A stretch of 64,000 nucleotides of DNA from Onthophagus taurus (Eukaryota > Arthropoda > Insecta > Coleoptera > Scarabaeidae), in the NCBI RefSeq assembly GCF_036711975.1, contig NC_091967.1, positions 29,551,501-29,615,500 of the forward strand, read 5' to 3'. Positions 1-64,000 of the stretch are shown here, in pieces; within the stretch, counting starts at the first letter, position 1, and every line of letters starts with the position of its first letter. A model generated the notes under the pieces. That model was not told the DNA's origin. It worked only from the letters and a program-made list of their open reading frames with translations, and searched no databases. The translations under genes were made by a program, and so were the position numbers.

Positions 1-950
1 TTTATGTTAGACAAAATTTGAATATAGGCGAAAGAACATCACCTCCATTTGCTCCATTTCACTTTTTATCAGAATCCGAAACAGAAACAGTGGCACCCAT
101 AATACCGCCTTTGGACGCTGACCGGCCGGCCACGCCCACCTACTCCCGATTATTATTATATTCCATCTGTAAACTACAGCAAATATATTCTTATTGTTAA
201 ATATTACACCACTCTTTCATTCCTGTCAACGATCCTGGTAACAACAGATATCGACTATGAAACCGAAGAATCGGAAATAATGGACCAACCCGCAGAAAAT
301 TCAAATAAGAACAGTTCGCTCGAAGAAAGAACAGTTTAGATAAATAAGAACATAACTGTATTTTATTTTTTGTATTCATATTTAATATTAAAACAAAAAT
401 ATAATATAGAATACAGGGTTTTTCACATAAGAACCGACACAGAGCAGAGACATGTAGACGACAATAAATTAAGATGATTTAACGCAACTTATCTATACTA
501 CGTTGTACCCCTGAGGAGCTATAGGCTTTCAAAGTTGGATCTTAAATTTTTAAAACATTGAATATTTTCGTAATACATTAAGCTAGAAAACCCAAATTTG
601 GCATACATTATGAGTATGACCGAGGGTATTGATTAGTAGCAAGTTGAAACCAATCGGGACATTTCAAAGGGTTGATTCAGGGTGATGGTACCCTAAATTT
701 GGACAGATTTTTTGACCTTTTGGCGGATTTAATACATTACTATTTCATTTCATGTAGAATTTAATTCTAAAACGTTTCTTACTCTTATTATTTTTTAAAA
801 AACTTAGTCTTTTTCATAAAAAACTGAAATAACAACTAAAGACACGTATTTCGTAATGTTACTTAAAATAAGCGAAAATTCAGTAGTTGGCTGTGAAATT
901 GTACGTCAAACTTGACAAAGAGGTTATAAAACCTTGTCGTCAAATAACTT
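1..950. other. AT-rich stretch, no gene recognised
   Basis: Only short open frames of about 60-90 codons occur here on both strands, and none carries a motif I recognise. The segment ends where a recognisable LINE endonuclease frame begins. It may hold old non-coding transposon sequence, but I see no terminal repeats that would prove it. Confidence 0.5.
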
Positions 951-954
951 TTGT

Positions 955-2560
955 TTGAAAACCTTGTTGAAATGCTTTTGTTCTTGCGCCAAGTAAACCA
1001 ACCCATCACCCATATAACGGATCCACCCACACAACAATCGACATAGCAATAGCTAAAAATATCCCCGACCTGCCTGAACCTTTCGTTCTCAACGACCTTT
1101 TCTCCGATCACTGCCCTATTCTTATTAAAATAGGACATCTTACTTCCTTACAACAATCCATCAAAATATTAAACTTCAGATCCGCAAACTGGCAAAGAAA
1201 TAGTTAACCATTCCATTCAAACAACCCCCACAATAGATTCCATCCAACAACTCGAGCATGAAATCGACATCCTGACCTCCGCAATTCAAACTGCTAAAAA
1301 CGCCGCCATTCCCCTTATCACCAAAAGAACTCTACATCGCACACCAACAGCCCCACATATCGCCGCCCTAATTAAAAACCGTAATCGCCTCCGGCGCCTC
1401 CAAAATGCACACACAACCCAGATACAACAACGCAATTCAACTCCCTCAATAAACAAATCCGCTCCAAACTAATACTACACAGAAATACCACATGGTCCCC
1501 TAAACTGCAATCCCTCTCCCCCAATGACAATTCCATCGGGCAGAAAATCCGCAAACTCAAACCTCTCTTCACACAACTCTTACAAAATAACAAACCCTAC
1601 TAAAGCAAATCTCCTAGCCACATATTTCTGTAACATCCACAAGGCAAAACCCAACACAACACCACGAAATTACACAACAATTCCTTCTCCAAAATCACGC
1701 TCCGCCGTCAGACCTCCACCACATCACTGCCTCCACACTCAAATCCATCATCAAACGACTCAAACCGTTCAAAGCCTCAGGAAACGACGGTATCCCCAAC
1801 ATTCTTCTTCAATACCTCCTCAAAAAAAACTACGTTCAACTAACATACGTCGCCCGCCACATCCTCAATTTCCAACATTACCCTAACGCCTGGAAAACAG
1901 CGATTAAAATCCCCATCCCGAAACCTAATAAAGAACTCACCGTCCCCTCCAGCTACAGACCCATATCCCTCTTACCTTCTATCTCCAAAGTAATAGAGAA
2001 AATTATTTTCGAACTACTCACCAATCATGCATACGATCATAACACCATTCCCACAAACCAATTCGGGTTTCAACAGCAACACTCAACCACACATCAAATT
2101 TCACGCATAATCAACGACAAAATACACAAACTCAACACACGTATCCACACTGCCCTACTATCCCTAGACCTCAAAAAAGCTTTCAATACAGTTTGGATCG
2201 ACGATCTAATTTACAAACTCATCCTAACCAATTACCCACCCCACCTCATCAAACTAATCCATAGCTACCTACCAAACAGAAAAATACAAGTTAAACTCAA
2301 CACCACAGTCTCCCGACCCAAAACTATCGATTTAGGCGTTTCCCAAGCCGCAGTTATCTTCCCACACCTTTTTAACCTCTGCACGGCAGACCATCCCCAA
2401 ATCCCGCTAACTAACCTAGCTACCTACGATGATGACACGGCGATCTACGCCCATTCAAAAGTCCCCAAAATTGCCATCCTCTCACTACAAACCCACCGAG
2501 ATTCCTTGAAAAATACTACAATCACTGGAAAATCAACGTTAACCCTAACTTCTAAGAAAA
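955..2560 (+). pseudogene. Jockey-superfamily LINE ORF2 relic (endonuclease + reverse transcriptase)
   Basis: This is a decayed non-LTR retrotransposon ORF2, whose product would nick target DNA and reverse-transcribe its own RNA. A first frame from about 975 to 1203 reads PTHHPYNGSTHTTIDIAIA followed by SDHCPILIKI, the C-terminal end of an APE-type endonuclease. After stops, a different frame stays open from 1618 to about 2608 without any ATG. It carries in order KASGNDGIPN, YRPISLLPSISKVIEKI, NQFGF, LSLDLKKAFNTVW and YDDDTAI, which are the RT motifs of the jockey group. The catalytic box reads YDDD rather than the usual YADD. The normal G of the (V/L)xQGxxxxPxLF motif is A (VSQAAVIF). A further frameshift near 2508 precedes KYYNHWKINVN, and the 3' end is missing. 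The copy is certainly inactive; the family is clear, the exact clade less so. Confidence 0.85.
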
Positions 2561-2762
2561 TCTGCAACGGTTCTAGAAGATTTCAAGCCTATTTTTTTTC
2601 TTGTAATTAGTGTAGTTTTTTTTAGTAATTCCAGATTTTTGTTTGAAATTTACACTTTGCTCATTTCTCTATAATGATATTGTGGTAAAAATGAAATAAA
2701 ACTAATGTTTTAAAAAAATTTAATTTTATTTTGATCCCCAAATTTTTGCTTATTAAAGATGT

Positions 2763-2937
2763 ATTAAATTACTTAAATAGTCTAAAAGTTTTATACACTA
2801 AAACGTTGAACTCAGTTAACTAGAAGAGCGTAGAACTGCTAGAATGCGTTAAATTACTTAAATAGTATTAAAATTTTATACACTTAAATGATGATGAACT
2901 TAGATAACTAGAAGTGCGTAGAAATAATGGAACGAGT
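2763..2937. repeat. Two-copy tandem repeat, period about 85-88 bp
   Basis: The sequence TTAAATTACTTAAATAGT occurs at 2764 and again at 2849. The companion block TAGAAG-GCGTAGAA occurs at about 2821 and 2909. A third partial start (GAGTTAAATTTTATA) begins at about 2934. The spacing gives a period of 85-88 bp with modest divergence between units. No coding function is apparent. Confidence 0.7.
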
Positions 2938-2943
2938 TAAATT

Positions 2944-3292
2944 TTATAACCGCTCCAGCATTTCATGCACCTCATCAGAACATGATGTTCTGTATAAGAG
3001 TTTGAAGTGGGATCGTTTTAAACAAAACCCACACCAATTCTCTTCATTCTCTAATAAATCTATAAAATTTTCCACGTTTATTATTTCGTGTTTCACAACA
3101 ATTTTTCTTTGCAAATTTTTCGAAAATCCTGGCTTTCTTCTAAAGAAAATCGAATTCCAAGAAACAAACAATTTCCACGTATGCTACCATGTTTGGTATC
3201 TATATACCCAAACCATGCACATACTGCAGGCCCTCATCGTCGTTGTCAAACATGTTGGATTTTTTTTTAATTTCTTTCGATTTTACCTGTAG
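2944..3292. other. Two overlapping unrecognised open frames
   Basis: A plus-strand frame (2927-3292) and a minus-strand frame (3171-2944) overlap. The minus frame has the more ordinary composition, including WCGFCLKRSHFKLLYRTSC, and could be a fragment of an old transposon protein. I do not recognise either family and would not call a gene. Confidence 0.25.
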
Positions 3293-3370
3293 AATTCTAT
3301 ATCTCTAAACAGTTCGTAGCGGTTTTTATTTTCATTTTTCGTAATTTCATTGTTTTCATAATTTAATACC

Positions 3371-3915
3371 ATCTATGGTTGGTTTGACGTAAGATTCGAT
3401 GCATTTTTAGTGATTTTTATTATGTTATGATTGATTGGGGTGGGGGATTTATTTCCGTTTAGATATTGTTTTCGTGGTTACAAGCGGTTTAACCAGTCGT
3501 CTTCGAACCGTTGTGTCTTTGGGTTCGATTGAGGAGGCGTCTGATTTTTAAATGGGCTGATACCACGTTTTTGAGATAAGAGTGTCTTAGAAGAGTTTTG
3601 CATTGGTGTTTTGGCAAGATCTTCGTTTGCGGATTTTCCGGATTGGCTCTTATACTCATTTATTTTGGCACCTGTTGGAGTGTTTCATCGGATAGTTTTT
3701 TCCGGATTTATTCGTGGTTTATTTCACCCATCACGTTTTTGTTCATTCATATTTCGGATTTTAATTTTTGTTTTCCCTTTAGGCTTTTTTTTATTTTTGC
3801 GTCTTATTATAAACTTTTACTAATATATATATATTTATATATATATATATATCTTCGAGCAAGAGGTTTTCCGTCGTAAAGCATCGAATCCAATCTTACG
3901 TCAACCAACCATCGT
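3371..3915. mobile_element. MITE-like element with about 30 bp imperfect terminal inverted repeats
   Basis: The left edge reads ATGGTTGGTTTGACGTAAGA, then TTCGATGC. The right edge reads GCATCGAATCCAATCTTACG, then TCAACCAACCAT. These match as inverted repeats of about 30 bp with small indels. The 545 bp between them are AT-rich, contain a TA microsatellite at about 3820-3853 and no credible coding frame. This fits a non-autonomous DNA transposon or foldback element. No clear target duplication was seen. Confidence 0.6.
3822..3853. repeat. (TA)n microsatellite
   Basis: Alternating TA with one TTTA interruption, inside the MITE-like element. Confidence 0.85.
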
Positions 3916-3919
3916 CTTC

Positions 3920-5110
3920 GTGGAGGTTTCGACCTCGTGGTTTACATTTCCTGAGGGCAGCCATCTTAATTTCCGTTTTCTACGTCCGGTTCCTTCCGAA
4001 GAAAGAGAGAGGGATAGGAAGCTGCGCAAAGGGTCTACGCAAGTAAAACATAACCAAACATAACCTTTTGAACGTCGGACGCGTCTTGGCGGTCTTGGCG
4101 CAATTCAGGATTAGTAACTATGAGAGAAAGATTTAATTCTTCGTGTTTTTGATTTAATGATTAATTAATTAATTAATACCTTTTTTTTATTAAGAGTCTT
4201 CAACTCAATATATATATATATATATATTTTTTTTTTGTTGTTATCACCGATTTAAAATTTATTAAGATAGATATTTTTCTTTTAATTTTGTTAACTTATC
4301 GCTTGGACGTTACGGGCTTGTTTACTTTTTTTGACACTTATTTTGGGTGTCCCACAATTATATTTACATCAGCTGATGATAATTTATTGTGTACTAATTT
4401 TACTTTCTTTCAGGATTTTATTATTTGTATTTTATTTTTGGTTTCTCGAGTCAAAAGCGATAAGGTTTTTGGAGATTAATTTCATATCCTTACTTTTCAT
4501 TATTAAAGAACATTATTGGTATAATACTAGATATATTATTAATATAATTATTTTGATTAACAAAGTTAATCAATTTTTGAACACATTTCAATATAGTTAT
4601 TTGAATCTATTATCTCAACATTACTTTTTTTTGTGTATGTTAGTACTTGTTCCTTTTCCTTTGACATTGGATTCGGACTTACTGGGTCAAAGGTTTGTAT
4701 TGATAGGTTTCGGTTTAAGTTCGTGGCGCCCTTATTTAGATCAGAACCCTCCCTTCTTCACTGAGTTACCGGAGCCCGATCCTATCAATTTGTGTCTTGT
4801 TTGGAATTTTTGGCGCTACAAGTTGACACTACGCTTTATGAATTTAAAATGAATTTTAATCTAACTTAAATTTATTACATTACTTGTTTAAAAAAAACGA
4901 ATAAGATCTTTATTAATAAACAAATAGCTACAAAAGCAATAATTTTTAATAATTTTTTTTACGCGGGTTCGTCCGAAATAAATCACGCGAAACGAGTTCG
5001 TCAAAGATAAACTAAAAACTGAACTGAATTTCATTCTAGCAATCGTCTTGTAGGCGTTTTAGATTAGGACCGGGCTTTGGCGACGCTAAGTCGTGAACAC
5101 AGATGCTGCT
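3920..5110. other. AT-rich stretch, no supported gene
   Basis: An open frame at 4331-4852 is long (173 codons) but dominated by I, L, F and Y, as expected from AT-rich DNA, and has no recognisable domain. Two TGGCGC boxes (about 4726 and 4811) resemble primer-binding sites of LTR elements, but I see no matching LTR edges. A decayed LTR element is possible and not demonstrated. Confidence 0.35.
4158..4229. repeat. (TTAA)n and (TA)n microsatellites
   Basis: A run of ATTAATTAATTAATTAA is followed about 30 bases later by a long TA run and a poly-T tract. This is simple sequence only. Confidence 0.8.
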
Positions 5111-5811
5111 TTAAGGCGCGTACACATACAGCGAACGAAGGCGCTTCTTTCGGTTGATGTGTACGTATCAACGAACGCGTTTGAACGTGTTTGTTCGCAT
5201 TCGTTGCGGTTCGCTTGCGAGGCGGTAAACTGGTAAACATCAAAGGATATTTGCCATAAAAGTCGTTCGAATTTGTTTTAATGTGTACGTGGTTTTATGG
5301 CAATTGGCCGAATTCTTTATTTCAGTTCATAGTAGAGTTGCTGATAGTTTAAAATCGAATGGAGTAATTCTAAGGCTCTGGAACTCATTAATGAGTACCG
5401 CAGTAATGAATGCCTGTGGAATCCGGTTGAAAACGAATATAAAAATAAAATTAACAAAATGGACGCTTGGAATAAAATTGATAAAAATCTTAATCGGGCA
5501 CGGCATAATCTGTAATTGAAAATTCGTTTTTTTGGTCCCTTTTTTTGTTCTACTGGATATGCTTTCAGAAGGTGTTCATGAAGGCTGAAAGCATCATCGC
5601 CGACGAACACATACGGAACTTTTGTCTGCCTATTACCTAGAACTTCTTCAGGCGGTAAATTTAAGTCACTGTTTTGTAGTTTTTTCCAGAAAACAGAATT
5701 TTTTAACACACCCCCATCTGAAATTCTACCCTGGCAACCGACGTCGGCAAACAAAAACGAATAATTTGAGTCGGCAATACCCATTAAAACAATACTAAAA
5801 TTCTGTTTATA

Positions 5812-7157
5812 CACTGTTGGAAATAATTCACGAGCACACCCTATATAATCTGAACGCGTGAAGATAAATCCATAATATTTGCGGAGCACAAAGGTTTACT
5901 GTAGACGAGTTTATTCAGCGAGTTTCGAGTTGTTCCGTCGCGGCATTGTTGACTGAGTGGCCCTTCCAACTGGAACATTCCGTCGTTATGGAGACCGAAG
6001 TGGATGGAAAATACCGGTTGTTTTTAGTGTGGTGTGAGGGACCACATTGTTATCGTACTCTGTGCGCAATGGAATGGCGATCGCGTTACTTAAGCGAGGA
6101 ATGTTTGTGGGTACGCACATTGAGGGTGTATCGTTCCGTGAAATTGCGTGTCGTCTCGAGCGGTCGTTATCGGCAGTGCAACGGGCATGGCGAGAATGGT
6201 CTGAGGTAGGACATAGGTACCTTCAGTCGCGGCCGGGACGGCCCTGCGCGACCCCAGCACACGAGGATCGTGCTCTTGTGCAACTTGGAGCTGTTTGGCC
6301 ACCGGTGGGGGAAGGCGCACTCACTACGCGAACTGTACGGCGGCGTTTGGTAGATAGTGGACTGCGCGCGCGTCGTGCAATACAGCGGATTCCAGTAACA
6401 CCCGAGCACCGCAGCATACGTCACGAGTGGGTCGACGCTAGGCATTAGTGGGTTACCGAGTAGAGGGACAATTTGTTTTCCGACGAATCAAGATTCGAAT
6501 TGAGCACCGGTGATGCGCGAATTTTAGTTCGTCGGAGACGTGGTGATCGTCTACTCGAGCAGTGCGTGCAAGAACGCCCTATCCACCGACAACCGAGCAT
6601 TATGGTATGGGGTGCTATTACACATGGTGGACGTACACGACTGCAGCGTGCATAGCAGACCATGACGGGTCAACCCTATGTTCGGCGGCGCCCAGGTCTG
6701 CTATACATGCACGACAACATCCGAATGCACATCGGGCGTATTGTACAGACCTTTGTGGAAGAGCACCGTATACGAATGCTTCCTAGGCCAGCTCGTTTTC
6801 CGGATCTGAATCCAATCGAACATGTTTGGGACATGACTGGTCTGAGACTTTAACGTTATCCGACTTCCCCGGCTAACGTTGAGGAGCTATGGAGGCGAGT
6901 TGAGGTGGCATGGTTAGCCATCCCGCTCGCTACAATACAGCGACTTATAGACTACATGTCACGTCGTGTAGCGATGGTACGCGAAGCTTACGGAGGATAC
7001 TCTCGCTATTGATGTTTCTCCTCCCAGCAGAGTTGTGCCGCTCTCCATGTGAGAGTAAGTTACACTACTTTAGTACTACTTCCATACCAAATTTTATTCC
7101 GGTAGATACACGTGTTCAGATTATACAAGGTGTGCTCGTGAATTATTTCAAACAGTG
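5812..7157 (+). mobile_element. Tc1 element, copy 1 (complete ends, TA duplication)
   Basis: The left end starts CACTGTTGGAAATAATTCAC. The right end is the inverse (GTGAATTATTTCAAACAGTG), and TIR similarity extends about 49 bp. TA flanks lie at 5810-5811 and 7158-7159. The element is inserted in the Harbinger transposase exon, so it is younger than that element. Two truncated relatives lie at about 26979-27960 and 59190-59607. Compared with them, this copy has lost roughly 40 bp near 6283 and again near 6675. Confidence 0.92.
5990..7012 (+). pseudogene. Tc1-type transposase (DD34E), copy 1
   Basis: The N-terminal paired-like helix-turn-helix region reads EGVSFREIACRLERSLSAVQ. The catalytic domain has FSDESRF (first D, about 6479), YMHDNIRMH (second D) and FPDLNPIEHVWD (E, 34 residues later), which is the Tc1 signature. 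The frame is broken by TAG at 6446 and another TAG about 6461, by deletions and by a frameshift before 6662. Both early TAGs are shared with copy 2 and sit where related proteins have W. The protein would have bound the TIRs and cut and pasted the element in the nucleus. Confidence 0.88.
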
Positions 7158-8765
7158 TAATTAAAATAGTCACTTCCGCTGTCTATCGGTGCTTGTAGTA
7201 TGCAATGTCTGCCATCTACAGCTCCAAGGCAGTGAGGAAAATTCCATTGAGTATTAAAGTTTTCAGCTACACTCCGCCACTCTTCTGCATTACTAGGCAT
7301 CTGAAAAAATGAATACCAATATCTAATCAGTCACCAATAGGGCCTAACTTACTGAGTTTATACAATATTCATATGTACATAAAATATACGGTCAATTAAA
7401 ATATTTTTTTGTAGGAATTATCCGTGCTTCAAAGGAACACCCAAGAACAAGAGGTGGACGATCTCGAAAAAATTGTTGAAGAACCCAGTGATTATACTGA
7501 GCACGCAGAAAATATAAGAACATCAGTTGAAACACCGAAACGAAAATCTGATTTCTGTTCACCAAGGAAGATAAAACGGCCGGCTATCAAAACGAAAAAT
7601 TCTCGTGCAGAAGAAGACTACGAAATATTAAAAGACACAGTCAAAAGTCGCAGTTTCAGAGATGCCAGCACAATTTATGGGGAGCACATAGCCTCAAAAT
7701 ATAGAACTTATAGCCAGTACACTAGAAATGTAATTGAACAACTAATTGGTAATATTTTATTTGATGCTGATATGGGTAAATACAATGCCCCTGCTACAGT
7801 AACCATTCCTTCAGCTTCACCCACAGATTCATCATGCTCGCAATATGATCAAAATTTATCATACCCACAAAGTATTTGTTCTTCCGCACCATCACCTTCA
7901 CTCTCAAACGCATCAACGACATACAACCAACCCACATATATTAACACTCCCTATCAACAACCTCAAACCAATACTACAACTCCTTTGGCACCTTTAATAG
8001 ATTACATTAATACTTTTAGCGATGTCGGTAATTAATTTAATTTAATTCAAATAATAATGACTGTTCTTTTGTATTTTCGTTAATAAACTTGTATTAAGAA
8101 AATATATTATTTTTACTTACTTATTTTACTTACCTTCACGTAATCATCGAGGCTTTCAATTATTGCTGAACAAACTTCCGGTATGATGTAAGAAATTAGT
8201 TGCTTGGAAATTTTGAAGGTGTACATTAAACTAGTGAATGAGTCCCCGGTGGCTAGGTAACGAAATGTAAGCATTAATCTTTCCGTTGGTAGTATCGCTT
8301 CTCTGAATGATGTATTTTGTTTTGCTATTTTCCGGCCAATACGATTCAGTAGCCATTCAAAATCTGCAGATTTCATTCTACAGAAATTTTCAAAAAGCCC
8401 ATATTCGACTTCGGTCGTTAAATCTTTCAATAAATCCATTCCCCTATATCTACTTCTGCTTTTAAATAAAGATGTCATCCACCAGCGTCGTTTTCGTTTT
8501 GCCTTTCCTCTTCGTCACTTATAATTATGCATGCTGCACTTGCAACAATAATTAAGTCATCATTTGTTGCCATTATCACATGGGCCGACTTCCAACTTCC
8601 ACTAATGACCGAAAACAAGCGAATGAGCACGAAACAATTCGTTTGCTACACATTCGTTTTTATGTGGACGCAAGCCGATATTTCCAGCAAATACCGAACG
8701 AATTCGTCCAAATTTGTTCGATTGAATTCGTTCACCTTCGTTCGCTCTATGTGTACGCGCCTTTA

Positions 8766-9316
8766 CTTGCATAAAACCGATCGATAATCTAACGCCTCTT
8801 CCCTCTTTGTTCTTCTCTTTTCTCTCTTGCTACAAATTTAAATATATCCGGGTCCATAATGCGCATCGTATTCAGGTCATGACAGTATGCATGGGCGCCC
8901 AATTCGGCCCAATTATAGTCGAACCAACTACCCCACAATTCACGCACTAAGGTCCAGGGTCATTATTCACGATGCAAGTTTAATAAATCAACACGGTCTT
9001 TTCTGTTAAATTAACTTTTTGTAAGGTTAACTCCTTTACAGATTAAACTTGAACTTTTACAGTTTTGATTCATCGTAAAATAATCAGCAACTACTCCCAA
9101 CACTACCACTTATGAAATAAAGGTGTATATTTACACTTTTATTCCCACTCTGCCCAACAGTTTTTGCGGTTACATTTCGTATCTATCAATTAATAATACT
9201 TAATTTTTTTCAATTTAGAGAACTCTCATTATTCCCCTACTTACAACTTTCAATCACTTCAATGTTAGAATGACCTGGATTTAAACGCGGTCTTATCAAC
9301 GATGTAGGTTTAATAT
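8766..9316. other. No gene recognised
   Basis: AT-rich sequence between the Harbinger target duplication and the TTAA of the piggyBac element. No frame over 60 codons with any motif. Confidence 0.5.
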
Positions 9317-9775
9317 TTAACCCTGCAGTGCGCATTGATGCAAATATGCATCAACCAAATAATTGATTAGTAAATACATAATATATCTGTAGAAAATGTA
9401 AACGTGTAGCGTCCCGTATATGAACCAAACGCGTTCTATGTATAGTTTCAATTACAATAGCACAACAAACTGCCTAACCTCAAAAATCATCGTCTTTTGC
9501 ATACGCACTCAGTATTGTACGGACGTCAAAACTGTTGAAGTTTCTTTGGTGACTTACGAAGAGTAATAACTTGTAAGGTAAGCGTGAAATTATTACCAAT
9601 GACATCATTATCTCAGGCATAAGAAAATACAAAATATATATCCGATTTCACCCGAATAATATTTTTATATGAAATATAATAGTCGATTCATATATGAATC
9701 ACCGCACATGCTGATACATAATATGTCATTTACTTTGCATCGTAATTTCTCGCATATAAATACCAATATACGATA

Positions 9776-11968
9776 TTGTGTATACATAATTTATTGCAGA
9801 TGCCATTATTTTACAAAAATGGTACGGAAAAGTTAGACTTACAAAATTTGAATCCCGTCAAACTATTCGATTTTATTGAAAACATACCTTCGGGCAGTGA
9901 AGATGAACTAGAAGTGAATAGTGACGACGATCGTGTACAAGTTGATCCCGATGCACAAAACTTATTGGATAAGTTTCTTGATGATCCAAACATCTGCGAA
10001 ATTATAAAGACTGAAGCAGACCCGAATGAAGATAACTCGATAACTCTAAGTCGGTATTAGATTGTTTAAAAACTGCAACACCTCCAAAGGTAGTTCGGAA
10101 AAAAATTCGGAGCAATTTACATTTCAATGACAGTACTATTATTTCGGATGATAAACTACATAAATTGTGACCAGTCATCGATTCAATATCAGCGAAATTT
10201 CTAACAATTCCTATGGACGAAATGCTATCAATTGATGAGTAAAGTTGTGCAACAAAGGCACGTCATCATATGAAACAATACTTACCATTGAAACCCCACA
10301 AATGAGGATACAAACTTTTTTTCTAAGTGGCGTGTCAGGAATTTGTTACAAGTTTGAAATTTATACCGACACAGAAAACTCTCTTCCTCCTGTGGTTCGT
10401 CGTAATCTCTGCTACTCACTTATATTTTCTCACTTCGACTATGCGGACGCGGTTTATCCCGATCTCTCGGCAACTCTTATGAGTAAATTGCAGCGGCTAC
10501 AAAATAATTGCATCCGGTTCATATTTGACCTAAATAATCATAATTGATCGCAATTACATTCAGATGTTAATCTGTCGGGCTTTTAGCTGCTCTCTCCCTC
10601 TTTTCGTGACTTTTCTTTATTTTTCTCTTTTTCTTGCTTAATCTTATTTGGTGATAAATGTTAATAATATCTAATTATCACTATGTTCGCGCGGCAAATA
10701 ACCGGGAAACAAAATTAGGTGTTGGTTCTTTAATTAAAACAAAATGATAATAAAGATAAATAATAAAACAAAAAAATTGCAACTGATTGAATTTAATATA
10801 AATAAAGTTAAAAATATAATTACCTTGATTTAATATAAGTGTGAGCGTGGGTGGACATGATAGTAGAACGTGGTTTTTCGAATGATTGACACGTGTGATA
10901 CAAAGTATGATTGAAAAGTAAGTGAGTGAGAGTATTTTAAACTTGAAAACTCCAGGTTGAGCCGGTGCACATAACTCATACACGGGGCGAAAATAAGAAA
11001 ATTAAATGCAGGACAAACACACTACTTACCATGTTCAGTAAATATTATTTTTGTTTGTTCTGTTGGGTCATTTGGCAGAGATCGCTTGTGCGATAAAATG
11101 ATCCATTTGCTGATACTGCTTATACTGTTTAAGTTTATCCATTGCTCGACTAACAATCGACAATGGGATTCTATGTATATATTTTTTGTTCTTATTATTT
11201 TTTTTATTGTTTTTTTCTTCTTGTATATTTTATGTAATTTTGTATTCTTATCTGTGGCAATAACTGGTATAAATAAATAAAAAACGAACCAAACAAGCTA
11301 CCACCAAATGAACCGGATTTGGGAGCGAGCAGCAATATTGTCTCGCGAAATACCACGCAACAAATTTCATAAATTATATTTTGATAACTATTACACCTCT
11401 ATTCCGGTAATAGCTAATTACTTAGCTCAACTTAGCATTCATTCTCTTGGAACCGTGCGACGTAATCGAAATCCCTGCTGCAAAGTTCCATCGGAAAAAG
11501 ATTGCAATAAGATGAAACGGGTGAATATGTGATTGATTACGAAGGAACATCTATCAGTAACATGTATTGGAAAGACAATAAAACTGTTACACTTCTGTCA
11601 TCATTTATTGACACAAAACCTGTAATGATGGTAGGAAGGTACAATCGAAAAAATAGAGATACCTTGCCCTGCTATTGTTACACAATACAATCGTCACATG
11701 GGAGGAGTGGACCTGCTAGACAGCATAATTGCGAGATACAAAATAAAGATGCGATCACGAAAATAGTACATGAGATTATTTTATCATTTAGTTGATATCA
11801 CGATTGTCAACGCATGGTTGCTTTATCGCAAATACACTCGGAACATGTGCAACCCCTAAACGAAGCCGACCAACTGAAATTGAACGAAGCATAAAGAATA
11901 TCAAGGATCTTGCTGGAGAAACCGCGAGATCGAAAAAATTAACCGAAGAAGAAGAAAACCGAACTAAA
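9776..11968 (+). pseudogene. piggyBac-family transposase, copy 1
   Basis: The N-terminus (after TTATTGCAG at about 9799) is acidic, with PSGSEDELEVNSDDD, typical of piggyBac proteins. A large part of the first DDE half is absent. The text resumes near 10200 with PMDEMLSIDE and KQYLPLKPHK, then YKFEIYTD. After the LINE insertion it continues with LPPNEPDLGASSNIV-type sequence in one frame and KLYFDNYYTS. It then gives DTKPVMMVGRYNR and, in another frame, MGGVDLLDSIIARYKIKMRS and HLVDITIVNAWLLYRK. These match the order of blocks in piggyBac-derived transposases. Stops and frameshifts are frequent and the cysteine-rich C-terminal domain is not seen. Confidence 0.8.
10380..11285 (+). mobile_element. 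5'-truncated jockey-like LINE inserted in piggyBac copy 1
   Basis: The insert opens with LPPVVRRNLCYSLIFSHFDY, then ADAVY and KLQRLQNNCIRFIF, the C-terminal end of a jockey-type RT ORF, stopping at about 10547. It is followed by AT-rich 3' sequence and a TAAATAAATAAAAAA tail at about 11268-11285. The flanks GAAAAC (left) and AAAAAC (right) suggest a short target duplication. By chance the piggyBac frame runs into the LINE frame, making a 100-codon chimeric open frame (10245-10547). Confidence 0.7.
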
Positions 11969-12272
11969 CCAAACCGAAAATTGAGGAAGGAGAAAATGGA
12001 TAAGGTAATATCGAATTTTATTATAAGGTTCACAACGACGGTACTGTTGTGTTTTGAAATAATAACTGATGGTGCACGTTTGGTGAGTGCAATAATTGCG
12101 GAGTTATCCCAAGAGTTAAAGGATATTCCGTGGAATAACGTAATGAAAGATTATGGTTATGTACTTTATAGCGTACGAAAATGGAGAAATAAACGAAAGA
12201 AAAATGGAAACTTCGAGAAGTTGATTAACGAGATTCGATACTGACGAACAAGTATCGAATGAATTTAAGGCG

Positions 12273-12893
12273 ATGGAATCGCGAGATATTTTGCCCTTTT
12301 CAGAATGTTTTGTTAACGAAATCCTGAATCGAGAATTTGAAAATAAAAATGTCATTTTAGAAGGAAATGATGATTTCAAAAATTCGGGAATTATGATTGC
12401 ACGTGGTTTTGTGAGATCAGATGATCGGCCACAAGCATTAGTGGTTAATTTATCCGATAAAATAGTACGGATAAATAAAAACACGAAGTTGGGGAATGCG
12501 ATAATCGGAGAACTACCGGAGCATTGTTCTCGAGAGTTCAAGGTCGCGAATATTGCAACGAAGTCGTCAGACGTAAACAAAAAGAATAATGATCCCGTAG
12601 AGCAGATTGACTTTAGTCATCTGGAATTTAACGATAAAAATAAGGTTAAAAAATTACTTAGAAAATATAACGATATTTTCGGCAAGGGAATCGGGAATCT
12701 TAGTAGTACGCATAAAATAAAACATAGAATTGTTACTGATGACGTACCACCGATAACGAAACGGCCTTATCGAGTACCTTATCATCAGAGGGAAATGCTA
12801 CAAGAAAAAATAGACGAAATGTTGGAAAAAGGAATAACGATGTCGATAACGATTATGATGTCATGGAGAGCCCATGGAGTGCACCTGTTGTAA
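12273..12893 (+). pseudogene. Gypsy pol, protease-RT linker and RT start
   Basis: This frame encodes a linker and then KKLLRKYNDIFGKGIG, KIKHRIVTDDVPPI, RPYRVPYHQRE and MLEKG, the standard approach to the Ty3/Gypsy RT fingers domain. At about 12840 the reading leaves the expected track: a short ATAACGAT-type duplication precedes the SPWSAPVV block, which is in the next frame. The protease motif expected upstream is not present here. Confidence 0.85.
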
Positions 12894-14218
12894 TAGTAAA
12901 TCGACAGATGGCTGATGGTTCAGTGAAACCAAGAATCTGTATTGATTATCGAGAATTAAATGCAATTACGAAACGAGATTATTATCCTTTACCAAATTTG
13001 CAGAAAACAGTTAATGTTTTGTCCGGAGCAAATTTACTTAACGTTTTCGATGTATCTTCGGCGTACCATCAGATTAAAGTAGATGAAAGAGATCAGGAGA
13101 AAACTGCTTTCCCTACACCGTACGGACATTATGAGAGTAGTAGAATGATGTTCGGATTGGTGAATGCGCCAGCTACATTTCAGAGATTTATGAATTATAC
13201 ATTATCAGGATTAATTGGGAAACATTGTTTGGCATATTTAGATGACGTAATTGTTTTTACTAATGGCAGCGTTGATGAACATTTGTGCCGATTGGAAAAG
13301 ATTTTTGAAACTTTTAGGGAAGCTAACATAAAATTAAAACCGGAGAAATCGCAAATATTGGTCGAAGAAGTTAAATATTTGGGACATATATTATCAAGGA
13401 AAGGAATCCAACCGGATCCAGATAAAATTAAGGTAATTAAAAATTATCCTGTCCCGAGAAATGTAAAAGAAATTAGAGCTTTCCTTGGACTGATGGGATG
13501 GTATCGGAAATTTATTGGTGATTTTTCCAAATTATCGGAGCCACTTACTCGATTGACAAAGAAGGATGTAGAATTCAAGATCGGAGAAAAGGAATTAAAA
13601 GCAATCGACGATTTAAAAAACGCAATTAATGATAAATGCGTATTGACGTTTCCAGATTTTTCTCAACCTTTTATATTGGCAACGGACGCGTCAGATAAAG
13701 GACTTGGAGCCATCTTAAGCCAAGTAAAAGGTGGATTTGAAACTCCAGTTGCTTTTGCTAGTAGAGGCTTAAAAAAGGCAGAATTAAACTATAGTACCAC
13801 CGAAAAGGAATGCTTAGCGGTAGTATTCGGAATCAAACAATTCAGATGCTATCTGTATGGTCGTCGTTTCACTGTGGTTACCGATCATCGACCATTACGG
13901 TGGCTACTAACCATAAAGGATCCGAGCTCAAGATTAGCGCGTTGGGCGTTATCCTTAGCAGAATATGATTTTGAAATCGTTCATCGACCTGGAAAGAAAC
14001 ATGGAAATGTGGATGCGTTGAGTAGAATTTATACGGTGAGTACCGTTAAGAAAAAATTTGAAATTCAGGAAATTTTGGGAGACTTGTTTACGGCACCACA
14101 TGAATATTCGCTAGCACACTGTGTCAGTCAAGATTTTCAAATGTCGCAGGGAATTGCGAAAACGTTTCGATCTAAATTTGGGCGACTTAACGAATTAAGG
14201 CAACTAATCCTTCTGTAG
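12863..14218 (+). pseudogene. Gypsy pol, reverse transcriptase + RNase H + start of macrodomain
   Basis: RT motifs in order are SPWSAPVVIVNR, RICIDYRELN, FDVSSAYHQIKV, FGLVNAPATFQRFMN and YLDDVIVF (catalytic DD). The connection YLGHILSRKGIQPDP is followed by RNase H with ATDASDKGLG, TEKECLAVVFGIKQFR and VTDHRPLRWLL, then DALSRIYTV. From about residue 400 the text changes to GDLFTAPHEYSLAHCVSQDF, then QGIAKTFRSKFG. That is the start of a TARG1/OARD1-type macrodomain rather than an integrase leader. The frame ends at TAG 14216, just after the macrodomain helix; the continuation is one frame away, so a single-base lesion or a frameshift site lies at about 14195-14205. Confidence 0.92.
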
Positions 14219-14490
14219 GTGACGTAGCGAGCATCGAAGTTGAAGGCCAAACTCTATATTATTTGGTCACTAAAAGTAATTATTACGTAAAATCCACTTA
14301 TCAGTCGTTAAATCAATGCTTGGAAAGATTGAAGGTATTGATGTTACAAAGAAACGAAAGATTTTTGGCTATACCAAAGATTGGGTGTGGCTTAGATAAA
14401 TTAGACTGGAAAACCGTAAAGGTCAACATCAAAACAATATTTGAAGATACAGATATTAAAATTGTGGTTTACGTATTGGAACAACCGTAC
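14062..14490 (+). other. TARG1/OARD1-like macrodomain embedded in Gypsy pol
   Basis: About 143 residues sit between RNase H and the integrase zinc finger. The N-terminal half (frame ending 14218) has GDLF and SLAHCVS. The C-terminal half (frame from before 14263) has YYLVTK, STYQSLNQCLERL, IPKIGCGLDKLDW and TDIKIVVYVL. This block order and length match human OARD1/TARG1, which removes ADP-ribose from glutamate/aspartate and deacylates O-acetyl-ADP-ribose. The TARG1 catalytic lysine (Lys84, in LITK there) corresponds to LVTK here (K at 14272-14274). Asp125 corresponds to the D of GCGLD (14395-14397). Both are present. The domain is split by a frameshift, so this copy is probably dead. The role in the element is unknown; countering host ADP-ribosylation is a speculation. 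Confidence 0.85.
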
Positions 14491-16212
14491 TCACAATTAA
14501 TTTCAACAGTAGCTAAAAATAAAGAATCGGAATTTTTTCCTGTTTGGGATAAAGAGTTGTTAGCGAAAGAACAACAGAGGGATGATTTTTGTAAGGAAAT
14601 TTTGAAAGTGTTAGAAAACCAAAATTCTAACAAAATTGAGAGTTTTAATTATTACAAGGACGACGAAGATGTTCTCTATAAAATTTGTAATAATCGTGAT
14701 CTATTAGTGGTACCAAAAACCTTTATTAAACGAGCTATGAGAGGCGCAGGGCATGGAGGCCAAGCAAAAACTTTGTCATTAATGAAAGACCGATTCTATT
14801 GGCCTAATATGAATCGAGATATCAAAAATTATTGTACTAATTGTGAATTATGTAATAGAAGAAAGAATACTCCCCATTTACAAAAAGGTCCTTTACAGAA
14901 ATTTCATCAGTTATCTCGACCATTTGAACGAACATCTATGGACATTGTAGGGCCGTTAGTGACAACAGATAACGAGAATCGATACATACTAACTTTTCAG
15001 GATCATTTTACTAAATACTTAGAAGTAATACCGCTGAAGGATCAAAAAGCAGCAACGGTGGCAAAGGCATTTGTGACAAAGATTGTATGTCGACATGAGG
15101 CTCCTAAACAACTTCTAACAGATCAAGGGACAAATTTTCTGTCTAGAGTGATGCAAGAATCATGTAAGCTATTAGGTATTGAGAAAATTCAAACAACACC
15201 GTATCATCCTGAATGTAATGGATTAATTGAGAGAAGTCATCGAGTGATAAAAGATATTTTATCGCATTACATCGAGAAAAGTCAGAGAGATTGGGACGAA
15301 TGGTTACCTTTTGTATCCTTGGCATATTGTTCATCGTATCATAGTAGTACTGGATACACCCCTTATTTTCTGTTGTACGGACGTGATATCGAATTGCCAA
15401 TTGATGAATTTATAAAACCAATACCGATAAAATACGACTATGATGAGAATTATGTTTCTGAATTTTTAGCGAGAATGCACAACGTGTTCAACGACGTCAG
15501 AGAACGTCTAAAAACGGTATCTGATAAACAGGCGAGTTATTTTAATCGTAAGAGTAAGAAAAGATTATTTGAATTAGGAGATTTAGTACTTCTTAAAGAT
15601 GTTAGTATCAAGCCTGGATTGTCACGAAAATTATCTAGAACATGGACAGGACCGTATCGAATCGTAGAGATACTAAATGAAGTAAATTACAAAATTAAAG
15701 TTCAAAACGGGTCGCAAACAACTGTTGTTCACGTAAATCGATTAAAACCGTTCAAAACCAATTGGAATAAAACTCCTTCAAATCATAACTACTCGGATTA
15801 TTTACGGAAAAATTATGTGAATAAAGGTGATAACGAAATTTTGCCAATTAAGGAAACTGATCCAATATATAAGCCTATGACCCTACCGATGCCAATCTTT
15901 AGAACAATTCCTGGGCCATGGAAAATGAGATCTCCAAGAGTACAAGAAAACAGACCATCCTTAACTCCTACTCGAAACGTGAAGGTCGTTCCAACGAGAT
16001 TGTTTAAATCTCCAGAGTTTGCCGAAGCACTAGAAGAAGATCTGAATAACGAAGATAACATTGAAACGACCGAGAGCAATGAGCTGGTGGCCGATACAAA
16101 ATCTGATAGTAATGTTCCGATTGATAATGATACTAGTTTACCGTTAGCTTTGCGAAGGGGTCGTAGAGATATCAAACCCCCGGAAAAACTAACTTATGGC
16201 GTCGATCCTTGA
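14263..16212 (+). CDS. Gypsy pol, macrodomain C-half + integrase
   Basis: This 650-codon uninterrupted frame begins inside the macrodomain; the given start is simply where the frame is usable, and translation would normally enter from upstream pol. The H2C2 zinc finger appears as GHGGQAKTLSLMKDRFYWP with CTNCELC. The catalytic core shows D in TSMDIVGPL, D in LLTDQGTNF and E in CNGLIERSHRV, so the DDE triad is complete. A GPY/F module follows (SRTWTGPYRIVEI) with VVHVNRLKPF. About 150 residues of low-complexity tail end at RRDIKPPEKLTYGVD. The protein would insert cDNA into the host genome. The frame itself is intact, though the upstream part of pol is not. Confidence 0.92.
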   Translation: MVTKSNYYVKSTYQSLNQCLERLKVLMLQRNERFLAIPKIGCGLDKLDWKTVKVNIKTIFEDTDIKIVVYVLEQPYSQLISTVAKNKESEFFPVWDKELLAKEQQRDDFCKEILKVLENQNSNKIESFNYYKDDEDVLYKICNNRDLLVVPKTFIKRAMRGAGHGGQAKTLSLMKDRFYWPNMNRDIKNYCTNCELCNRRKNTPHLQKGPLQKFHQLSRPFERTSMDIVGPLVTTDNENRYILTFQDHFTKYLEVIPLKDQKAATVAKAFVTKIVCRHEAPKQLLTDQGTNFLSRVMQESCKLLGIEKIQTTPYHPECNGLIERSHRVIKDILSHYIEKSQRDWDEWLPFVSLAYCSSYHSSTGYTPYFLLYGRDIELPIDEFIKPIPIKYDYDENYVSEFLARMHNVFNDVRERLKTVSDKQASYFNRKSKKRLFELGDLVLLKDVSIKPGLSRKLSRTWTGPYRIVEILNEVNYKIKVQNGSQTTVVHVNRLKPFKTNWNKTPSNHNYSDYLRKNYVNKGDNEILPIKETDPIYKPMTLPMPIFRTIPGPWKMRSPRVQENRPSLTPTRNVKVVPTRLFKSPEFAEALEEDLNNEDNIETTESNELVADTKSDSNVPIDNDTSLPLALRRGRRDIKPPEKLTYGVDP

Positions 16213-16756
16213 ATTACACATCCCTCCTAGGGTATCGAGAGGCTAAAGAAAAGGAGGCCGTGCCATTGGGGCATAGTTCATAAAAGTTTCTTTTCATTGC
16301 AGACACTCGCGAGGCATCACTCAACTACGGGGTGGAATTATTTGATAATCCCCCGTAGCAAAATTTTTTTTACGTATTGAGCCTATGGGTGATGCCGTAC
16401 TACCAGCTCTAGTCAGGCTGTCGACTCTTGAGTAGAGCTACGGCCACCGCTGGTATTTTAAGTGGTTTAACACCAGTGCAGTTTAAGTACCAGTGTGGGA
16501 GGGTTAGCGAAGGAACAGATGTTTAGTCCTTCGCTAATCGGGGAAAAGAAAAATCCTTTCCTATTTTCCTTTCTTACTTTATTGTTTTGTAACGTTCGTA
16601 ATAGTTGTATTATTCAGTATAACCGTTTTGTTTCGTCTCATGAATTTAAATATTAATGTCATTTAGAGTAATTTTATTTATAAGATAACGACGTTACGTT
16701 TAGAAGAATAGATTGTCGAATGACAATGTTCATTGTAATTCAAAATATGTGCAGGA
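16213..16756 (+). other. pol-env spacer with possible splice acceptor
   Basis: There is no coding frame. TTTTCATTGCAG at about 16292-16303 is a good acceptor and could serve a subgenomic env mRNA, as in other env-bearing Gypsy elements (inference). An inverted motif around 16320-16370 (CTACGGGGTGGAA...CCCCGTAG) could fold into a hairpin. Confidence 0.35.
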
Positions 16757-18413
16757 AAATGGATCGTGGTCTTCATGGTGGTGGGTGGTAACTGAGGTTG
16801 CAGAAATATAGCATACGATTGTAGTGCTCCGACGACCAATATTACAGGTTCCCTTAGATTTTCATGGCATGCTTGATAAAGAAGGTAAATGCAAGGGTGA
16901 AACCTTTATTGAAAACGGCGAAACCTGGACGGATGTGGTTGTACAGGGTTCCGTTACCATTAAAGTAAGCGATTACAACGCTGTATTGAGTTTGGAACAA
17001 AATATGGTCAAATTAAGTGGTGGAACAAGTTGCCCCTACCTGGATGGATATTGTATAGATACATTATTTGGGGAAGTGGCGTGGAATATACTCCCGACCG
17101 TTGAGTGTACGTCAAAGTATACTACTTTATACCATGGACCTGCAACACAGGTGACCATAAAAGATACCAACGATAAATACGTGGTCGTAGAACATCAAGA
17201 TCGTATTTTTGCTCTCAGCATTTTAAAAAGAAGTTACGCTTGTTACTCAGAAATATATTTAACTGAACACCCGAGATTGGTTCTGTACTTCGTCGAGAAC
17301 CAGCAATTGATACCAACATCTCATGTTATCAATCCGAGGGATGTCGATTTAACGGCTTATATCAATAGTAAATTTTTGTATGTCGAACATTCATACAAGA
17401 AGTCCTTAAACAATTTGTACCGAGACACCGTTCAAAGGCGCTGTTTGATGAAGAGAGAGATATTGCAGAACAGATTGCTAATGGCTCCTCTTGCGCCTGA
17501 TGCCGTAAGAACCCTATTGAATAATCATCCCGGATATGTTGGTCGAGTAATAGGGGAAGTATTATACGTGTTGCAATGTATTCCTAAAGTGGTACAAATT
17601 CGCCGGGTTATTAAATGTTATAACGAATTATCAGTGACGGATAGCTCAAACGAAACCTATTTTATGGCTCCGTTGACGCACATTCTATTTAAGATGGGCG
17701 AAGAAGTAGATTGTAACGTGGCGACTCTACCAATGTTTCAATTAGAAGACAAATGGGTATCTATGGGTCTACATCCAATCTTACAAAGTCCACCGGAGAA
17801 GCTAGAAGTAAAAGAAGAAGTGATGTTTAAATTCACGCCCTTATATACCTTTGGGGCCGCTGGGTTGTACACACAAGAAGATTTGGTTCAAGCGCTAGAT
17901 GCGATCCGATTTGGAATCGAGCGAAATGCGATTCAAAGCATTTTAATTAGACGGTTACAAGGAAAAGATACTCATGGGAGTAATATAGACGTGGTAAATC
18001 TATTCAACCTCAGTGAGCTACGAAAATTTGCGAAAAGTACCCTATCATATCTATGGGGTTGGTTTACGGAAGTGGGTATGGCTATCAGTGATTTCATTGG
18101 AATTATAGTTCTATTCCGTTTCTTAAAAGGGTTGGCTAGCGTAATACTAAATGGTTACGCTCTATATCGAACAATGGGTTGTGGACTGATTATTCTGGCC
18201 AGTCTTTGGAATAACTTAACCATGTGGTTATTAAACAAACATAGACCACAGGCGAACAACCCTGATCCAGAAGTACCTTTAATACCTATTCCTGAGGACG
18301 CGACTCCCACTATACCGAAACAACGACCACAAACGATAGCTCCAAAGAAAACCTTTTATCCATCTGTAACCGAAATACCAACATGGATGAGACCATCAAC
18401 ATCTACCGAGTAG
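16757..18413 (+). pseudogene. env: Envelope-like glycoprotein of the Gypsy element (chuvirus-like)
   Basis: The long frame 16824-18413 (529 codons) begins at an ATG that is probably not the original start. Upstream, in another frame, lie a hydrophobic segment IVVFMVVGG (signal-peptide-like), an in-frame TGA at 16793 and AYDCSAPTTNIT. The N-terminus is therefore broken by one stop and one frameshift near 16850. The body has many cysteines, the block GRVIGEVLYVLQC, then CYNELSV, FMAPLTHILFKMG and LPMFQLEDKWVSMGLHP. A long hydrophobic stretch around residues 415-475 (FIGIIVLFRFLKGLASVIL) suggests a membrane anchor, followed by a proline-rich cytoplasmic tail. The pattern resembles chuvirus-type glycoproteins found in some insect LTR elements. 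I judge this from memory of the family, so the class is tentative while env position and topology are clear. Confidence 0.65.
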
Positions 18414-18694
18414 AGGGTTCTAGCCCAGCTGATCTACAAAACAAGGAGAGTGTTGTGATGAGTCTCGCGAAGTGTTCGAGTGTGCGATAGAGTCATTTTC
18501 CGAAGTGATAATATTCACCTTTAGTGATGCTAGTTAAGAACTATAAGTAAATATAGAATTGATTATTGTATCCATTAATTTTGTTGTCAGACAAGATCAA
18601 GCAACCACCTATGTTGCCCTTGCTAAATATACGAATAGGTGATTGCATGATAAGAATTGAAAAAGAAACGCGACTATAGTAGCGTTCTTTTTTC

Positions 18695-18707
18695 AAGGGG
18701 GAAGTGA
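18695..18707 (+). promoter_or_regulatory. Polypurine tract
   Basis: CAAGGGGGAAGTGA lies immediately before the TGT of the 3' LTR. It is the expected plus-strand DNA priming site. Confidence 0.75.
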
Positions 18708-19833
18708 TGTAGCGATCCGCAGATCTGTTCAAATTTTGTTAATTAATTATTGATATTTTTATTCATTCTAGAATAGAGGGGATCGTTGCTCGACTCATCC
18801 TTCCCTTCCTTTTCTTTTGTCTAATTGTTATAGTTGTAATTGTTTGATTGGTTAAACCACGAGTTGACCAATAAGATTATTCTTCTGAGTTAAGAGCGTT
18901 CAGGGGGAAAACGTTTTCCTTTGGTTTTCCTTCCCTCTCTTTTGTTTAATTGCTGATGTTGCAATTTCTAATTGGTTGAGCCATGTGTTGACCAATAAGA
19001 ACTTTCCTAGAGGAAAGAGCTTCCAGAGGGTAAAGGTTTAAGTATTGAGGAGGAGCGCCTTTTGAAGAAGTTCAGTTGAGTGAAGTTCAGTTCGGTTTGG
19101 AATTTAACATTAATTCCTTCGGCGAAGCACCCTATTCGGTTTCGGTTAAGAGTCTTAGTGTAAAGTCCGAGTAAGACTCCGGTAATTCTTAAGTTTGATG
19201 TAAGTTATTTAATTAATAATTATTAATTAACTTTTATTCGATCGGATTAAAATTAAAGTGTTACACTTTTTGACGAGTCACTCCTCTCAATATGATCGCT
19301 TTAATCCTTGGTAAGTCGTCAATGTTTTATTTCACATATTAACTTGTAAAGGTAGTAACTAATTGCTTTAGCTTTTTCTGATTTGGTGTGAACATACATA
19401 ATATTCGATATTCTTTTGAATTATTTTTTTTATTAAATTGATCATTGTAAGTTTTGTTGAACTTAGATTTTGGCTTAATGTTTTATTTGGTTATAAAGAT
19501 TTTCAAGTAAAGTCAGGAAAATTACTAGATTAAAATTTCTTTTGTTGTTAATCAATATAAAGTTTTCGAGTTATTTTTGTAGCTAAACTTTGTTTGATTC
19601 AATTTATTTTAACTTTCATTCTGTTTATTAATTTTAGTTTGTATTTTATTTTTTTTTTGCTGTTGTTTTTGTTTGATTTTAATTCATTAAATTTAGTATT
19701 TAAATTTGACTTGATTTCTTTTATTAAATTTCATTTAACTTTGCTCCCTAAATCCAAGCCGGCGTGACAAGGTTCTGCTTGTCGCATACGCCTTTAGCAC
19801 GCCCACACAACAAAGTAAGAGCCGCTCCTTACA
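18708..19833 (+). repeat. 3' LTR of the macrodomain Gypsy
   Basis: The LTR begins TGTAGCGATCCGC and ends GCCGCTCCTTACA, about 1126 bp. Its second half, from CTTTCCTAGAGGAAAGAG, through AAGAGTCTCAGTG-type sequence, to the same GCCGCTC-TTACA end, is closely repeated at 22735-23633. Two internal related blocks (TTTCCTTCCCT...CTAATTGG.T..ACCA) indicate a tandem duplication within the LTR. Confidence 0.8.
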
Positions 19834-19837
19834 GTAT

Positions 19838-20602
19838 TGATTGACTATTATTCGAAATGGATCGAGTTAGTTAAATTAAAGCAAAAGAATTCAGAAGAAT
19901 TAATCACTGTATTGAAAACTATATATGCAATACACGGAGTTCCACAAATAATGATAGCCGACAATATGCCTTTCAATTCTAAAACATTTAAAGATTTTAG
20001 TATTAAATGGAATTTTATAATTAAAACTTCCAGACCATATTATCCTAAAAGTAATGGACTAGCAGAAAAGGCAGTTGGTATATGTAAAACAATGGAAGGA
20101 GATTTACACACCCGTTTTAGGTACAGAATTGTCACCTGCTGAACTTTTATTTAGTAGAAGAATAAAAACTAAATTACCTATAAGAAATGAACTATTAAAA
20201 CCAAAAATTATAATGAATTTTACAAAAACTTTAAACGAAAAAGCACAAATAAATAAAAGCTACTATGACTGAAATACTCAACCTAACAAAACAAACTTCA
20301 AAAAGGGAGATAATATAGTATACAGATATAAAAATAAGTGGGAACCAGCAAAGATTATCAAATCGAATAATACTCCTAGATCAATATTTATAAAAAATGA
20401 AAACAATAAAATAAAAAGAAGAAACACGATAGATATAAGTCCTTCGGAAAATATTCCAACATTTAGAACACGTGACAATGACATAGAAATTAAAAAAGAA
20501 CAGGTACGTTTAGAATTAAACGATAAAGAGATTAATGTTGAAAATCAATATAGAACAAGGTATGGTAGAATAGTAAAACCACCTCAACGTTTACAGGTTT
20601 AA
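19838..20602 (+). pseudogene. Second Gypsy, integrase C-terminal fragment
   Basis: The text reads MIDYYSKWIELVKLK, VPQIMIADNMPFNSKTF and YYPKSNGLAEKAVGICK, the second D and the E region of a retroviral integrase core. It continues past a frameshift near 20100 with LSPAELLFSRRIKTKLPI, a further stop at 20270, FKKGDNIVYRYKNKWEPAKI and finally TRYGRIVKPPQRLQV and a stop at 20600. This is a different Gypsy lineage from the 12-19.8 kb element. Confidence 0.85.
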
Positions 20603-20654
20603 GTTACTTTTAAGTTTAAAATAAAAATTTAAGAACGTATTTTATTTTTAATTT

Positions 20655-20786
20655 TTAGGGGAAATGTAATATGAAAATATGTCAAGTTTTAGTTTTATAA
20701 ATGTACTTATAAACCAGTTTATATTCCAAATAAAGTCAGTATCAAAGTATAAGTTGTTTGAGTAAGACGTAGAGTTAGTTAACACA
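20655..20786 (+). repeat. Possible short LTR after the second Gypsy fragment
   Basis: TTTTTAGGGGAAA looks like a polypurine tract and is followed by TGTAATATG. AATAAA lies at about 20731, and GTTAGTTAACA is a possible LTR end near 20783. No second copy of this LTR is in the window, so the limits are provisional. Confidence 0.4.
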
Positions 20787-20837
20787 CCTGGGTTGAAAAA
20801 ATGGGCATAGATGAGATTATTAATTTTAGCTTGATGA

Positions 20838-21430
20838 ATGCGGAAAAAAAACATCATTAAAGACAACAACACTCACACGAGCTGTGACCGCAGGAAGATC
20901 ACTAATTTAAAAAAGAAGATCAATGATAATGATCTTGTGGTGACACTTGGAGACAAAAACGCCGGTATAGTTATCCTTAATAAAAATTCATATCTTCAAA
21001 AAACATTCTCTTTCTTTCAACAGAATTATATTACATTAATTAACAAAAACCCAACTCAATCTTACAATAACCTTCTCAAAAAACTTATTAATTCCAACAA
21101 AGATATTCTTGCTAAATATAACTTTAATACTTACTCACTCATTCAAATGAATCCCCTCCCACCTGTTCTTAAATGTCTCACCTATTATCAGCAATGTTAA
21201 TACTCCTTCAGAGAAGATCGCCAAACAGATTCAAAAATTTCTATACAACAATTTGAATAGTGATATAAAATATAGTGTTAAAACTCAAAACAATTAATTA
21301 ATTCTCTTCAAGATATTCAAATCAATAATAACTCCATTCTCATCTGTTTCGATATTAAAAACTTATATTCTAATATTCCTATAAAAGATTCATTAAAAAT
21401 AATCGAAGCCCACCTTTGTAATAACATGTA
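20838..21430 (+). pseudogene. Penelope-like element RT fragment
   Basis: LVVTLGDKNAGIVILNKNSY matches the N-terminal block of Penelope-like RTs. After frameshifts, SLQDIQINNNSILICFDIKN then LYSNIPIKDSL corresponds to the RT A motif (FDV/I..LYSNIP). Plus strand; the rest of the RT and the GIY-YIG domain are absent. Confidence 0.75.
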
Positions 21431-22020
21431 CAGTCGTGATCGTGATTGGGAAATGCACACTCAAGGTCAAGCGCTGTTGTGAAATTCGACATGCCGCTGG
21501 CTAAACGGGCTGAGCCGAGCGCACACGAATCTCGAGGAGAAGGGACTTGTGGCGGTCCCGGCGATTTATGACCTTATTTTTAAAAGTTCCGTAAATATAA
21601 AGAAACGAGAAGTAATAATAATAGTAATGATTATTTTGTATTGATCGAATCTTTAGAAAACAAATTCAAGGGTTAATATAGTTACATGCAAAATACAAAA
21701 AAATTATAATATTAACAAAGACAACAAATGGAAATAAACGATAATATTAACAAAAATGGTTATTCATTTAATAAAAGATAAATTATTATTATTATTTATA
21801 TTTATTTATTATTTTTACTGAAATTTTTTAGATAAATAAATTTTTATCAATGAATAAGTATGTAAATTTAATGAAAATACCTATAAAATAGGTAACTAAT
21901 GCAAAAATTTGCGTTAAATAAAACAAAAATAAACTATGTAAATACAATATAATATATTTTTAGTGTAATTTTCCACACAGCACTAATATTTAATTTTATT
22001 TATTTATTATTTATTTTATT
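21431..22020. other. No gene; possible Tc1-type terminus and (TTTA)n-rich DNA
   Basis: A TA dinucleotide precedes CAGTCGTGATCGTGATTGGG at about 21433, which looks like a Tc1-type terminus, but I found no inverse copy. The region from 21780 to 22020 is strongly biased to TTTA/TTAT. Confidence 0.4.
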
Positions 22021-22023
22021 TAT

Positions 22024-22485
22024 TTGTTTATCAATGGAAATTTAAACGGCGAAGTGTACTTGGATATGTTAGAAAATACTATCAATCCACTAATTACGGA
22101 AGCTCTCAGTTGGATAGAGAAGAAAATGCCTTACTTGAATGAATTACATTTTCAACAAGACGGAGCTCCTCCTCACTATGTTCTCCCAGTACGACAGTGG
22201 TTAGATAATACGTTTCCAAACAGATGGATAGGACAAAGAGGTCCTATAGAATGGCCAGCCAGATCACCAGATTTGACGCCATTAAACTTTTTTTTATGGG
22301 GTCATTTAAAGTCTGTTGTATTTACCCCGCAACCTCAAAATTTAGAAGAACTTCGTCAGAGAATTACTGCCGCTTGCCGTGGAATTCAAAGGGAAGTTTT
22401 TGAAAATGTGCGCCATAGTTTTGAACAACGGTTGTACCATTGTTTAGCTAATAACGGACAACACTTTGAACAATTATTAAGTTGA
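22024..22485 (+). pseudogene. DD41D-like mariner transposase, C-terminal half
   Basis: The fragment begins with GEVYLDMLENTINPLI and has HFQQDGAPPHY (second catalytic D). It then has WPARSPDLTPLNFFLWG, where the third acidic residue is replaced by N, 41 residues after the second D. HFEQLLS ends the protein. The N-terminal DNA-binding half is missing. Even if expressed, the D-to-N change should abolish catalysis. It is related to, but distinct from, the intact transposase at 47632-48711. Confidence 0.85.
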
Positions 22486-22734
22486 TTTTCTCTGCAAAAA
22501 GTTTTTGTACATAATTAAATAACTGAAAATAAAATAGAACGTTTCAAGCAGTTAAAAGTTGTTTAAGTAATAACCAAATAAACCTAAAAGAAAAGAAAAA
22601 TGAAACAGAAATCGTTTTTTCTAAATATCTCTGACAGACGCCAGGCAATCTAGCCAACGTAGGTATATCATTGTCAAAATAACCTAAATATCAAAGATTT
22701 CGGATTGCTCCGAAATAATAAAGGTTAATAATAA

Positions 22735-23633
22735 GGACTTTCCTAGAGGAAAGAGCGTCCAGGGGGTAAAGGTTTAAATATTGAGGAGGAGCGCATTTTG
22801 AGTCAGTTTTCGGTTTGGATTAAAATTAATTTCTCTCTTCTTCGGTGAGTCAACCTAGTTCAGTTTCAGTTAAGAGTCTCAGTGTAAAGTTCGAGTGAGA
22901 CTCGGGTATTTATTTAGTTTAAATTAATTTAATTTAAACTAAATAATAATAATTTAATAGTGTTTAATTAATTAGTTTAATTAATAATTATTAACTAATT
23001 AGTCGATCGATAAATTCACATTCAGTTCTACATTTGATAAATTTAAAGTGTTACACTTTATAACGGATTACTCCTCTCAATATGAACGTTTTAACCCTTG
23101 GTAAGTCATCACCATTGGTAATGTTTTATTCTTCAAATTAATACGTAAAGATTGCTTTAGCATTTTCTGATTTGGTATGAATCTACGTATTATTCGATAT
23201 TGTTTTTGTATTGTTCTTGTTATAAAATTGATCATTTTGTAATTGTTGAACTTGGTTTTTTTTTTTGATGTTTTTAATTAAATTTGGCTGTAAAGATTTT
23301 CAACTAAAGTCAGGAAAATCACTAGATTAAAATTTCTTTTGTTGTTAATCAATATAAAATTTTATAGCTATTTTTGTAGCTAAACTTTGTTTGTTCCAAA
23401 TTATTTCAACTGTAATTCTGTTTATTAATTTTAGTTTGTATATTAATTTTTTTGCTATAGTTTTCGTTTGATTTTAGTTCATTAAATTTGTTATTTAAAT
23501 TTAACTTGATTTCTTTTATTTTTCTTAATTGCATTTAACTTTGCTCCCTAATTCCAAGCCAGCGTGACAAGGTTCTGCTTGCTGCACACGCCTTTAGCAC
23601 GCCCACACAACAAACTAAGAGCCGCTCGTTACA
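22735..23633 (+). repeat. 5' LTR (truncated) of a sister copy of the macrodomain Gypsy
   Basis: Sequence from CTTTCCTAGAGGAAAGAG (about 22740) to GCCGCTCGTTACA closely matches the second half of the LTR at 18708-19833. The first part of the LTR is missing. It is followed directly by a primer-binding site and protease coding sequence, so it is a 5' LTR. Confidence 0.8.
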
Positions 23634-23636
23634 AAT

Positions 23637-23652
23637 TGGTGTCAGGTGTGGG
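23637..23652 (+). promoter_or_regulatory. Primer-binding site, probably tRNA-Leu type
   Basis: TGGTGTCAGGTGTGGG begins three bases after the LTR end. The TGGTGTCAG start is what the complement of an insect tRNA-Leu 3' end gives. Inference from memory of tRNA ends. Confidence 0.6.
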
Positions 23653-23826
23653 GTAAGCTAAAATTTTTGGTTTAGGTAAGATAGAGTTTTGTTGAAGGAA
23701 AATTAAAAAAAGGTAAAAAAAGGTAAGTTAAATTTTTTGGATATTGAAGTGGGATATTGTAGTTTTTGTTTAATTCGCGAATCTTTAATTTCATACCAAT
23801 CAGAATATTTACTAACCCTTATTAAC

Positions 23827-24145
23827 ATGGCACAGGAAACAAAGTCGTCTTTAAACTTGATAGTCCCCGCGGATACGGCTTTCGCCGCGGGAAGGTCAAC
23901 AAATCGGTGGAGTTAACGAAAGTAAATGATAGCGATTGTTCTAGAATTTCAGTACCAATGATCAATGATGCAATGGGGGAAAAACCTTTGTATATTATTT
24001 TAAAAATTAATAATATTGAACGAACATTGCTAATCGATACCGGCTCAACAATTTCATTAATAAAATTTAATTGCGTATACAATGTGTCCGTGAAGTTACG
24101 CATATAGGCGATAAAATCATTATAAACGGTTTATGGAAAAATCCC
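23827..24145 (+). pseudogene. Gypsy aspartic protease fragment
   Basis: A short leader is followed after a frameshift by KPLYIILKINNIERT and LLIDTGSTISLIKFN, which has the retroviral protease D-T-G-S active site. The frame continues to IINGLWKNP and is then cut by repeat sequence. Gag is essentially absent between the LTR and the protease, so this is an internally deleted copy. Confidence 0.8.
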
Positions 24146-24331
24146 TGAAACGGATCTAAAGATTTAAATATTTTGCAATTGTTTGGTGTAGATTTTAAAT
24201 TTCTTCCGCCATTTTTAAGCGAGTTATGACGACATCGGTATTTTTTTCAAATGGCAATCCCCCATTTTTATTACGGAATATGAAAGAAGATTTTTTTCTG
24301 AATCTAATACAGTCAATATTAATATTGCTTA

Positions 24332-24506
24332 CTGTGGCTATGGGGTATTAGCCAACATAATAATACAATAATTATAAAATTAACTTTTGGCAGACTTTTA
24401 TTTTGCGTCTGTTGTGTTTTGCATCAAAAACAATTGTGTGGCAAATATAAAAATAATAACAAATGAAAATACAATTTTATGTTTTTAAATGGAGCTGCTG
24501 CCACAG
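24332..24506. mobile_element. Small MITE-like insert, 175 bp
   Basis: Bounded by CTGTGGC and its inverse GCCACAG. It is present in the left inverted arm but absent at the matching place in the right arm (near 29690), which defines its limits. No clear target duplication. Confidence 0.5.
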
Positions 24507-24818
24507 CACGCTACACTTACATAAGAAAATTTTCGAGAAAAATTACTTTAAAGTGTAACTACTTCAGATTTGTTGACATGATGAAAATAGCAGTAGCCAT
24601 GAGTAACTATGGTAACCAATTATTTTAAACAATTTCCTAAGTGTCCAAAATTGATTTAGTAAGTAGTTGACGTCTTTAATACAACATATCCTAGGCAACT
24701 TCATTAGCCAAAGTTTAATGAATATTGTGATTATCCATGTTGCAAGGTAATTAAATTTAATGAAAAACAAAATAAGTAACCTCTTACTTGCAAATTTATT
24801 AGATTTACTTCGATACTA

Positions 24819-24844
24819 GTTTCGAGGTGTTACCTCATCTTCAG
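24819..24844 (-). promoter_or_regulatory. Penelope-type CTGA...GAAAC motif (hammerhead-like remnant)
   Basis: On the minus strand CTGAAGATGAGGTAACACCT is followed by CGAAAC, with GAGGT/ACCTC able to pair. This resembles a degenerate hammerhead core (CTGATGA-stem-GAAAC) as known from Penelope-like element terminal repeats. The extra bases make activity doubtful. Confidence 0.45.
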
Positions 24845-25026
24845 TCGAAAACTACAAAATTTTTTAAGATTAGAAAAATGAAATTTGTTAAAAAATAGAA
24901 CTTACAGTCAAAAATTTAAAGATGTACACAAGCGAAAAGAAAAAATTCTTCATATAAAATTTTTATAATCTTGAACATGTTGAAAAAATTTTTTAAATGA
25001 AATATACGTTAAAATAATTTGAAGAT

Positions 25027-26184
25027 CAGTGTGTCCCAGGATAGATGTTACAAGAGGTATAATGACTTAAAAAATTTTGAATTTTATTTTAAGGCTGAGG
25101 AATTAAGCCCTGCTTAGTGTGGAGAGAATTTTAAGTATATTATCATATTTTGAAAATCAACTCGGCCTTGATAATGAAGCGAAAAGTATTTTTAGTTCAG
25201 GTAAAGTAAGCTTTTTGTTCCTGATACGGCAAAATATCATTGAGAAAAGTTGTTCAGAATGAGAAATTATGGCAATGCTCTGCAATTTCTACAGCACGTG
25301 TAGCTGAATGGTTAAATTTAATATTTCGAGAAAAGATTATATCTAGAAATGGTCCAATTGCGTGACCTCGAAGGTCTCCCGACCTTACAATATTAGATTT
25401 CTTTCATGGGGTCGCCTTAAACAACTAGTTTTCGCTCTACCAATACTGAACAATCGAAAAATATTGAAAGAACGGATTTAGAGAACGTAGGCATCGTATA
25501 GAAAAGTGTGCAACAAAAGGTGGATGTTATGTTGAATAAACGACAGTTAAGTTTACGTTCGATTTTCTATAAATAAAATAAAATTATACAATATTTATGT
25601 TATTTAAACTAAAATGTGATGGTTCAACCAAAGTAGATAGATCCTCCTGAAATTTTGCATAGGACCGTATCATATTTCACATTTTGAACAACTTTTCTTA
25701 ATAACATTTTTCAGTATCATGAACAAAAAGGTTACTTTACCTGAACTAAAAATAGTTTTCGCTTCACTATTGTTTAGATTAATTAGAATTATTGTTACCT
25801 GCAACTTGGGTTGCCTATTTCATATTTTTGATAAATTTTTTAATGTTAGTATGCTTTGAAAATTTAGTGTTCGTCGATACAAACAAATAAAAAAAAATGA
25901 GTTAGTAGCAAAAAATTCGTTTCGCTGGCATCACGCCGTATTCATCGTCTAAGATAAATAATTAATAAACATCGAATAAATCAAAAACTAAAAGAATTCG
26001 TGTTAACTAGCGCGAACCAGATAAAATCAAAAACAACTATCAATGCCGAGTTGATATTCAATACATGAAAATATACTTAAAATTCTCTCCACACCAAGCA
26101 GGGCTTAATTCCTCAGCCTTAAAATAAAATTCAAAAATTTTTAAGTCATTATACGTCTTGTAACATCTATCCTGGGACACACTG
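25027..26184 (+). mobile_element. Mariner relic with about 130 bp inverted repeats
   Basis: The left end is CAGTGTGTCCCAGGATAGAT and the right end ATCTATCCTGGGACACACTG, followed by TA. Inverse similarity extends about 130 bp, including GGCTGAGGAATTAAGCCCTG. Inside (about 25300-25560, plus strand) are traces of a transposase C-terminus: a degraded RNGPIA, then RRSPDLTILDFF. A further inverted pair lies at 25172-25260/25680-25770. Confidence 0.75.
25172..25770. repeat. Nested inverted repeat, about 90 bp arms
   Basis: TGAAGCGAAAAGTATTTTTA and GTTCAGGTAAAGTAAGCTTT on the left are inverted at 25700-25770 as AAAGGTTACTTTACCTGAAC and TAAAAATAGTTTTCGCTTCA. This may be an older mariner-type element inside the 25027-26184 element. 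Confidence 0.6.
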
Positions 26185-26489
26185 TATAATAAGAGGTTAA
26201 TCTAAAAATAAATAATTACTAACAGAAAAACAATATATAAGAATAACTTACGAAATAACGAAGACGAAAAGACGTAGCATAGGCTGCGAGACTCCCAACG
26301 CAGAAAAGGCCGAAAAAACGTTAAGGAAAATTTAGATAATGCGTTAGAAGTCACGCAGCGATGCGGTGGAGGAATCAGAAGAGAAGAGACTAAACATCTA
26401 ACGGAAAAAGGAGCGTGGGTCGGAAAACGTGTTCGCAAGAGTGGGGGAACAAAAACAAATCAGCATTTAAGTTCAAAATCTTTTAAAAA

Positions 26490-26965
26490 TCAAAAAATAG
26501 GTTTTTGAGTTAATTGAAGTTGATCGTTAAGAAGGACAAATTCATCATTATTTTTATGTTTAATAATTTCTAGAATTTCAAGAAAATCAAGTTTTTGACT
26601 TTTATTACATTTGTGTAAAAGTTTTATATGTTTGTAATTGATGTTATGTCCTGTTTCAATATGATGTTTGTATATGTTGGAATTCGATTTATTTTTATGC
26701 TCGCGAACACGTGGCCCAAGCGCACGTCCTGTCTGGCCAACATATATGGCATTACAATTAGAGCATCCAATCGAGTACACACCGCTCTCTTTTAATATAT
26801 CAACATTTTTAGGTTTATGATTAGAAAGAAGTTTCATGATAGTATTATTATTAGAGTATGCAAGGGAAATATTGTATTTTGAAAAAATATGTCGGGCCCG
26901 GGAAGTGATGTGATTGTATGTTATAGGTTTATAAATTGTGTTAACTTTAGTAGTAGTGTGTAGGG
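26490..26965 (-). pseudogene. Penelope-like GIY-YIG endonuclease domain
   Basis: GVYSIGCSNCNAIYVGQTGR is the GIY-YIG core with the CxxC insertion typical of Penelope-like elements. It is followed by RVREHKNKSNSNIYKHH and LEILEIIKHKNNDEFVLL (E of the active site region). The domain itself is intact, ending at TAA near 26490. Its upstream reading frame is fused to antisense Tc1 sequence, so it is cut off from the RT. Confidence 0.88.
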
Positions 26966-26978
26966 GGTCTCTTTGTTG

Positions 26979-27817
26979 CGCGACCCAAGCACACGAGGAT
27001 CGCACTTTTGTGCTCAGCGCTTTAGCGTCGTGTGCGTCCTCCTCAAGGCAACTTGGAGCTGTTTGGCCACCGGCAGGGGAAGGCGCACTCACTACGCGAA
27101 TTGTATGGCGGCGTTTTGGTAGATAGTGGACTGCGCGCGCGTCGTGAGATACAGCGGATTCCAGTAACACCCGAGCACCGCAGCATACGTCACGAGTGGG
27201 TCGACGCTAGGCATTAGTAGGTTGCCGAGTAGAGGAACATTTTGTTTTCCGACGAATCAAGATTCGAATTGAGCACCGGTAATGCGCGAATTTGAGTTCG
27301 TCGGAGACGTGGTGATCGTCTACTCGAGCAGTGCGTGCAAGAATGCCCTATCCACCGACAACCGAGCATTATGGTATGGGGTACTATTACATATGGTGGA
27401 CGTACACGTCTGCTGCATGTATAGCAGACCATGACGGGTCAACGATACGTAGATGAGGTGCTACGGTCCGTTGTGCTTCGCTACGTTCGGCGGCGCCCAG
27501 GTCTGCTATACATGCACGACAACGTTCGAACGCACATCGGGCGTATTGTACAGACCTTTGTGGAAGAGCACCGTATACGAATGCTTCCTAGGCCAGCTCG
27601 TTTTCCGGATCTGAATCCACTCGAACATGTTTGGGACATGACTGGTCGGAGACTTCTACGTTATCCGGCTTCCTCGGCTAACGTTGAGGAGCTATGGAGG
27701 CGAGTTGAGGTGGCATGGTTGGCCATCCCTCTTGCTACAATACAGCGACTTATAGACTCCATGCCACGTCGTGTAGCGATGGTACGCGAAGCTCACGGGG
27801 GATACTCTCGCTATTGA
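26979..27817 (+). pseudogene. Tc1-type transposase (DD34E), copy 2 fragment
   Basis: LVDSGLRARREIQRIPVTPE, then FSDESRFELSTG (first D), YMHDNVRTHIGRIVQTF (second D) and FPDLNPLEHVWD (E). It ends REAHGGYSRY. The last 128 codons (27431-27817) are open. Upstream, TAG codons at about 27212 and 27229 sit at the same places as in copy 1, plus a further stop and frameshift. Confidence 0.88.
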
Positions 27818-27960
27818 TGTTTCTCCTCCCAGCAGAGTTGTGCCGCTCTCCTTGTGAGAGTAAGTTACACTACTTTAGTACTACTTCCATACCAAATTTT
27901 ATTGCGCTAGACACACGCGTTCAGATTATATAGGTGTGCTCGTGAATTATTTCCAACAGT
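26979..27960 (+). mobile_element. Tc1 element, copy 2 (left end lost)
   Basis: From GCGACCCAAGCACACGAGGA onward this matches copy 1 at about 6250 onward. It keeps the right terminus (GTGAATTATTTCCAACAGT) but lacks the final G and the TA. It retains sequence (about 27010-27050 and 27440-27475) that copy 1 has lost. It interrupts the Penelope-like element between RT and endonuclease. Confidence 0.88.
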
Positions 27961-27961
27961 T

Positions 27962-28776
27962 TCGGAAATGGGATAATTAAAAACTCTATTAAAAAGAAAA
28001 CGGAAGTTAGCAAGCTTATGGGATAAGGGGTGTTCAGAGTCATAGGGTATAGTGGTAGGTATTGCTGAAGGCTTTCTGTAAATATTAAAATCTATGGAGT
28101 TGCTATTATTTCTATTTAAATTTAAATCCAAAAAGTTTAATTGTTTATTTTTCTCGATCTCCAGGGTAAAATTTAAGTTGTTATGTAAATTATTAAGATA
28201 TTCATGAAAACATATTAAATCTTCATCACTTCCCGTCCACACACAGAAGATATCGTCGACGTAACGTAACCACTTGGTAACATATTTAAAATAAGGGTTA
28301 ATGTTATTTATGATAAAAGTCTTTTCAATGTGCTCCTGACAATGGCATACCCACAGGCAGTCCTTCAGAAACAAAGTAAAGTAAAAATCTTCATTAAAAG
28401 AACAATAGTTTTGAGTGACAATGTGTCTTAAGATTTTATTTAGATGATCAATAGTTATATTTTTATTTTTGAAAAAGTTTTTAAAAAGTTTTGATGTTAT
28501 ATCCAAGGTAAGGTCTATAGGGACATTAGAATAAAGATTAGTTACGTCGAACGAAATCATAATACCATCCTGTATTTTGACATCTTTGATAGAATTAATA
28601 AATTGATTGGAATTACGTACGGTAAATTCAGGGGTGAAATTAATATTCTGAAAAATTCTTAGCATAAAACTAGCAAGTTTCTGAGTAGGGGAATTACTGA
28701 AAGCTGTTATGGGCCTGATGGGCATGTCATCCTTATGCATTTTAGAGAGTGAGTAAAGCAATGGAATATTAAGCAA
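27962..28776 (-). pseudogene. Penelope-like reverse transcriptase
   Basis: Blocks in order are YSLSKMHKDDMPIRPITAF, GIMISFDVTNLYSNVPIDL (first catalytic D), YVDDIFCVWTG (catalytic DD), LEIEKNKQLNFLDLNLNR and FNIYRKPSAIPTTIPY. These are the conserved RT blocks of Penelope-like elements. The QGLPMGSPLS-type block is degraded (LWVCHCQE at that place), which implies frameshifts or substitutions there. Loss of the N-terminus, and interruption downstream by Tc1, make it non-functional. Confidence 0.88.
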
Positions 28777-28955
28777 TGGAAATTATTTTAACGTATATTT
28801 CATTTAAAAAATTTGTTCAACATGTTCAAGATTATAAAAATTTTATATGAAGAATTTTTTCTTCTCGCTTGTGTACATCTTTAAATTTTTGACTGTAAGT
28901 TCTATTTTTTAACAAATTTCATTTTTCTAATCTTAAAAAATTTTGTAGTTTTCGA

Positions 28956-28981
28956 CTGAAGATAAGGTAACACCTCGAAAC
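28956..28981 (+). promoter_or_regulatory. Penelope-type CTGA...GAAAC motif
   Basis: CTGAAGATAAGGTAACACCT then CGAAAC, the inverted partner of the motif at 24819-24844 with one substitution that weakens the stem. Confidence 0.4.
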
Positions 28982-29029
28982 TAGTATCGAAGTAAATCTA
29001 ATAAATTTGCAAGTAAGAGGTTACTTATT

Positions 29030-29600
29030 TTGTTTTTCATTAAAAGTATAATGAGCCTAGTTGTGACTAAATTTGTTCAACAAATCGTGGTTTTGGCTGG
29101 GCAAGAAAACCTTCATGTTACTGTAAGGAGTATTGGGTCTAATTTCGACATTAGTAAGTCAACGGTTCATAAAATTTTAAAACCCGCAAAATATCATTCC
29201 CATAAAATAAACCTGATTCACGAGCAATTAATCGTAGTTTTTGCAACAACAATTTTGCAACGATGACGAAGACTTTGTCAAAAACATAATTTTTTCGACG
29301 AAGGGACATTTACATTGAGTGGACAAGTAAATAGACAAAGTTGTCGGTATTGCGCTACCCAAAATCCAAATTAGCTAAGAAAGTCGCACACCCTATATCT
29401 GCAAAAGATTTGAGGAAACCTTAAGTGGAAAGAGATGTTTAAATTTTTTCAAAGCGATGCTATTCCTTCCATCACCATAATGTTGACACAACTCAATTTC
29501 AACGGCAGTTATTCCAACAAGATGGCGCGCCACCACACTTCAAGAAGCTTTACTAAATCAGTTTTTGACACTCAGGGAATTGTTTAGAATAATTGGTTAC
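29030..29600 (+). pseudogene. Mariner (DD41D-like) transposase relic, N-terminal half
   Basis: VVLAGQENLHVTVRSIGSNF then DISKSTVHKILKPAKYHSHK is a helix-turn-helix region of the mariner group. After several stops, traces of the catalytic domain include FNGSYS-type text and, near 29515, the QQDGAPPHF block in a shifted frame. Heavily decayed; it sits within the right inverted arm. Confidence 0.7.
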
Positions 29601-29990
29601 CATAGTTACTCATGGCTACTGCTATTTTTATCATTATACAAATTTGAAGTAATTAAATTTTAAAGTAATTTTTCTCGAAAATTTTCTTATGTAACCAATT
29701 TTAATATTAACTGTACTAAATTCAGAAAAAAATCCTCTTTCATATTCCGCAATAAAAATGGGGGATTGCCATTTAAAAACAATATCGATGACGCCATAAC
29801 TCGTTTAAAAATAGCGGAAAAAGTTTGAAATCTACACCAAAAATTGCAAAAAATTTAAATCTTTAGACCCCTTTCATTTTAATCAAACTAAAGACCAGAT
29901 TAAACTAAAATTAGAACTAAAACCAGAACTAACACTAGAAACTTTCGGGTTTTGCCGTGTGTCTGAGCGAGACTATGTGAAGGAGAGAAC

Positions 29991-30626
29991 TTGAAGAAGG
30001 AGCAACACTTTCTACGAGGCGTGCTGCAGAAGAATGGATACACTTCGAGGGACATCAACCAGGCCATCAAGCAGCGAAAGCAGAAAGAGGACACGGTAAG
30101 TACAAAACCACTTGGATTTATCTGTCTTCCCTATGTTTCAGGTGTAATGGAACGAATTGCTAGGCACCTCAAGAAGAACGACATCGTAGTGCGGTACGGC
30201 ACGGTCAGCAAAATTCGGAACACACTCCCGATAGCCAAGGACAAACTAACTCCATTAAAAGGAGTGGGAGTCTATCGACTAGCGTGTAGTTGTGGGAAGG
30301 TTTATGTTGGCCAAACTGGACGCAACGTCGAGTGCCGCATCAAGGAGCATGAGAGGGATGTAAGGCTAAAGAAGATCCAGCAGTCGGCGGTTGCGGAACA
30401 TTGCCATGCAGAGGGGCACCGAATAGACTTCGAACAAACAAAGGTGCTGGCTAGGGACAACAGATACTACCAAATACTGACAAGAGAAGCCATAGAGATC
30501 CACCGACATAAAAATAACGTCAACAGAGAGGATGGCTGGGAGCTTAGCAGAACATGGAAGATGGTGGTGAACACGAAGACCTCTTCCCGCCTCACACCGG
30601 ACGCGACGCAATTAGATATTAATTAG
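29991..30626 (+). CDS. GIY-YIG endonuclease part of a Penelope-like element
   Basis: An open 211-codon frame: KNGYTSRDINQAIKQRKQKE (linker helix), LPYVSGVMERIARHLKKNDI, then GVYRLACSCGKVYVGQTGR (GIY-YIG core with CxC), RIKEHERDVRLKK, AEHCHAEGHRIDF and REAIEIHRHKNNVNREDGWE (E of the active site). It corresponds to the C-terminal third of a Penelope ORF; the endonuclease nicks target DNA for priming. The first codons are in frame with a truncated upstream part, so the start at 29991 is nominal. The frame is undamaged, unlike the other Penelope copies here. Confidence 0.85.
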   Translation: MKKEQHFLRGVLQKNGYTSRDINQAIKQRKQKEDTVSTKPLGFICLPYVSGVMERIARHLKKNDIVVRYGTVSKIRNTLPIAKDKLTPLKGVGVYRLACSCGKVYVGQTGRNVECRIKEHERDVRLKKIQQSAVAEHCHAEGHRIDFEQTKVLARDNRYYQILTREAIEIHRHKNNVNREDGWELSRTWKMVVNTKTSSRLTPDATQLDIN

Positions 30627-30714
30627 TTTGTAATTAGCGTTAACTGATTATTAATTAGTTTTTCCGACTTATATATAGTTACCGATTTTTGATCTCGTCA
30701 CTTCGAATCAGTTT

Positions 30715-30745
30715 CTGAAGAAGGTTGCAACATGGCATCCGAAAC
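30715..30745 (+). promoter_or_regulatory. Penelope-type CTGA...GAAAC motif
   Basis: CTGAAGAAGGTTGCAACATG followed by GCATCCGAAAC lies just downstream of the endonuclease stop. This is the third motif of its kind in the window, each beside a Penelope piece. Confidence 0.45.
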
Positions 30746-30829
30746 GTCAAACCTTTTATTAAAAGACGCACGGCAAAACCCTAAAGTTTCTAGTGTTAGT
30801 TCTAATTTTAGTTTAATTCACACCGGCCG

Positions 30830-31195
30830 TGAAAGCCATCGTACTTATAGAGACCAGATAAGAGTAACAGGGATAACGGGACATCCAATGAGTATAGTAG
30901 AGAGTATAATAGGTGTAATTGATGTTCCATTTCGTTACGAAAAACAAAAATTTTTAGGAAGTATAGAATGCTACATGTAGTGTACCATGAAAAGTTGTTT
31001 TTAATAAAATGATTTGTTATATAATTTACAAAAAAACAGATTAAAAAAATAAATTATCCATTAACAACCTAAAATGTGGTAGAATGAAGATAATTTTTGG
31101 AATTCAATAAAAATATTGTACATCATCGTACACTACATTTGCGAACAAAATTTACCTTTAAGGGCTGACGGATTACTAGGTCGAGAATTTTTAGA
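30830..31195 (+). pseudogene. Gypsy protease relic split by a MITE
   Basis: RVTGITGHPMSIVESIIGVI then DVPFRYEKQKFLG leads to the MITE. After it, LPLRADGLLGREFLEKF matches the end of Ty3/Gypsy protease domains (DGIIGRDFL type). The DTG active site should lie further upstream and is not seen. Identification rests mainly on the second block. Confidence 0.6.
30979..31134. mobile_element. 156 bp MITE
   Basis: The ends are AGTGTACCATGA and TCATCGTACACT, inverse with one mismatch. The flanks are ACATGT and ACATTT. Removing it restores a plausible protease reading across the site. Confidence 0.65.
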
Positions 31196-31204
31196 AAAAT
31201 TTGA

Positions 31205-32086
31205 TGAGTAGTATAGCTATGTGCGTTCTGGACCAAAATCCCATAAAATTTAACATTGGGGTCGAAAAGTCTTTTTATCCCCACCACTACCACCTTTCGA
31301 GGGTGTGGCCACGCCCACATGTTAAATTCAACGTAGGATCGGTCGACGGTGGCGTCACCTAGCGGTGGGTGGCGGAACCGGGTGGGGGGTTGTTACCTGA
31401 TGAGCGATAGATGGCATCCATCAGGCAAAAAAAAAACACATTTCATTAACATTTTCCAAAGTCGATAAGACCATTTACATTTATTTACTTTCTAACGTTT
31501 TTACGCAGTCGATGAGATGCGCCGGATTCCCTTTTCCAACATCTTTTGTGCTGAAGATGCGTCTATGCGTTCTCAAAGTCAAGTAGGTTACCAGAGACGT
31601 ATTCAAATCAAATTTGAGATAATAATTTTTATTATTTTTTTTCTAAGTACGCGTCCTTTAAAAAGTTATATAAAATGGTTACATTATATGGAGTACAGGC
31701 TGTCCCAATTTCGATGTCCGCATAGGCTATCTCCGAAACTAAAAGAGATAGAAAAAAAGTAGCTTACATGTCATGATCTCGTTTTTCGAGATAATGCTAA
31801 TGCCGAAAACTCCGAACAGCTATCGTCTTTTGTTTTCGCCCTATCGGCAAAAACTAAAAATTTTGCGAAAACGACAATCGCGAATATCTCACTTATTATC
31901 AAAGATGGAGTATTATAAATAAAACATTATATGGGCAACTTTTTACGAAGAATTCATTAGCGTAGATAGAATTTTTTTCCCATCTTTTATTTTCGAGATT
32001 ATAGACGTAACTTTATTTTTTTAAATGGAAACCATAGTTGGCTATAACCTAAAATAATTTGTTATTTTCTTCTGATAACAAATATA
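31205..32086. other. No gene; mariner-type terminus near 31693
   Basis: TACAGGCTGTCCCAATTTCG at about 31694 is typical of a mariner end, but its partner was not found. A local GC-rich patch (31330-31400) contains CCTGATGAGCGATAGATGGC and CATCCATCAGG, an inverted pair. No coding frame is supported. Confidence 0.4.
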
Positions 32087-32835
32087 TACAGGGTGTCCAA
32101 TTAGTGCGATATCGGACGATATCTCCTTACAGGGTGTCGCTAGAAGAAAATGTTTATATATAAAGTTGTTTGGTGCTCGAAGGTACATAACCTAAAAATA
32201 TTTTTGTTTATACAGGGTATTGCAAAAACAAAGTACAAGGTACAACTTCGTAAATTTAAATGGAACACCCCATATTTTATTACATTTTTGAATTACCTTT
32301 AAAATTCGACATACTTTTTGTTAAGCAGTACCTATACCAAAATTTTACCGTTTTTGAAATATTCAACATTTTGTGGAAAAATCTCCGTCTGCACGTGTCT
32401 ATAAAAGAAAGCATACCCAATTTATTTAAGACCCTAGAAAGCAAATCTTTTGTAGATTATTAATGCATAGTTACAGTAACTTCATGCCCCTATAAAAATC
32501 TGGTAACCTTCTACAGGGTGTTCGTAATATTGTACTCAATACCAGAAACTTGAAATAGCTATATCTCATTTTTTTTTTAAATGGAATGCCTCATATTTTT
32601 TTATCTTACATTATTCGCCAAGTAATAAGGTTTCTTTTTTATAAAGCATGTCCTATACCTATTTACAATAGTTATCAAGTTATTTACGCTTTTTACAAAT
32701 TTCTACTTTAATATCCATTTGATTTCAAAAAATGTTTGTTGGTTGGCTATGAAAATAATAATTGATGACACCAAAGCAAAAGAATGCTTTGAATTTGATA
32801 GTCTGCTAAATTTGTACAAACTAATAATATTCAAT

Positions 32836-33805
32836 ATGAATTTTTCAAGAGATGAATTAATAAAAATGGTTTACTGTTTGGGTGCAAGTGATGAAAATTG
32901 TTTATTAGCAAGTAGAATTTATGCACAAAGGTTTCCAGAAGCTGAACGCCATCCAAATTGTTTAGCATTCGAAAGACTGCCGGTTCTTTCGAATCTTTCC
33001 TTAATTCGAAAGAACCGGCAATGTAAATTATGAGTCAAAATTACAAAGTGAGAAAACAGCAGCAAGTACAGAAAACGAAATGTTAGTCATACAAGCCGTA
33101 GTAGAGAATCCGCTTATTTCCTGCAGACAAATTGAGCAACAGTTAGGCATTAAGAGATCCACTACCAACAAAATTATTAAACAATATAAATTCCATCCTT
33201 ACCATATACTACTTGTTCAAGAGTTATCTAATGAAGATTGTGTAAATCGGAGGAATTTTTGCCTTTGGGCGTTAGAAAAAAATCAACAATAACCTGACTT
33301 TTTTGATTATGTATTGATGACAGACAAAGCTACCTTCCATAAAAATGGATTTGTAAACCGTCACAATTTTCATTACTACTCTGATGAAAATCCAAGATAT
33401 CTGAGAGCATTAGACCATCAACACAGGTGGTTACTTAATGTATGGGGCGGCATCATGGGAACAAAGGTATTCGGGCCATATTTTTTTAATGAAGCTGTAA
33501 ATGGTCAGAACTTTCTAAATTTCTTGCGGACTAATTTGGAGAATGCTTTCGAGGATTTACCACTTCAAATGGTGAGGCGAATGTGGCTACAGTTAGATGG
33601 AGCGCCTCCCCATTTCAGTCGTCGTGTGAGGGCGTTTCTGACCGGTTTCTTGGCCGCCCAGATCTCCAGATCTATCAAAACTTGATTTTTTCTTATGGGG
33701 TTTTGTGAAAAATCGAGTTTATCAAGTGCCTGTTACTACCATAGAAGATATGAAGGAAAGAATTAAAAACGCTTTTAACGAAGTAAGCTGCGAAATGCTG
33801 CAGTG
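32836..33805 (+). pseudogene. Mariner transposase (DD41D-like) in the long-TIR element
   Basis: The N-terminus MNFSRDELIKMVYCLGASDE, then ASRIYAQRFPEAERHPN, is the first helix-turn-helix. A 17 bp inverted duplication at 32978-33020 disrupts the frame. It resumes with PLISCRQIEQQLGIKRST (second helix-turn-helix), MTDKATFHKNGFVNRHN (first D region), YSDENPR, VWGGIMGTKVFGPYFFN and LQLDGAPPHFSRRVRAF (second D). The third acidic region is lost in frameshifts after 33640. There is one extra stop at 33290. Defective. Confidence 0.85.
32978..33020. repeat. Perfect 17 bp hairpin inside the transposase gene
   Basis: TGCCGGTTCTTTCGAAT, a 9-base loop CTTTCCTTA, then ATTCGAAAGAACCGGCA. The right arm encodes expected transposase sequence while the left arm is foreign to the frame. 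It therefore looks like a templated inverted duplication. Confidence 0.85.
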
Positions 33806-34794
33806 AGTAAGCAATTCCTTTGTTAGAAGAATTCGTTTGTGTGAAGAACGTTAAGGCAGACACATTGAAAATTATGTATAGTGTTACTTTCTTTTGTTTT
33901 TTTATGGTATTTGTTCAGAAACTTTGCCGTTTGTTGACTTTAATAAAATATTTCCTTGTTATTTTATGTTGCCAATTCCATATTTTTCGTTGTCTTTTGA
34001 AAATTTTTATATTAGTTTTTATGTACATAAGCATTAGTCGATTGGACTAGTCCACAAATTCTGAAATTCATCTCTTGAAAAGTTTATATTGAATATTATT
34101 AGTTTTAATTTCTTTTTGCATTTTTTTGCTTTGTTGTTATCAATTATTATTTTCATAGCTAACCAACAAAAAATTTTTGAAATCAAATAGGTATTAAAGT
34201 AGAAATTTGTAAAAAGCGTAAATAACTTGATAACTATTGCAAATAGGTATAGGACATGCTTTATAAAAAAGAAACCTTATTACTTGGCTAATAATTTAAG
34301 ATAAAAAAATATGAGGCATGCCATTAAAAAAAATGAGATATAGCTATTTCAAGTTTCTGGTATTGAGTATTGGTATTGAGAAACTCCCTGTAGAAGGTTA
34401 CCAGATTTTTATAGGGGCATAAAGTTACTGTAACTATGCATTAATAATCTACAAAAGATTTGCTTTCTAGGGTCTTAAATAAATTGTGTATGCTTTATTT
34501 TATAGACACGTGCAGACGGAGATTTTACACAAAATGTTGAATATTTCAAAAACGGTAAAATTTTGGTATAGGTAATGCTTAACAAAAAGTATGTCGAATT
34601 TTAACGGTAATTCAAAAATGTAATAAAATATGGGGTGTTCCATTTAAATTTACAACACCCTGTATAAACAAAAATATTTTTAGGTTATGCACCTTCGAGC
34701 ACCAAACAACTTTATATATAAACATTTTCTTCTAGCGACACCCTGTAAGGAGATATCGTCCGATATCGCACTAATTGGACACCCTGTATAGTTT

Positions 34795-35880
34795 GTGGGG
34801 TATATTTCTTATAGTTATTGAATAATTAATAAAAATTCATTTTGTTCCATCTCAAACTAATGTATGTATTTAAAAGTTAATGTTGCTATATGATGGGGAA
34901 AGAAATGAATTTTTAAGAAAAACAAAATACTATATATATAACTATATATAACTATATATATATACTTACTATATAAAGAATGTTTTTAGGATCTTAATAA
35001 TGAAAAAAAACTTTGGCATTCCATTTAAAAAAAAAAGTTGACAGTCGCCATTCTGAAATAATTCGTCCAATTGAAAATGTGATATCACCATCATGTAGAG
35101 AATGTCCTAAAACATATTACTGCCAAATATTTTGAAAGTAGTACCCATAGTATGGCTAAAAAAAAATAAGGCGCTTACTCTGAATCAGGCTGTATATGGA
35201 ATTATTAGGACGCTAATAACACAGGCCGACAAAATTTAAATGTTTTCTAAACCAACAACTGGACTAAGGTTTTACTCCCGAAGGTTTTTTACGTTCTAAA
35301 TCCAAATTTAATCTCAAAAATGCTTCATCACGTAAGGTTTTTAAAATATCTTAGCCAAAATATGTTAAAAATACGGTTTCTGGTCGTATTTGTGGTTATA
35401 GTTCACATGAGGGAATTAAAAAAAAATTTTTTTTATAAATTTTGAAATTATTACCCTTCCCCTTTAAAACTCTTTTTCAGTTATTTATTATTTAGAATGT
35501 TTTTTCTTCTTCGAGATATCATCTGTTGAAATTAATAAGTACATCGGTTTGCTCTGTCCTTAATAAACTGATGTTGAGTTACATCAAGTTAGCAATGCTG
35601 ACGCACAGTAAAACAAATATGCGAAAATGTGATCAAATATCTAAAAATGAAGCTTTAAAGTTGAAATTTTTAACCATGCATTTATCTATTAACCAGGAGG
35701 TATTCAATTGAGAAACTGAACATTCAAAATACAGTATATTATGTATATTATGTAGTATATTATGGTTATTAGTTCTATTATTTTTTATGGTTTGTTAACA
35801 AAGTTGTAGTTTTAATGGGAAAACTCTAGCAGTATTTACAAAAATAAAATGATTTTTTACGAGATTTATTCATTCAAAAA
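34795..35880. other. No gene recognised
   Basis: AT-rich DNA with TA tracts (34930-34970) and a mariner-like end AATCAGGCTGTATATGG near 35185. A 61-codon frame at 35526 has no motif. Confidence 0.45.
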
Positions 35881-36302
35881 GAGACAATTGTTTAAAAGTT
35901 AATAGTTTCTGTTATTTTTGTTAATTATAATTTAATTAGTCGGCCTTATAAAGTATATAGGCTTTATAAAGTTCTTATAAAGGACGAACGTTTTCCTCCG
36001 TCCAAGTGGGCACTTGGTCGAATTACGTATCTCCACCCCGGACCGGACGGATTTGCGCGAGTGGCAACGGTGAAGACACCAACAACGACTTTAACGCGAC
36101 CCGTCACTAAACTTTGTGTCTTACCGAGTGCCGATAATTGAGTGTTAATTTCGTTTTCATTATTTGTTTCGGATTTTCTTAACGTTGTCCGTCGTTCTTT
36201 TATTTTGTTGTGTTTGATTATGTTTCAATATTAGATTATGCTTTCTTTTCACATGTTTTATTGTTATTTCGGTTGCCTTCCGTTCGGCAAGGCGGGCGGT
36301 AA

Positions 36303-36681
36303 TGTTTAAAAGTTAATAGTTTCTGTTATTTTTGTTAATTATAATTTAATTAGTCGGCCGTTTCGTATTTTTTAAGTTTTGTTATTCAGTTGTTTTTTCT
36401 ATAAGAGTGACGTTCACGTGCAAGAGACCACGCGTCAATTTTCTGTGCTTAAAGTATTTCCGTGTTATTTCAAATAGATGTTCGTTAAAAGTGTTTCGAC
36501 TTTTATTTTCTGTTTGAACAACCACTAAAAGATTCTACAAGAACTATAAGACGTTTATATTTCATTTTCTTTATTTGACAGTTTTTCACCCGAACTTTAA
36601 TTGACATTTATAAGTGTTTCAAATTTTCCCGTTTGCGTTTCTAATATTTTCTTAACATTTTTTTTGTGTATTTTCTTAACA
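36303..36681 (+). repeat. BEL LTR (middle)
   Basis: TGTTTAAAAGTTAATAG to TTTTCTTAACA, 379 bp. Nearly identical to 42156-42535; visible differences are a 1 bp indel in AAGAGTGACG/AAGAGTTGACG and one substitution in ACTATAAG/ACTGTAAG. Confidence 0.92.
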
Positions 36682-36704
36682 TTTTTTGGTCCTTCGAGCC
36701 GGAT
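36682..36704 (+). promoter_or_regulatory. BEL primer-binding region
   Basis: TTTTTTGGTCCTTCGAGCCG directly follows the LTR; TGGTCCTTCGAGCCGG would be the tRNA 3'-end complement. The specific tRNA was not determined. Confidence 0.6.
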
Positions 36705-36786
36705 CTATAACCGGAAGTGCGGAGAGAAAGAACGTTTTGTGTGTTTTTCGATTTTTCGTTTTCGTGTTTATTTGTGTTACGTTACC

Positions 36787-39700
36787 ATGGCAACCGCTAG
36801 TGAAATTGACTTAAACCCGATTTTTGAACGGCAAAATGACATTCACGGGTTAATTTCTCGCACAATAGACAATATTAAAAAACTCGCTATCGCGAAACGT
36901 ACTCGCGGAAACATTCAAAGTCGTCTTGAGCGACTTGAAGCGAATTGGAGTGAATTCAACGAGTCGCATAAATACTTGTCAAAATATCGGCATTTATTCA
37001 CAGAAACAATATATTTCACAGATGATTTATTTTCGGTTTGTGAGGAGGCGTATATGGAGGCCAAGGGCGAAATTCTCGATCTGATGGAATCATTTCTAAT
37101 TCCTCAGCCTTCTCAAGCCCCCGCTGGAAGCGTAACGGAGATGGTTCGTCCATCGGCGCCTTCGCGACATTTGCCGCAAATCAAACTTCCCAATTTCGAC
37201 GGAAAGTACGCTAATTGGGCTCAGTTTCGGGATTTGTTCGTCGCAATGGTTACTGATAATCGGGAATTATCAGACGTTGAACGATTGCAGTACCTGAAAA
37301 TGACATTAATCGGTGAGCCAGCTCAATTGCTCAAAAACATCGCGATAACGAATGAAAATTTCGAAAAGGCGTGGCAGACGTTAGTTGAACGATACGAAAA
37401 TCGCCGGTTACTAATCGAATCTCAATTAGCAATACTATTTTCCGCGCGCGCTATGAAGAACGAATCTTCGAGTGAATTAAAACGACTCGTCGGGGAAGTG
37501 AAAGAAGGAATCGGTGCGCTTGAAGTTTTGAAATGTCCCGTCCAACATTGGGATTATTTTCTAGTTTTTCTGATTATCAGAAAATTAGATATGGACGTGA
37601 TGAAAGAATGGGAAAAGTCCATCGGTGACCATCGAGATCCCTCAACGTATGAAGAACTCGAGAACTTCTTAATCGGGCGTATTCATACATTGGAGGCAAT
37701 CGAGAACTTGCAAGCAAACCGAAAGCCTAACCAAACTTCACATTCCACGAAGATCCCAGTTGTAAAAGTTCACAACGCATCTTCCGGAACGTCCAACTGT
37801 TTCATATGCACTTCGAATCATTATATCTCTTCATGTCCAACGTACCTTGCGAAGAGTCCGTCTGCAAGAATCGAATTCGTGAAAAGTAATAAACGATGCT
37901 TTAACTGCCTTGGACCTCACCTTGTTAAGGATTGTCGCGTTTCGAAGCGCTGCCGCGTATGCAACAAGAATCACCATAGCACGTTGCATGATGCCCCTTC
38001 AGATTCCCGTTCACGCTCTACCAGCACACAGCATGCGAACCCCGAAAGAAACGTTCAGCAACTTTCATCTCGAACAAATAATAATCAAGCGCCACTTTCC
38101 TCAAATTCTCACGTTATAAATTCACACCACGTTCATACCCCCGTGATTCTGGCGACAGCGCTAGTGTTAACAGTTTCTAGTCGCGGTGAAACCATTCTAG
38201 TTCGAGCTCTCATCGACCAAGGATCAGAAGTATCCTTTATCTCCGAGTCCCTGGTGCAACAGTTGCAGATTTCGCGTCATTCAGCCAGTATCCCAATTTT
38301 TGGCATTGGGTCGCAGCACACCAGTGTCTCACGCGGTACTGTGAACATTAAACTAGCATCAAAAGTGAACCCTTTCATTTCATACGAAGAAGAAGCTCTA
38401 ATTCTCCCGAAACTTACCGCATATCTTCCTCAAAAAAGAACAGCGCATATTCCCTTCGAGTTAGCAGACCTTCCGCCAGATGATCCTGATTTTACATCAT
38501 CTAGAAATATTGATTTGATTCTTGGGGTTACTTTCTACTCAAAAATAATTCAAGATGGAATTCGAAGAAGCGAGGATGGATCGCTCGTGGCTCAACAAAC
38601 CTCCCTCGGGTGGATTCTTTCCGGTATCATGGCCGATCAACCGTCTTCAAACTCAAACCCGTTCGCGTTTCAATGTTCGATTGATCGGGAACTCCTTAAA
38701 ATTATTCAACGTTTTTGGCAACAGGAAGACGATACGGTTTCGGTTCCCTGTATTTCGCCGGACGAAAAAGAGTGCGAAGATCACTTTGTGAGTAACTATT
38801 CGCGTGATTTAAACGGTCGTTTCGTGGTTCGTCTTCCTTTCCGTCGGTCTCCCACTGAATTGGGCGCTTCTTATCCGATTGCCATACAGACTTTCACAAG
38901 ACTTGAACTGAGATTCGCCAAAAATTTGAATTTTAAACAGAAGTACAATCAATTTATGTGTGAATACCTTGAATTGGATCACATGCGTCAAGTATCGGCC
39001 CCGCTTCGTGAACTTCCTCAATTCTATTTGCCTCATCATGGAGTTATTCGGGAGAGCAGTTCGACCACAAAATTGCGCGTCGTGTTTAATGGGTCCCAGA
39101 AAACATCTTCGGGCATGTCGTTAAATGAATGTCTCCATACCGGGCCTAAACTTCAAACCGAGTTGGTCGACGTTCTTCTCCGGTGGAGACGCCATCCGGT
39201 GGTATTCGCGTGTGATTTAGAAAAAATGTACAGACAGATTAATGTACATCCAGACGATTGGCGGTATCAACAAATCGTTTGGCGTGAAAACTGTACGGAT
39301 CCTATTCAAACCTATCAGCTAAGTACCGTTACTTACGGGTTATCGTGCGCGCCATACTTAGCGATTCGGTGCCTTCGGCAGCTAGCGGACGAACACTTAA
39401 GCTCACAGCCTCTGGGAGCTTCTGTTATTCGACTGGACACCTATGTGGACGACATCCTCTCGGGCGCGAACGATCTAGACAAGGTTCAGGAGGTTATCTT
39501 TCAAGTGAACCTTATCCTGACGGCGGGCGGTTTTACTGCGCGAAAATGGACGTCGAATCATCCTGAAGTGCTTCGTTCTTTAGCTCCTGAATTTCTTTCA
39601 GGTTCAAGTACTGTTAATTTAGACGAATCAAACTCGCCGCGTGCGTTGGGATTGCTCTGGAACAATTCAGAGGATAATTTTTTGTTCAGTTTCAAGTCAT

Positions 39701-41994
39701 ATACTGATAAACCATTCGAACTTACCAAACGCGTCATCTTATCCTTTATCGCGCGGTTGTTTGACCCGCTCGGCTGGCTAGCTCCTATCGTTGTTACAGC
39801 CAAAATCTTTATGCAAGAGCTGTGGACTCGAAATCTTGAGTGGGACGATTCTTTACCAAGCGATTTGGTGACGCGGTGGAGTTTTTTCCTTGATAATTTT
39901 AAAGAGGTTCCAACTATTCGGGTACCGAGGTGGCTTGGGTTGTCGGACTGTGCACAATCGGTCGAGGTTCATGGATTCGCTGACGCCTCGAACAGCGCTT
40001 ATGGTGCGGTGGTTTACCTTCGGGTTGTTTCGGGCGATGAAGTGCGTGTTTCAATCCTTATCGCTAAAACAAAAGTGTCACCAATTAAGCGCGTTACGAT
40101 ACCGCGACTCGAGTTGTGCGCCGCGGTTATTCTTACGCGTTTGATCCGATGAGTTCGCGTGACTTTGGATCTTATTAATCATCCAGTGCACCTGTGGAGC
40201 GATTCGACCGTTGCTCTATTCTGGATCTGCAGCCATCCATCACGTTGGAAGGACTATGTTCGCAACAGGGTGACCGAGATCCAGGAATTGACCGAGGCGA
40301 AGTGGCATCATCTCCCAAGCGAGGATAATCCAGCAGATCTACTATCTCGTGGCGTTCCATTGAGGAGACTGCAGCAAGAGGATTTTTGGTGGTCCGGACC
40401 TTCCTGGCTCCGTTCATCATCGTCACAGTGGCCTTTGTTCCGGGCAACGTTGAGTACCGAAGCTGACGTGGAGCAACGAGCTATTTCAACTTCAAACACA
40501 GCATCCATGGTGAAAAAAGGCTGGGACCTTAAAGAAAAATATTCGTCCTTGAGCAAACTTCTTCGTGTTACGGCTTGGTGTATCAGAGTTTTCGACAGAA
40601 ATAAGTTTTATTCTGTTTCAGATATTCTGTCGCAGGAAGAAATTAATCGCTCTTTAATGTTTTGGGTTCGCGAATGTCAGCAATTATACTTCGATCAAGA
40701 GATCCGACTTCTGCAGAGCGGAAAAGCAGTTCAGCGTTCAAGCCCACTGTTCCGTTTAGTCCCATTCGTTGATGGATTTCTCCGTATCACTGGTCGCCTT
40801 CGATTTTCGACGTTGGATTGGAACGAGAAACACCCAATTATACTGCCAAGGGACTCCAGACTCACTACATTGATAATTGACAGCCATCATCGTAGAACAT
40901 TGCATGGAGGAACACAACTTACCTCCACTTCCATTCGTCGACAGTTTTGGATCATTGGAGGCCGTGTTCCCGTTCGGGCTTTTATCCATCGATGCATGAT
41001 ATGCGCAAAACAGCGAGCTGTTACAAGCCAGCAGCTCATGGGTCAACTTCCTTCGGCCAGAGTTCGTCCTTCAAAACCATTCCAACATTCAGGCATAGAT
41101 TATGCTGGGCCGTTTCAGCTTCGCAGTATGCGAGGGAGAGGAGCTAAAATGTACAAAGGATATTTAATCGTCTTTGTTTGTATGACTACCTCAGCTGTTC
41201 ACCTGGAGATCACTTCTGACTACACGACAGCGGGATTCCTAGCAGCATTCAAACGTTTCTCCGGTCGTCGTGGAATCCCAAGCTGCATCTATAGCGATTG
41301 TGGAACAAATCTGGTGGGAGCTGATAAGGAACTTCGAGCAATGTTCTCGACAGCCTCGTCGCAGTGGAGACATCTTGCACATCTGCTCAGTTGTGACGGG
41401 ACCGAATGGAAATTTAATCCTCCAGCAGCGCCCCACTTCGGAGGAAAATGGGAGGCGAGCGTAAAATCAGTTAAAACTCACTTTAAGAAGGTCGTCGGAG
41501 CAACAACACTTACTTATGAAGAATTTTCGACGGTCCTCGTTCAAATTGAGGCCGTATTGAACTCACAACCTCTTTGTTCAATCTCCGATGACCCTAATTC
41601 TTACGAAATTTTAACGCCCGCCCATTTCCTCATCGGCAGTTCCCTCACTGTAGTTCCTGAGCCTTCCTTGCTCGACGTTAACATTTCACGTCTTTCACGA
41701 TGGCAACATTTGCGACGAATGATAGACGACTTCTGGCTAAAATGGGAGAGATTTTATCTCCAGTTCATTCAAAATTCCAATAAATGGTATCAGCAACGTA
41801 ACTTACCTCAAGTAGGAAGGTTGGTTCTTATAAAGGACGAACGTTTTCCTCCGTCCAAGTGGGCACTTGGTCGAATTACGTATCTCCACCCCGGACCGGA
41901 CGGATTTGCGCGAGTGGCAACGGTGAAGACACCAACAACGACTTTAACGCGACCCGTCACTAAACTTTGTGTCTTACCGAGTGCCGATAATTGA
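36787..41994 (+). CDS. BEL/Pao gag-pol polyprotein with one in-frame TGA
   Basis: The start is chosen at ACCATGG (36787), a good Kozak site, rather than the upstream ATG that lies within the LTR. Gag (DUF1759-like) is followed by CCHC knuckles (CFICTSNHYISSC, CFNCLGPHLVKDC, CRVCNKNHH). The protease has ALIDQGSEVSFISESLV. RT has FACDLEKMYRQINVHPDD, YGLSCAPYLAIRCL and YVDDILSGA. RNase H starts HGFADASNSAYGAVVY. A TGA at 40150-40152 interrupts, then the same frame continues with LWSDSTVALFWI, HLPSEDNPADLLSRG and RNase H end. The integrase has CMICAKQRA, SGIDYAGPF (D), YSDCGTNLVGA (D) and HFGGKWEASVKSVK (E). The DUF5641-like C-terminus contains LVLIKDERFPPSKWALGRI. Total about 1735 codons, full length with a single nonsense codon; otherwise undamaged. 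Confidence 0.93.
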
Positions 41995-42155
41995 GTGTTA
42001 ATTTCGCTTTCATTATTTGTTTCGGATTTTCTTAACGTTGTCCGTCGTTCTTTTATTTTGTTGTGTTTGATTATGTTTCAATATTAGATTATGCTTTCTT
42101 TTCACATGTTTTATTGTTATTTCGGTTGCCTTCCGTTCGGCAAGGCGGGCGGTAA

Positions 42156-42535
42156 TGTTTAAAAGTTAATAGTTTCTGTTATTTTTGTTAATTATAATTT
42201 AATTAGTCGGCCGTTTCGTATTTTTTAAGTTTTGTTATTCAGTTGTTTTTTCTATAAGAGTTGACGTTCACGTGCAAGAGACCACGCGTCAATTTTCTGT
42301 GCTTAAAGTATTTCCGTGTTATTTCAAATAGATGTTCGTTAAAAGTGTTTCGACTTTTATTTTCTGTTTGAACAACCACTAAAAGATTCTACAAGAACTG
42401 TAAGACGTTTATATTTCATTTTCTTTATTTGACAGTTTTTCACCCGAACTTTAATTGACATTTATAAGTGTTTCAAATTTTCCCGTTTGCGTTTCTAATA
42501 TTTTCTTAACATTTTTTTTGTGTATTTTCTTAACA
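42156..42535 (+). repeat. BEL 3' LTR
   Basis: Starts TGTTTAAAAG after the purine-rich GGCGGGCGGTAA and ends TTTTCTTAACA, followed by the ACAAT duplication. Confidence 0.92.
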
Positions 42536-42540
42536 ACAAT

Positions 42541-42823
42541 TTACATATTACTTTTTATTTAAGCTCTGTAGAGTTTTATAAGATGAAAGTCATAACCATG
42601 TTGGATTTTCTACAAAAAAAATTGAAATGATGGAATATTAATATAAAAAAATATGAATCGGAAAGCTTATTCTTTAGTGACATTTTTGCGGAAACTTCGA
42701 AACACGTCCTTATCGCAGAACCATTAATGAATGGATTTAAAAAAATGTTTAGAATGTTACAACATACCTATGAGAAATTTAGGTAAACCGTGGGTACCTA
42801 CATCTATTTGTACTACTTGTAGA
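42541..42823. other. No gene recognised
   Basis: AT-rich sequence between the BEL target duplication and the piggyBac TTAA. Confidence 0.5.
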
Positions 42824-42827
42824 TTAA

Positions 42828-44640
42828 CCCATTAATGCCTAGCGTGCTTCTCGCACTGCTTCTCCTTACCTACAGGTCACCATGTGCGACATTTCGATCC
42901 GAATCAAAGCGGATATTTTAGTTGAAGGAAGCATCTTATCGACCTATTTTTGCATTTTGTGCGATTCGGTTATTTCCGCTAATTTTTTCGCTATTGAAAA
43001 TCGTGAATTTCACGGTTTTCCGTCTTCAATTTTCAATAAACTGGGAAAAATGAAAAAAATACTGAAAAAAGAATTTCTATCGTATGCTCCCACTCTTAGT
43101 TCCATATATTCGACGGAAAATATTATTTCGTGGCGATTCGCGAGTCTTTACTACTTGCCAGATAGCCGCGAAGGTCAGTGTTGCGAAAACGCAACGCTGG
43201 GTCGAACCGGTGGTCGAACAAACAATATGCACAGCAACTTCAGTCCACTCGCTAAGTCAACGAATACGCTAGTTGACAGCAGTACCGCATCAATCTCGCT
43301 CTGCTCTATTCTATATCATCTTACATTATTTACATACAATGTTGCGAAAAAAGTATACGACCGTTCGTGAAATCGAAGACTTGGTGAATGCCAGCTCTGA
43401 TGAAGAAGAAACAGCGACTCAAATTCGACATGCCGACCACGTGATTTCATAGTTCTGCCGCCAGAAAATACCGATGCGATTAGTGATAATGAAGATTAGA
43501 TGAAGGTACACAATTGATGAGTGGGGATATACCTAACGATATTACGGGCCATATCAAAATTATGTGCGAATTCGATGACGATAACGAACATTGTCCACAA
43601 GAACCGATGTGTGAAAATAACGAAGATTCGGACATACATTAGCGATCGGCCCTTTGTTTTGCTCAAGCCTAAGTGGATGAAGACTAAGAACTATAAATTC
43701 TTGAAGCAGTCGGTAGATTTGTCCATAGAAAAATACGCAGACATTTATACAAAATTAGGTAATTGATTTCCGTTCTCTCATTCATTCCAATGAGTGTAAA
43801 TTATTGTTTCGAATTGCAGGAGCACTGAATCCATTACAGTTATTCGAATTATTTATCGATGCTGATGTCATCAATTTCATTGTTCAAAGTACAAACCGAT
43901 ATGCGGCTATCGATCGCAATGATCCCTCTTTCAAAACCGATGTCGAAGAAGTGCGCAAAGTAATAGGAATATTGTTTGTGACTGGGTATCACACATTGCC
44001 GACAATCAGGAGTTATTGGTCGGATAGCCCATCTTTAGGCTGTGCGATAATAAAAGCAAGCATGACTCGTGATCGTTTTCTTCGTGTCAAAGCGCATCTC
44101 CATGTATGCGATAACCGAAGCCTCGATCCGAAAGACAAATTCGCCAAGGTGACACCCTTGAATGATATGATGAACGAACGGTTCATGCAATTCGGCGTCT
44201 TCGCTCACAATTTATTGATCGACGAACAAATGATTGCATATTTCGGTCGACATTCTTGTAAAATGTTCATCAAGGGGAAACCGATCCAATTTGGATTCAA
44301 GTATTGGTGTCTTTGCTCGTCCGAAGGACCTTTTTTCATTCATACCGTACGCCAACGCATCCAGTAATAATAATAAAGAGCTCGGACTCGGTGAGAACGT
44401 TGTTCTTCGTCTGCTCTCGAAATTAGAGTCCGAGCCAACACTGCGTGACATTCGACAATTTTTTTAAGTCGCATAAACTCGCTTACTGATGTGCGCACAA
44501 TGAAAAAAAAAGATCGAGGTGCCAGCGACTACTCATTTGATAAGGTAAACGAAGTTCTGGCTGTGCGTTGGAACGATAATGCAATTGACAATAAAACTAA
44601 CGAAAACTAAATTATACAAACAAATAAACTACTAAACAAA
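42828..44640 (+). mobile_element. piggyBac element, copy 2 (right end lost)
   Basis: TTAA at 42824-42827 is followed by CCCATTAATGCCTAGCGTGC, a CCC-starting terminus. The transposase relic occupies 43339 to about 44610. The right end is replaced by an A-rich junction at about 44640. It belongs to a different lineage from copies 1 and 3, judged by the coding text. Confidence 0.8.
43339..44610 (+). pseudogene. piggyBac transposase, copy 2, intron-containing
   Basis: It begins MLRKKYTTVREIEDLVNASS with the usual acidic N-terminus, and stops occur soon after. An intron at 43759-43819 (TTAG|GTAATTG to GAATTGCAG) joins to GALNPLQLFELFIDADVINF. The first half of the DDE domain follows (YAAIDRNDPSFKTDVEEVR, VTGYHTLPTIRSYWSDSPS, RFLRVKAHLHVCDN, LLIDEQMIAYFGRHSCK, QFGFKYWCLCSSEGPFF). 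Past a frameshift at 44365 it reads KELGLGENVVLRLLSKLE, then is internally deleted and ends near VLAVRWNDNAI. The 188-codon stretch 43804-44367 is undamaged. Confidence 0.85.
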
Positions 44641-44644
44641 AAAA

Positions 44645-44884
44645 AAAGACCAGATCCAGGACATCGCGTTGATGAGGAAGGACCTGCGGGTGTATCTTTC
44701 GGACCCCCCGCCGACTCCACTGGCGCTAATGAAAAAAATCGTCACCCTAGACGAACTCCTAGCCCAAAACCGAGCGCCAAAAACAGAAGCACCAGCGGCC
44801 TCCAGCCCAAAGGCCTCCGCTAGAACGCCGCACAGTGGGGCAACGCCGGAAAAAATCCCGGCCGTAAAAATCAGCTTTATCTAA
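44645..44884 (+). CDS. Unrecognised GC-rich frame, possibly LTR-element gag
   Basis: The frame DLRVYLSDPPPTPLALMKKI, VTLDELLAQN, then an A/P/S/T-rich tail differs sharply in base composition from its AT-rich surroundings. It resembles the spacer and basic end of an LTR-element Gag. A short similarity (TPEKIPAVKIS vs NPKRAVVKIS) links it to the GC-rich Gypsy at 49.4 kb. No zinc knuckle is seen. It abuts the lost end of piggyBac copy 2. Confidence 0.35.
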   Translation, partial: KDQIQDIALMRKDLRVYLSDPPPTPLALMKKIVTLDELLAQNRAPKTEAPAASSPKASARTPHSGATPEKIPAVKISFI

Positions 44885-45271
44885 AGAATACACCGATTTG
44901 CAGTTATAGAATAGTTAATATACGTTTGATATAAACATGTATTTATCAGCGAAAACAGGACAACCGAATAAACCGGTTCACAGAATAACAACTTTTGGCA
45001 TAACGTGATTTAAAAAAAAACTTTATCGTGCTTTAATTCGGAATCGATAAAATTTCAATCAGTATGCTTTAGTGCAAACGACCCTAAAGTATTATTTGCA
45101 TATACCTGCGAGTTCAGTAATTACGTTAGTAATATTCACGAGTTAGTAATATTCGCAACCTGTGCAAATATTTTCATTTTCTAAAGGTTTTTTTGATCAA
45201 TTCAAATGTGACTTTTGTTTTGAGACTGTTTAATCTGTTTTAGACGATATTTTATACGTAGTAAAGATAAC
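44885..45271. other. No gene recognised
   Basis: AT-rich leader upstream of the next gene fragment. A direct repeat of GTTAGTAATATTC occurs near 45124 and 45144. Confidence 0.45.
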
Positions 45272-47476
45272 ATGGAGCCTCTAGTTATCAGTTACAATGA
45301 TTTGTGTGAATACTTGTTTAATAATGGTCCTTCCAGCATTCAGTCGTTTAATTCTCTCATTCGAAAGAAGTTTACTAATATTACTGAGGATCAGATACCC
45401 GTAATTTCCAAAGCAATTGCAACAAGATTTCTTCCTAATTTCAAGGTAAAGTGGAGATCAGTTAATCGAAACAAAACCGTATTTAAACAGAAGAATAGTG
45501 ATTGGATGACACGTAACTTTGTGTTCACGTTTCCCGTTGATACTGATAAACATGACGAAGGTGGTGGTACGAATATTTCATTGTGCTCGGTGTCGAAAGT
45601 TGGCAAAGGAAGGCCTAGTAAAGATTTTGAAAATTGTGGAAAGAGAAGTCAAAGGAGCAAAATTCGTCAACTAAAAACATCACAGTCCCAAGCCTTAATC
45701 AATGCTGCTGAAGTAATAAGAGTAATAAAGTAATAATTATTTGTTTCAAGGTATTCGGGGATGGTTTCCGTTTTCGCGGATATCGAGCAGCAAATGTATC
45801 GCATGTTCTTGTTAAAACTTTGTTACATTCTCCATAAATAATAAATAGATTTAGATAATCTTCATTAGTATAATTTAAACGTGCGGGCATAGTGAATTTT
45901 ATAAATGATATAATGACATTTGTGTTACCTTCATTTGTTTCTCGGTAGTCATGGCCGTCTTTGACACAAAATTGTTTTGAATAATCTTAAACTATTTAAA
46001 ACGAAAATTACAAAGAAACGGCGATAGTTAGATATAGGGAACCTTACATAAAGTTACCTTTATTTTTAATGTAGATTCAGATACAATTAAAAAAATATAT
46101 GGTTTCCATTTAATTTTTTTGAGTTTTTCGCTTTTTCTTATATAAATATTTGGCAGCTTTTTTTGAACACCCTGTATGTAGTAGGACAACATATGAGCTA
46201 CCAAAAGTTAAGCTATAGTCTCTTCTTCAAATTCCTTTCATCAGATATAACAAATACTTAACAGTGTTAGCAGAAATACACATAACATACAAGCCTGCAT
46301 AGGTAATTTTTTTACATAAATTTGTAAATATTTCAGAAACGGGTAAGAATTTTATATAAGATGTTTAAGTAAAAGTTAATTAAAATCGGATGTAGAATCT
46401 AAATATGTAATAATATATAGGTGGTTCTATTTAAAATAACGAAGTTGTTGTCTACTTCCGGTATAACCGGAAGTGCGACAGTCTTGAAAACATTTTAGGT
46501 GAGTTGGGCATATCGACTTAAGTGCGCCTACAAATTTTCAGAAAGATACTACTCATAGTTTCTCCTATATCGATCGACGCAGTTCATCGTGGGACACCCT
46601 GTACAGCAAAGCACATATTCCATCACAGTGAAGCATATTCTACATTTCACAATGCTAGACGGAAAAGTAGCCCAACATATCACCAATACAACTGCAGCAA
46701 GCAACTGTTTCATTTGTGGAGCTCGTCCATCTGAGATGAACGACTTATCAAAGCTCGAAAATAAGCCTCGTAATGAAGAAGCAATTCAGCTAGGTATTTC
46801 CCCACTTCATGCACGAATAAAGTTTATGGAATTTATACTTCATCTTGGTTACAACTTAGAATTTAAGGAATGGAGGACTACGAAAACTACACTTCCAATC
46901 AAAATGGCTGCGAAAGAACGTATACAAAAACGTTTTATGGCTGAATTAGGGATAAAGGTTGATTTCGTAAAACAAGGATTTGGTTCCACTAATACTGGAA
47001 ATACCTCTAGAGTGTTTTTCCGAGACCCTTCTTTGACTGCTGACATAACACAAATTAATGAAAACTTGATTCGCCGACTTGGTGTAATACTAGAGATAAT
47101 TAATAGCGACATTTCAATTGATTCGCACAAATTCCACTTATACACAACAGAAACGGCTAAGTTAGCAATACAATTGTACCCATGGTATTATATGCCTTCA
47201 ACGGTCCATAAAATCTTAATTCATGGAGCTGAAATTATAACATCTGCAGCACTGTCGATTGGGTTACTTTCAGAGGAAGCGCAGGAAAGCAGACATAAAG
47301 ATTATAAATGTTACAGGCTTCACTACACAAGGAAATGTTCCCGTACTGCCACAAATGAGGATGTATTCAATAAGTTATTAGAGTCGTCAGATCCCTTTAT
47401 AACACACTTGAGGCCTGAGCCTAAAAAAAAGAACCTTCCCATCAGCCAAGAAGCCCTTGAATTATGTTGCACATAA
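45272..47476 (+). pseudogene. Transposase-like protein with RAG1/Transib-like C-terminus, split by a mariner relic
   Basis: The N-terminal piece (45272-45733) has FNNGPSSIQSFNSLIRKKF, then KVGKGRPSKDFENCGKRSQR and INAAEVI. The C-terminal piece (46589-47476) has LHFTMLDGKVAQHITNT, CFICGARPSEMNDL, ELGIKVDFVKQGFGSTNTGN, YPWYYMPSTVHKILIHGAEI and IGLLSEEAQESRHKDYKCYR, then RKCSRTATNEDVFNKLL. I recall both pieces as parts of one repeated insect protein family. The SEEAxESxxK...RKxSR block resembles the region around the last catalytic glutamate of RAG1 and Transib transposases. About 850 bp of mariner-type DNA with an ACACCCTGTA end separates them, and some middle sequence is missing. Family assignment to RAG1/Transib is tentative. 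Confidence 0.5.
45699..45890 (-). pseudogene. Mariner transposase N-terminal scrap
   Basis: Minus strand YTNEDYLNLFIIYGECNKVL then YPRKRKPSPNTL matches the first helix-turn-helix of DD41D-like mariner transposases. It is part of the element that interrupts the RAG1-like gene; the right end of that element is GGGACACCCTGTA near 46599. Confidence 0.55.
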
Positions 47477-47500
47477 TTATTATTTTAATTTTTCGTTATA

Positions 47501-48816
47501 CTGAGTGGCCCAAAATTCGCGCAACCAATTGAAAAAAAATGACATTGCGTAGCAAAAATACAAAATTTATTCGGAAAAAAACAAAATACACAAAATTAGT
47601 TTGAAGCAAGGCAAAAACCGACTCTCTGGCATCATAACAAATGTTCGAAATGACCTCCTTCTTGTTCGATGCACTTCAGACATCGCTTTTTAACAGCTTT
47701 ACAGATGCGCTCAAGTAAAGGTTTATCTGCATTCAGCGTATCGACTTCGTTGGTTATGATGTTTTTCATGGTCTCCACATCTGGTAAATCATTTTTGTAC
47801 ACCCTATCCTTTAAAATTCCCCACACGGCAAAATCCAAGGGAGTCAGGTCAGGAGATCTTGCAGGCCACTCTACTCGACCTCGTCTACCGATCCAATCCG
47901 GGAAATTTTGATTTAGGAATTCGCGAACAATGATAGCGTAATGGGGCGGCGCACCATCTTGTTGAAGAGTTAAAACACGACCAGAAAAATCCGGGTTATT
48001 ATTCATTCCATCGCGCAGTTCCATCAACAAATCAAGGTATGCAATACCTGTTACTGTTGCGTCGAAAAAGTAGGGGCCGACAATGCCGAAGGAGCAAACA
48101 CCAAGCCATACTGTTACACCAGGAACGTTTAATTCTTCTTGCACCGTGATATGCGGATTTTCTGTAGACCAGTACACGCAATTGTGTCTGTTGATTCGGC
48201 CATTTAATTTAAACTGTGCTTCATCTGACCACAAAATGGTTTTAAAGAACTCTTCGAACGCTTCACATCGAATTACGTACCACTCAGCGAACTGAAGTCT
48301 GCGGTCCGGATCGTCTTCTGTTAATGCTTGTAAAAGACGTGGTCTGTAAACATGCATACCTAATTCCTTCATTATTCGCTGCAAGCTGGAACGAGAAATT
48401 TCCAATTCATGGCAAGCCTTACGGACTGATCGCGCCGGTGTTTCAACGAAACTCTCAGCGACCATCTGTACGTTTTGTGCAGTTCGCACGCTGCGTGGCC
48501 GCCCCGAACGCTTCGTGTCATTAACAGTACCATTTTGTTCGAACCTTTTTATCAAGCGATACACAGTTTCACGCCTCGGAACTTGACTGTTAGGAAACTT
48601 TTCGGCAAAATCGGAGAAAATGTTTCGATAATCGGCATGATAACGGTAGTACGAGCTCACTAAAAACACGCGTTCCGCAATTGTGAACCGATAACGCGCT
48701 CCGGCTGCCATAGCTACACACGGACAACTGGTTGACACGGTTAACCTTGTACTAGTGGGGTGAAACCGGCGCATGCGTATTTTGTGTTAGCGTTGCGCGA
48801 ATTTTGGGCCACTCTG
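47501..48816 (-). mobile_element. Complete mariner-like element with TA duplication
   Basis: The left end CTGAGTGGCCCAAAATTCGC is matched by the right end GCGAATTTTGGGCCACTCTG. TIRs of about 25 bp differ at one position, with TA at 47499-47500 and 48817-48818. Total 1316 bp with one uninterrupted gene on the minus strand. Confidence 0.93.
47632..48711 (-). CDS. Mariner-like transposase (DD40D by spacing), apparently intact
   Basis: I choose the start at MAAGARYRFTIAERVFL (48711); the frame is open 21 codons further upstream, to within 45 bp of the TIR end. Two helix-turn-helix regions follow: YRNIFSDFAEKFPNSQVPRR and VRKACHELEISRSSLQRIM, joined by the GRPR AT-hook (KRSGRPRSV). The catalytic residues are D in ILWSDEAQFKLNG, D in LQQDGAPPHY and D in PDLTPLDFAVWG, 40 residues after the second by my count. 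FEHLL ends the protein. About 359 residues, normal for the family. With intact TIRs this could be an active element; the enzyme cuts at TIRs and inserts at TA. Confidence 0.92.
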   Translation of the reverse strand: MAAGARYRFTIAERVFLVSSYYRYHADYRNIFSDFAEKFPNSQVPRRETVYRLIKRFEQNGTVNDTKRSGRPRSVRTAQNVQMVAESFVETPARSVRKACHELEISRSSLQRIMKELGMHVYRPRLLQALTEDDPDRRLQFAEWYVIRCEAFEEFFKTILWSDEAQFKLNGRINRHNCVYWSTENPHITVQEELNVPGVTVWLGVCSFGIVGPYFFDATVTGIAYLDLLMELRDGMNNNPDFSGRVLTLQQDGAPPHYAIIVREFLNQNFPDWIGRRGRVEWPARSPDLTPLDFAVWGILKDRVYKNDLPDVETMKNIITNEVDTLNADKPLLERICKAVKKRCLKCIEQEGGHFEHLL

Positions 48817-48834
48817 TACATTATACATTTCATT

Positions 48835-49270
48835 TTCAGTGTGGGGGTAAAACAAAAGCCGATTGGAAAAAGTGCTATTCTTTACTTTCGATTTAAAATT
48901 AATTTTTCTACCAGAACTATTAGCCACTTTTTGCGTTTATAAAACTTTTAGTTGTTACCTACAACACTGAAAATCAAACTTTGAAGTCGATTATCTCGAA
49001 AACAAAAGCCGATCGGAAAAAATGTTATTCTTTCATTTCGACTTGAAATCAGAAGTTCTACATGGGGTTTCAGTTTGGTGCTCTACTTTTGAATCAACCT
49101 GTATACACATATTGTCAGTGTATTATTATCAGTAAAATTTATATTAAAGTAATTAATCTTTTCAATTTAGTACCATTTGTAATGTACTTTTTTATGTTGA
49201 ATCGAATGAGAGCAGCCGCAATTTGATAGAACTAGCGGTTATCTAGATATTGTATTTTTTCCGCTTTTCG
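48835..49270. other. No gene; diverged direct repeat of about 65 bp
   Basis: AAACAAAAGCCGATTGGAAA (about 48851) recurs as AAACAAAAGCCGATCGGAAA (about 49001). Each is followed by TGTTATTCTTT-type sequence. TGAATCAACCTGTATACAC near 49084 resembles a mariner end. Probably a non-autonomous mariner relic. Confidence 0.5.
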
Positions 49271-49286
49271 GTCATTTGGCCCCACT

Positions 49287-52036
49287 GTGCGCCGCCAGCC
49301 TGCTGGTAATGCCCAGAGCGACATTTCCACCGCAACTGCCAGATCTACCCCGATGTCGGGAAACGACCAAGGGACCGCCGCCAAGCCAACCAGCAACCCC
49401 AAGCGAGCGGTCGTAAAAATCTCCAGCGTTCAGCTATCACGCGCTTTCAACACCGTTTCGGCTCCCACCCTACAGATACTCCACCACCAAAAAAAAGGCC
49501 ATAGCCCGGGAAGTCGAGAAGATGTTGAGTGAAGTTGTAATCGAGGCCAGCCGGTCCCTATATGCCTCGCCGATCGTACTGGTGTCCAAGAAGAATGGTG
49601 AGCCTCGCCTGTGCATCGACTATAGACGCCTCAACAACCAGACCGAGGACGAGTCATCGGCGCTACCGATGATTAAGGAAACCCTCCGTGACCTCAGCGG
49701 GGCCTGCGTGTTCTCGACACTGGACCTTCGTTCCGGGTACTGGCAGATTCCCATGGCGGATTCATCCAAACCAATGACTGCCTTCACGACACAAGACTTA
49801 TCAGTTTCGGGTCATGCCTTTCGGCCTAAAAAATACCCCGGCCACCTTCCAAAAACTCATGACTGCCGGGGTACCCAAGGAAGTTTGCGTTGGTGTACCT
49901 TGATGACGTCATTGTGTTCAGTGCCAATTGGGAGGAACACTTACTACACCTCGGCCTGATCTTCGAGCGCCTACAGATGCACAACTTACGTCTCTCGCCC
50001 GAGAAATGTGTATTTGGAGCCACCACCATCAATTACCTGGGACACAGGATCACCCCGAAGGGTATCGCACCACTCCCGTCCCACATCGAGGGCATGCTCC
50101 GTGCACCCAGACCAGGGACGAAGAAGCAGCTGCAGTCTTTTCTGGGCCTTGCCAATTGGTTGGGCCCGTTCATTCCTCGGTGCGCTGAAATCCTGACCCC
50201 TCTCACGGACCTTTTTCTAGGTCGTCGATCGTTCCGTTGGACCGAGGCAGCCGAGCAGGCCTTCTCAAGCAAGCCTTGAGCAGGGACCTCCAGCTTCACC
50301 GCCCGGAACTGGACAAGCCGTTCGTGTTGCAAACCGACGCAAGTGGAAAGGGGATTGCGGCCGTCCTTTATCAGGAGCCCGGTCGACGCATCATCGGGTT
50401 CGCCAGCGCCAAACTGTCCCCAGCCGAGCAGAAGTACCACATTAACGAGCAAGAATGCTTGGCAGTTGTCTGGGGTGTGCGCATTTCCGCCCTTATCTGG
50501 ACGACAGGCCGTTCACCCTGCGGACAGAGAGCAGAGTTCTTCTGTGGCTTAAAACCCTAAAGGAGAAGAACGCTAAGTTGACCCGCTGGTCGCTCCTCCT
50601 ACAAGAATTCAAATTCGAGGTGGAGCACGTTCCAGGCGAAAAGAACGAGTTGCCGGATTTCCTGTCGCGCGAACCCGCTGTCCACCTGATGGCCAACAAC
50701 GATGCACCCAACACGGAAAGGCTGCTCTACCAGCAGCTGAACGGCGAGGCAGTGACGAAGACCGAAGAACAACCGCACGTGGCTCTCGTAGGCTGACCCG
50801 AACTATTGGAGCAGATCAAGGCGGGTCAACAGGCACACCCCCGGGCCCAACAGTTTGTCCGCTCCTGGACCGACATCCAAGCCAGAGGTCCGGAAGGGCC
50901 GACGGAACGGCGCATCATGGAGCAATACGCCGTACATGACGACCGACCTCCTCTGGAAACGTTCTGCGGATGGGGACAGGATAGTGGTACCGCAGGAGTT
51001 CCACGAATGCGTGATACACGCGTATAACGACTCACCCACCGCCGGACACCCCGGAGCCGAGGACACGGTGCGGGCAATCTCCCGACACTATTTCTGGTTG
51101 GGTATGACGGAGGACGTACGGAAGCACGTATAAGAGTGTTGGGCTTGCACTGCTTTTAAGAGGGGACCCTTCCAAGACAAGGCCCCACTAAGGCCGCGAG
51201 ATCCCGTCGCTCCATGGGAGGTGGTAGCCGTAGACATTATGGGACCCTACGCGAAATCACGCAGCAACAACAGATTCGTCCTGGTTGTTACTGACCTGTT
51301 TTCCCGGTGGGTAGAAGCTTTCGCTATGCCAGACAGCGAGGCAGAACGAATCATCCAAATTATGGACCGAGAGGTGTTCCCCCGTTATGGGTATCCGCGG
51401 GCGTTCCTAAGCGATAACGGCCTTCAATTTATATCGGTCGACTGGGACGGAGCGTTGCGACGATGGGGCTGTCTCCAATGGACAACACCGATCTACCACC
51501 CCCAGGCAAACCCCACGGAAAGGCGTATACAAGAATTGAAAAAATGTATACGGTTGCAACTGCAATAACGTAACCCGAGTGCCTGGGACCAACATCTTCC
51601 CACCGCCCTTTTCAACGTCCGCGGTCGACGGAACGCAGCGACAAGAGAGACGCCCGCCGCGCTCTTGTGTGGATACGAGTTACAACGCCCAGGGTAATGG
51701 GAAATTCACCCACCAAACCCAAGACAACAGGAGCAGCGGCCAGTCGGGAACCGACGGGCACACCTTAACGAACATCGATATCGTTACGCCAGCCAGGAAC
51801 CCATACGCTTTAAACCGGGAAAACGTGTCTTGGAGCGGGTCTATGGACATAGGCCATCTTTCGGGCGACGATGGAGTGGGCCATATAACGTCATCGAGGA
51901 AGTAGGGCCCACCACGTATTGGATCCGAAGAGGAAATACAGGCGAGCCGACCAATGTCCATGTGAATGACCTACGCCCCACACAGCCACGTCGTCCGCGC
52001 CCTCAGGCTCGTCGACTAGCCGAACCAGCGCCTTGA
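49287..52036 (+). pseudogene. Gypsy gag end + pol (RT, RNase H, integrase), GC-rich lineage
   Basis: GHLAPLC near 49275 looks like the end of a gag zinc knuckle; the protease is largely deleted. RT has LYASPIVLVSKKNGEPRLCI, TLDLRSGYWQIPM, YLDDVIVFSANWEEHL and NYLGHRITPKGIAP. RNase H has LQTDASGKGIAAVLYQE and NEQECLAVVWG. The integrase has GHPGAEDTVRAISRHYFWLG, CWACTAFKR, VAVDIMGPYAKS (D), FLSDNGLQFI (D) and NPTERRIQELKK (E). A C-terminal module (51830-52036) has FGRRWSGPYNVIEEV. Frameshifts or stops lie near 49800, 49880, 50275, 50500, 50795, 51131 and after 51568. Clearly dead. Confidence 0.9.
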
Positions 52037-52045
52037 GGGAGGGGG

Positions 52046-52374
52046 TGTTACACGATCCACCGGGTACTGTTCGGTCACGCCCCCGGTCGGACGTTTCTCC
52101 CCCGCACGGTCGGCCGGCCGATCGGACGTCAGCGATAGGCGTTCTTTGTTCAGCTTCCGGTCGGCCCGGTACTTAAGGGAGGCCGAAAACAACAAGGGGC
52201 ATTCGAGTCCACCACGACGCCAGAGCTATACTACGACGCTGAAGCTCCACCACTACGTCATTGTATATACCGCTCCCCGTGTACATAACTCAACCCCCTC
52301 ATTATTGTAAATAGTAATTTTATAAATAAATTCGTCGAGCCATCCACGACTTTAATTTCCACCGACCTATCACA
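52046..52374 (+). repeat. 3' LTR of the GC-rich Gypsy
   Basis: TGTTACACGATCC to GACCTATCACA, 329 bp, directly after GAGGGAGGGGG. AATAAA at about 52325 may be the poly(A) signal. Immediately after it begins LINE sequence. Confidence 0.75.
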
Positions 52375-54029
52375 GCCCTTGTCGATAACAGAATTGGTCA
52401 TAAAAGCGGATGAAATACGAACAATGATCCAGCAAAATACAGCCGTACCGATGAAGGCGGCAATTAAAGAAATTAATGTAATGGTGAAAAGGTTACAAAA
52501 AATTCAGGGAGAGGAAATGAAGGAAACAGATAAAAAAATTCTGATGATGGAAGGAAAACGATTACTATGGAGGATAAAATAGAGGAACTTAGTAAGGGAG
52601 GAAGGAGTGACGCTATAAATAAAATGGAGATGGCGACACAAACTACAGAAAGGATCAGGGAAGAAAATCCGCAAGTAATGAAATACTTTAAGGAAGAGAG
52701 AAACGCAGATAAATTCCTGAAAATTATGGGGGAAATGTGGAATGAGGATAGATATGTTAAAACAGAATGGTCCAATAAATATGATAGTAGTACTGAAACT
52801 ACACAAAACATAATTATCAGCATAAAAGCTGGAAATGAAATGATCCGTGAAAATGAAAATGTTAAACGGCTACTAGATTATGAATTAAGGGAAAAATAAT
52901 AGGAGAAGAAAAACTAAATGACGGACAATGGATAAAAATCAAGCAAGGGACCACCATAACAAGATGTACTAGTGAATAAAGCAAAGAGGATAATAAGAAC
53001 ATCTATGTAATTGGAGTAAGGGGTGAGCAACACTAGAAAGATGGAAAGACAATCATAACAAAAGAAAATTATGTAGGAACTGAAAACATAATAAGAGATA
53101 TCTGTAAAAATGAAGCAAAAAAAAGTCTTTATGCATGAAGGACTAAGGGACGAATACCTCAGAAATCTGATGGAATACATAAATAAAGACAATGCACTAC
53201 AAGTAGTAATGATCGCAAAACATTCAGCAGAAGATAAAGACAACACCTATGCTAAAGTCTTGGGTAGAGGTACGACCCAAAAGGGACCACAAAAAAATAT
53301 GAAGCGATACAATGAACAAAGGCATATCGAAATAAAACTACTCGGAACAGAAACATACGAAAATTCCCTAAAAGAGCTTAAGAAGGGAATAAAAATAGAT
53401 GACAAAGAAATTAAAATCGCTGCTGTATACAAAACAAAGACAGGTAACCTGAAAATATACAAGGGGCAGGAGAAAAGTTCAAGCAACAAGCAGCAAAAAT
53501 CCTGCATAATAAAGCTGAAACAACAGATGCCATGGGAAGAACTACAACAATATTTGTAAGAGACCTGAATGCAGCTACCACCACGAAAGAGGTGAGAGAG
53601 GCTATCGAAAAAGAATTGGGTAGAAGGATGGAAGAGAGCACATTCAAAATAAACATTTTCAAAGACAAAAATAGAAAAGATAAAATGGTGGCGGCCGCCA
53701 CATTAAACAAAAGACTTGCAGCGGAAATCTTGAATAAAGCAGCAATTCAACTAGATTGGGCTAGATGTAGGGTGCACGAAATGCTTACGCCGGATAGGTG
53801 CTATAAGTGCGAAGAATTAGGACACAAGGCTAAGGAGTGCCAAAATAATAAAATAGAAAAAACAGAAGTCAGTAATAAGTGTCAGAAGCTGGGCCACAAA
53901 ATGAAAGAATGCCAAGGAAAGAGTTTTTGTAGAGACTGTAAAGAGGAGGGGCATATGACAAACAGCATGGCATGCCAAAAATACAGAGGGGAAGTACAAA
54001 AAATGATAGAAAAAAAAAGAAGAATATAA
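52375..54029 (+). pseudogene. R1-like LINE ORF1 (coiled coil + CCHC knuckles)
   Basis: Lysine- and glutamate-rich helical text in three frames (52379-52582, 52567-52899, 53110-53559) leads to an RNA-binding region (KELGRRMEESTFKINIFKD) in 53532-54029. Knuckle 1 is CYKCEELGHKAKEC. The second (KCQKLGHKMKEC) has lost its first cysteine. The third is CRDCKEEGHMTNSMAC. This ORF1 type packages LINE RNA. Frameshifts near 52570, 52900-53110 and 53540. The 5' end is cut by the Gypsy LTR. Confidence 0.8.
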
Positions 54030-54132
54030 CAGAAAAAGACAGTAAACAGGGAAATCCCAGAGACGGCCAAAAATCAAAATAAAAATAATTATAAAAATCG
54101 GAGGGGTTGGGAAAGAGAAGGGGAAAGTAACA

Positions 54133-55665
54133 ATGAATGCCAATAGAAGTTTGGAAGCTATAAACCTGATAGAAAAGCAGGCAATGGATAGAAGAATCGA
54201 CATGATAATAATAACGGAGCCAAACAAAAGAAAAATAGAATCAGGAGGATGGTTCAAGAACAAAGATGGGGATGTGGCTGTAAAAGTTCTAAATAACGAC
54301 AACATAAGAATAATAGTATACAGGTATGAAGAGGAAAGCGGATACTTAGCGTTAAAAACCAACATAGGTACCATCATAGGGTGTTACCTAACCCCCAACG
54401 AAGACATTACTAATTACAAAAACAAATTAGACAGCGTAGCGATGGAAAACAGAGAGATGAAAAATATTATATTAGCCGGCGATTTTAATGCAAAATCAGC
54501 ATACTGGAACGCAAATAAAGAAGACGAGAGGGGGAAAATATTATGCGAATGGATGAGCGAGAGAGACCTAGTGGTAGCAAACGGGGGCGACGGAGCAATG
54601 GAGATGGATCAGAAGGGAAGGAGAGGTTGACAGATTTAAAAATGAAATACAGAAAAGGCTAAAAGATTGTGAAATACTTACCCCGGAAATAATAACAAAG
54701 ATGACAACAGAGACATGCGACAAAATCTACGGAAGAAGAAATATTGGAATTAAGAAGGGCCAATTATACTGGTGGAACAGCACAGTAAAAGAAGCGAAAG
54801 ATGAAGCTAATAGATGCAGGCGAGCCATGACGAGAGAAAATGGAAAAAATGACAACGAAGACTATAAAAGAAAAACCAAATTAGAATACATAGAAGCAAA
54901 AAAGAAACTTAAAAGAGAAATCAAGAACTCAAAAAGTTAGGCGTGGAGAAAGTTATGCAACGAACTTGATGAGGACTACAGAATAGCACTAAAAAAGACA
55001 AAAAACCTTCCAAAAATAGTAATGGAAGAACAAGTACATAAACTGATAAAAGAACTTTTTCCAGGGGGAAAAGCAGAGGGGAGAACAGAACGCTGGGGAA
55101 AAGAACGCATGGACGAAGAGCAGAACTGCGAGGAAACCACGATAGAAGATCTTCATGCGCTGTCAAAGAGGTTGAAGAGTGGAAAAGTGCCTGGCCCAGA
55201 TGGAATAACGCCTGAAATAGTCAAAGACGTCACCGCCATGGGATCACAAATTGTAGTAAACATGTATAACAAATTATTGAAGGAATGCCGCTTCCGAGAT
55301 CGGGAAGGAAGGAAGATTAATACTGATAGAGAAGCCGGGCAATGAAAGGGAGAAGAAATGCAGACCTCTATGCATGCTAAACTGTTACGGAAAGCTATAT
55401 GACGCGATAATTAAAAGCAGATTAATGGAGGAAATAGACCTCGGCGGGGGATTATCGAACAACCAGTACGGCTTTGTACGTGGGAGATCTACGGTACAAG
55501 CCATTGAGAGGGTGATAACGGAAATAAAGAAGCTTCAGAAGTTTAGAAGGGGTAAGAAACGCATTTGCCTGCTGGTTACTCTAGATGTCCGTAATGCTTT
55601 TGGCTCGGCACCGTGGGAAGAAATCATAAGGGCAATGCAGAGGAAACGAGTAACAACGCAGCTAG
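54133..55665 (+). pseudogene. R1-like LINE ORF2 (endonuclease + RT), internally deleted and 3'-truncated
   Basis: The APE-type endonuclease starts MNANRSLEAINLIEKQA and holds MIIITEPNK, IGCYLTPNEDI and ILAGDFNAKSAYWN. About one third of the domain is then deleted near 54630. The RT leader WWNSTVKEAKDEANRCRR and KRLKSGKVPGPDGITPEIV are in a second frame with a stop at 54938. RLILIEKPGN, LCMLNCYGKLYDAIIKSRL, NQYGFVRGRSTVQAIERV and LVTLDVRNAFGSAPWEEII are in a third. The copy stops before the YADD box, at the junction with virus-like sequence. Losing the 3' end is unusual for LINEs and implies a later rearrangement. Confidence 0.85.
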
Positions 55666-55863
55666 GATAATAACAAATACGACAAGGACATATACTATTT
55701 CGACAGTTACGGTGATTTAAGACCATCAGAAATTGAACAATATTTGCTGTCAGACGGTAGGGGTGGTAGAATAAAGTATAATTACTGTCGATATCAAAGA
55801 GAAATAGATCAAAATTGCGGACAGTTGTGCCTGAAGTTTCTAAGTAATAAAAGGACCTATTAG
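55666..55863 (+). pseudogene. Adenain-type cysteine protease, C-terminal fragment
   Basis: DIYYFDSYGDLRPSEIEQYL followed by IKYNYCRYQREIDQ and NCGQLCLKFLS is the C-terminal half of a C5/ULP1-fold protease of the Polinton/adenovirus type. The D of YFDSYG and the Q..x..NCGxxC nucleophile region are present. The N-terminal half with the catalytic histidine is missing at the LINE junction. In related viruses this enzyme matures capsid proteins. Confidence 0.78.
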
Positions 55864-55891
55864 AGTGTAGACACGTTTAGTTTCAGAAGTA

Positions 55892-56485
55892 ATGGAGAAA
55901 GAAGCAATACACGCGACATATACATTTACGTTGACTGGAAAGTCATCCGAATTGACTTGTAATTTTAATCCTCCCATCTATTTGAACGAATTTGGTAGTT
56001 ACGAGTTGGCTCTTTTGAATTTCGAAACGTTTAATAGTTTAGCAAACGTTGATAAAAGCAACAACGTAATCCAATACGAAGATAAGACAGGACATTTTAA
56101 AAACAATATAATAGTACCTGTTGGAACGTACGATATTGATGATATTGCCGAGTTCGTGAATGAACAGCTAGAGATAAGACACGCTAAAGGAGTCGTAATA
56201 AGGATTAAGGGGAATAATAACACACAACATTCTTTAATAAAAAGTACGCGTCGAATTAATTTTGCATGCGATAATTCTATAGGGCCGTTACTTGGTTTCA
56301 AGCCTCAAATATTACCTAGAGATATGGAAGTGGAATCCGATTTCGTAGTAAACATAAATAAAACGAACGCCTTACAAATTTATTGTAATTTAGTTGATCG
56401 TTTGTTGTTGAGGTACGTGAACATCAAACAGAGAGGATTTAAGTTGCGGCATTTTGTGCCACAGAGCGACCGATCATGTAAGTAA
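55892..56485 (+). pseudogene. Penton-like minor capsid protein, C-terminally truncated
   Basis: The ATG lies 28 bases after the protease stop. The protein begins TYTFTLTGKSSELTCNFNPP and has SYELALLNFETFNSLANVDK, then NNVIQYE, VGTYDIDDIAEFVNEQL and SIGPLLGFKPQILP. The pattern (hydrophilic leader, LxxFETFNSxxNVDxxNN) is one I associate with the penton-like protein of Polintons, probably a single jelly-roll (family knowledge, not provable here). After RHFVPQSDR the frame runs into a GTAAGT and then piggyBac sequence, so the C-terminus is gone. Confidence 0.6.
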
Positions 56486-56564
56486 AAGTTTTTACTGTTC
56501 AATGTATTATATATATTCATTGGTTTTATTTATTCAAATTTTTTTTTGTAATTTTAGGAATAAA

Positions 56565-59184
56565 AAATATGGAAGAAAGTATTTAACTCAAAAAGAACTG
56601 GTAGAAGCAATGGAAAATTTATCCGATATAGAGGAAGTTGCTATTGACTCAGATAATGAGAGTGAAGGAGAGGATGAAATAATACAGATAGATAATTACA
56701 AAAGCGACTCAGAACAATCTGCAGATGACAATTACGAGGATCTTGGACCATTACATGATGAAGATGATTTTCAGTTTTACATTGGCAAAGATCAAGACAC
56801 CTTGTGGAAAAGCACTCCAGTAAATAACTGTAAAGAAAGCAGGAGAAAAAATATTATCAAAACGTGTCCTGGGCCCAGAAAGGCAGCAATAAATGTATCA
56901 AATGAGTTAGAGGCATTTTTTTTAATTATGACAAAAGATATGACACACAAGATCGTCACTTATACTAATACATACATTGAAAATCGTCCAAATTACGAAA
57001 GAGATAGAGACTGTAAAAAAACTTCTGTCACTGAAATGTTTGCTTTGTTTGGAGTTCTTTTTCTGATTGGAGTGAAAAAAGGACATCATACGAATGTTGA
57101 AGAGCTTTGGAGTACAGACGGAACTGGAATGATCAGGCTGAGAGCTGCTTTCAGTTACAAAAGATTTTTGTTTCTTCTTCGTTCACTACGTTGTGACACC
57201 TTAATTACAACAACAAAAAATACATATAATAACCAACACATTTACAACACCAAACACAACACGGGTCCTTGCCTAGCTCAATTGGAGATTGGGTCGGGTA
57301 GAATTTCTTTAAGGCGCCACACAGTTGCTCCCGTATTGTCCACGAACTGTGACGTGAAGTTGGTAAAGTGAGTGTTGTAAACAAATGACAAAAACAACAA
57401 ACACAACAACAACAAAAAATAAGTCGAAGATTTGAGTTGCAAAAATATTTATTTGGGATAATACCCAAAGAACGAAAAGCAAAAAGACAACAAAAAAAAA
57501 ATAGAAATTTAAAAATTTCGCAAAAATCAAAACAAAATAAACTATACAAGGTTCCGAAAACAAAATTAAAAAAAAATAATGTCAGCGATTGAACAATGGG
57601 AAAAAAAATACAAAAAAAAACTAAAAAGAAAATCCCTAAATTGAACCCGCACGACTCCGTATATTTGAGCTCAAAATAAAGCCGTAATAATAAAAGAAAA
57701 ATAAAAACCGAAATCAAAAACAAATTCGCTAATGAAAATTATCTAACAACAAAACAAAAAAATTTAATATCAGGACTAAAAAAAAATGATCAAACAATTA
57801 CTTTTCGTAAAACAAAAAAAAACTAATTCATTCAATAGATCAAAAAAAAAAACGGTAAGTACAAAAAAAATAACTGAATTATACACAATAATTTTAAGTT
57901 CTAATTCTTTATTTTATTTTAGGTTTTTATCTGACCTTGACTGTGATAGGTTCATCATCCAGTAAATCTTCTTCCTCAGCAACGCCTTCCAGAACTTAGA
58001 AAAGGATGGATATTGATGAAAGAGATGGAGAGTATTGGATTGCAATAATTGACTCCCAATATAAAATTTAATAATTTGTTTTTTCCCAACAGGAAATACA
58101 AATAAAGCAAAGAAAATGTTCTCCAATACAAAAGGCCTAAAGCGAAAATAAAGATAATTAGGAAAAGAAATAGAAATGAAAAAGAAGTGGGAAGAAAAAG
58201 GAAAAAAAAAGGAATTTTGTTAGGTAACGCCAAGATTGTTAAAGTGTTGTAAATTAAGGATTAAAAGAAAAGTCTTACCTCAAATCTTCGAGGCCTTAAC
58301 CAGGATAAAAATTTTGTTTTTAAAATATGATACGAAGAAAATCCGGGTAAACCGTAAACAGGAATGAAATAATCACTTCCCAAACTATTTCGCACACAAG
58401 TGATAAATCCTCCAAATAAGGAAAATGGAAATTTCCAACCAAATAATTTTAAAATTACCAGAATGGCTATCACCAAAAATTTCCGAAACTCACAGGTGTG
58501 GCACGTATCAAAACTGGTTTTAAAGAGAGCGACAATTGTCTCTGAAGACTTGTAAAAATACTCTCGTTGTACAAAAAAAAAAATGAACGTGCGCATAAAT
58601 GAAATTTGAATAAGAGAAATAAAAAGAAATTAGGAAACAGAATTGAAATTAGAAATAAGAGGAATATAAAAATGGAAAATTAAGGAAGTTCTAGAAGTAC
58701 GCTGGTAAAAAATACAAACAAATGTATTAATAAACAATAAAAATAAATAAATATATTACGTTACGCGTATTATGCAACCCAAAATCTTCCTTCTTTGACA
58801 ACACAATACAAATTTACACCAAAACAATACATTAAAGACGTACCAAAAAATCAGACCGTTACAACGTCTTGACGACATTACAACTAGAAAAGGTTGGGAT
58901 ACAACTGACAAGTTAGCTGCCGTTAGAGAGTTATACACTGATTTTGTGAATAACTGTAGGAATAATTACTGTTTAGGAGAGTGTGTGACAATAGATGAAA
59001 TGCTTCATCCATTCCGAGGTAGATGTGGATTCGTGCAGTATATGCCACAAAAACCGGCTAAATACGGTATAAAACTATATGCCCTTTGTGACAGCAAAAC
59101 ATTTTATACATGGAACTTTGAAATCTATTGTGGGAAACAACGAGATGGACCTTACAACGTATCGAACAAACCATTCGACTTGGT
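56565..59184 (+). pseudogene. piggyBac transposase, copy 3, split by a solo LTR
   Basis: KYGRKYLTQKELVEAMENLS and a long acidic region (IDSDNESEGEDEII) form the N-terminus. The N-terminal part of the DDE core follows (NVSNELEAFFLIMTKDMTHK, TSVTEMFALFGVLFLIGVKK, VEELWSTDGTG, RFLFLLRSLR). The LTR then intervenes. After 58867 the same protein continues with [58 protein letters not shown] and [15 protein letters not shown]. Removing the LTR and one ACGT copy gives a clean join. The C-terminal half is lost at Tc1 copy 3. The preceding GTAAGT...TTTTAG (56474-56559) could be an intron before the coding start. Confidence 0.85.
57192..58863. repeat. Solo LTR (1.67 kb) with ACGT duplication, inside piggyBac copy 3
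   Basis: Bounded by TGTGACACC and CCGTTACA, with ACGT at 57188-57191 and 58864-58867. The interior is A-rich, has no credible gene and no internal repeat of its ends, as expected of a solo LTR. Open frames on its minus strand are just complements of A-runs. A non-LTR origin cannot be excluded because no second copy is in the window. Confidence 0.65.
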
Positions 59185-59188
59185 GGTC

Positions 59189-59607
59189 AGCGAGTTTCGA
59201 GTTGTTCCGTCGCGGCATTGTTGCCTGAGCCGCCCTTCCAAGTGGAACATTCCGTCGCTATGGAGACCGAAGTGGATGGAAAATACCGGTCGTTTTTAGT
59301 GTGGTGTGAGGGAACACATGGTTATCGTACTCTGTGCGCAATGGATGGGCGATCGCGTTACTTAAGAGTGTTTGAGCGAGGAATGTTTGTGGATATGCAC
59401 ATACAGGGTGTATCGTTCTGTGAAATTGCGCGTCGTCTCGAGCGGTCGTTATCGGCAGTGCAACGGGCATGGCGAGAATGGTCTGAGGTAGGACATAGGT
59501 ACCTTCAGCCGCGGCCGGGACGGCCCTACGCTACCCCAGCACACGAGGATCGCGCTCTTGTGCTCAGCGCTTTAGCGTCGTGTGCGTCCTCCTCAAGGCA
59601 ACTTGGG
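59189..59607 (+). mobile_element. Tc1 element, copy 3 (both ends lost)
   Basis: From CAGCGAGTTTCGAGTTGTTC this matches copy 1 at about 5919 onward, and stops at CTCAAGGCAACTTGGGG. It keeps the best version of the transposase N-terminus: ERGMFVDMHIQGVSFCEIAR, then RLERSLSAVQRAWREWSEVG (helix-turn-helix) and RPGRPYATPAHEDRALVLSA. The frame is open from 59278 but runs on into non-Tc1 sequence. Confidence 0.88.
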
Positions 59608-60094
59608 GAGGACGCACTTATTCTTGTTTTGTTTCATTATAACAGCTCTTTCTACTTTGTTTTTGTGAGTACAACTTGTTTATTTGTTTGTTATGTTAAA
59701 TTGTTATTTTTATTTTTTCAATTCCTACAGGACCTTACTGCTGATCACTTCGATTTTTTTGTTTGATCAGTTCGATCAGTTTTTGGTAACTTCGTAATCT
59801 CGGCGACTTTTTTCTGGTAAGTATAGCCTTCTTTTTCTTTGCATATATTGTTGCTATTCTGGTTTTTTCATTCCTATAGCTCCTTCTATTTTAAATTTCA
59901 CTTTTTGTTGGTAAGCATAACTTTATTATTCGAACGTTTGTATCATAATATCTACAATAACTTTTTATCATTCACATCCTATCATTTAGCACCCACTGCA
60001 ATTAGATTTTAACGTTCTTTTCATCAAGCGATGTAAGTATACATGATTTTTTATTAAAATAAAAAAAATAATGTATGAATCTTTTTTTATCAAG
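59608..60094 (+). promoter_or_regulatory. Intron-rich leader with serial splice sites
   Basis: Four consensus donors alternate with acceptors: GTGAGT 59665, acceptor TTCCTACAG 59730, GTAAGT 59817, acceptor TTCCTATAG 59879, GTAAGC 59911, acceptor ATCATTTAG 59989, GTAAGT 60033. The implied exons are 59731-59816 (86 bp), 59880-59910 (31 bp) and 59990-60032 (43 bp). The three acceptor regions resemble each other, as if duplicated. It lies directly upstream of the coiled-coil gene and may be its 5' leader. Confidence 0.5.
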
Positions 60095-61079
60095 ATGACT
60101 CAAGACGGTTTTAGTCAAATTGATTTAACTGCTCCCGGTTTCGCCAGCAGCCAGGAGTCATTCCTGTTAAACAGTTTTGACATAAACCTGTTGAACATAT
60201 CGACTGTTGAGAAGGAGCTGGATCCAACCGTGCAGCCTAATGAGCAGCCGATGGATCCTAACGTGGAATCTAATGCGCAGCAAGATGCATCGCTTCTGAA
60301 CATCGCAGGTTCCGCGAATGTGAACGATAAGAATGTGAAACGCCTTTCACTTCGTCGGAATTCGGGGAACCGTGAACATTGGAAGAAGGCTACAGGTTTG
60401 TGGGTACCGTCAGAACAGTATAGAGAGGAAAGACAAGAAAGAAGGGAGGCACGTGCTCGTTCGCGACGTAGCCAACGCAAGTATGTGTCAGTTGAACCAG
60501 CGACCCCGTCGAAGATTGAAATGACACAGTCGAAAGTGGTTACCGAGAACGAGTCCGATAAATCCGACGACTCTCTTGCTTTAATGGCGGTATCAGAACA
60601 GTGGTATCACCGTAAACCGGAAATATCGTAAAGCTACTAAGGCTTCTTCTTCTGAAGCTTCGTGGGCTCCTGCTCCCGTTACTAACTCAAATATCCCTAA
60701 CACCGAAATTCCTCCGTTAAGCCCGCAAGTACACATCTTAAGGGTGGACAATATTCCTGCTACTTCAGATATTTCCGATGTGTCTGCCAGCCTTTATTCA
60801 AACGCAATGTGTACAGCAGTAGAAACAACCAAAGGGGAGATTTTGGCCGAGTAATAGTTTATATCAAAATTTTTATAAAGACCTTAATGAAAAGGTTCGT
60901 CAATTGCAAACCTCTTTGAGAGAGCTTTCACAGTTTAGAGAAGGGCTGGCTTCGAGCTGTAACAATTCTTTAACAATATCGCTCGACAGCACCATAGCAT
61001 CATTAACCTGTGAAATTAAAAAGGCTGAATCTATTTTATCTAGTTTCACTACTAATAGCGTAAACTTCCCTTCCTAGCT
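60095..61079 (+). pseudogene. Coiled-coil virus-like structural protein (unrecognised), two lesions
   Basis: I choose the start at ATCAAGATGACTC (60095). The first 180 residues are hydrophilic, with a basic patch REERQERREARARSRRSQRK around residue 115 that could bind nucleic acid or direct nuclear entry. The frame shifts at about 60610 to KYRKATKASSSEASWAPAPV and stops at 60852. In the next segment to 61079 it reads NEKVRQLQTSLRELSQFREG, then ISLDSTIASLTCEIKKAES, a heptad-like coiled coil. I do not recognise the family. Position suggests a minor virion or core protein of the Polinton-like element. Confidence 0.5.
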
Positions 61080-61084
61080 TAAAG

Positions 61085-61463
61085 ATGACTTCTAACATGC
61101 GAGTGAATCACATCATTAGATTGTGCAAATTGGAGCGGAAAGTTGCCGCGTTGGAGGTAAAATTAGAAGCTCTATTTAAGTCGGTACGTTATACTTATAA
61201 TACTTTTTTCCATGTCATTAATTTTATCTTCTCAGCTGCAGAGCGTGTCAGAATCGGCAGTGGTGAGGGGCGAAGTGCATGTGCAAAACATGCACATTAA
61301 CCACGGCACCACAGCCGTTAGTTCACCGACTCCGGCAACGACTCCGGCATCAGCAGCACCACCACCGCCTTACGAAGAAGCGAAAAGAGGAGGAGGAGTG
61401 GTAACTACTCCTTCTCCTCTTTTTATTAAGTTAATTATTAAGTTAATTATTAGGTTAAATTGA
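61085..61463 (+). CDS. Small spliced protein with a PPxY motif
   Basis: Exon 1 (61085-61183) encodes MTSNMRVNHIIRLCKLERKV, then AALEVKLEALFKS, a short amphipathic or coiled-coil helix. A 52 bp intron (GTACGT 61184 to TTCTCAG 61235) is in phase 0 on both sides. Exon 2 gives LQSVSESAVVRGEVHVQNMH, a T/P/A-rich stretch, then PPPPYEEAKRGGG and a short tail. PPxY motifs recruit WW-domain ubiquitin ligases and occur in adenovirus protein VI and in budding viruses, so a role in entry or egress is possible (inference). Without splicing the second part has its own frame from 61212. Confidence 0.6.
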
Positions 61464-61571
61464 TATTATTTTATAGTTATTGATAAATATAGTATGTATA
61501 TAAAGTTACTTTTGCTATATTTTTATTCAGACTTATCCTGTTAATGTCATAATTCATTTAGTGCGAGAATC

Positions 61572-62274
61572 ATGATCGATAAGAAAGTAAAGTGTTTACC
61601 GCAACCGCTAACACCGCCAATACTAAATTTTAGTAAAGGTACGACCGAAGAACACTTTACAAGACACAGTAATTTATTTGGTGGAAAATGTAAGCGAGGT
61701 TTAATTGTAGGACCCTCTGGTGTCGGAAAAACAAATGCTATGTTATCGCTTTTACTTGCACGCAATGGCCTGCGCTTCCTAAACTTATACTTATGCTCCA
61801 ATTCGTTATACCAAAATAAGTACGATTTTTTAAGACGTTTAATTGAACCTATAAAAGATTGCGGTTACTATGAATTTTCTAATATAGATGAGTTCATTCG
61901 ACCGGAAGATGAGAAAGAATATTCGATAGTCGTATTTGACGATGTTTCCTGTACAGGTCAAAATGTCATTAAGGAAATTTTTCGTATGGTCGACATAAAA
62001 ACATTGATTGCTTTCTAATTTGTCAAAGTTATATGCAATTCCAAAACAATTAGTTCGCGATAATTGTAACTTTTTAGTGCTATTTAAACAAGACTTAACA
62101 AATTTAAAACACGTGTTTGAAGATCACATAATGAGCGATATGGAGTTTCATCGGCTAAAGAAAATTAGCGACGCTTGTTGGGAGAATAGACACGGCATCC
62201 TAATTATTGATCTAGATTGTAGTGTATCTAAGGGACGTTACCGTAAGGGTTTTGATAAATTCATTGAAGTTTAA
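61572..62274 (+). pseudogene. A32-like packaging ATPase, frameshifted
   Basis: The first frame (61572-62018) has LIVGPSGVGKTNAM (Walker A) at about residue 45-58 and YSIVVFDDV (Walker B) near residue 120. The conserved RHKNID block that should follow is in another frame (about 61991), and the C-terminal region beginning at IPKQLVRDNCNFLVLFKQDL is in a third (to 62274). Two small indels within 50 bases therefore disable it. About 230 residues in all, as expected for Polinton and adintovirus genome-packaging ATPases of the FtsK-HerA group. It would translocate DNA into capsids. Confidence 0.8.
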
Positions 62275-62325
62275 AACTAACGACATTAGCTGTACAGTTC
62301 TTAGTAACTTCACATACATCATACA

Positions 62326-63171
62326 ATGAACAAGACGATAGCTGCAGAACTTATCGCAGTACGAGAAGTTGTGAGAGACAAAATTTGTTCTTTAAAAGAG
62401 GACTTAGAGGAGTCAAGGATTCGGTCGGAAACCGCATATGCACCCATCGCGAGACCGTTACAGGATATTGTCGCAAAACTTGACACTGCGCCTTTACTAT
62501 CCATTCCAAAACGAAGTTTATATCCAAAAGAAGAAAAATTGATATCTAAGATACAACGTTACTCGCCTGATATTTCTGACGTACCAGCTAAAACCGAGAC
62601 CGAATATTTTATTCGAAAACCGAAAGTTCCATTAAAAGATCAGCGACGAAAATTTGCTACATCGACTCCTGAAAAAAGGTTGGTATCTTCTCCCACGTCT
62701 TCTCCTCTTGGTTCATTAGCTCATGCAGAAGAAGAAGTATATAAAGTTCCGCCGGGCAAAGAAGAAGAACTCCTCGATTCTAGCGAGGATACCGGAGTGC
62801 TTATTTCGGACGCACATAATCGAATAGAACGACTTAAAGATGAAATAGAAGAAAGATTGGAGTCTCCAGAGGTACAAGCCGCTTTGAGTCAGTTTCATCC
62901 TTTGCCCAGAACATATATTGTTGGTTTAACAACTGATTTAAAAGATGATTATGATCGTTTATACGGTGTTCGCGAAACTCCCGAAGGTTTCTACATTGGA
63001 GTCAGTCCTGTTCACTTTGAGGATCAGGATATTCACGTTGGAAACTTCAAATATACGGGAACCGTTGGTTCATATGATTTACTATTTAAAAACGAACCGG
63101 GCAAATTTACAATTCAGGACATGCGCAACTACAAAGATATCTTACTACGTTCAAATGTAGAAATACATTAA
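62326..63171 (+). CDS. Polinton-associated protein, DUF8207-like C-terminal domain
   Basis: 281 intact codons. The N-terminal third is helical and charged (VREVVRDKICSLKEDLEESR). A proline/serine-rich middle follows. The C-terminus reads YDRLYGVRETPEGFYIGVSP, then DQDIHVGNFKYTGTVGSYDL and DMRNYKDILLRSNVEI. That pattern (YGVR...IG.S.......YTGT.G..DLL......YT..D...YK.IL..TN) is what I recall as DUF8207, common in arthropod and hydra Polinton-like clusters. Function unknown; it lies in the structural gene cluster. Confidence 0.65.
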   Translation: MNKTIAAELIAVREVVRDKICSLKEDLEESRIRSETAYAPIARPLQDIVAKLDTAPLLSIPKRSLYPKEEKLISKIQRYSPDISDVPAKTETEYFIRKPKVPLKDQRRKFATSTPEKRLVSSPTSSPLGSLAHAEEEVYKVPPGKEEELLDSSEDTGVLISDAHNRIERLKDEIEERLESPEVQAALSQFHPLPRTYIVGLTTDLKDDYDRLYGVRETPEGFYIGVSPVHFEDQDIHVGNFKYTGTVGSYDLLFKNEPGKFTIQDMRNYKDILLRSNVEIH

Positions 63172-63205
63172 TGTAAAATACATTAATTACATTCCAGAGG
63201 CAGGT

Positions 63206-63505
63206 ATGACTACTGAGGACGACAGTAAGAAATTTCAGAATATTATCAAGCCTATCGTTGAAGGTCACAAACCCAAGGTGCATTGGGCTAAATACTGGCC
63301 GAATCCGAAGAAAAAAGTCGGTGGTGTATTACAAAAACAAGTCGTCCCTGGTGCTCTTATCGAATACGAGCACTGGGACGATCCCAACGAACTTGTCGAT
63401 AGACTGTGTTTGTTGAAGGCCTCGCAAACGGCAGGTCATTCTGCACATGTCAATGAAATATCATCGATAATATCGGAGCTAACAGAGGCCGAGATTATAC
63501 GTTAA
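63206..63505 (+). CDS. Small conserved Polinton-cluster protein
   Basis: 99 codons. It is basic at the N-terminus (KYWPNPKKKVGG) and ends with DDPNELVDRLCLLKASQTAG and NEISSIISELTEAEIIR, a block I recognise from similar clusters in arthropods. It starts 34 bases after the previous stop. Function unknown; the undamaged frame suggests a recent or constrained copy. Confidence 0.6.
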   Translation: MTTEDDSKKFQNIIKPIVEGHKPKVHWAKYWPNPKKKVGGVLQKQVVPGALIEYEHWDDPNELVDRLCLLKASQTAGHSAHVNEISSIISELTEAEIIR

Positions 63506-63574
63506 AATAATATCATAAATATACGACTCTCACATCTTTTGTTTTAAACCACCGACGTTTATGAACTAGAGAAG

Positions 63575-64000
63575 ATGAGTTTAAGCAAGTTCGGAAAACA
63601 TTCGTCTAGTATGACGATCGATAAGTTTGGTAAACACGTACACGGACACAACATTGCTGCTCATTTTAAGAAACGTGAAAACGTACAACGATATTTCAAA
63701 CAACCAACAATACTTACGTTTAGCGGAGATGGAACTACGGATACAACGGATAATTATTACATTATTCAAAATTTAGGTTACGTAAGTAAATATATAAACT
63801 TTTTCTATATTGGTGAAATAGTGCATCACCGATTTGAAGGAGACGTTGCAATGATTATTAACGGGAATATCTTCGATCCAAATAAAAAGTTAAATGTTCT
63901 CTCCTTTGGAAATAAAATAGATTGCAAACCCAGAACGAAGACCACTTTACTCAAGAAACCATTTATGGTAGAACTGCTCATTGAAATATCCAGAAAATGA
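63575..64000 (+). CDS. Unrecognised virus-like protein at the window edge
   Basis: 141 codons ending with TGA at 63998-64000. The N-terminus MSLSKFGKHSSSMTIDKFGK contains a repeated KFGKH motif. The rest (ILTFSGDGTTDTTDNYYIIQ, FFYIGEIVHHRFEGDVAMII) is beta-rich and resembles a short virion-associated protein. Position and strand put it in the Polinton-like cluster. I cannot name it. Confidence 0.5.
   Translation: MSLSKFGKHSSSMTIDKFGKHVHGHNIAAHFKKRENVQRYFKQPTILTFSGDGTTDTTDNYYIIQNLGYVSKYINFFYIGEIVHHRFEGDVAMIINGNIFDPNKKLNVLSFGNKIDCKPRTKTTLLKKPFMVELLIEISRK

Follow-up and report, generated by a model that had tools for sequence, protein, structure and literature searches.

A TARG1-type macrodomain between RNase H and integrase of a Ty3/Gypsy pol in Onthophagus taurus, and related domains in other retroelements

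Introduction

What would an enzyme domain that acts on ADP-ribose be doing inside the polymerase polyprotein of a retroelement? The question is raised by a locus of the beetle Onthophagus taurus, within a stretch of 64,000 nucleotides (contig NC_091967.1, positions 29,551,501 to 29,615,500) that is referred to here as the window. Hosts use ADP-ribosylation in DNA repair, and it has been linked to the silencing of mobile elements; a retroelement with an eraser of its own would be a direct means of finding out whether integration or silencing is under ADP-ribose control. A first-pass annotation had placed a macrodomain of the TARG1/OARD1 type at positions 14062..14490 of the window, between the RNase H and the integrase of a frameshifted Ty3/Gypsy pol. 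In PMC4245714, TARG1 is described as only occasional among invertebrates, and TARG1-like homologues are noted in some viruses, few of which have all the essential residues. Within the literature searched, mostly non-subscription sources and the first entries of long listings, nothing described a Gypsy pol with a macrodomain.

The pol gene of the window

The macrodomain is embedded in the following pol features, all on the forward strand.

12225..12893, + strand: pol piece upstream of the reverse transcriptase (RT), the end of the protease region or a linker; open frame, relatives of which precede the RT at related loci
12923..13393, + strand: reverse transcriptase, RVT_1 (Pfam PF00078, E 2.5e-34)
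13655..13966, + strand: RNase H of the RT, RT_RNaseH (PF17917, E 1.2e-40)
14731..14868, + strand: integrase zinc-binding domain, H2C2 (PF17921, E 4.6e-17)
14917..15210, + strand: integrase core, rve (PF00665, E 5.3e-13)
15649..15750, + strand: integrase C-terminal domain, Integrase_p58_C (PF22938, E 2.5e-12)

The order RVT_1, RT_RNaseH, H2C2, rve and p58_C is that of a Ty3/Gypsy pol. Pfam matched neither the piece at 12225..12893 nor any protease in this copy, and the ORFs scanned upstream of pol contained no gag domain. Direct repeats of at least 60 nt are absent between window positions 4000 and 22000, and comparison of the window with itself by BLAST gave no more than two pairs, one inverted and 51 nt long (5810/7159), the other adjacent, 116 nt long and 75% identical (18801-19039), neither of which is LTR-like; the absence of LTRs is to be expected, as the copy is truncated. 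With no recognisable gag upstream, no recognisable LTRs and a frameshift in the macrodomain, the window copy is a fossil. Its RNase H and integrase are nevertheless separated by 857 nt, compared with 876 nt in the four of six other copies of its family (family A) in which the distance could be measured.

A macrodomain split over two reading frames

The list of ORFs and a direct reading show that the macrodomain spans 14057-14490 and that a frameshift divides it. The first half lies in an ORF shared with the RT and RNase H (12743-14218), where it reads ...FEIQEILGDLFTAPHEYSLAHCVSQDF...KFGRLNELRQ as far as about 14203, and the second in an ORF shared with the integrase (14191-16212), where it reads ...NPSVGDVASIEVEGQTLYYLVTK...IPKIGCGLDKLDW...TDIKIVVYVL.

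14057..14203, + strand: first half of the macrodomain, RT frame (direct reading; matches other family A copies, L009-L014)
14078-14089, + strand: GDLF motif, first half
14108-14128, + strand: SLAHCVS motif, first half
14216..14218, + strand: stop codon that closes the first frame in this copy (direct reading)
14200..14490, + strand: second half of the macrodomain, integrase frame (matches TARG1 by sequence and by Foldseek)
14272-14274, + strand: Lys equivalent to TARG1 Lys84, second half
14395-14397, + strand: Asp equivalent to TARG1 Asp125, second half

The numbering of the catalytic residues of TARG1 as Lys84 and Asp125 follows the first-pass annotation. A plain domain scan would miss this macrodomain, since Pfam gave no match to the first half alone and only a match below the gathering cut-off for the second (Macro, E 0.0027). 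Against the PDB, the second half matched chains of human TARG1 at E 1.1e-19, in an alignment of 88 residues that pairs the Lys and the Asp with their catalytic counterparts. An AlphaFold2 model of this half (mean pLDDT 79) was likewise closest to TARG1 when compared with the PDB by Foldseek (E 1.4e-7, 43% identity), with macrodomains of DarG next, and a profile built from 12 canonical rows aligned to TARG1 from profile position 3 to 141 and chain position 8 to 146 (E 3.6e-54), again the best match. The human protein (TARG1, OARD1 or C6orf130; PDB 4j5r and 4j5s) thus has full-length homology to the retroelement domain and shares with it the GDLF and AHC motifs and the equivalents of Lys84 and Asp125, but it is a free cellular protein, whereas the retroelement domain is part of a polyprotein. 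Chance is not the source of this signal, and the segment is confirmed as a TARG1/OARD1-type macrodomain between the RNase H and the integrase of a truncated Ty3/Gypsy pol.

In these respects the first-pass annotation has stood up well: the type of the domain, its place with RT_RNaseH upstream and Integrase_H2C2 downstream, both catalytic codons and the frameshift are as it had them. Its limits need a small correction, as both halves lie where it put them but the domain starts slightly earlier, at about 14057. In the search of the two frames against macrodomain families that it had proposed, Pfam gave no macrodomain above threshold, and the PDB gave a clear TARG1 match.

The likeness to bacterial DarG, a DNA ADP-ribosyl glycohydrolase, raises the question of the substrate. 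With E 0.01 as the limit, DarG was the sole NCBIfam match (E 2.6e-12 for the window half, far under the DarG cut-off score), its macrodomains come after TARG1 in Foldseek, and TARG1-type domains are found fused to ligase III-like and flap-endonuclease-like proteins; as these are DNA-end enzymes, the fusions suggest that domains of the TARG1 class are suited to work at DNA ends. TARG1 itself removes ADP-ribose from DNA or RNA. One could therefore imagine a domain that strips ADP-ribose from nucleic acid in the manner of DarG, either from DNA (the ends of the cDNA) or from RNA, and so shields the genome of the element. The argument is one of resemblance, though, and the best match remains TARG1, for which ADP-ribose linked to glutamate and aspartate has been described as the substrate (PMC4245714); a nucleic-acid substrate is accordingly regarded as improbable.

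When the model was compared with a library of viral structures, the top matches were iridescent virus 6 032R and Kadipiro virus VP8, and flavi-, negev- and virga-like viruses associated with thrips were also among them. Since the best viral structure matches are of this kind, TARG1-type domains seem to have been acquired by several insect viruses. The iridescent virus and Kadipiro virus proteins, those of virga-like viruses and alphavirus nsP3 are likewise cases of viral macrodomain capture, but these viruses are not retroelements, and the macrodomains of alphaviruses are distant from that of the window (17-19% identity). A scan of viral contigs gave two loci. TARG1-like macrodomains also occur in 84 phage records, at no more than 44% identity to the retroelement domain of family C.

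Copies and families in the genome

The genome (290.8 Mb) gave 68 matches when searched with the window half and 74 when searched with the 146-aa TARG1-type domain of P0003, a ligase III-like protein. Of the latter, 45 span residues 7-142; for 36 of the 45 the surrounding open frame measures 1,241-1,692 aa and the match is free of stops. Pol sequence adjoins the macrodomain at 22 of 23 loci; the remaining one, L065, looks like a decayed copy of the host TARG1 gene. Nine further loci comprise five with pol pieces on one or both sides, the host TARG1 gene itself (L066), and three at which no pol piece was found (L068, L071 and L074, the last examined over only 601 nt). L065 (C3) lies elsewhere in the genome than L066 (C1), shares its intron place and seems to be a decayed duplicate of it.

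The macrodomain is situated between RNase H and integrase in family A, in A2 (L015) and in families B, C, E, F, G and H; in C2 (L061) pol was found on the integrase side but no RNase H on the other. In family D (L054 and L056-L059, with frames of up to 1,613 aa) it precedes the RT, and RNase H and integrase are just 390 nt apart in each of four copies measured. The distance from RNase H to integrase was surveyed more widely in 150 of 1,530 and 150 of 2,146 candidates, of which 52 and 40 rows were used; 39 of the 52 yielded a value. Among these 39, the values cluster at about 390 nt (family D and one other copy), 460 nt (one family), 635-726 nt (several families, including F and H) and 857-915 nt (A, B and C), with a decayed copy of family E at 1,102 nt and an outlier at 1,460 nt.

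Family C has been mobile recently, its copies being near-identical: the median pairwise identity of 17 copies over 3,408 nt is 99.4%, and 15 of the 17 are stop-free.

Occurrence in other organisms

When proteins were searched and scored solely on the macrodomain of family C, 35 were returned, and these were placed by domain mapping. Ten have the macrodomain at the junction of RNase H and integrase (P0020-P0022, P0030-P0032, P0034-P0036 and P0043), including P0031 from the sawfly Athalia rosae; no integrase could be recognised within P0020 and P0031, and in P0034 the side with RNase H is missing. In six (P0037-P0040, P0042 and P0044) the macrodomain follows the integrase; P0037 is from the fish Triplophysa rosa, and P0038, although labelled as a Cetobacterium MAG, is probably host contamination. 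Nine have a protease and then the macrodomain in ORFs of 772-840 aa (P0023-P0029, P0033 and P0041; the Pfam scan made here covered P0026). One, P0014, has three stretches of macrodomain, the weakest of them last, behind a Retrotrans_gag domain. The remaining nine are not clear retroelement polyproteins: four thrips proteins (one an environmental row), P0016, two from Planococcus citri, one of which (P0046) has an RT-type domain, and P0047 and P0048.

Macro domain ORFs in endogenous retroviruses of teleosts have been credited to Basta et al. 2009 (PMC4977317), and the six proteins with the macrodomain after the integrase are taken to be this group. They resemble the element of the window in that a retrovirus-like element has captured a macrodomain, but theirs lies after the integrase and that of the window before it. 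Five of the six have a PF00075 RNase_H domain according to a precomputed Pfam column, confirmed for P0040 by a Pfam run, and the four available RTs of this type form a group far from the Gypsy RTs in the tree of this analysis. At least three positions in pol have thus been used by macrodomains: between RNase H and integrase, between protease and RT, and after the integrase in the fish-type retroviruses.

These distributions bear on the least interesting explanation, namely that the segment is a neutral passenger or an artefact, such as a host exon or fragment inserted once at the window locus. The window copy is indeed frameshifted and truncated, as such a passenger might be. Dozens of copies in several families have open frames, however, the domain occupies the same place in elements of other organisms, omega between families is low (see below), and the element copies lack an intron that the host gene has: L066 contains a GT-AG intron of about 50 nt inside the domain, and the aligned open copies of the elements read through without it. 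A passenger is hardly credible on these grounds, and an artefact or a single insertion is ruled out by the genome copies, the loci flanked by pol and the elements of other organisms. The first-pass annotation had asked whether the segment might be a separate insertion absent from related elements; it is present in the elements of this and of other genomes.

Domains of the same class were also found outside retroelements. The flap-endonuclease-like protein P0016 (XPG_N and XPG_I) has a TARG1-type macrodomain at its C-terminus, and in the ligase III-like proteins P0002-P0006 the macrodomain precedes a BRCT domain, P0003 having ligase domains and P0002 and P0004-P0006 the LIG3 BRCT part. Here the domain is fused to a DNA-joining enzyme.

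Origin of the retroelement macrodomains

A macrodomain tree of 45 rows, arbitrarily rooted, falls into several groups. Clade I consists of A, A2, C and C2 (95/84), and clade II of E, D, D2, P0021, P0022, P0030, P0036 and P0043 (95/93), to which B, P0031 and P0045 can be added (95/89). Clade III consists of P0020, P0032, P0034 and P0035 and is joined by the host gene L066 (96/80). The fish type and the protease-linked type are clades of their own (100/99 each), and the four thrips proteins and the ligase III-linked domains are separate, the three of the latter that were placed in the tree forming their own clade (100/100). A single origin of the 28 retroelement macrodomains is neither rejected nor established (AU test, p 0.072). 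A clade of the elements with the RNase H-integrase site, minus family D, was rejected at p 0.024, for a group defined after the tree had been viewed.

The RT of family D groups with those of A, B and C (87/79, moderate support), whereas its macrodomain belongs to clade II, and it therefore seems probable that family D took its macrodomain from another element; a donor within clade II would fit the p 0.024 result. There is no support for a recent capture from the host's TARG1 gene, since L066 sits with clade III in the tree rather than with families A-E. Nor is a capture from the ligase III of the host supported: unlike P0002-P0006, that ligase (L043) has no macrodomain and runs straight to its BRCT domain.

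Conservation of the active site and selection

The canonical alignment contains 28 retroelement rows, made up of eight families of this genome, the ten junction proteins, the six fish-type proteins and four of the nine protease-type proteins. The catalytic Lys is kept in all 28 and the Asp in 27, being replaced by Asn in the reference copy of family B, and the Phe of GDLF and the His of AHC are present in all 28. This conservation is partly self-selected, as the rows were drawn from similarity searches.

Codon models gave macrodomain omega values between families of 0.092 (A-A2), 0.081 (C-C2) and 0.095 (D-D2), with likelihood ratios against omega = 1 of 55, 86 and 54, at a saturated dS of 2.6-3.5. 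These estimates support purifying selection on the macrodomain between families and so bear out the past selection that the first-pass annotation had read from the catalytic residues. When the dN/dS comparison that it had proposed was made within young families, omega came to 0.39-0.65 and in none of four cases differed significantly from 1 on the lower side (pooled copies of A, two pairs from B and one from F), as fits copies that drift after insertion. In six A copies the macrodomain has six non-synonymous and three synonymous variable codons, and the omega of the family A RNase H, 0.26 from pooled pairs that are not independent, was lower than that of the macrodomain. The integrase is also the more constrained in the one pair compared between families (C-C2, 0.034 versus 0.081).

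Degenerate macrodomains

Families F, G and H still have a macrodomain at the junction, but GDLF, AHC and most of the GCGLD loop are gone; to judge from this loss of motifs, such macrodomains are apparently catalytically dead. Degenerate macrodomains occur at the same site in six Gypsy families in all, F, G and H having been chosen by similarity and those of L075, L078 and L079 by position alone (three of five such families, with distances of 717, 696 and 687 nt), one of them marginal. A degenerate profile of five sequences (F twice, G, H and L075) matched the canonical profile with a probability of 99.5% (E 9.7e-23), and its best match in the PDB was human TARG1 (E 3.5e-16), with the first unrelated protein at E 0.006. 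Scored singly against the canonical-only profile, F, G and H reached 66.0, 68.2 and 57.7 bits and L075, L078 and L079 reached 10.1, 22.0 and 22.9 bits. With 2,000 shuffles for every sequence, none attained the score of its original; L075 was marginal (best shuffle 9.1 bits), and control pieces from family D, its zinc-binding domain and its 16-residue linker, scored below 0.

Among seven degenerate rows, Lys is kept in three, one of them L079, and the Asp place holds Asp in four and Asn in one, the pieces of L078 and L079 stopping short of it; the His of AHC is found in none, five of the rows being unaligned there. Omega was 0.34 for H-G (likelihood ratio 5.4) and 0.09 for H-F (17.8, saturated), values between families that leave room for some remaining constraint. 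That such domains occur in six Gypsy families suggests that catalysis is dispensable there.

In one protein both states are found together. P0030 has a macrodomain of the active type at 696-831 and a degenerate one at 919-1006 (43.5 bits), both before the integrase. A comparable arrangement is the tether of the Retroviridae, a dead RNase H that is kept in pol beside a new active copy (PMC12440569), although the domain retained in Gypsy is a degenerate macrodomain and not an RNase H. Second macrodomains in P0031 and P0032, at which weak hits had hinted, were not supported: their 8.6 and 8.2 bits lie inside the shuffle range of other spacers. Degenerate domains in sister families and an element with both kinds go beyond the first-pass annotation, as do the placement between protease and RT and the published precedent in fish retroviruses.

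It is tempting to propose that, across a broad range of Ty3/Gypsy elements, what separates RNase H from integrase is an ancient macrodomain that may be active, dead but retained, or renewed by an active copy in front; the proposal is a tentative one, with the odds slightly against it. If it were true, a second dead enzyme domain would join the retroviral tether as a standard part of pol, LTR retroelements would have long been shaped by ADP-ribose biology, and the degenerate copies would illustrate how a domain that was once an enzyme becomes a permanent structural component of a polymerase polyprotein.

Possible function of the domain

The favoured reading, to which a probability of about 0.57 is attached, is that the element carried a TARG1-class ADP-ribosyl hydrolase beside its integrase that would have removed ADP-ribose marks of the host, a function suggested by its sequence features. 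In this scenario a Ty3/Gypsy lineage would have taken in a TARG1-class domain as intronless sequence, into pol between RNase H and integrase. The macrodomain would be made within Gag-Pol, be packaged with RT and integrase and presumably remain on the complex of cDNA and integrase, where it could hydrolyse ADP-ribose placed by host PARPs or other ADP-ribosyltransferases on proteins of the element, on chromatin or on cDNA ends. Removal of the ADP-ribose may then relieve silencing or a block to integration.

Connections between ADP-ribosylation and the silencing of mobile elements have been described. Significant misregulation in parp-1 mutants of Drosophila affected eight mobile elements, of which five went up, and ten further elements were up-regulated, nine from the gypsy superfamily and none under the false-discovery limit; according to the authors the effect may be indirect (PMC7712786). 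In the silencing of L1, SIRT6 ADP-ribosylates KAP1 (PMC4695847), and the HUSH silencing complex employs a pseudo-PARP (PMC7532188). The fusions of TARG1-type domains to ligase III-like and flap-endonuclease-like proteins, which act on DNA ends, also agree with the hydrolase reading.

Because several sister families retain the domain without its active-site motifs, it probably also serves beside the integrase as a structural spacer, or as a scaffold that binds a ligand. Could such a role be the whole of its function? The macrodomain might act as a reader that guides the integrase complex to damaged or active chromatin by binding (poly-)ADP-ribose there, or it might merely space RNase H from integrase. 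The degenerate but kept domains at the same site in six families, the degenerate second copy in P0030 and the position directly before the zinc-binding domain of the integrase would all agree with this. Yet the retention of Lys in 28 and Asp in 27 of 28 rows of the canonical class exceeds what a binder would need, and a pure spacer is at odds with family D and the fish-type elements, which carry the domain away from the RNase H-integrase junction. A reader or scaffold as the sole explanation thus appears unlikely, and the hydrolase reading is preferred.

Flanks of the window element and an envelope-like ORF

Three further features flank the pol of the window.

11281-11529: transposase fragment, DDE_Tnp_1_7, just upstream of pol (domain scan)
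16812..18413, + strand: envelope-like ORF, fusion glycoprotein of the negative-strand-RNA-virus type (PF24664 Monjiviricetes_fusion, E 8.7e-135)
19819-20139: separate integrase-core fragment, downstream of pol (domain scan)

DDE_Tnp_1_7 is taken to denote a piggyBac-type transposase. The envelope-like ORF begins 0.6 kb past the Gypsy pol on the same strand and is a candidate part of the same element. A baculovirus-type envelope is the hallmark of Errantivirus (PMC12440569), and the ORF matches Monjiviricetes_fusion instead. PMC10084718 reports that no clear evidence of glycoprotein capture by Gypsy was found. The pairing of a glycoprotein of the negative-strand-virus type with the pol of an LTR element has parallels in Anakin, a BEL/Pao element with a chuvirus glycoprotein (PMC10084718), and in the Jingchuvirales glycoproteins of arthropods (PMC7642597); the glycoprotein ORF of the window differs from these in that it adjoins a Gypsy pol.
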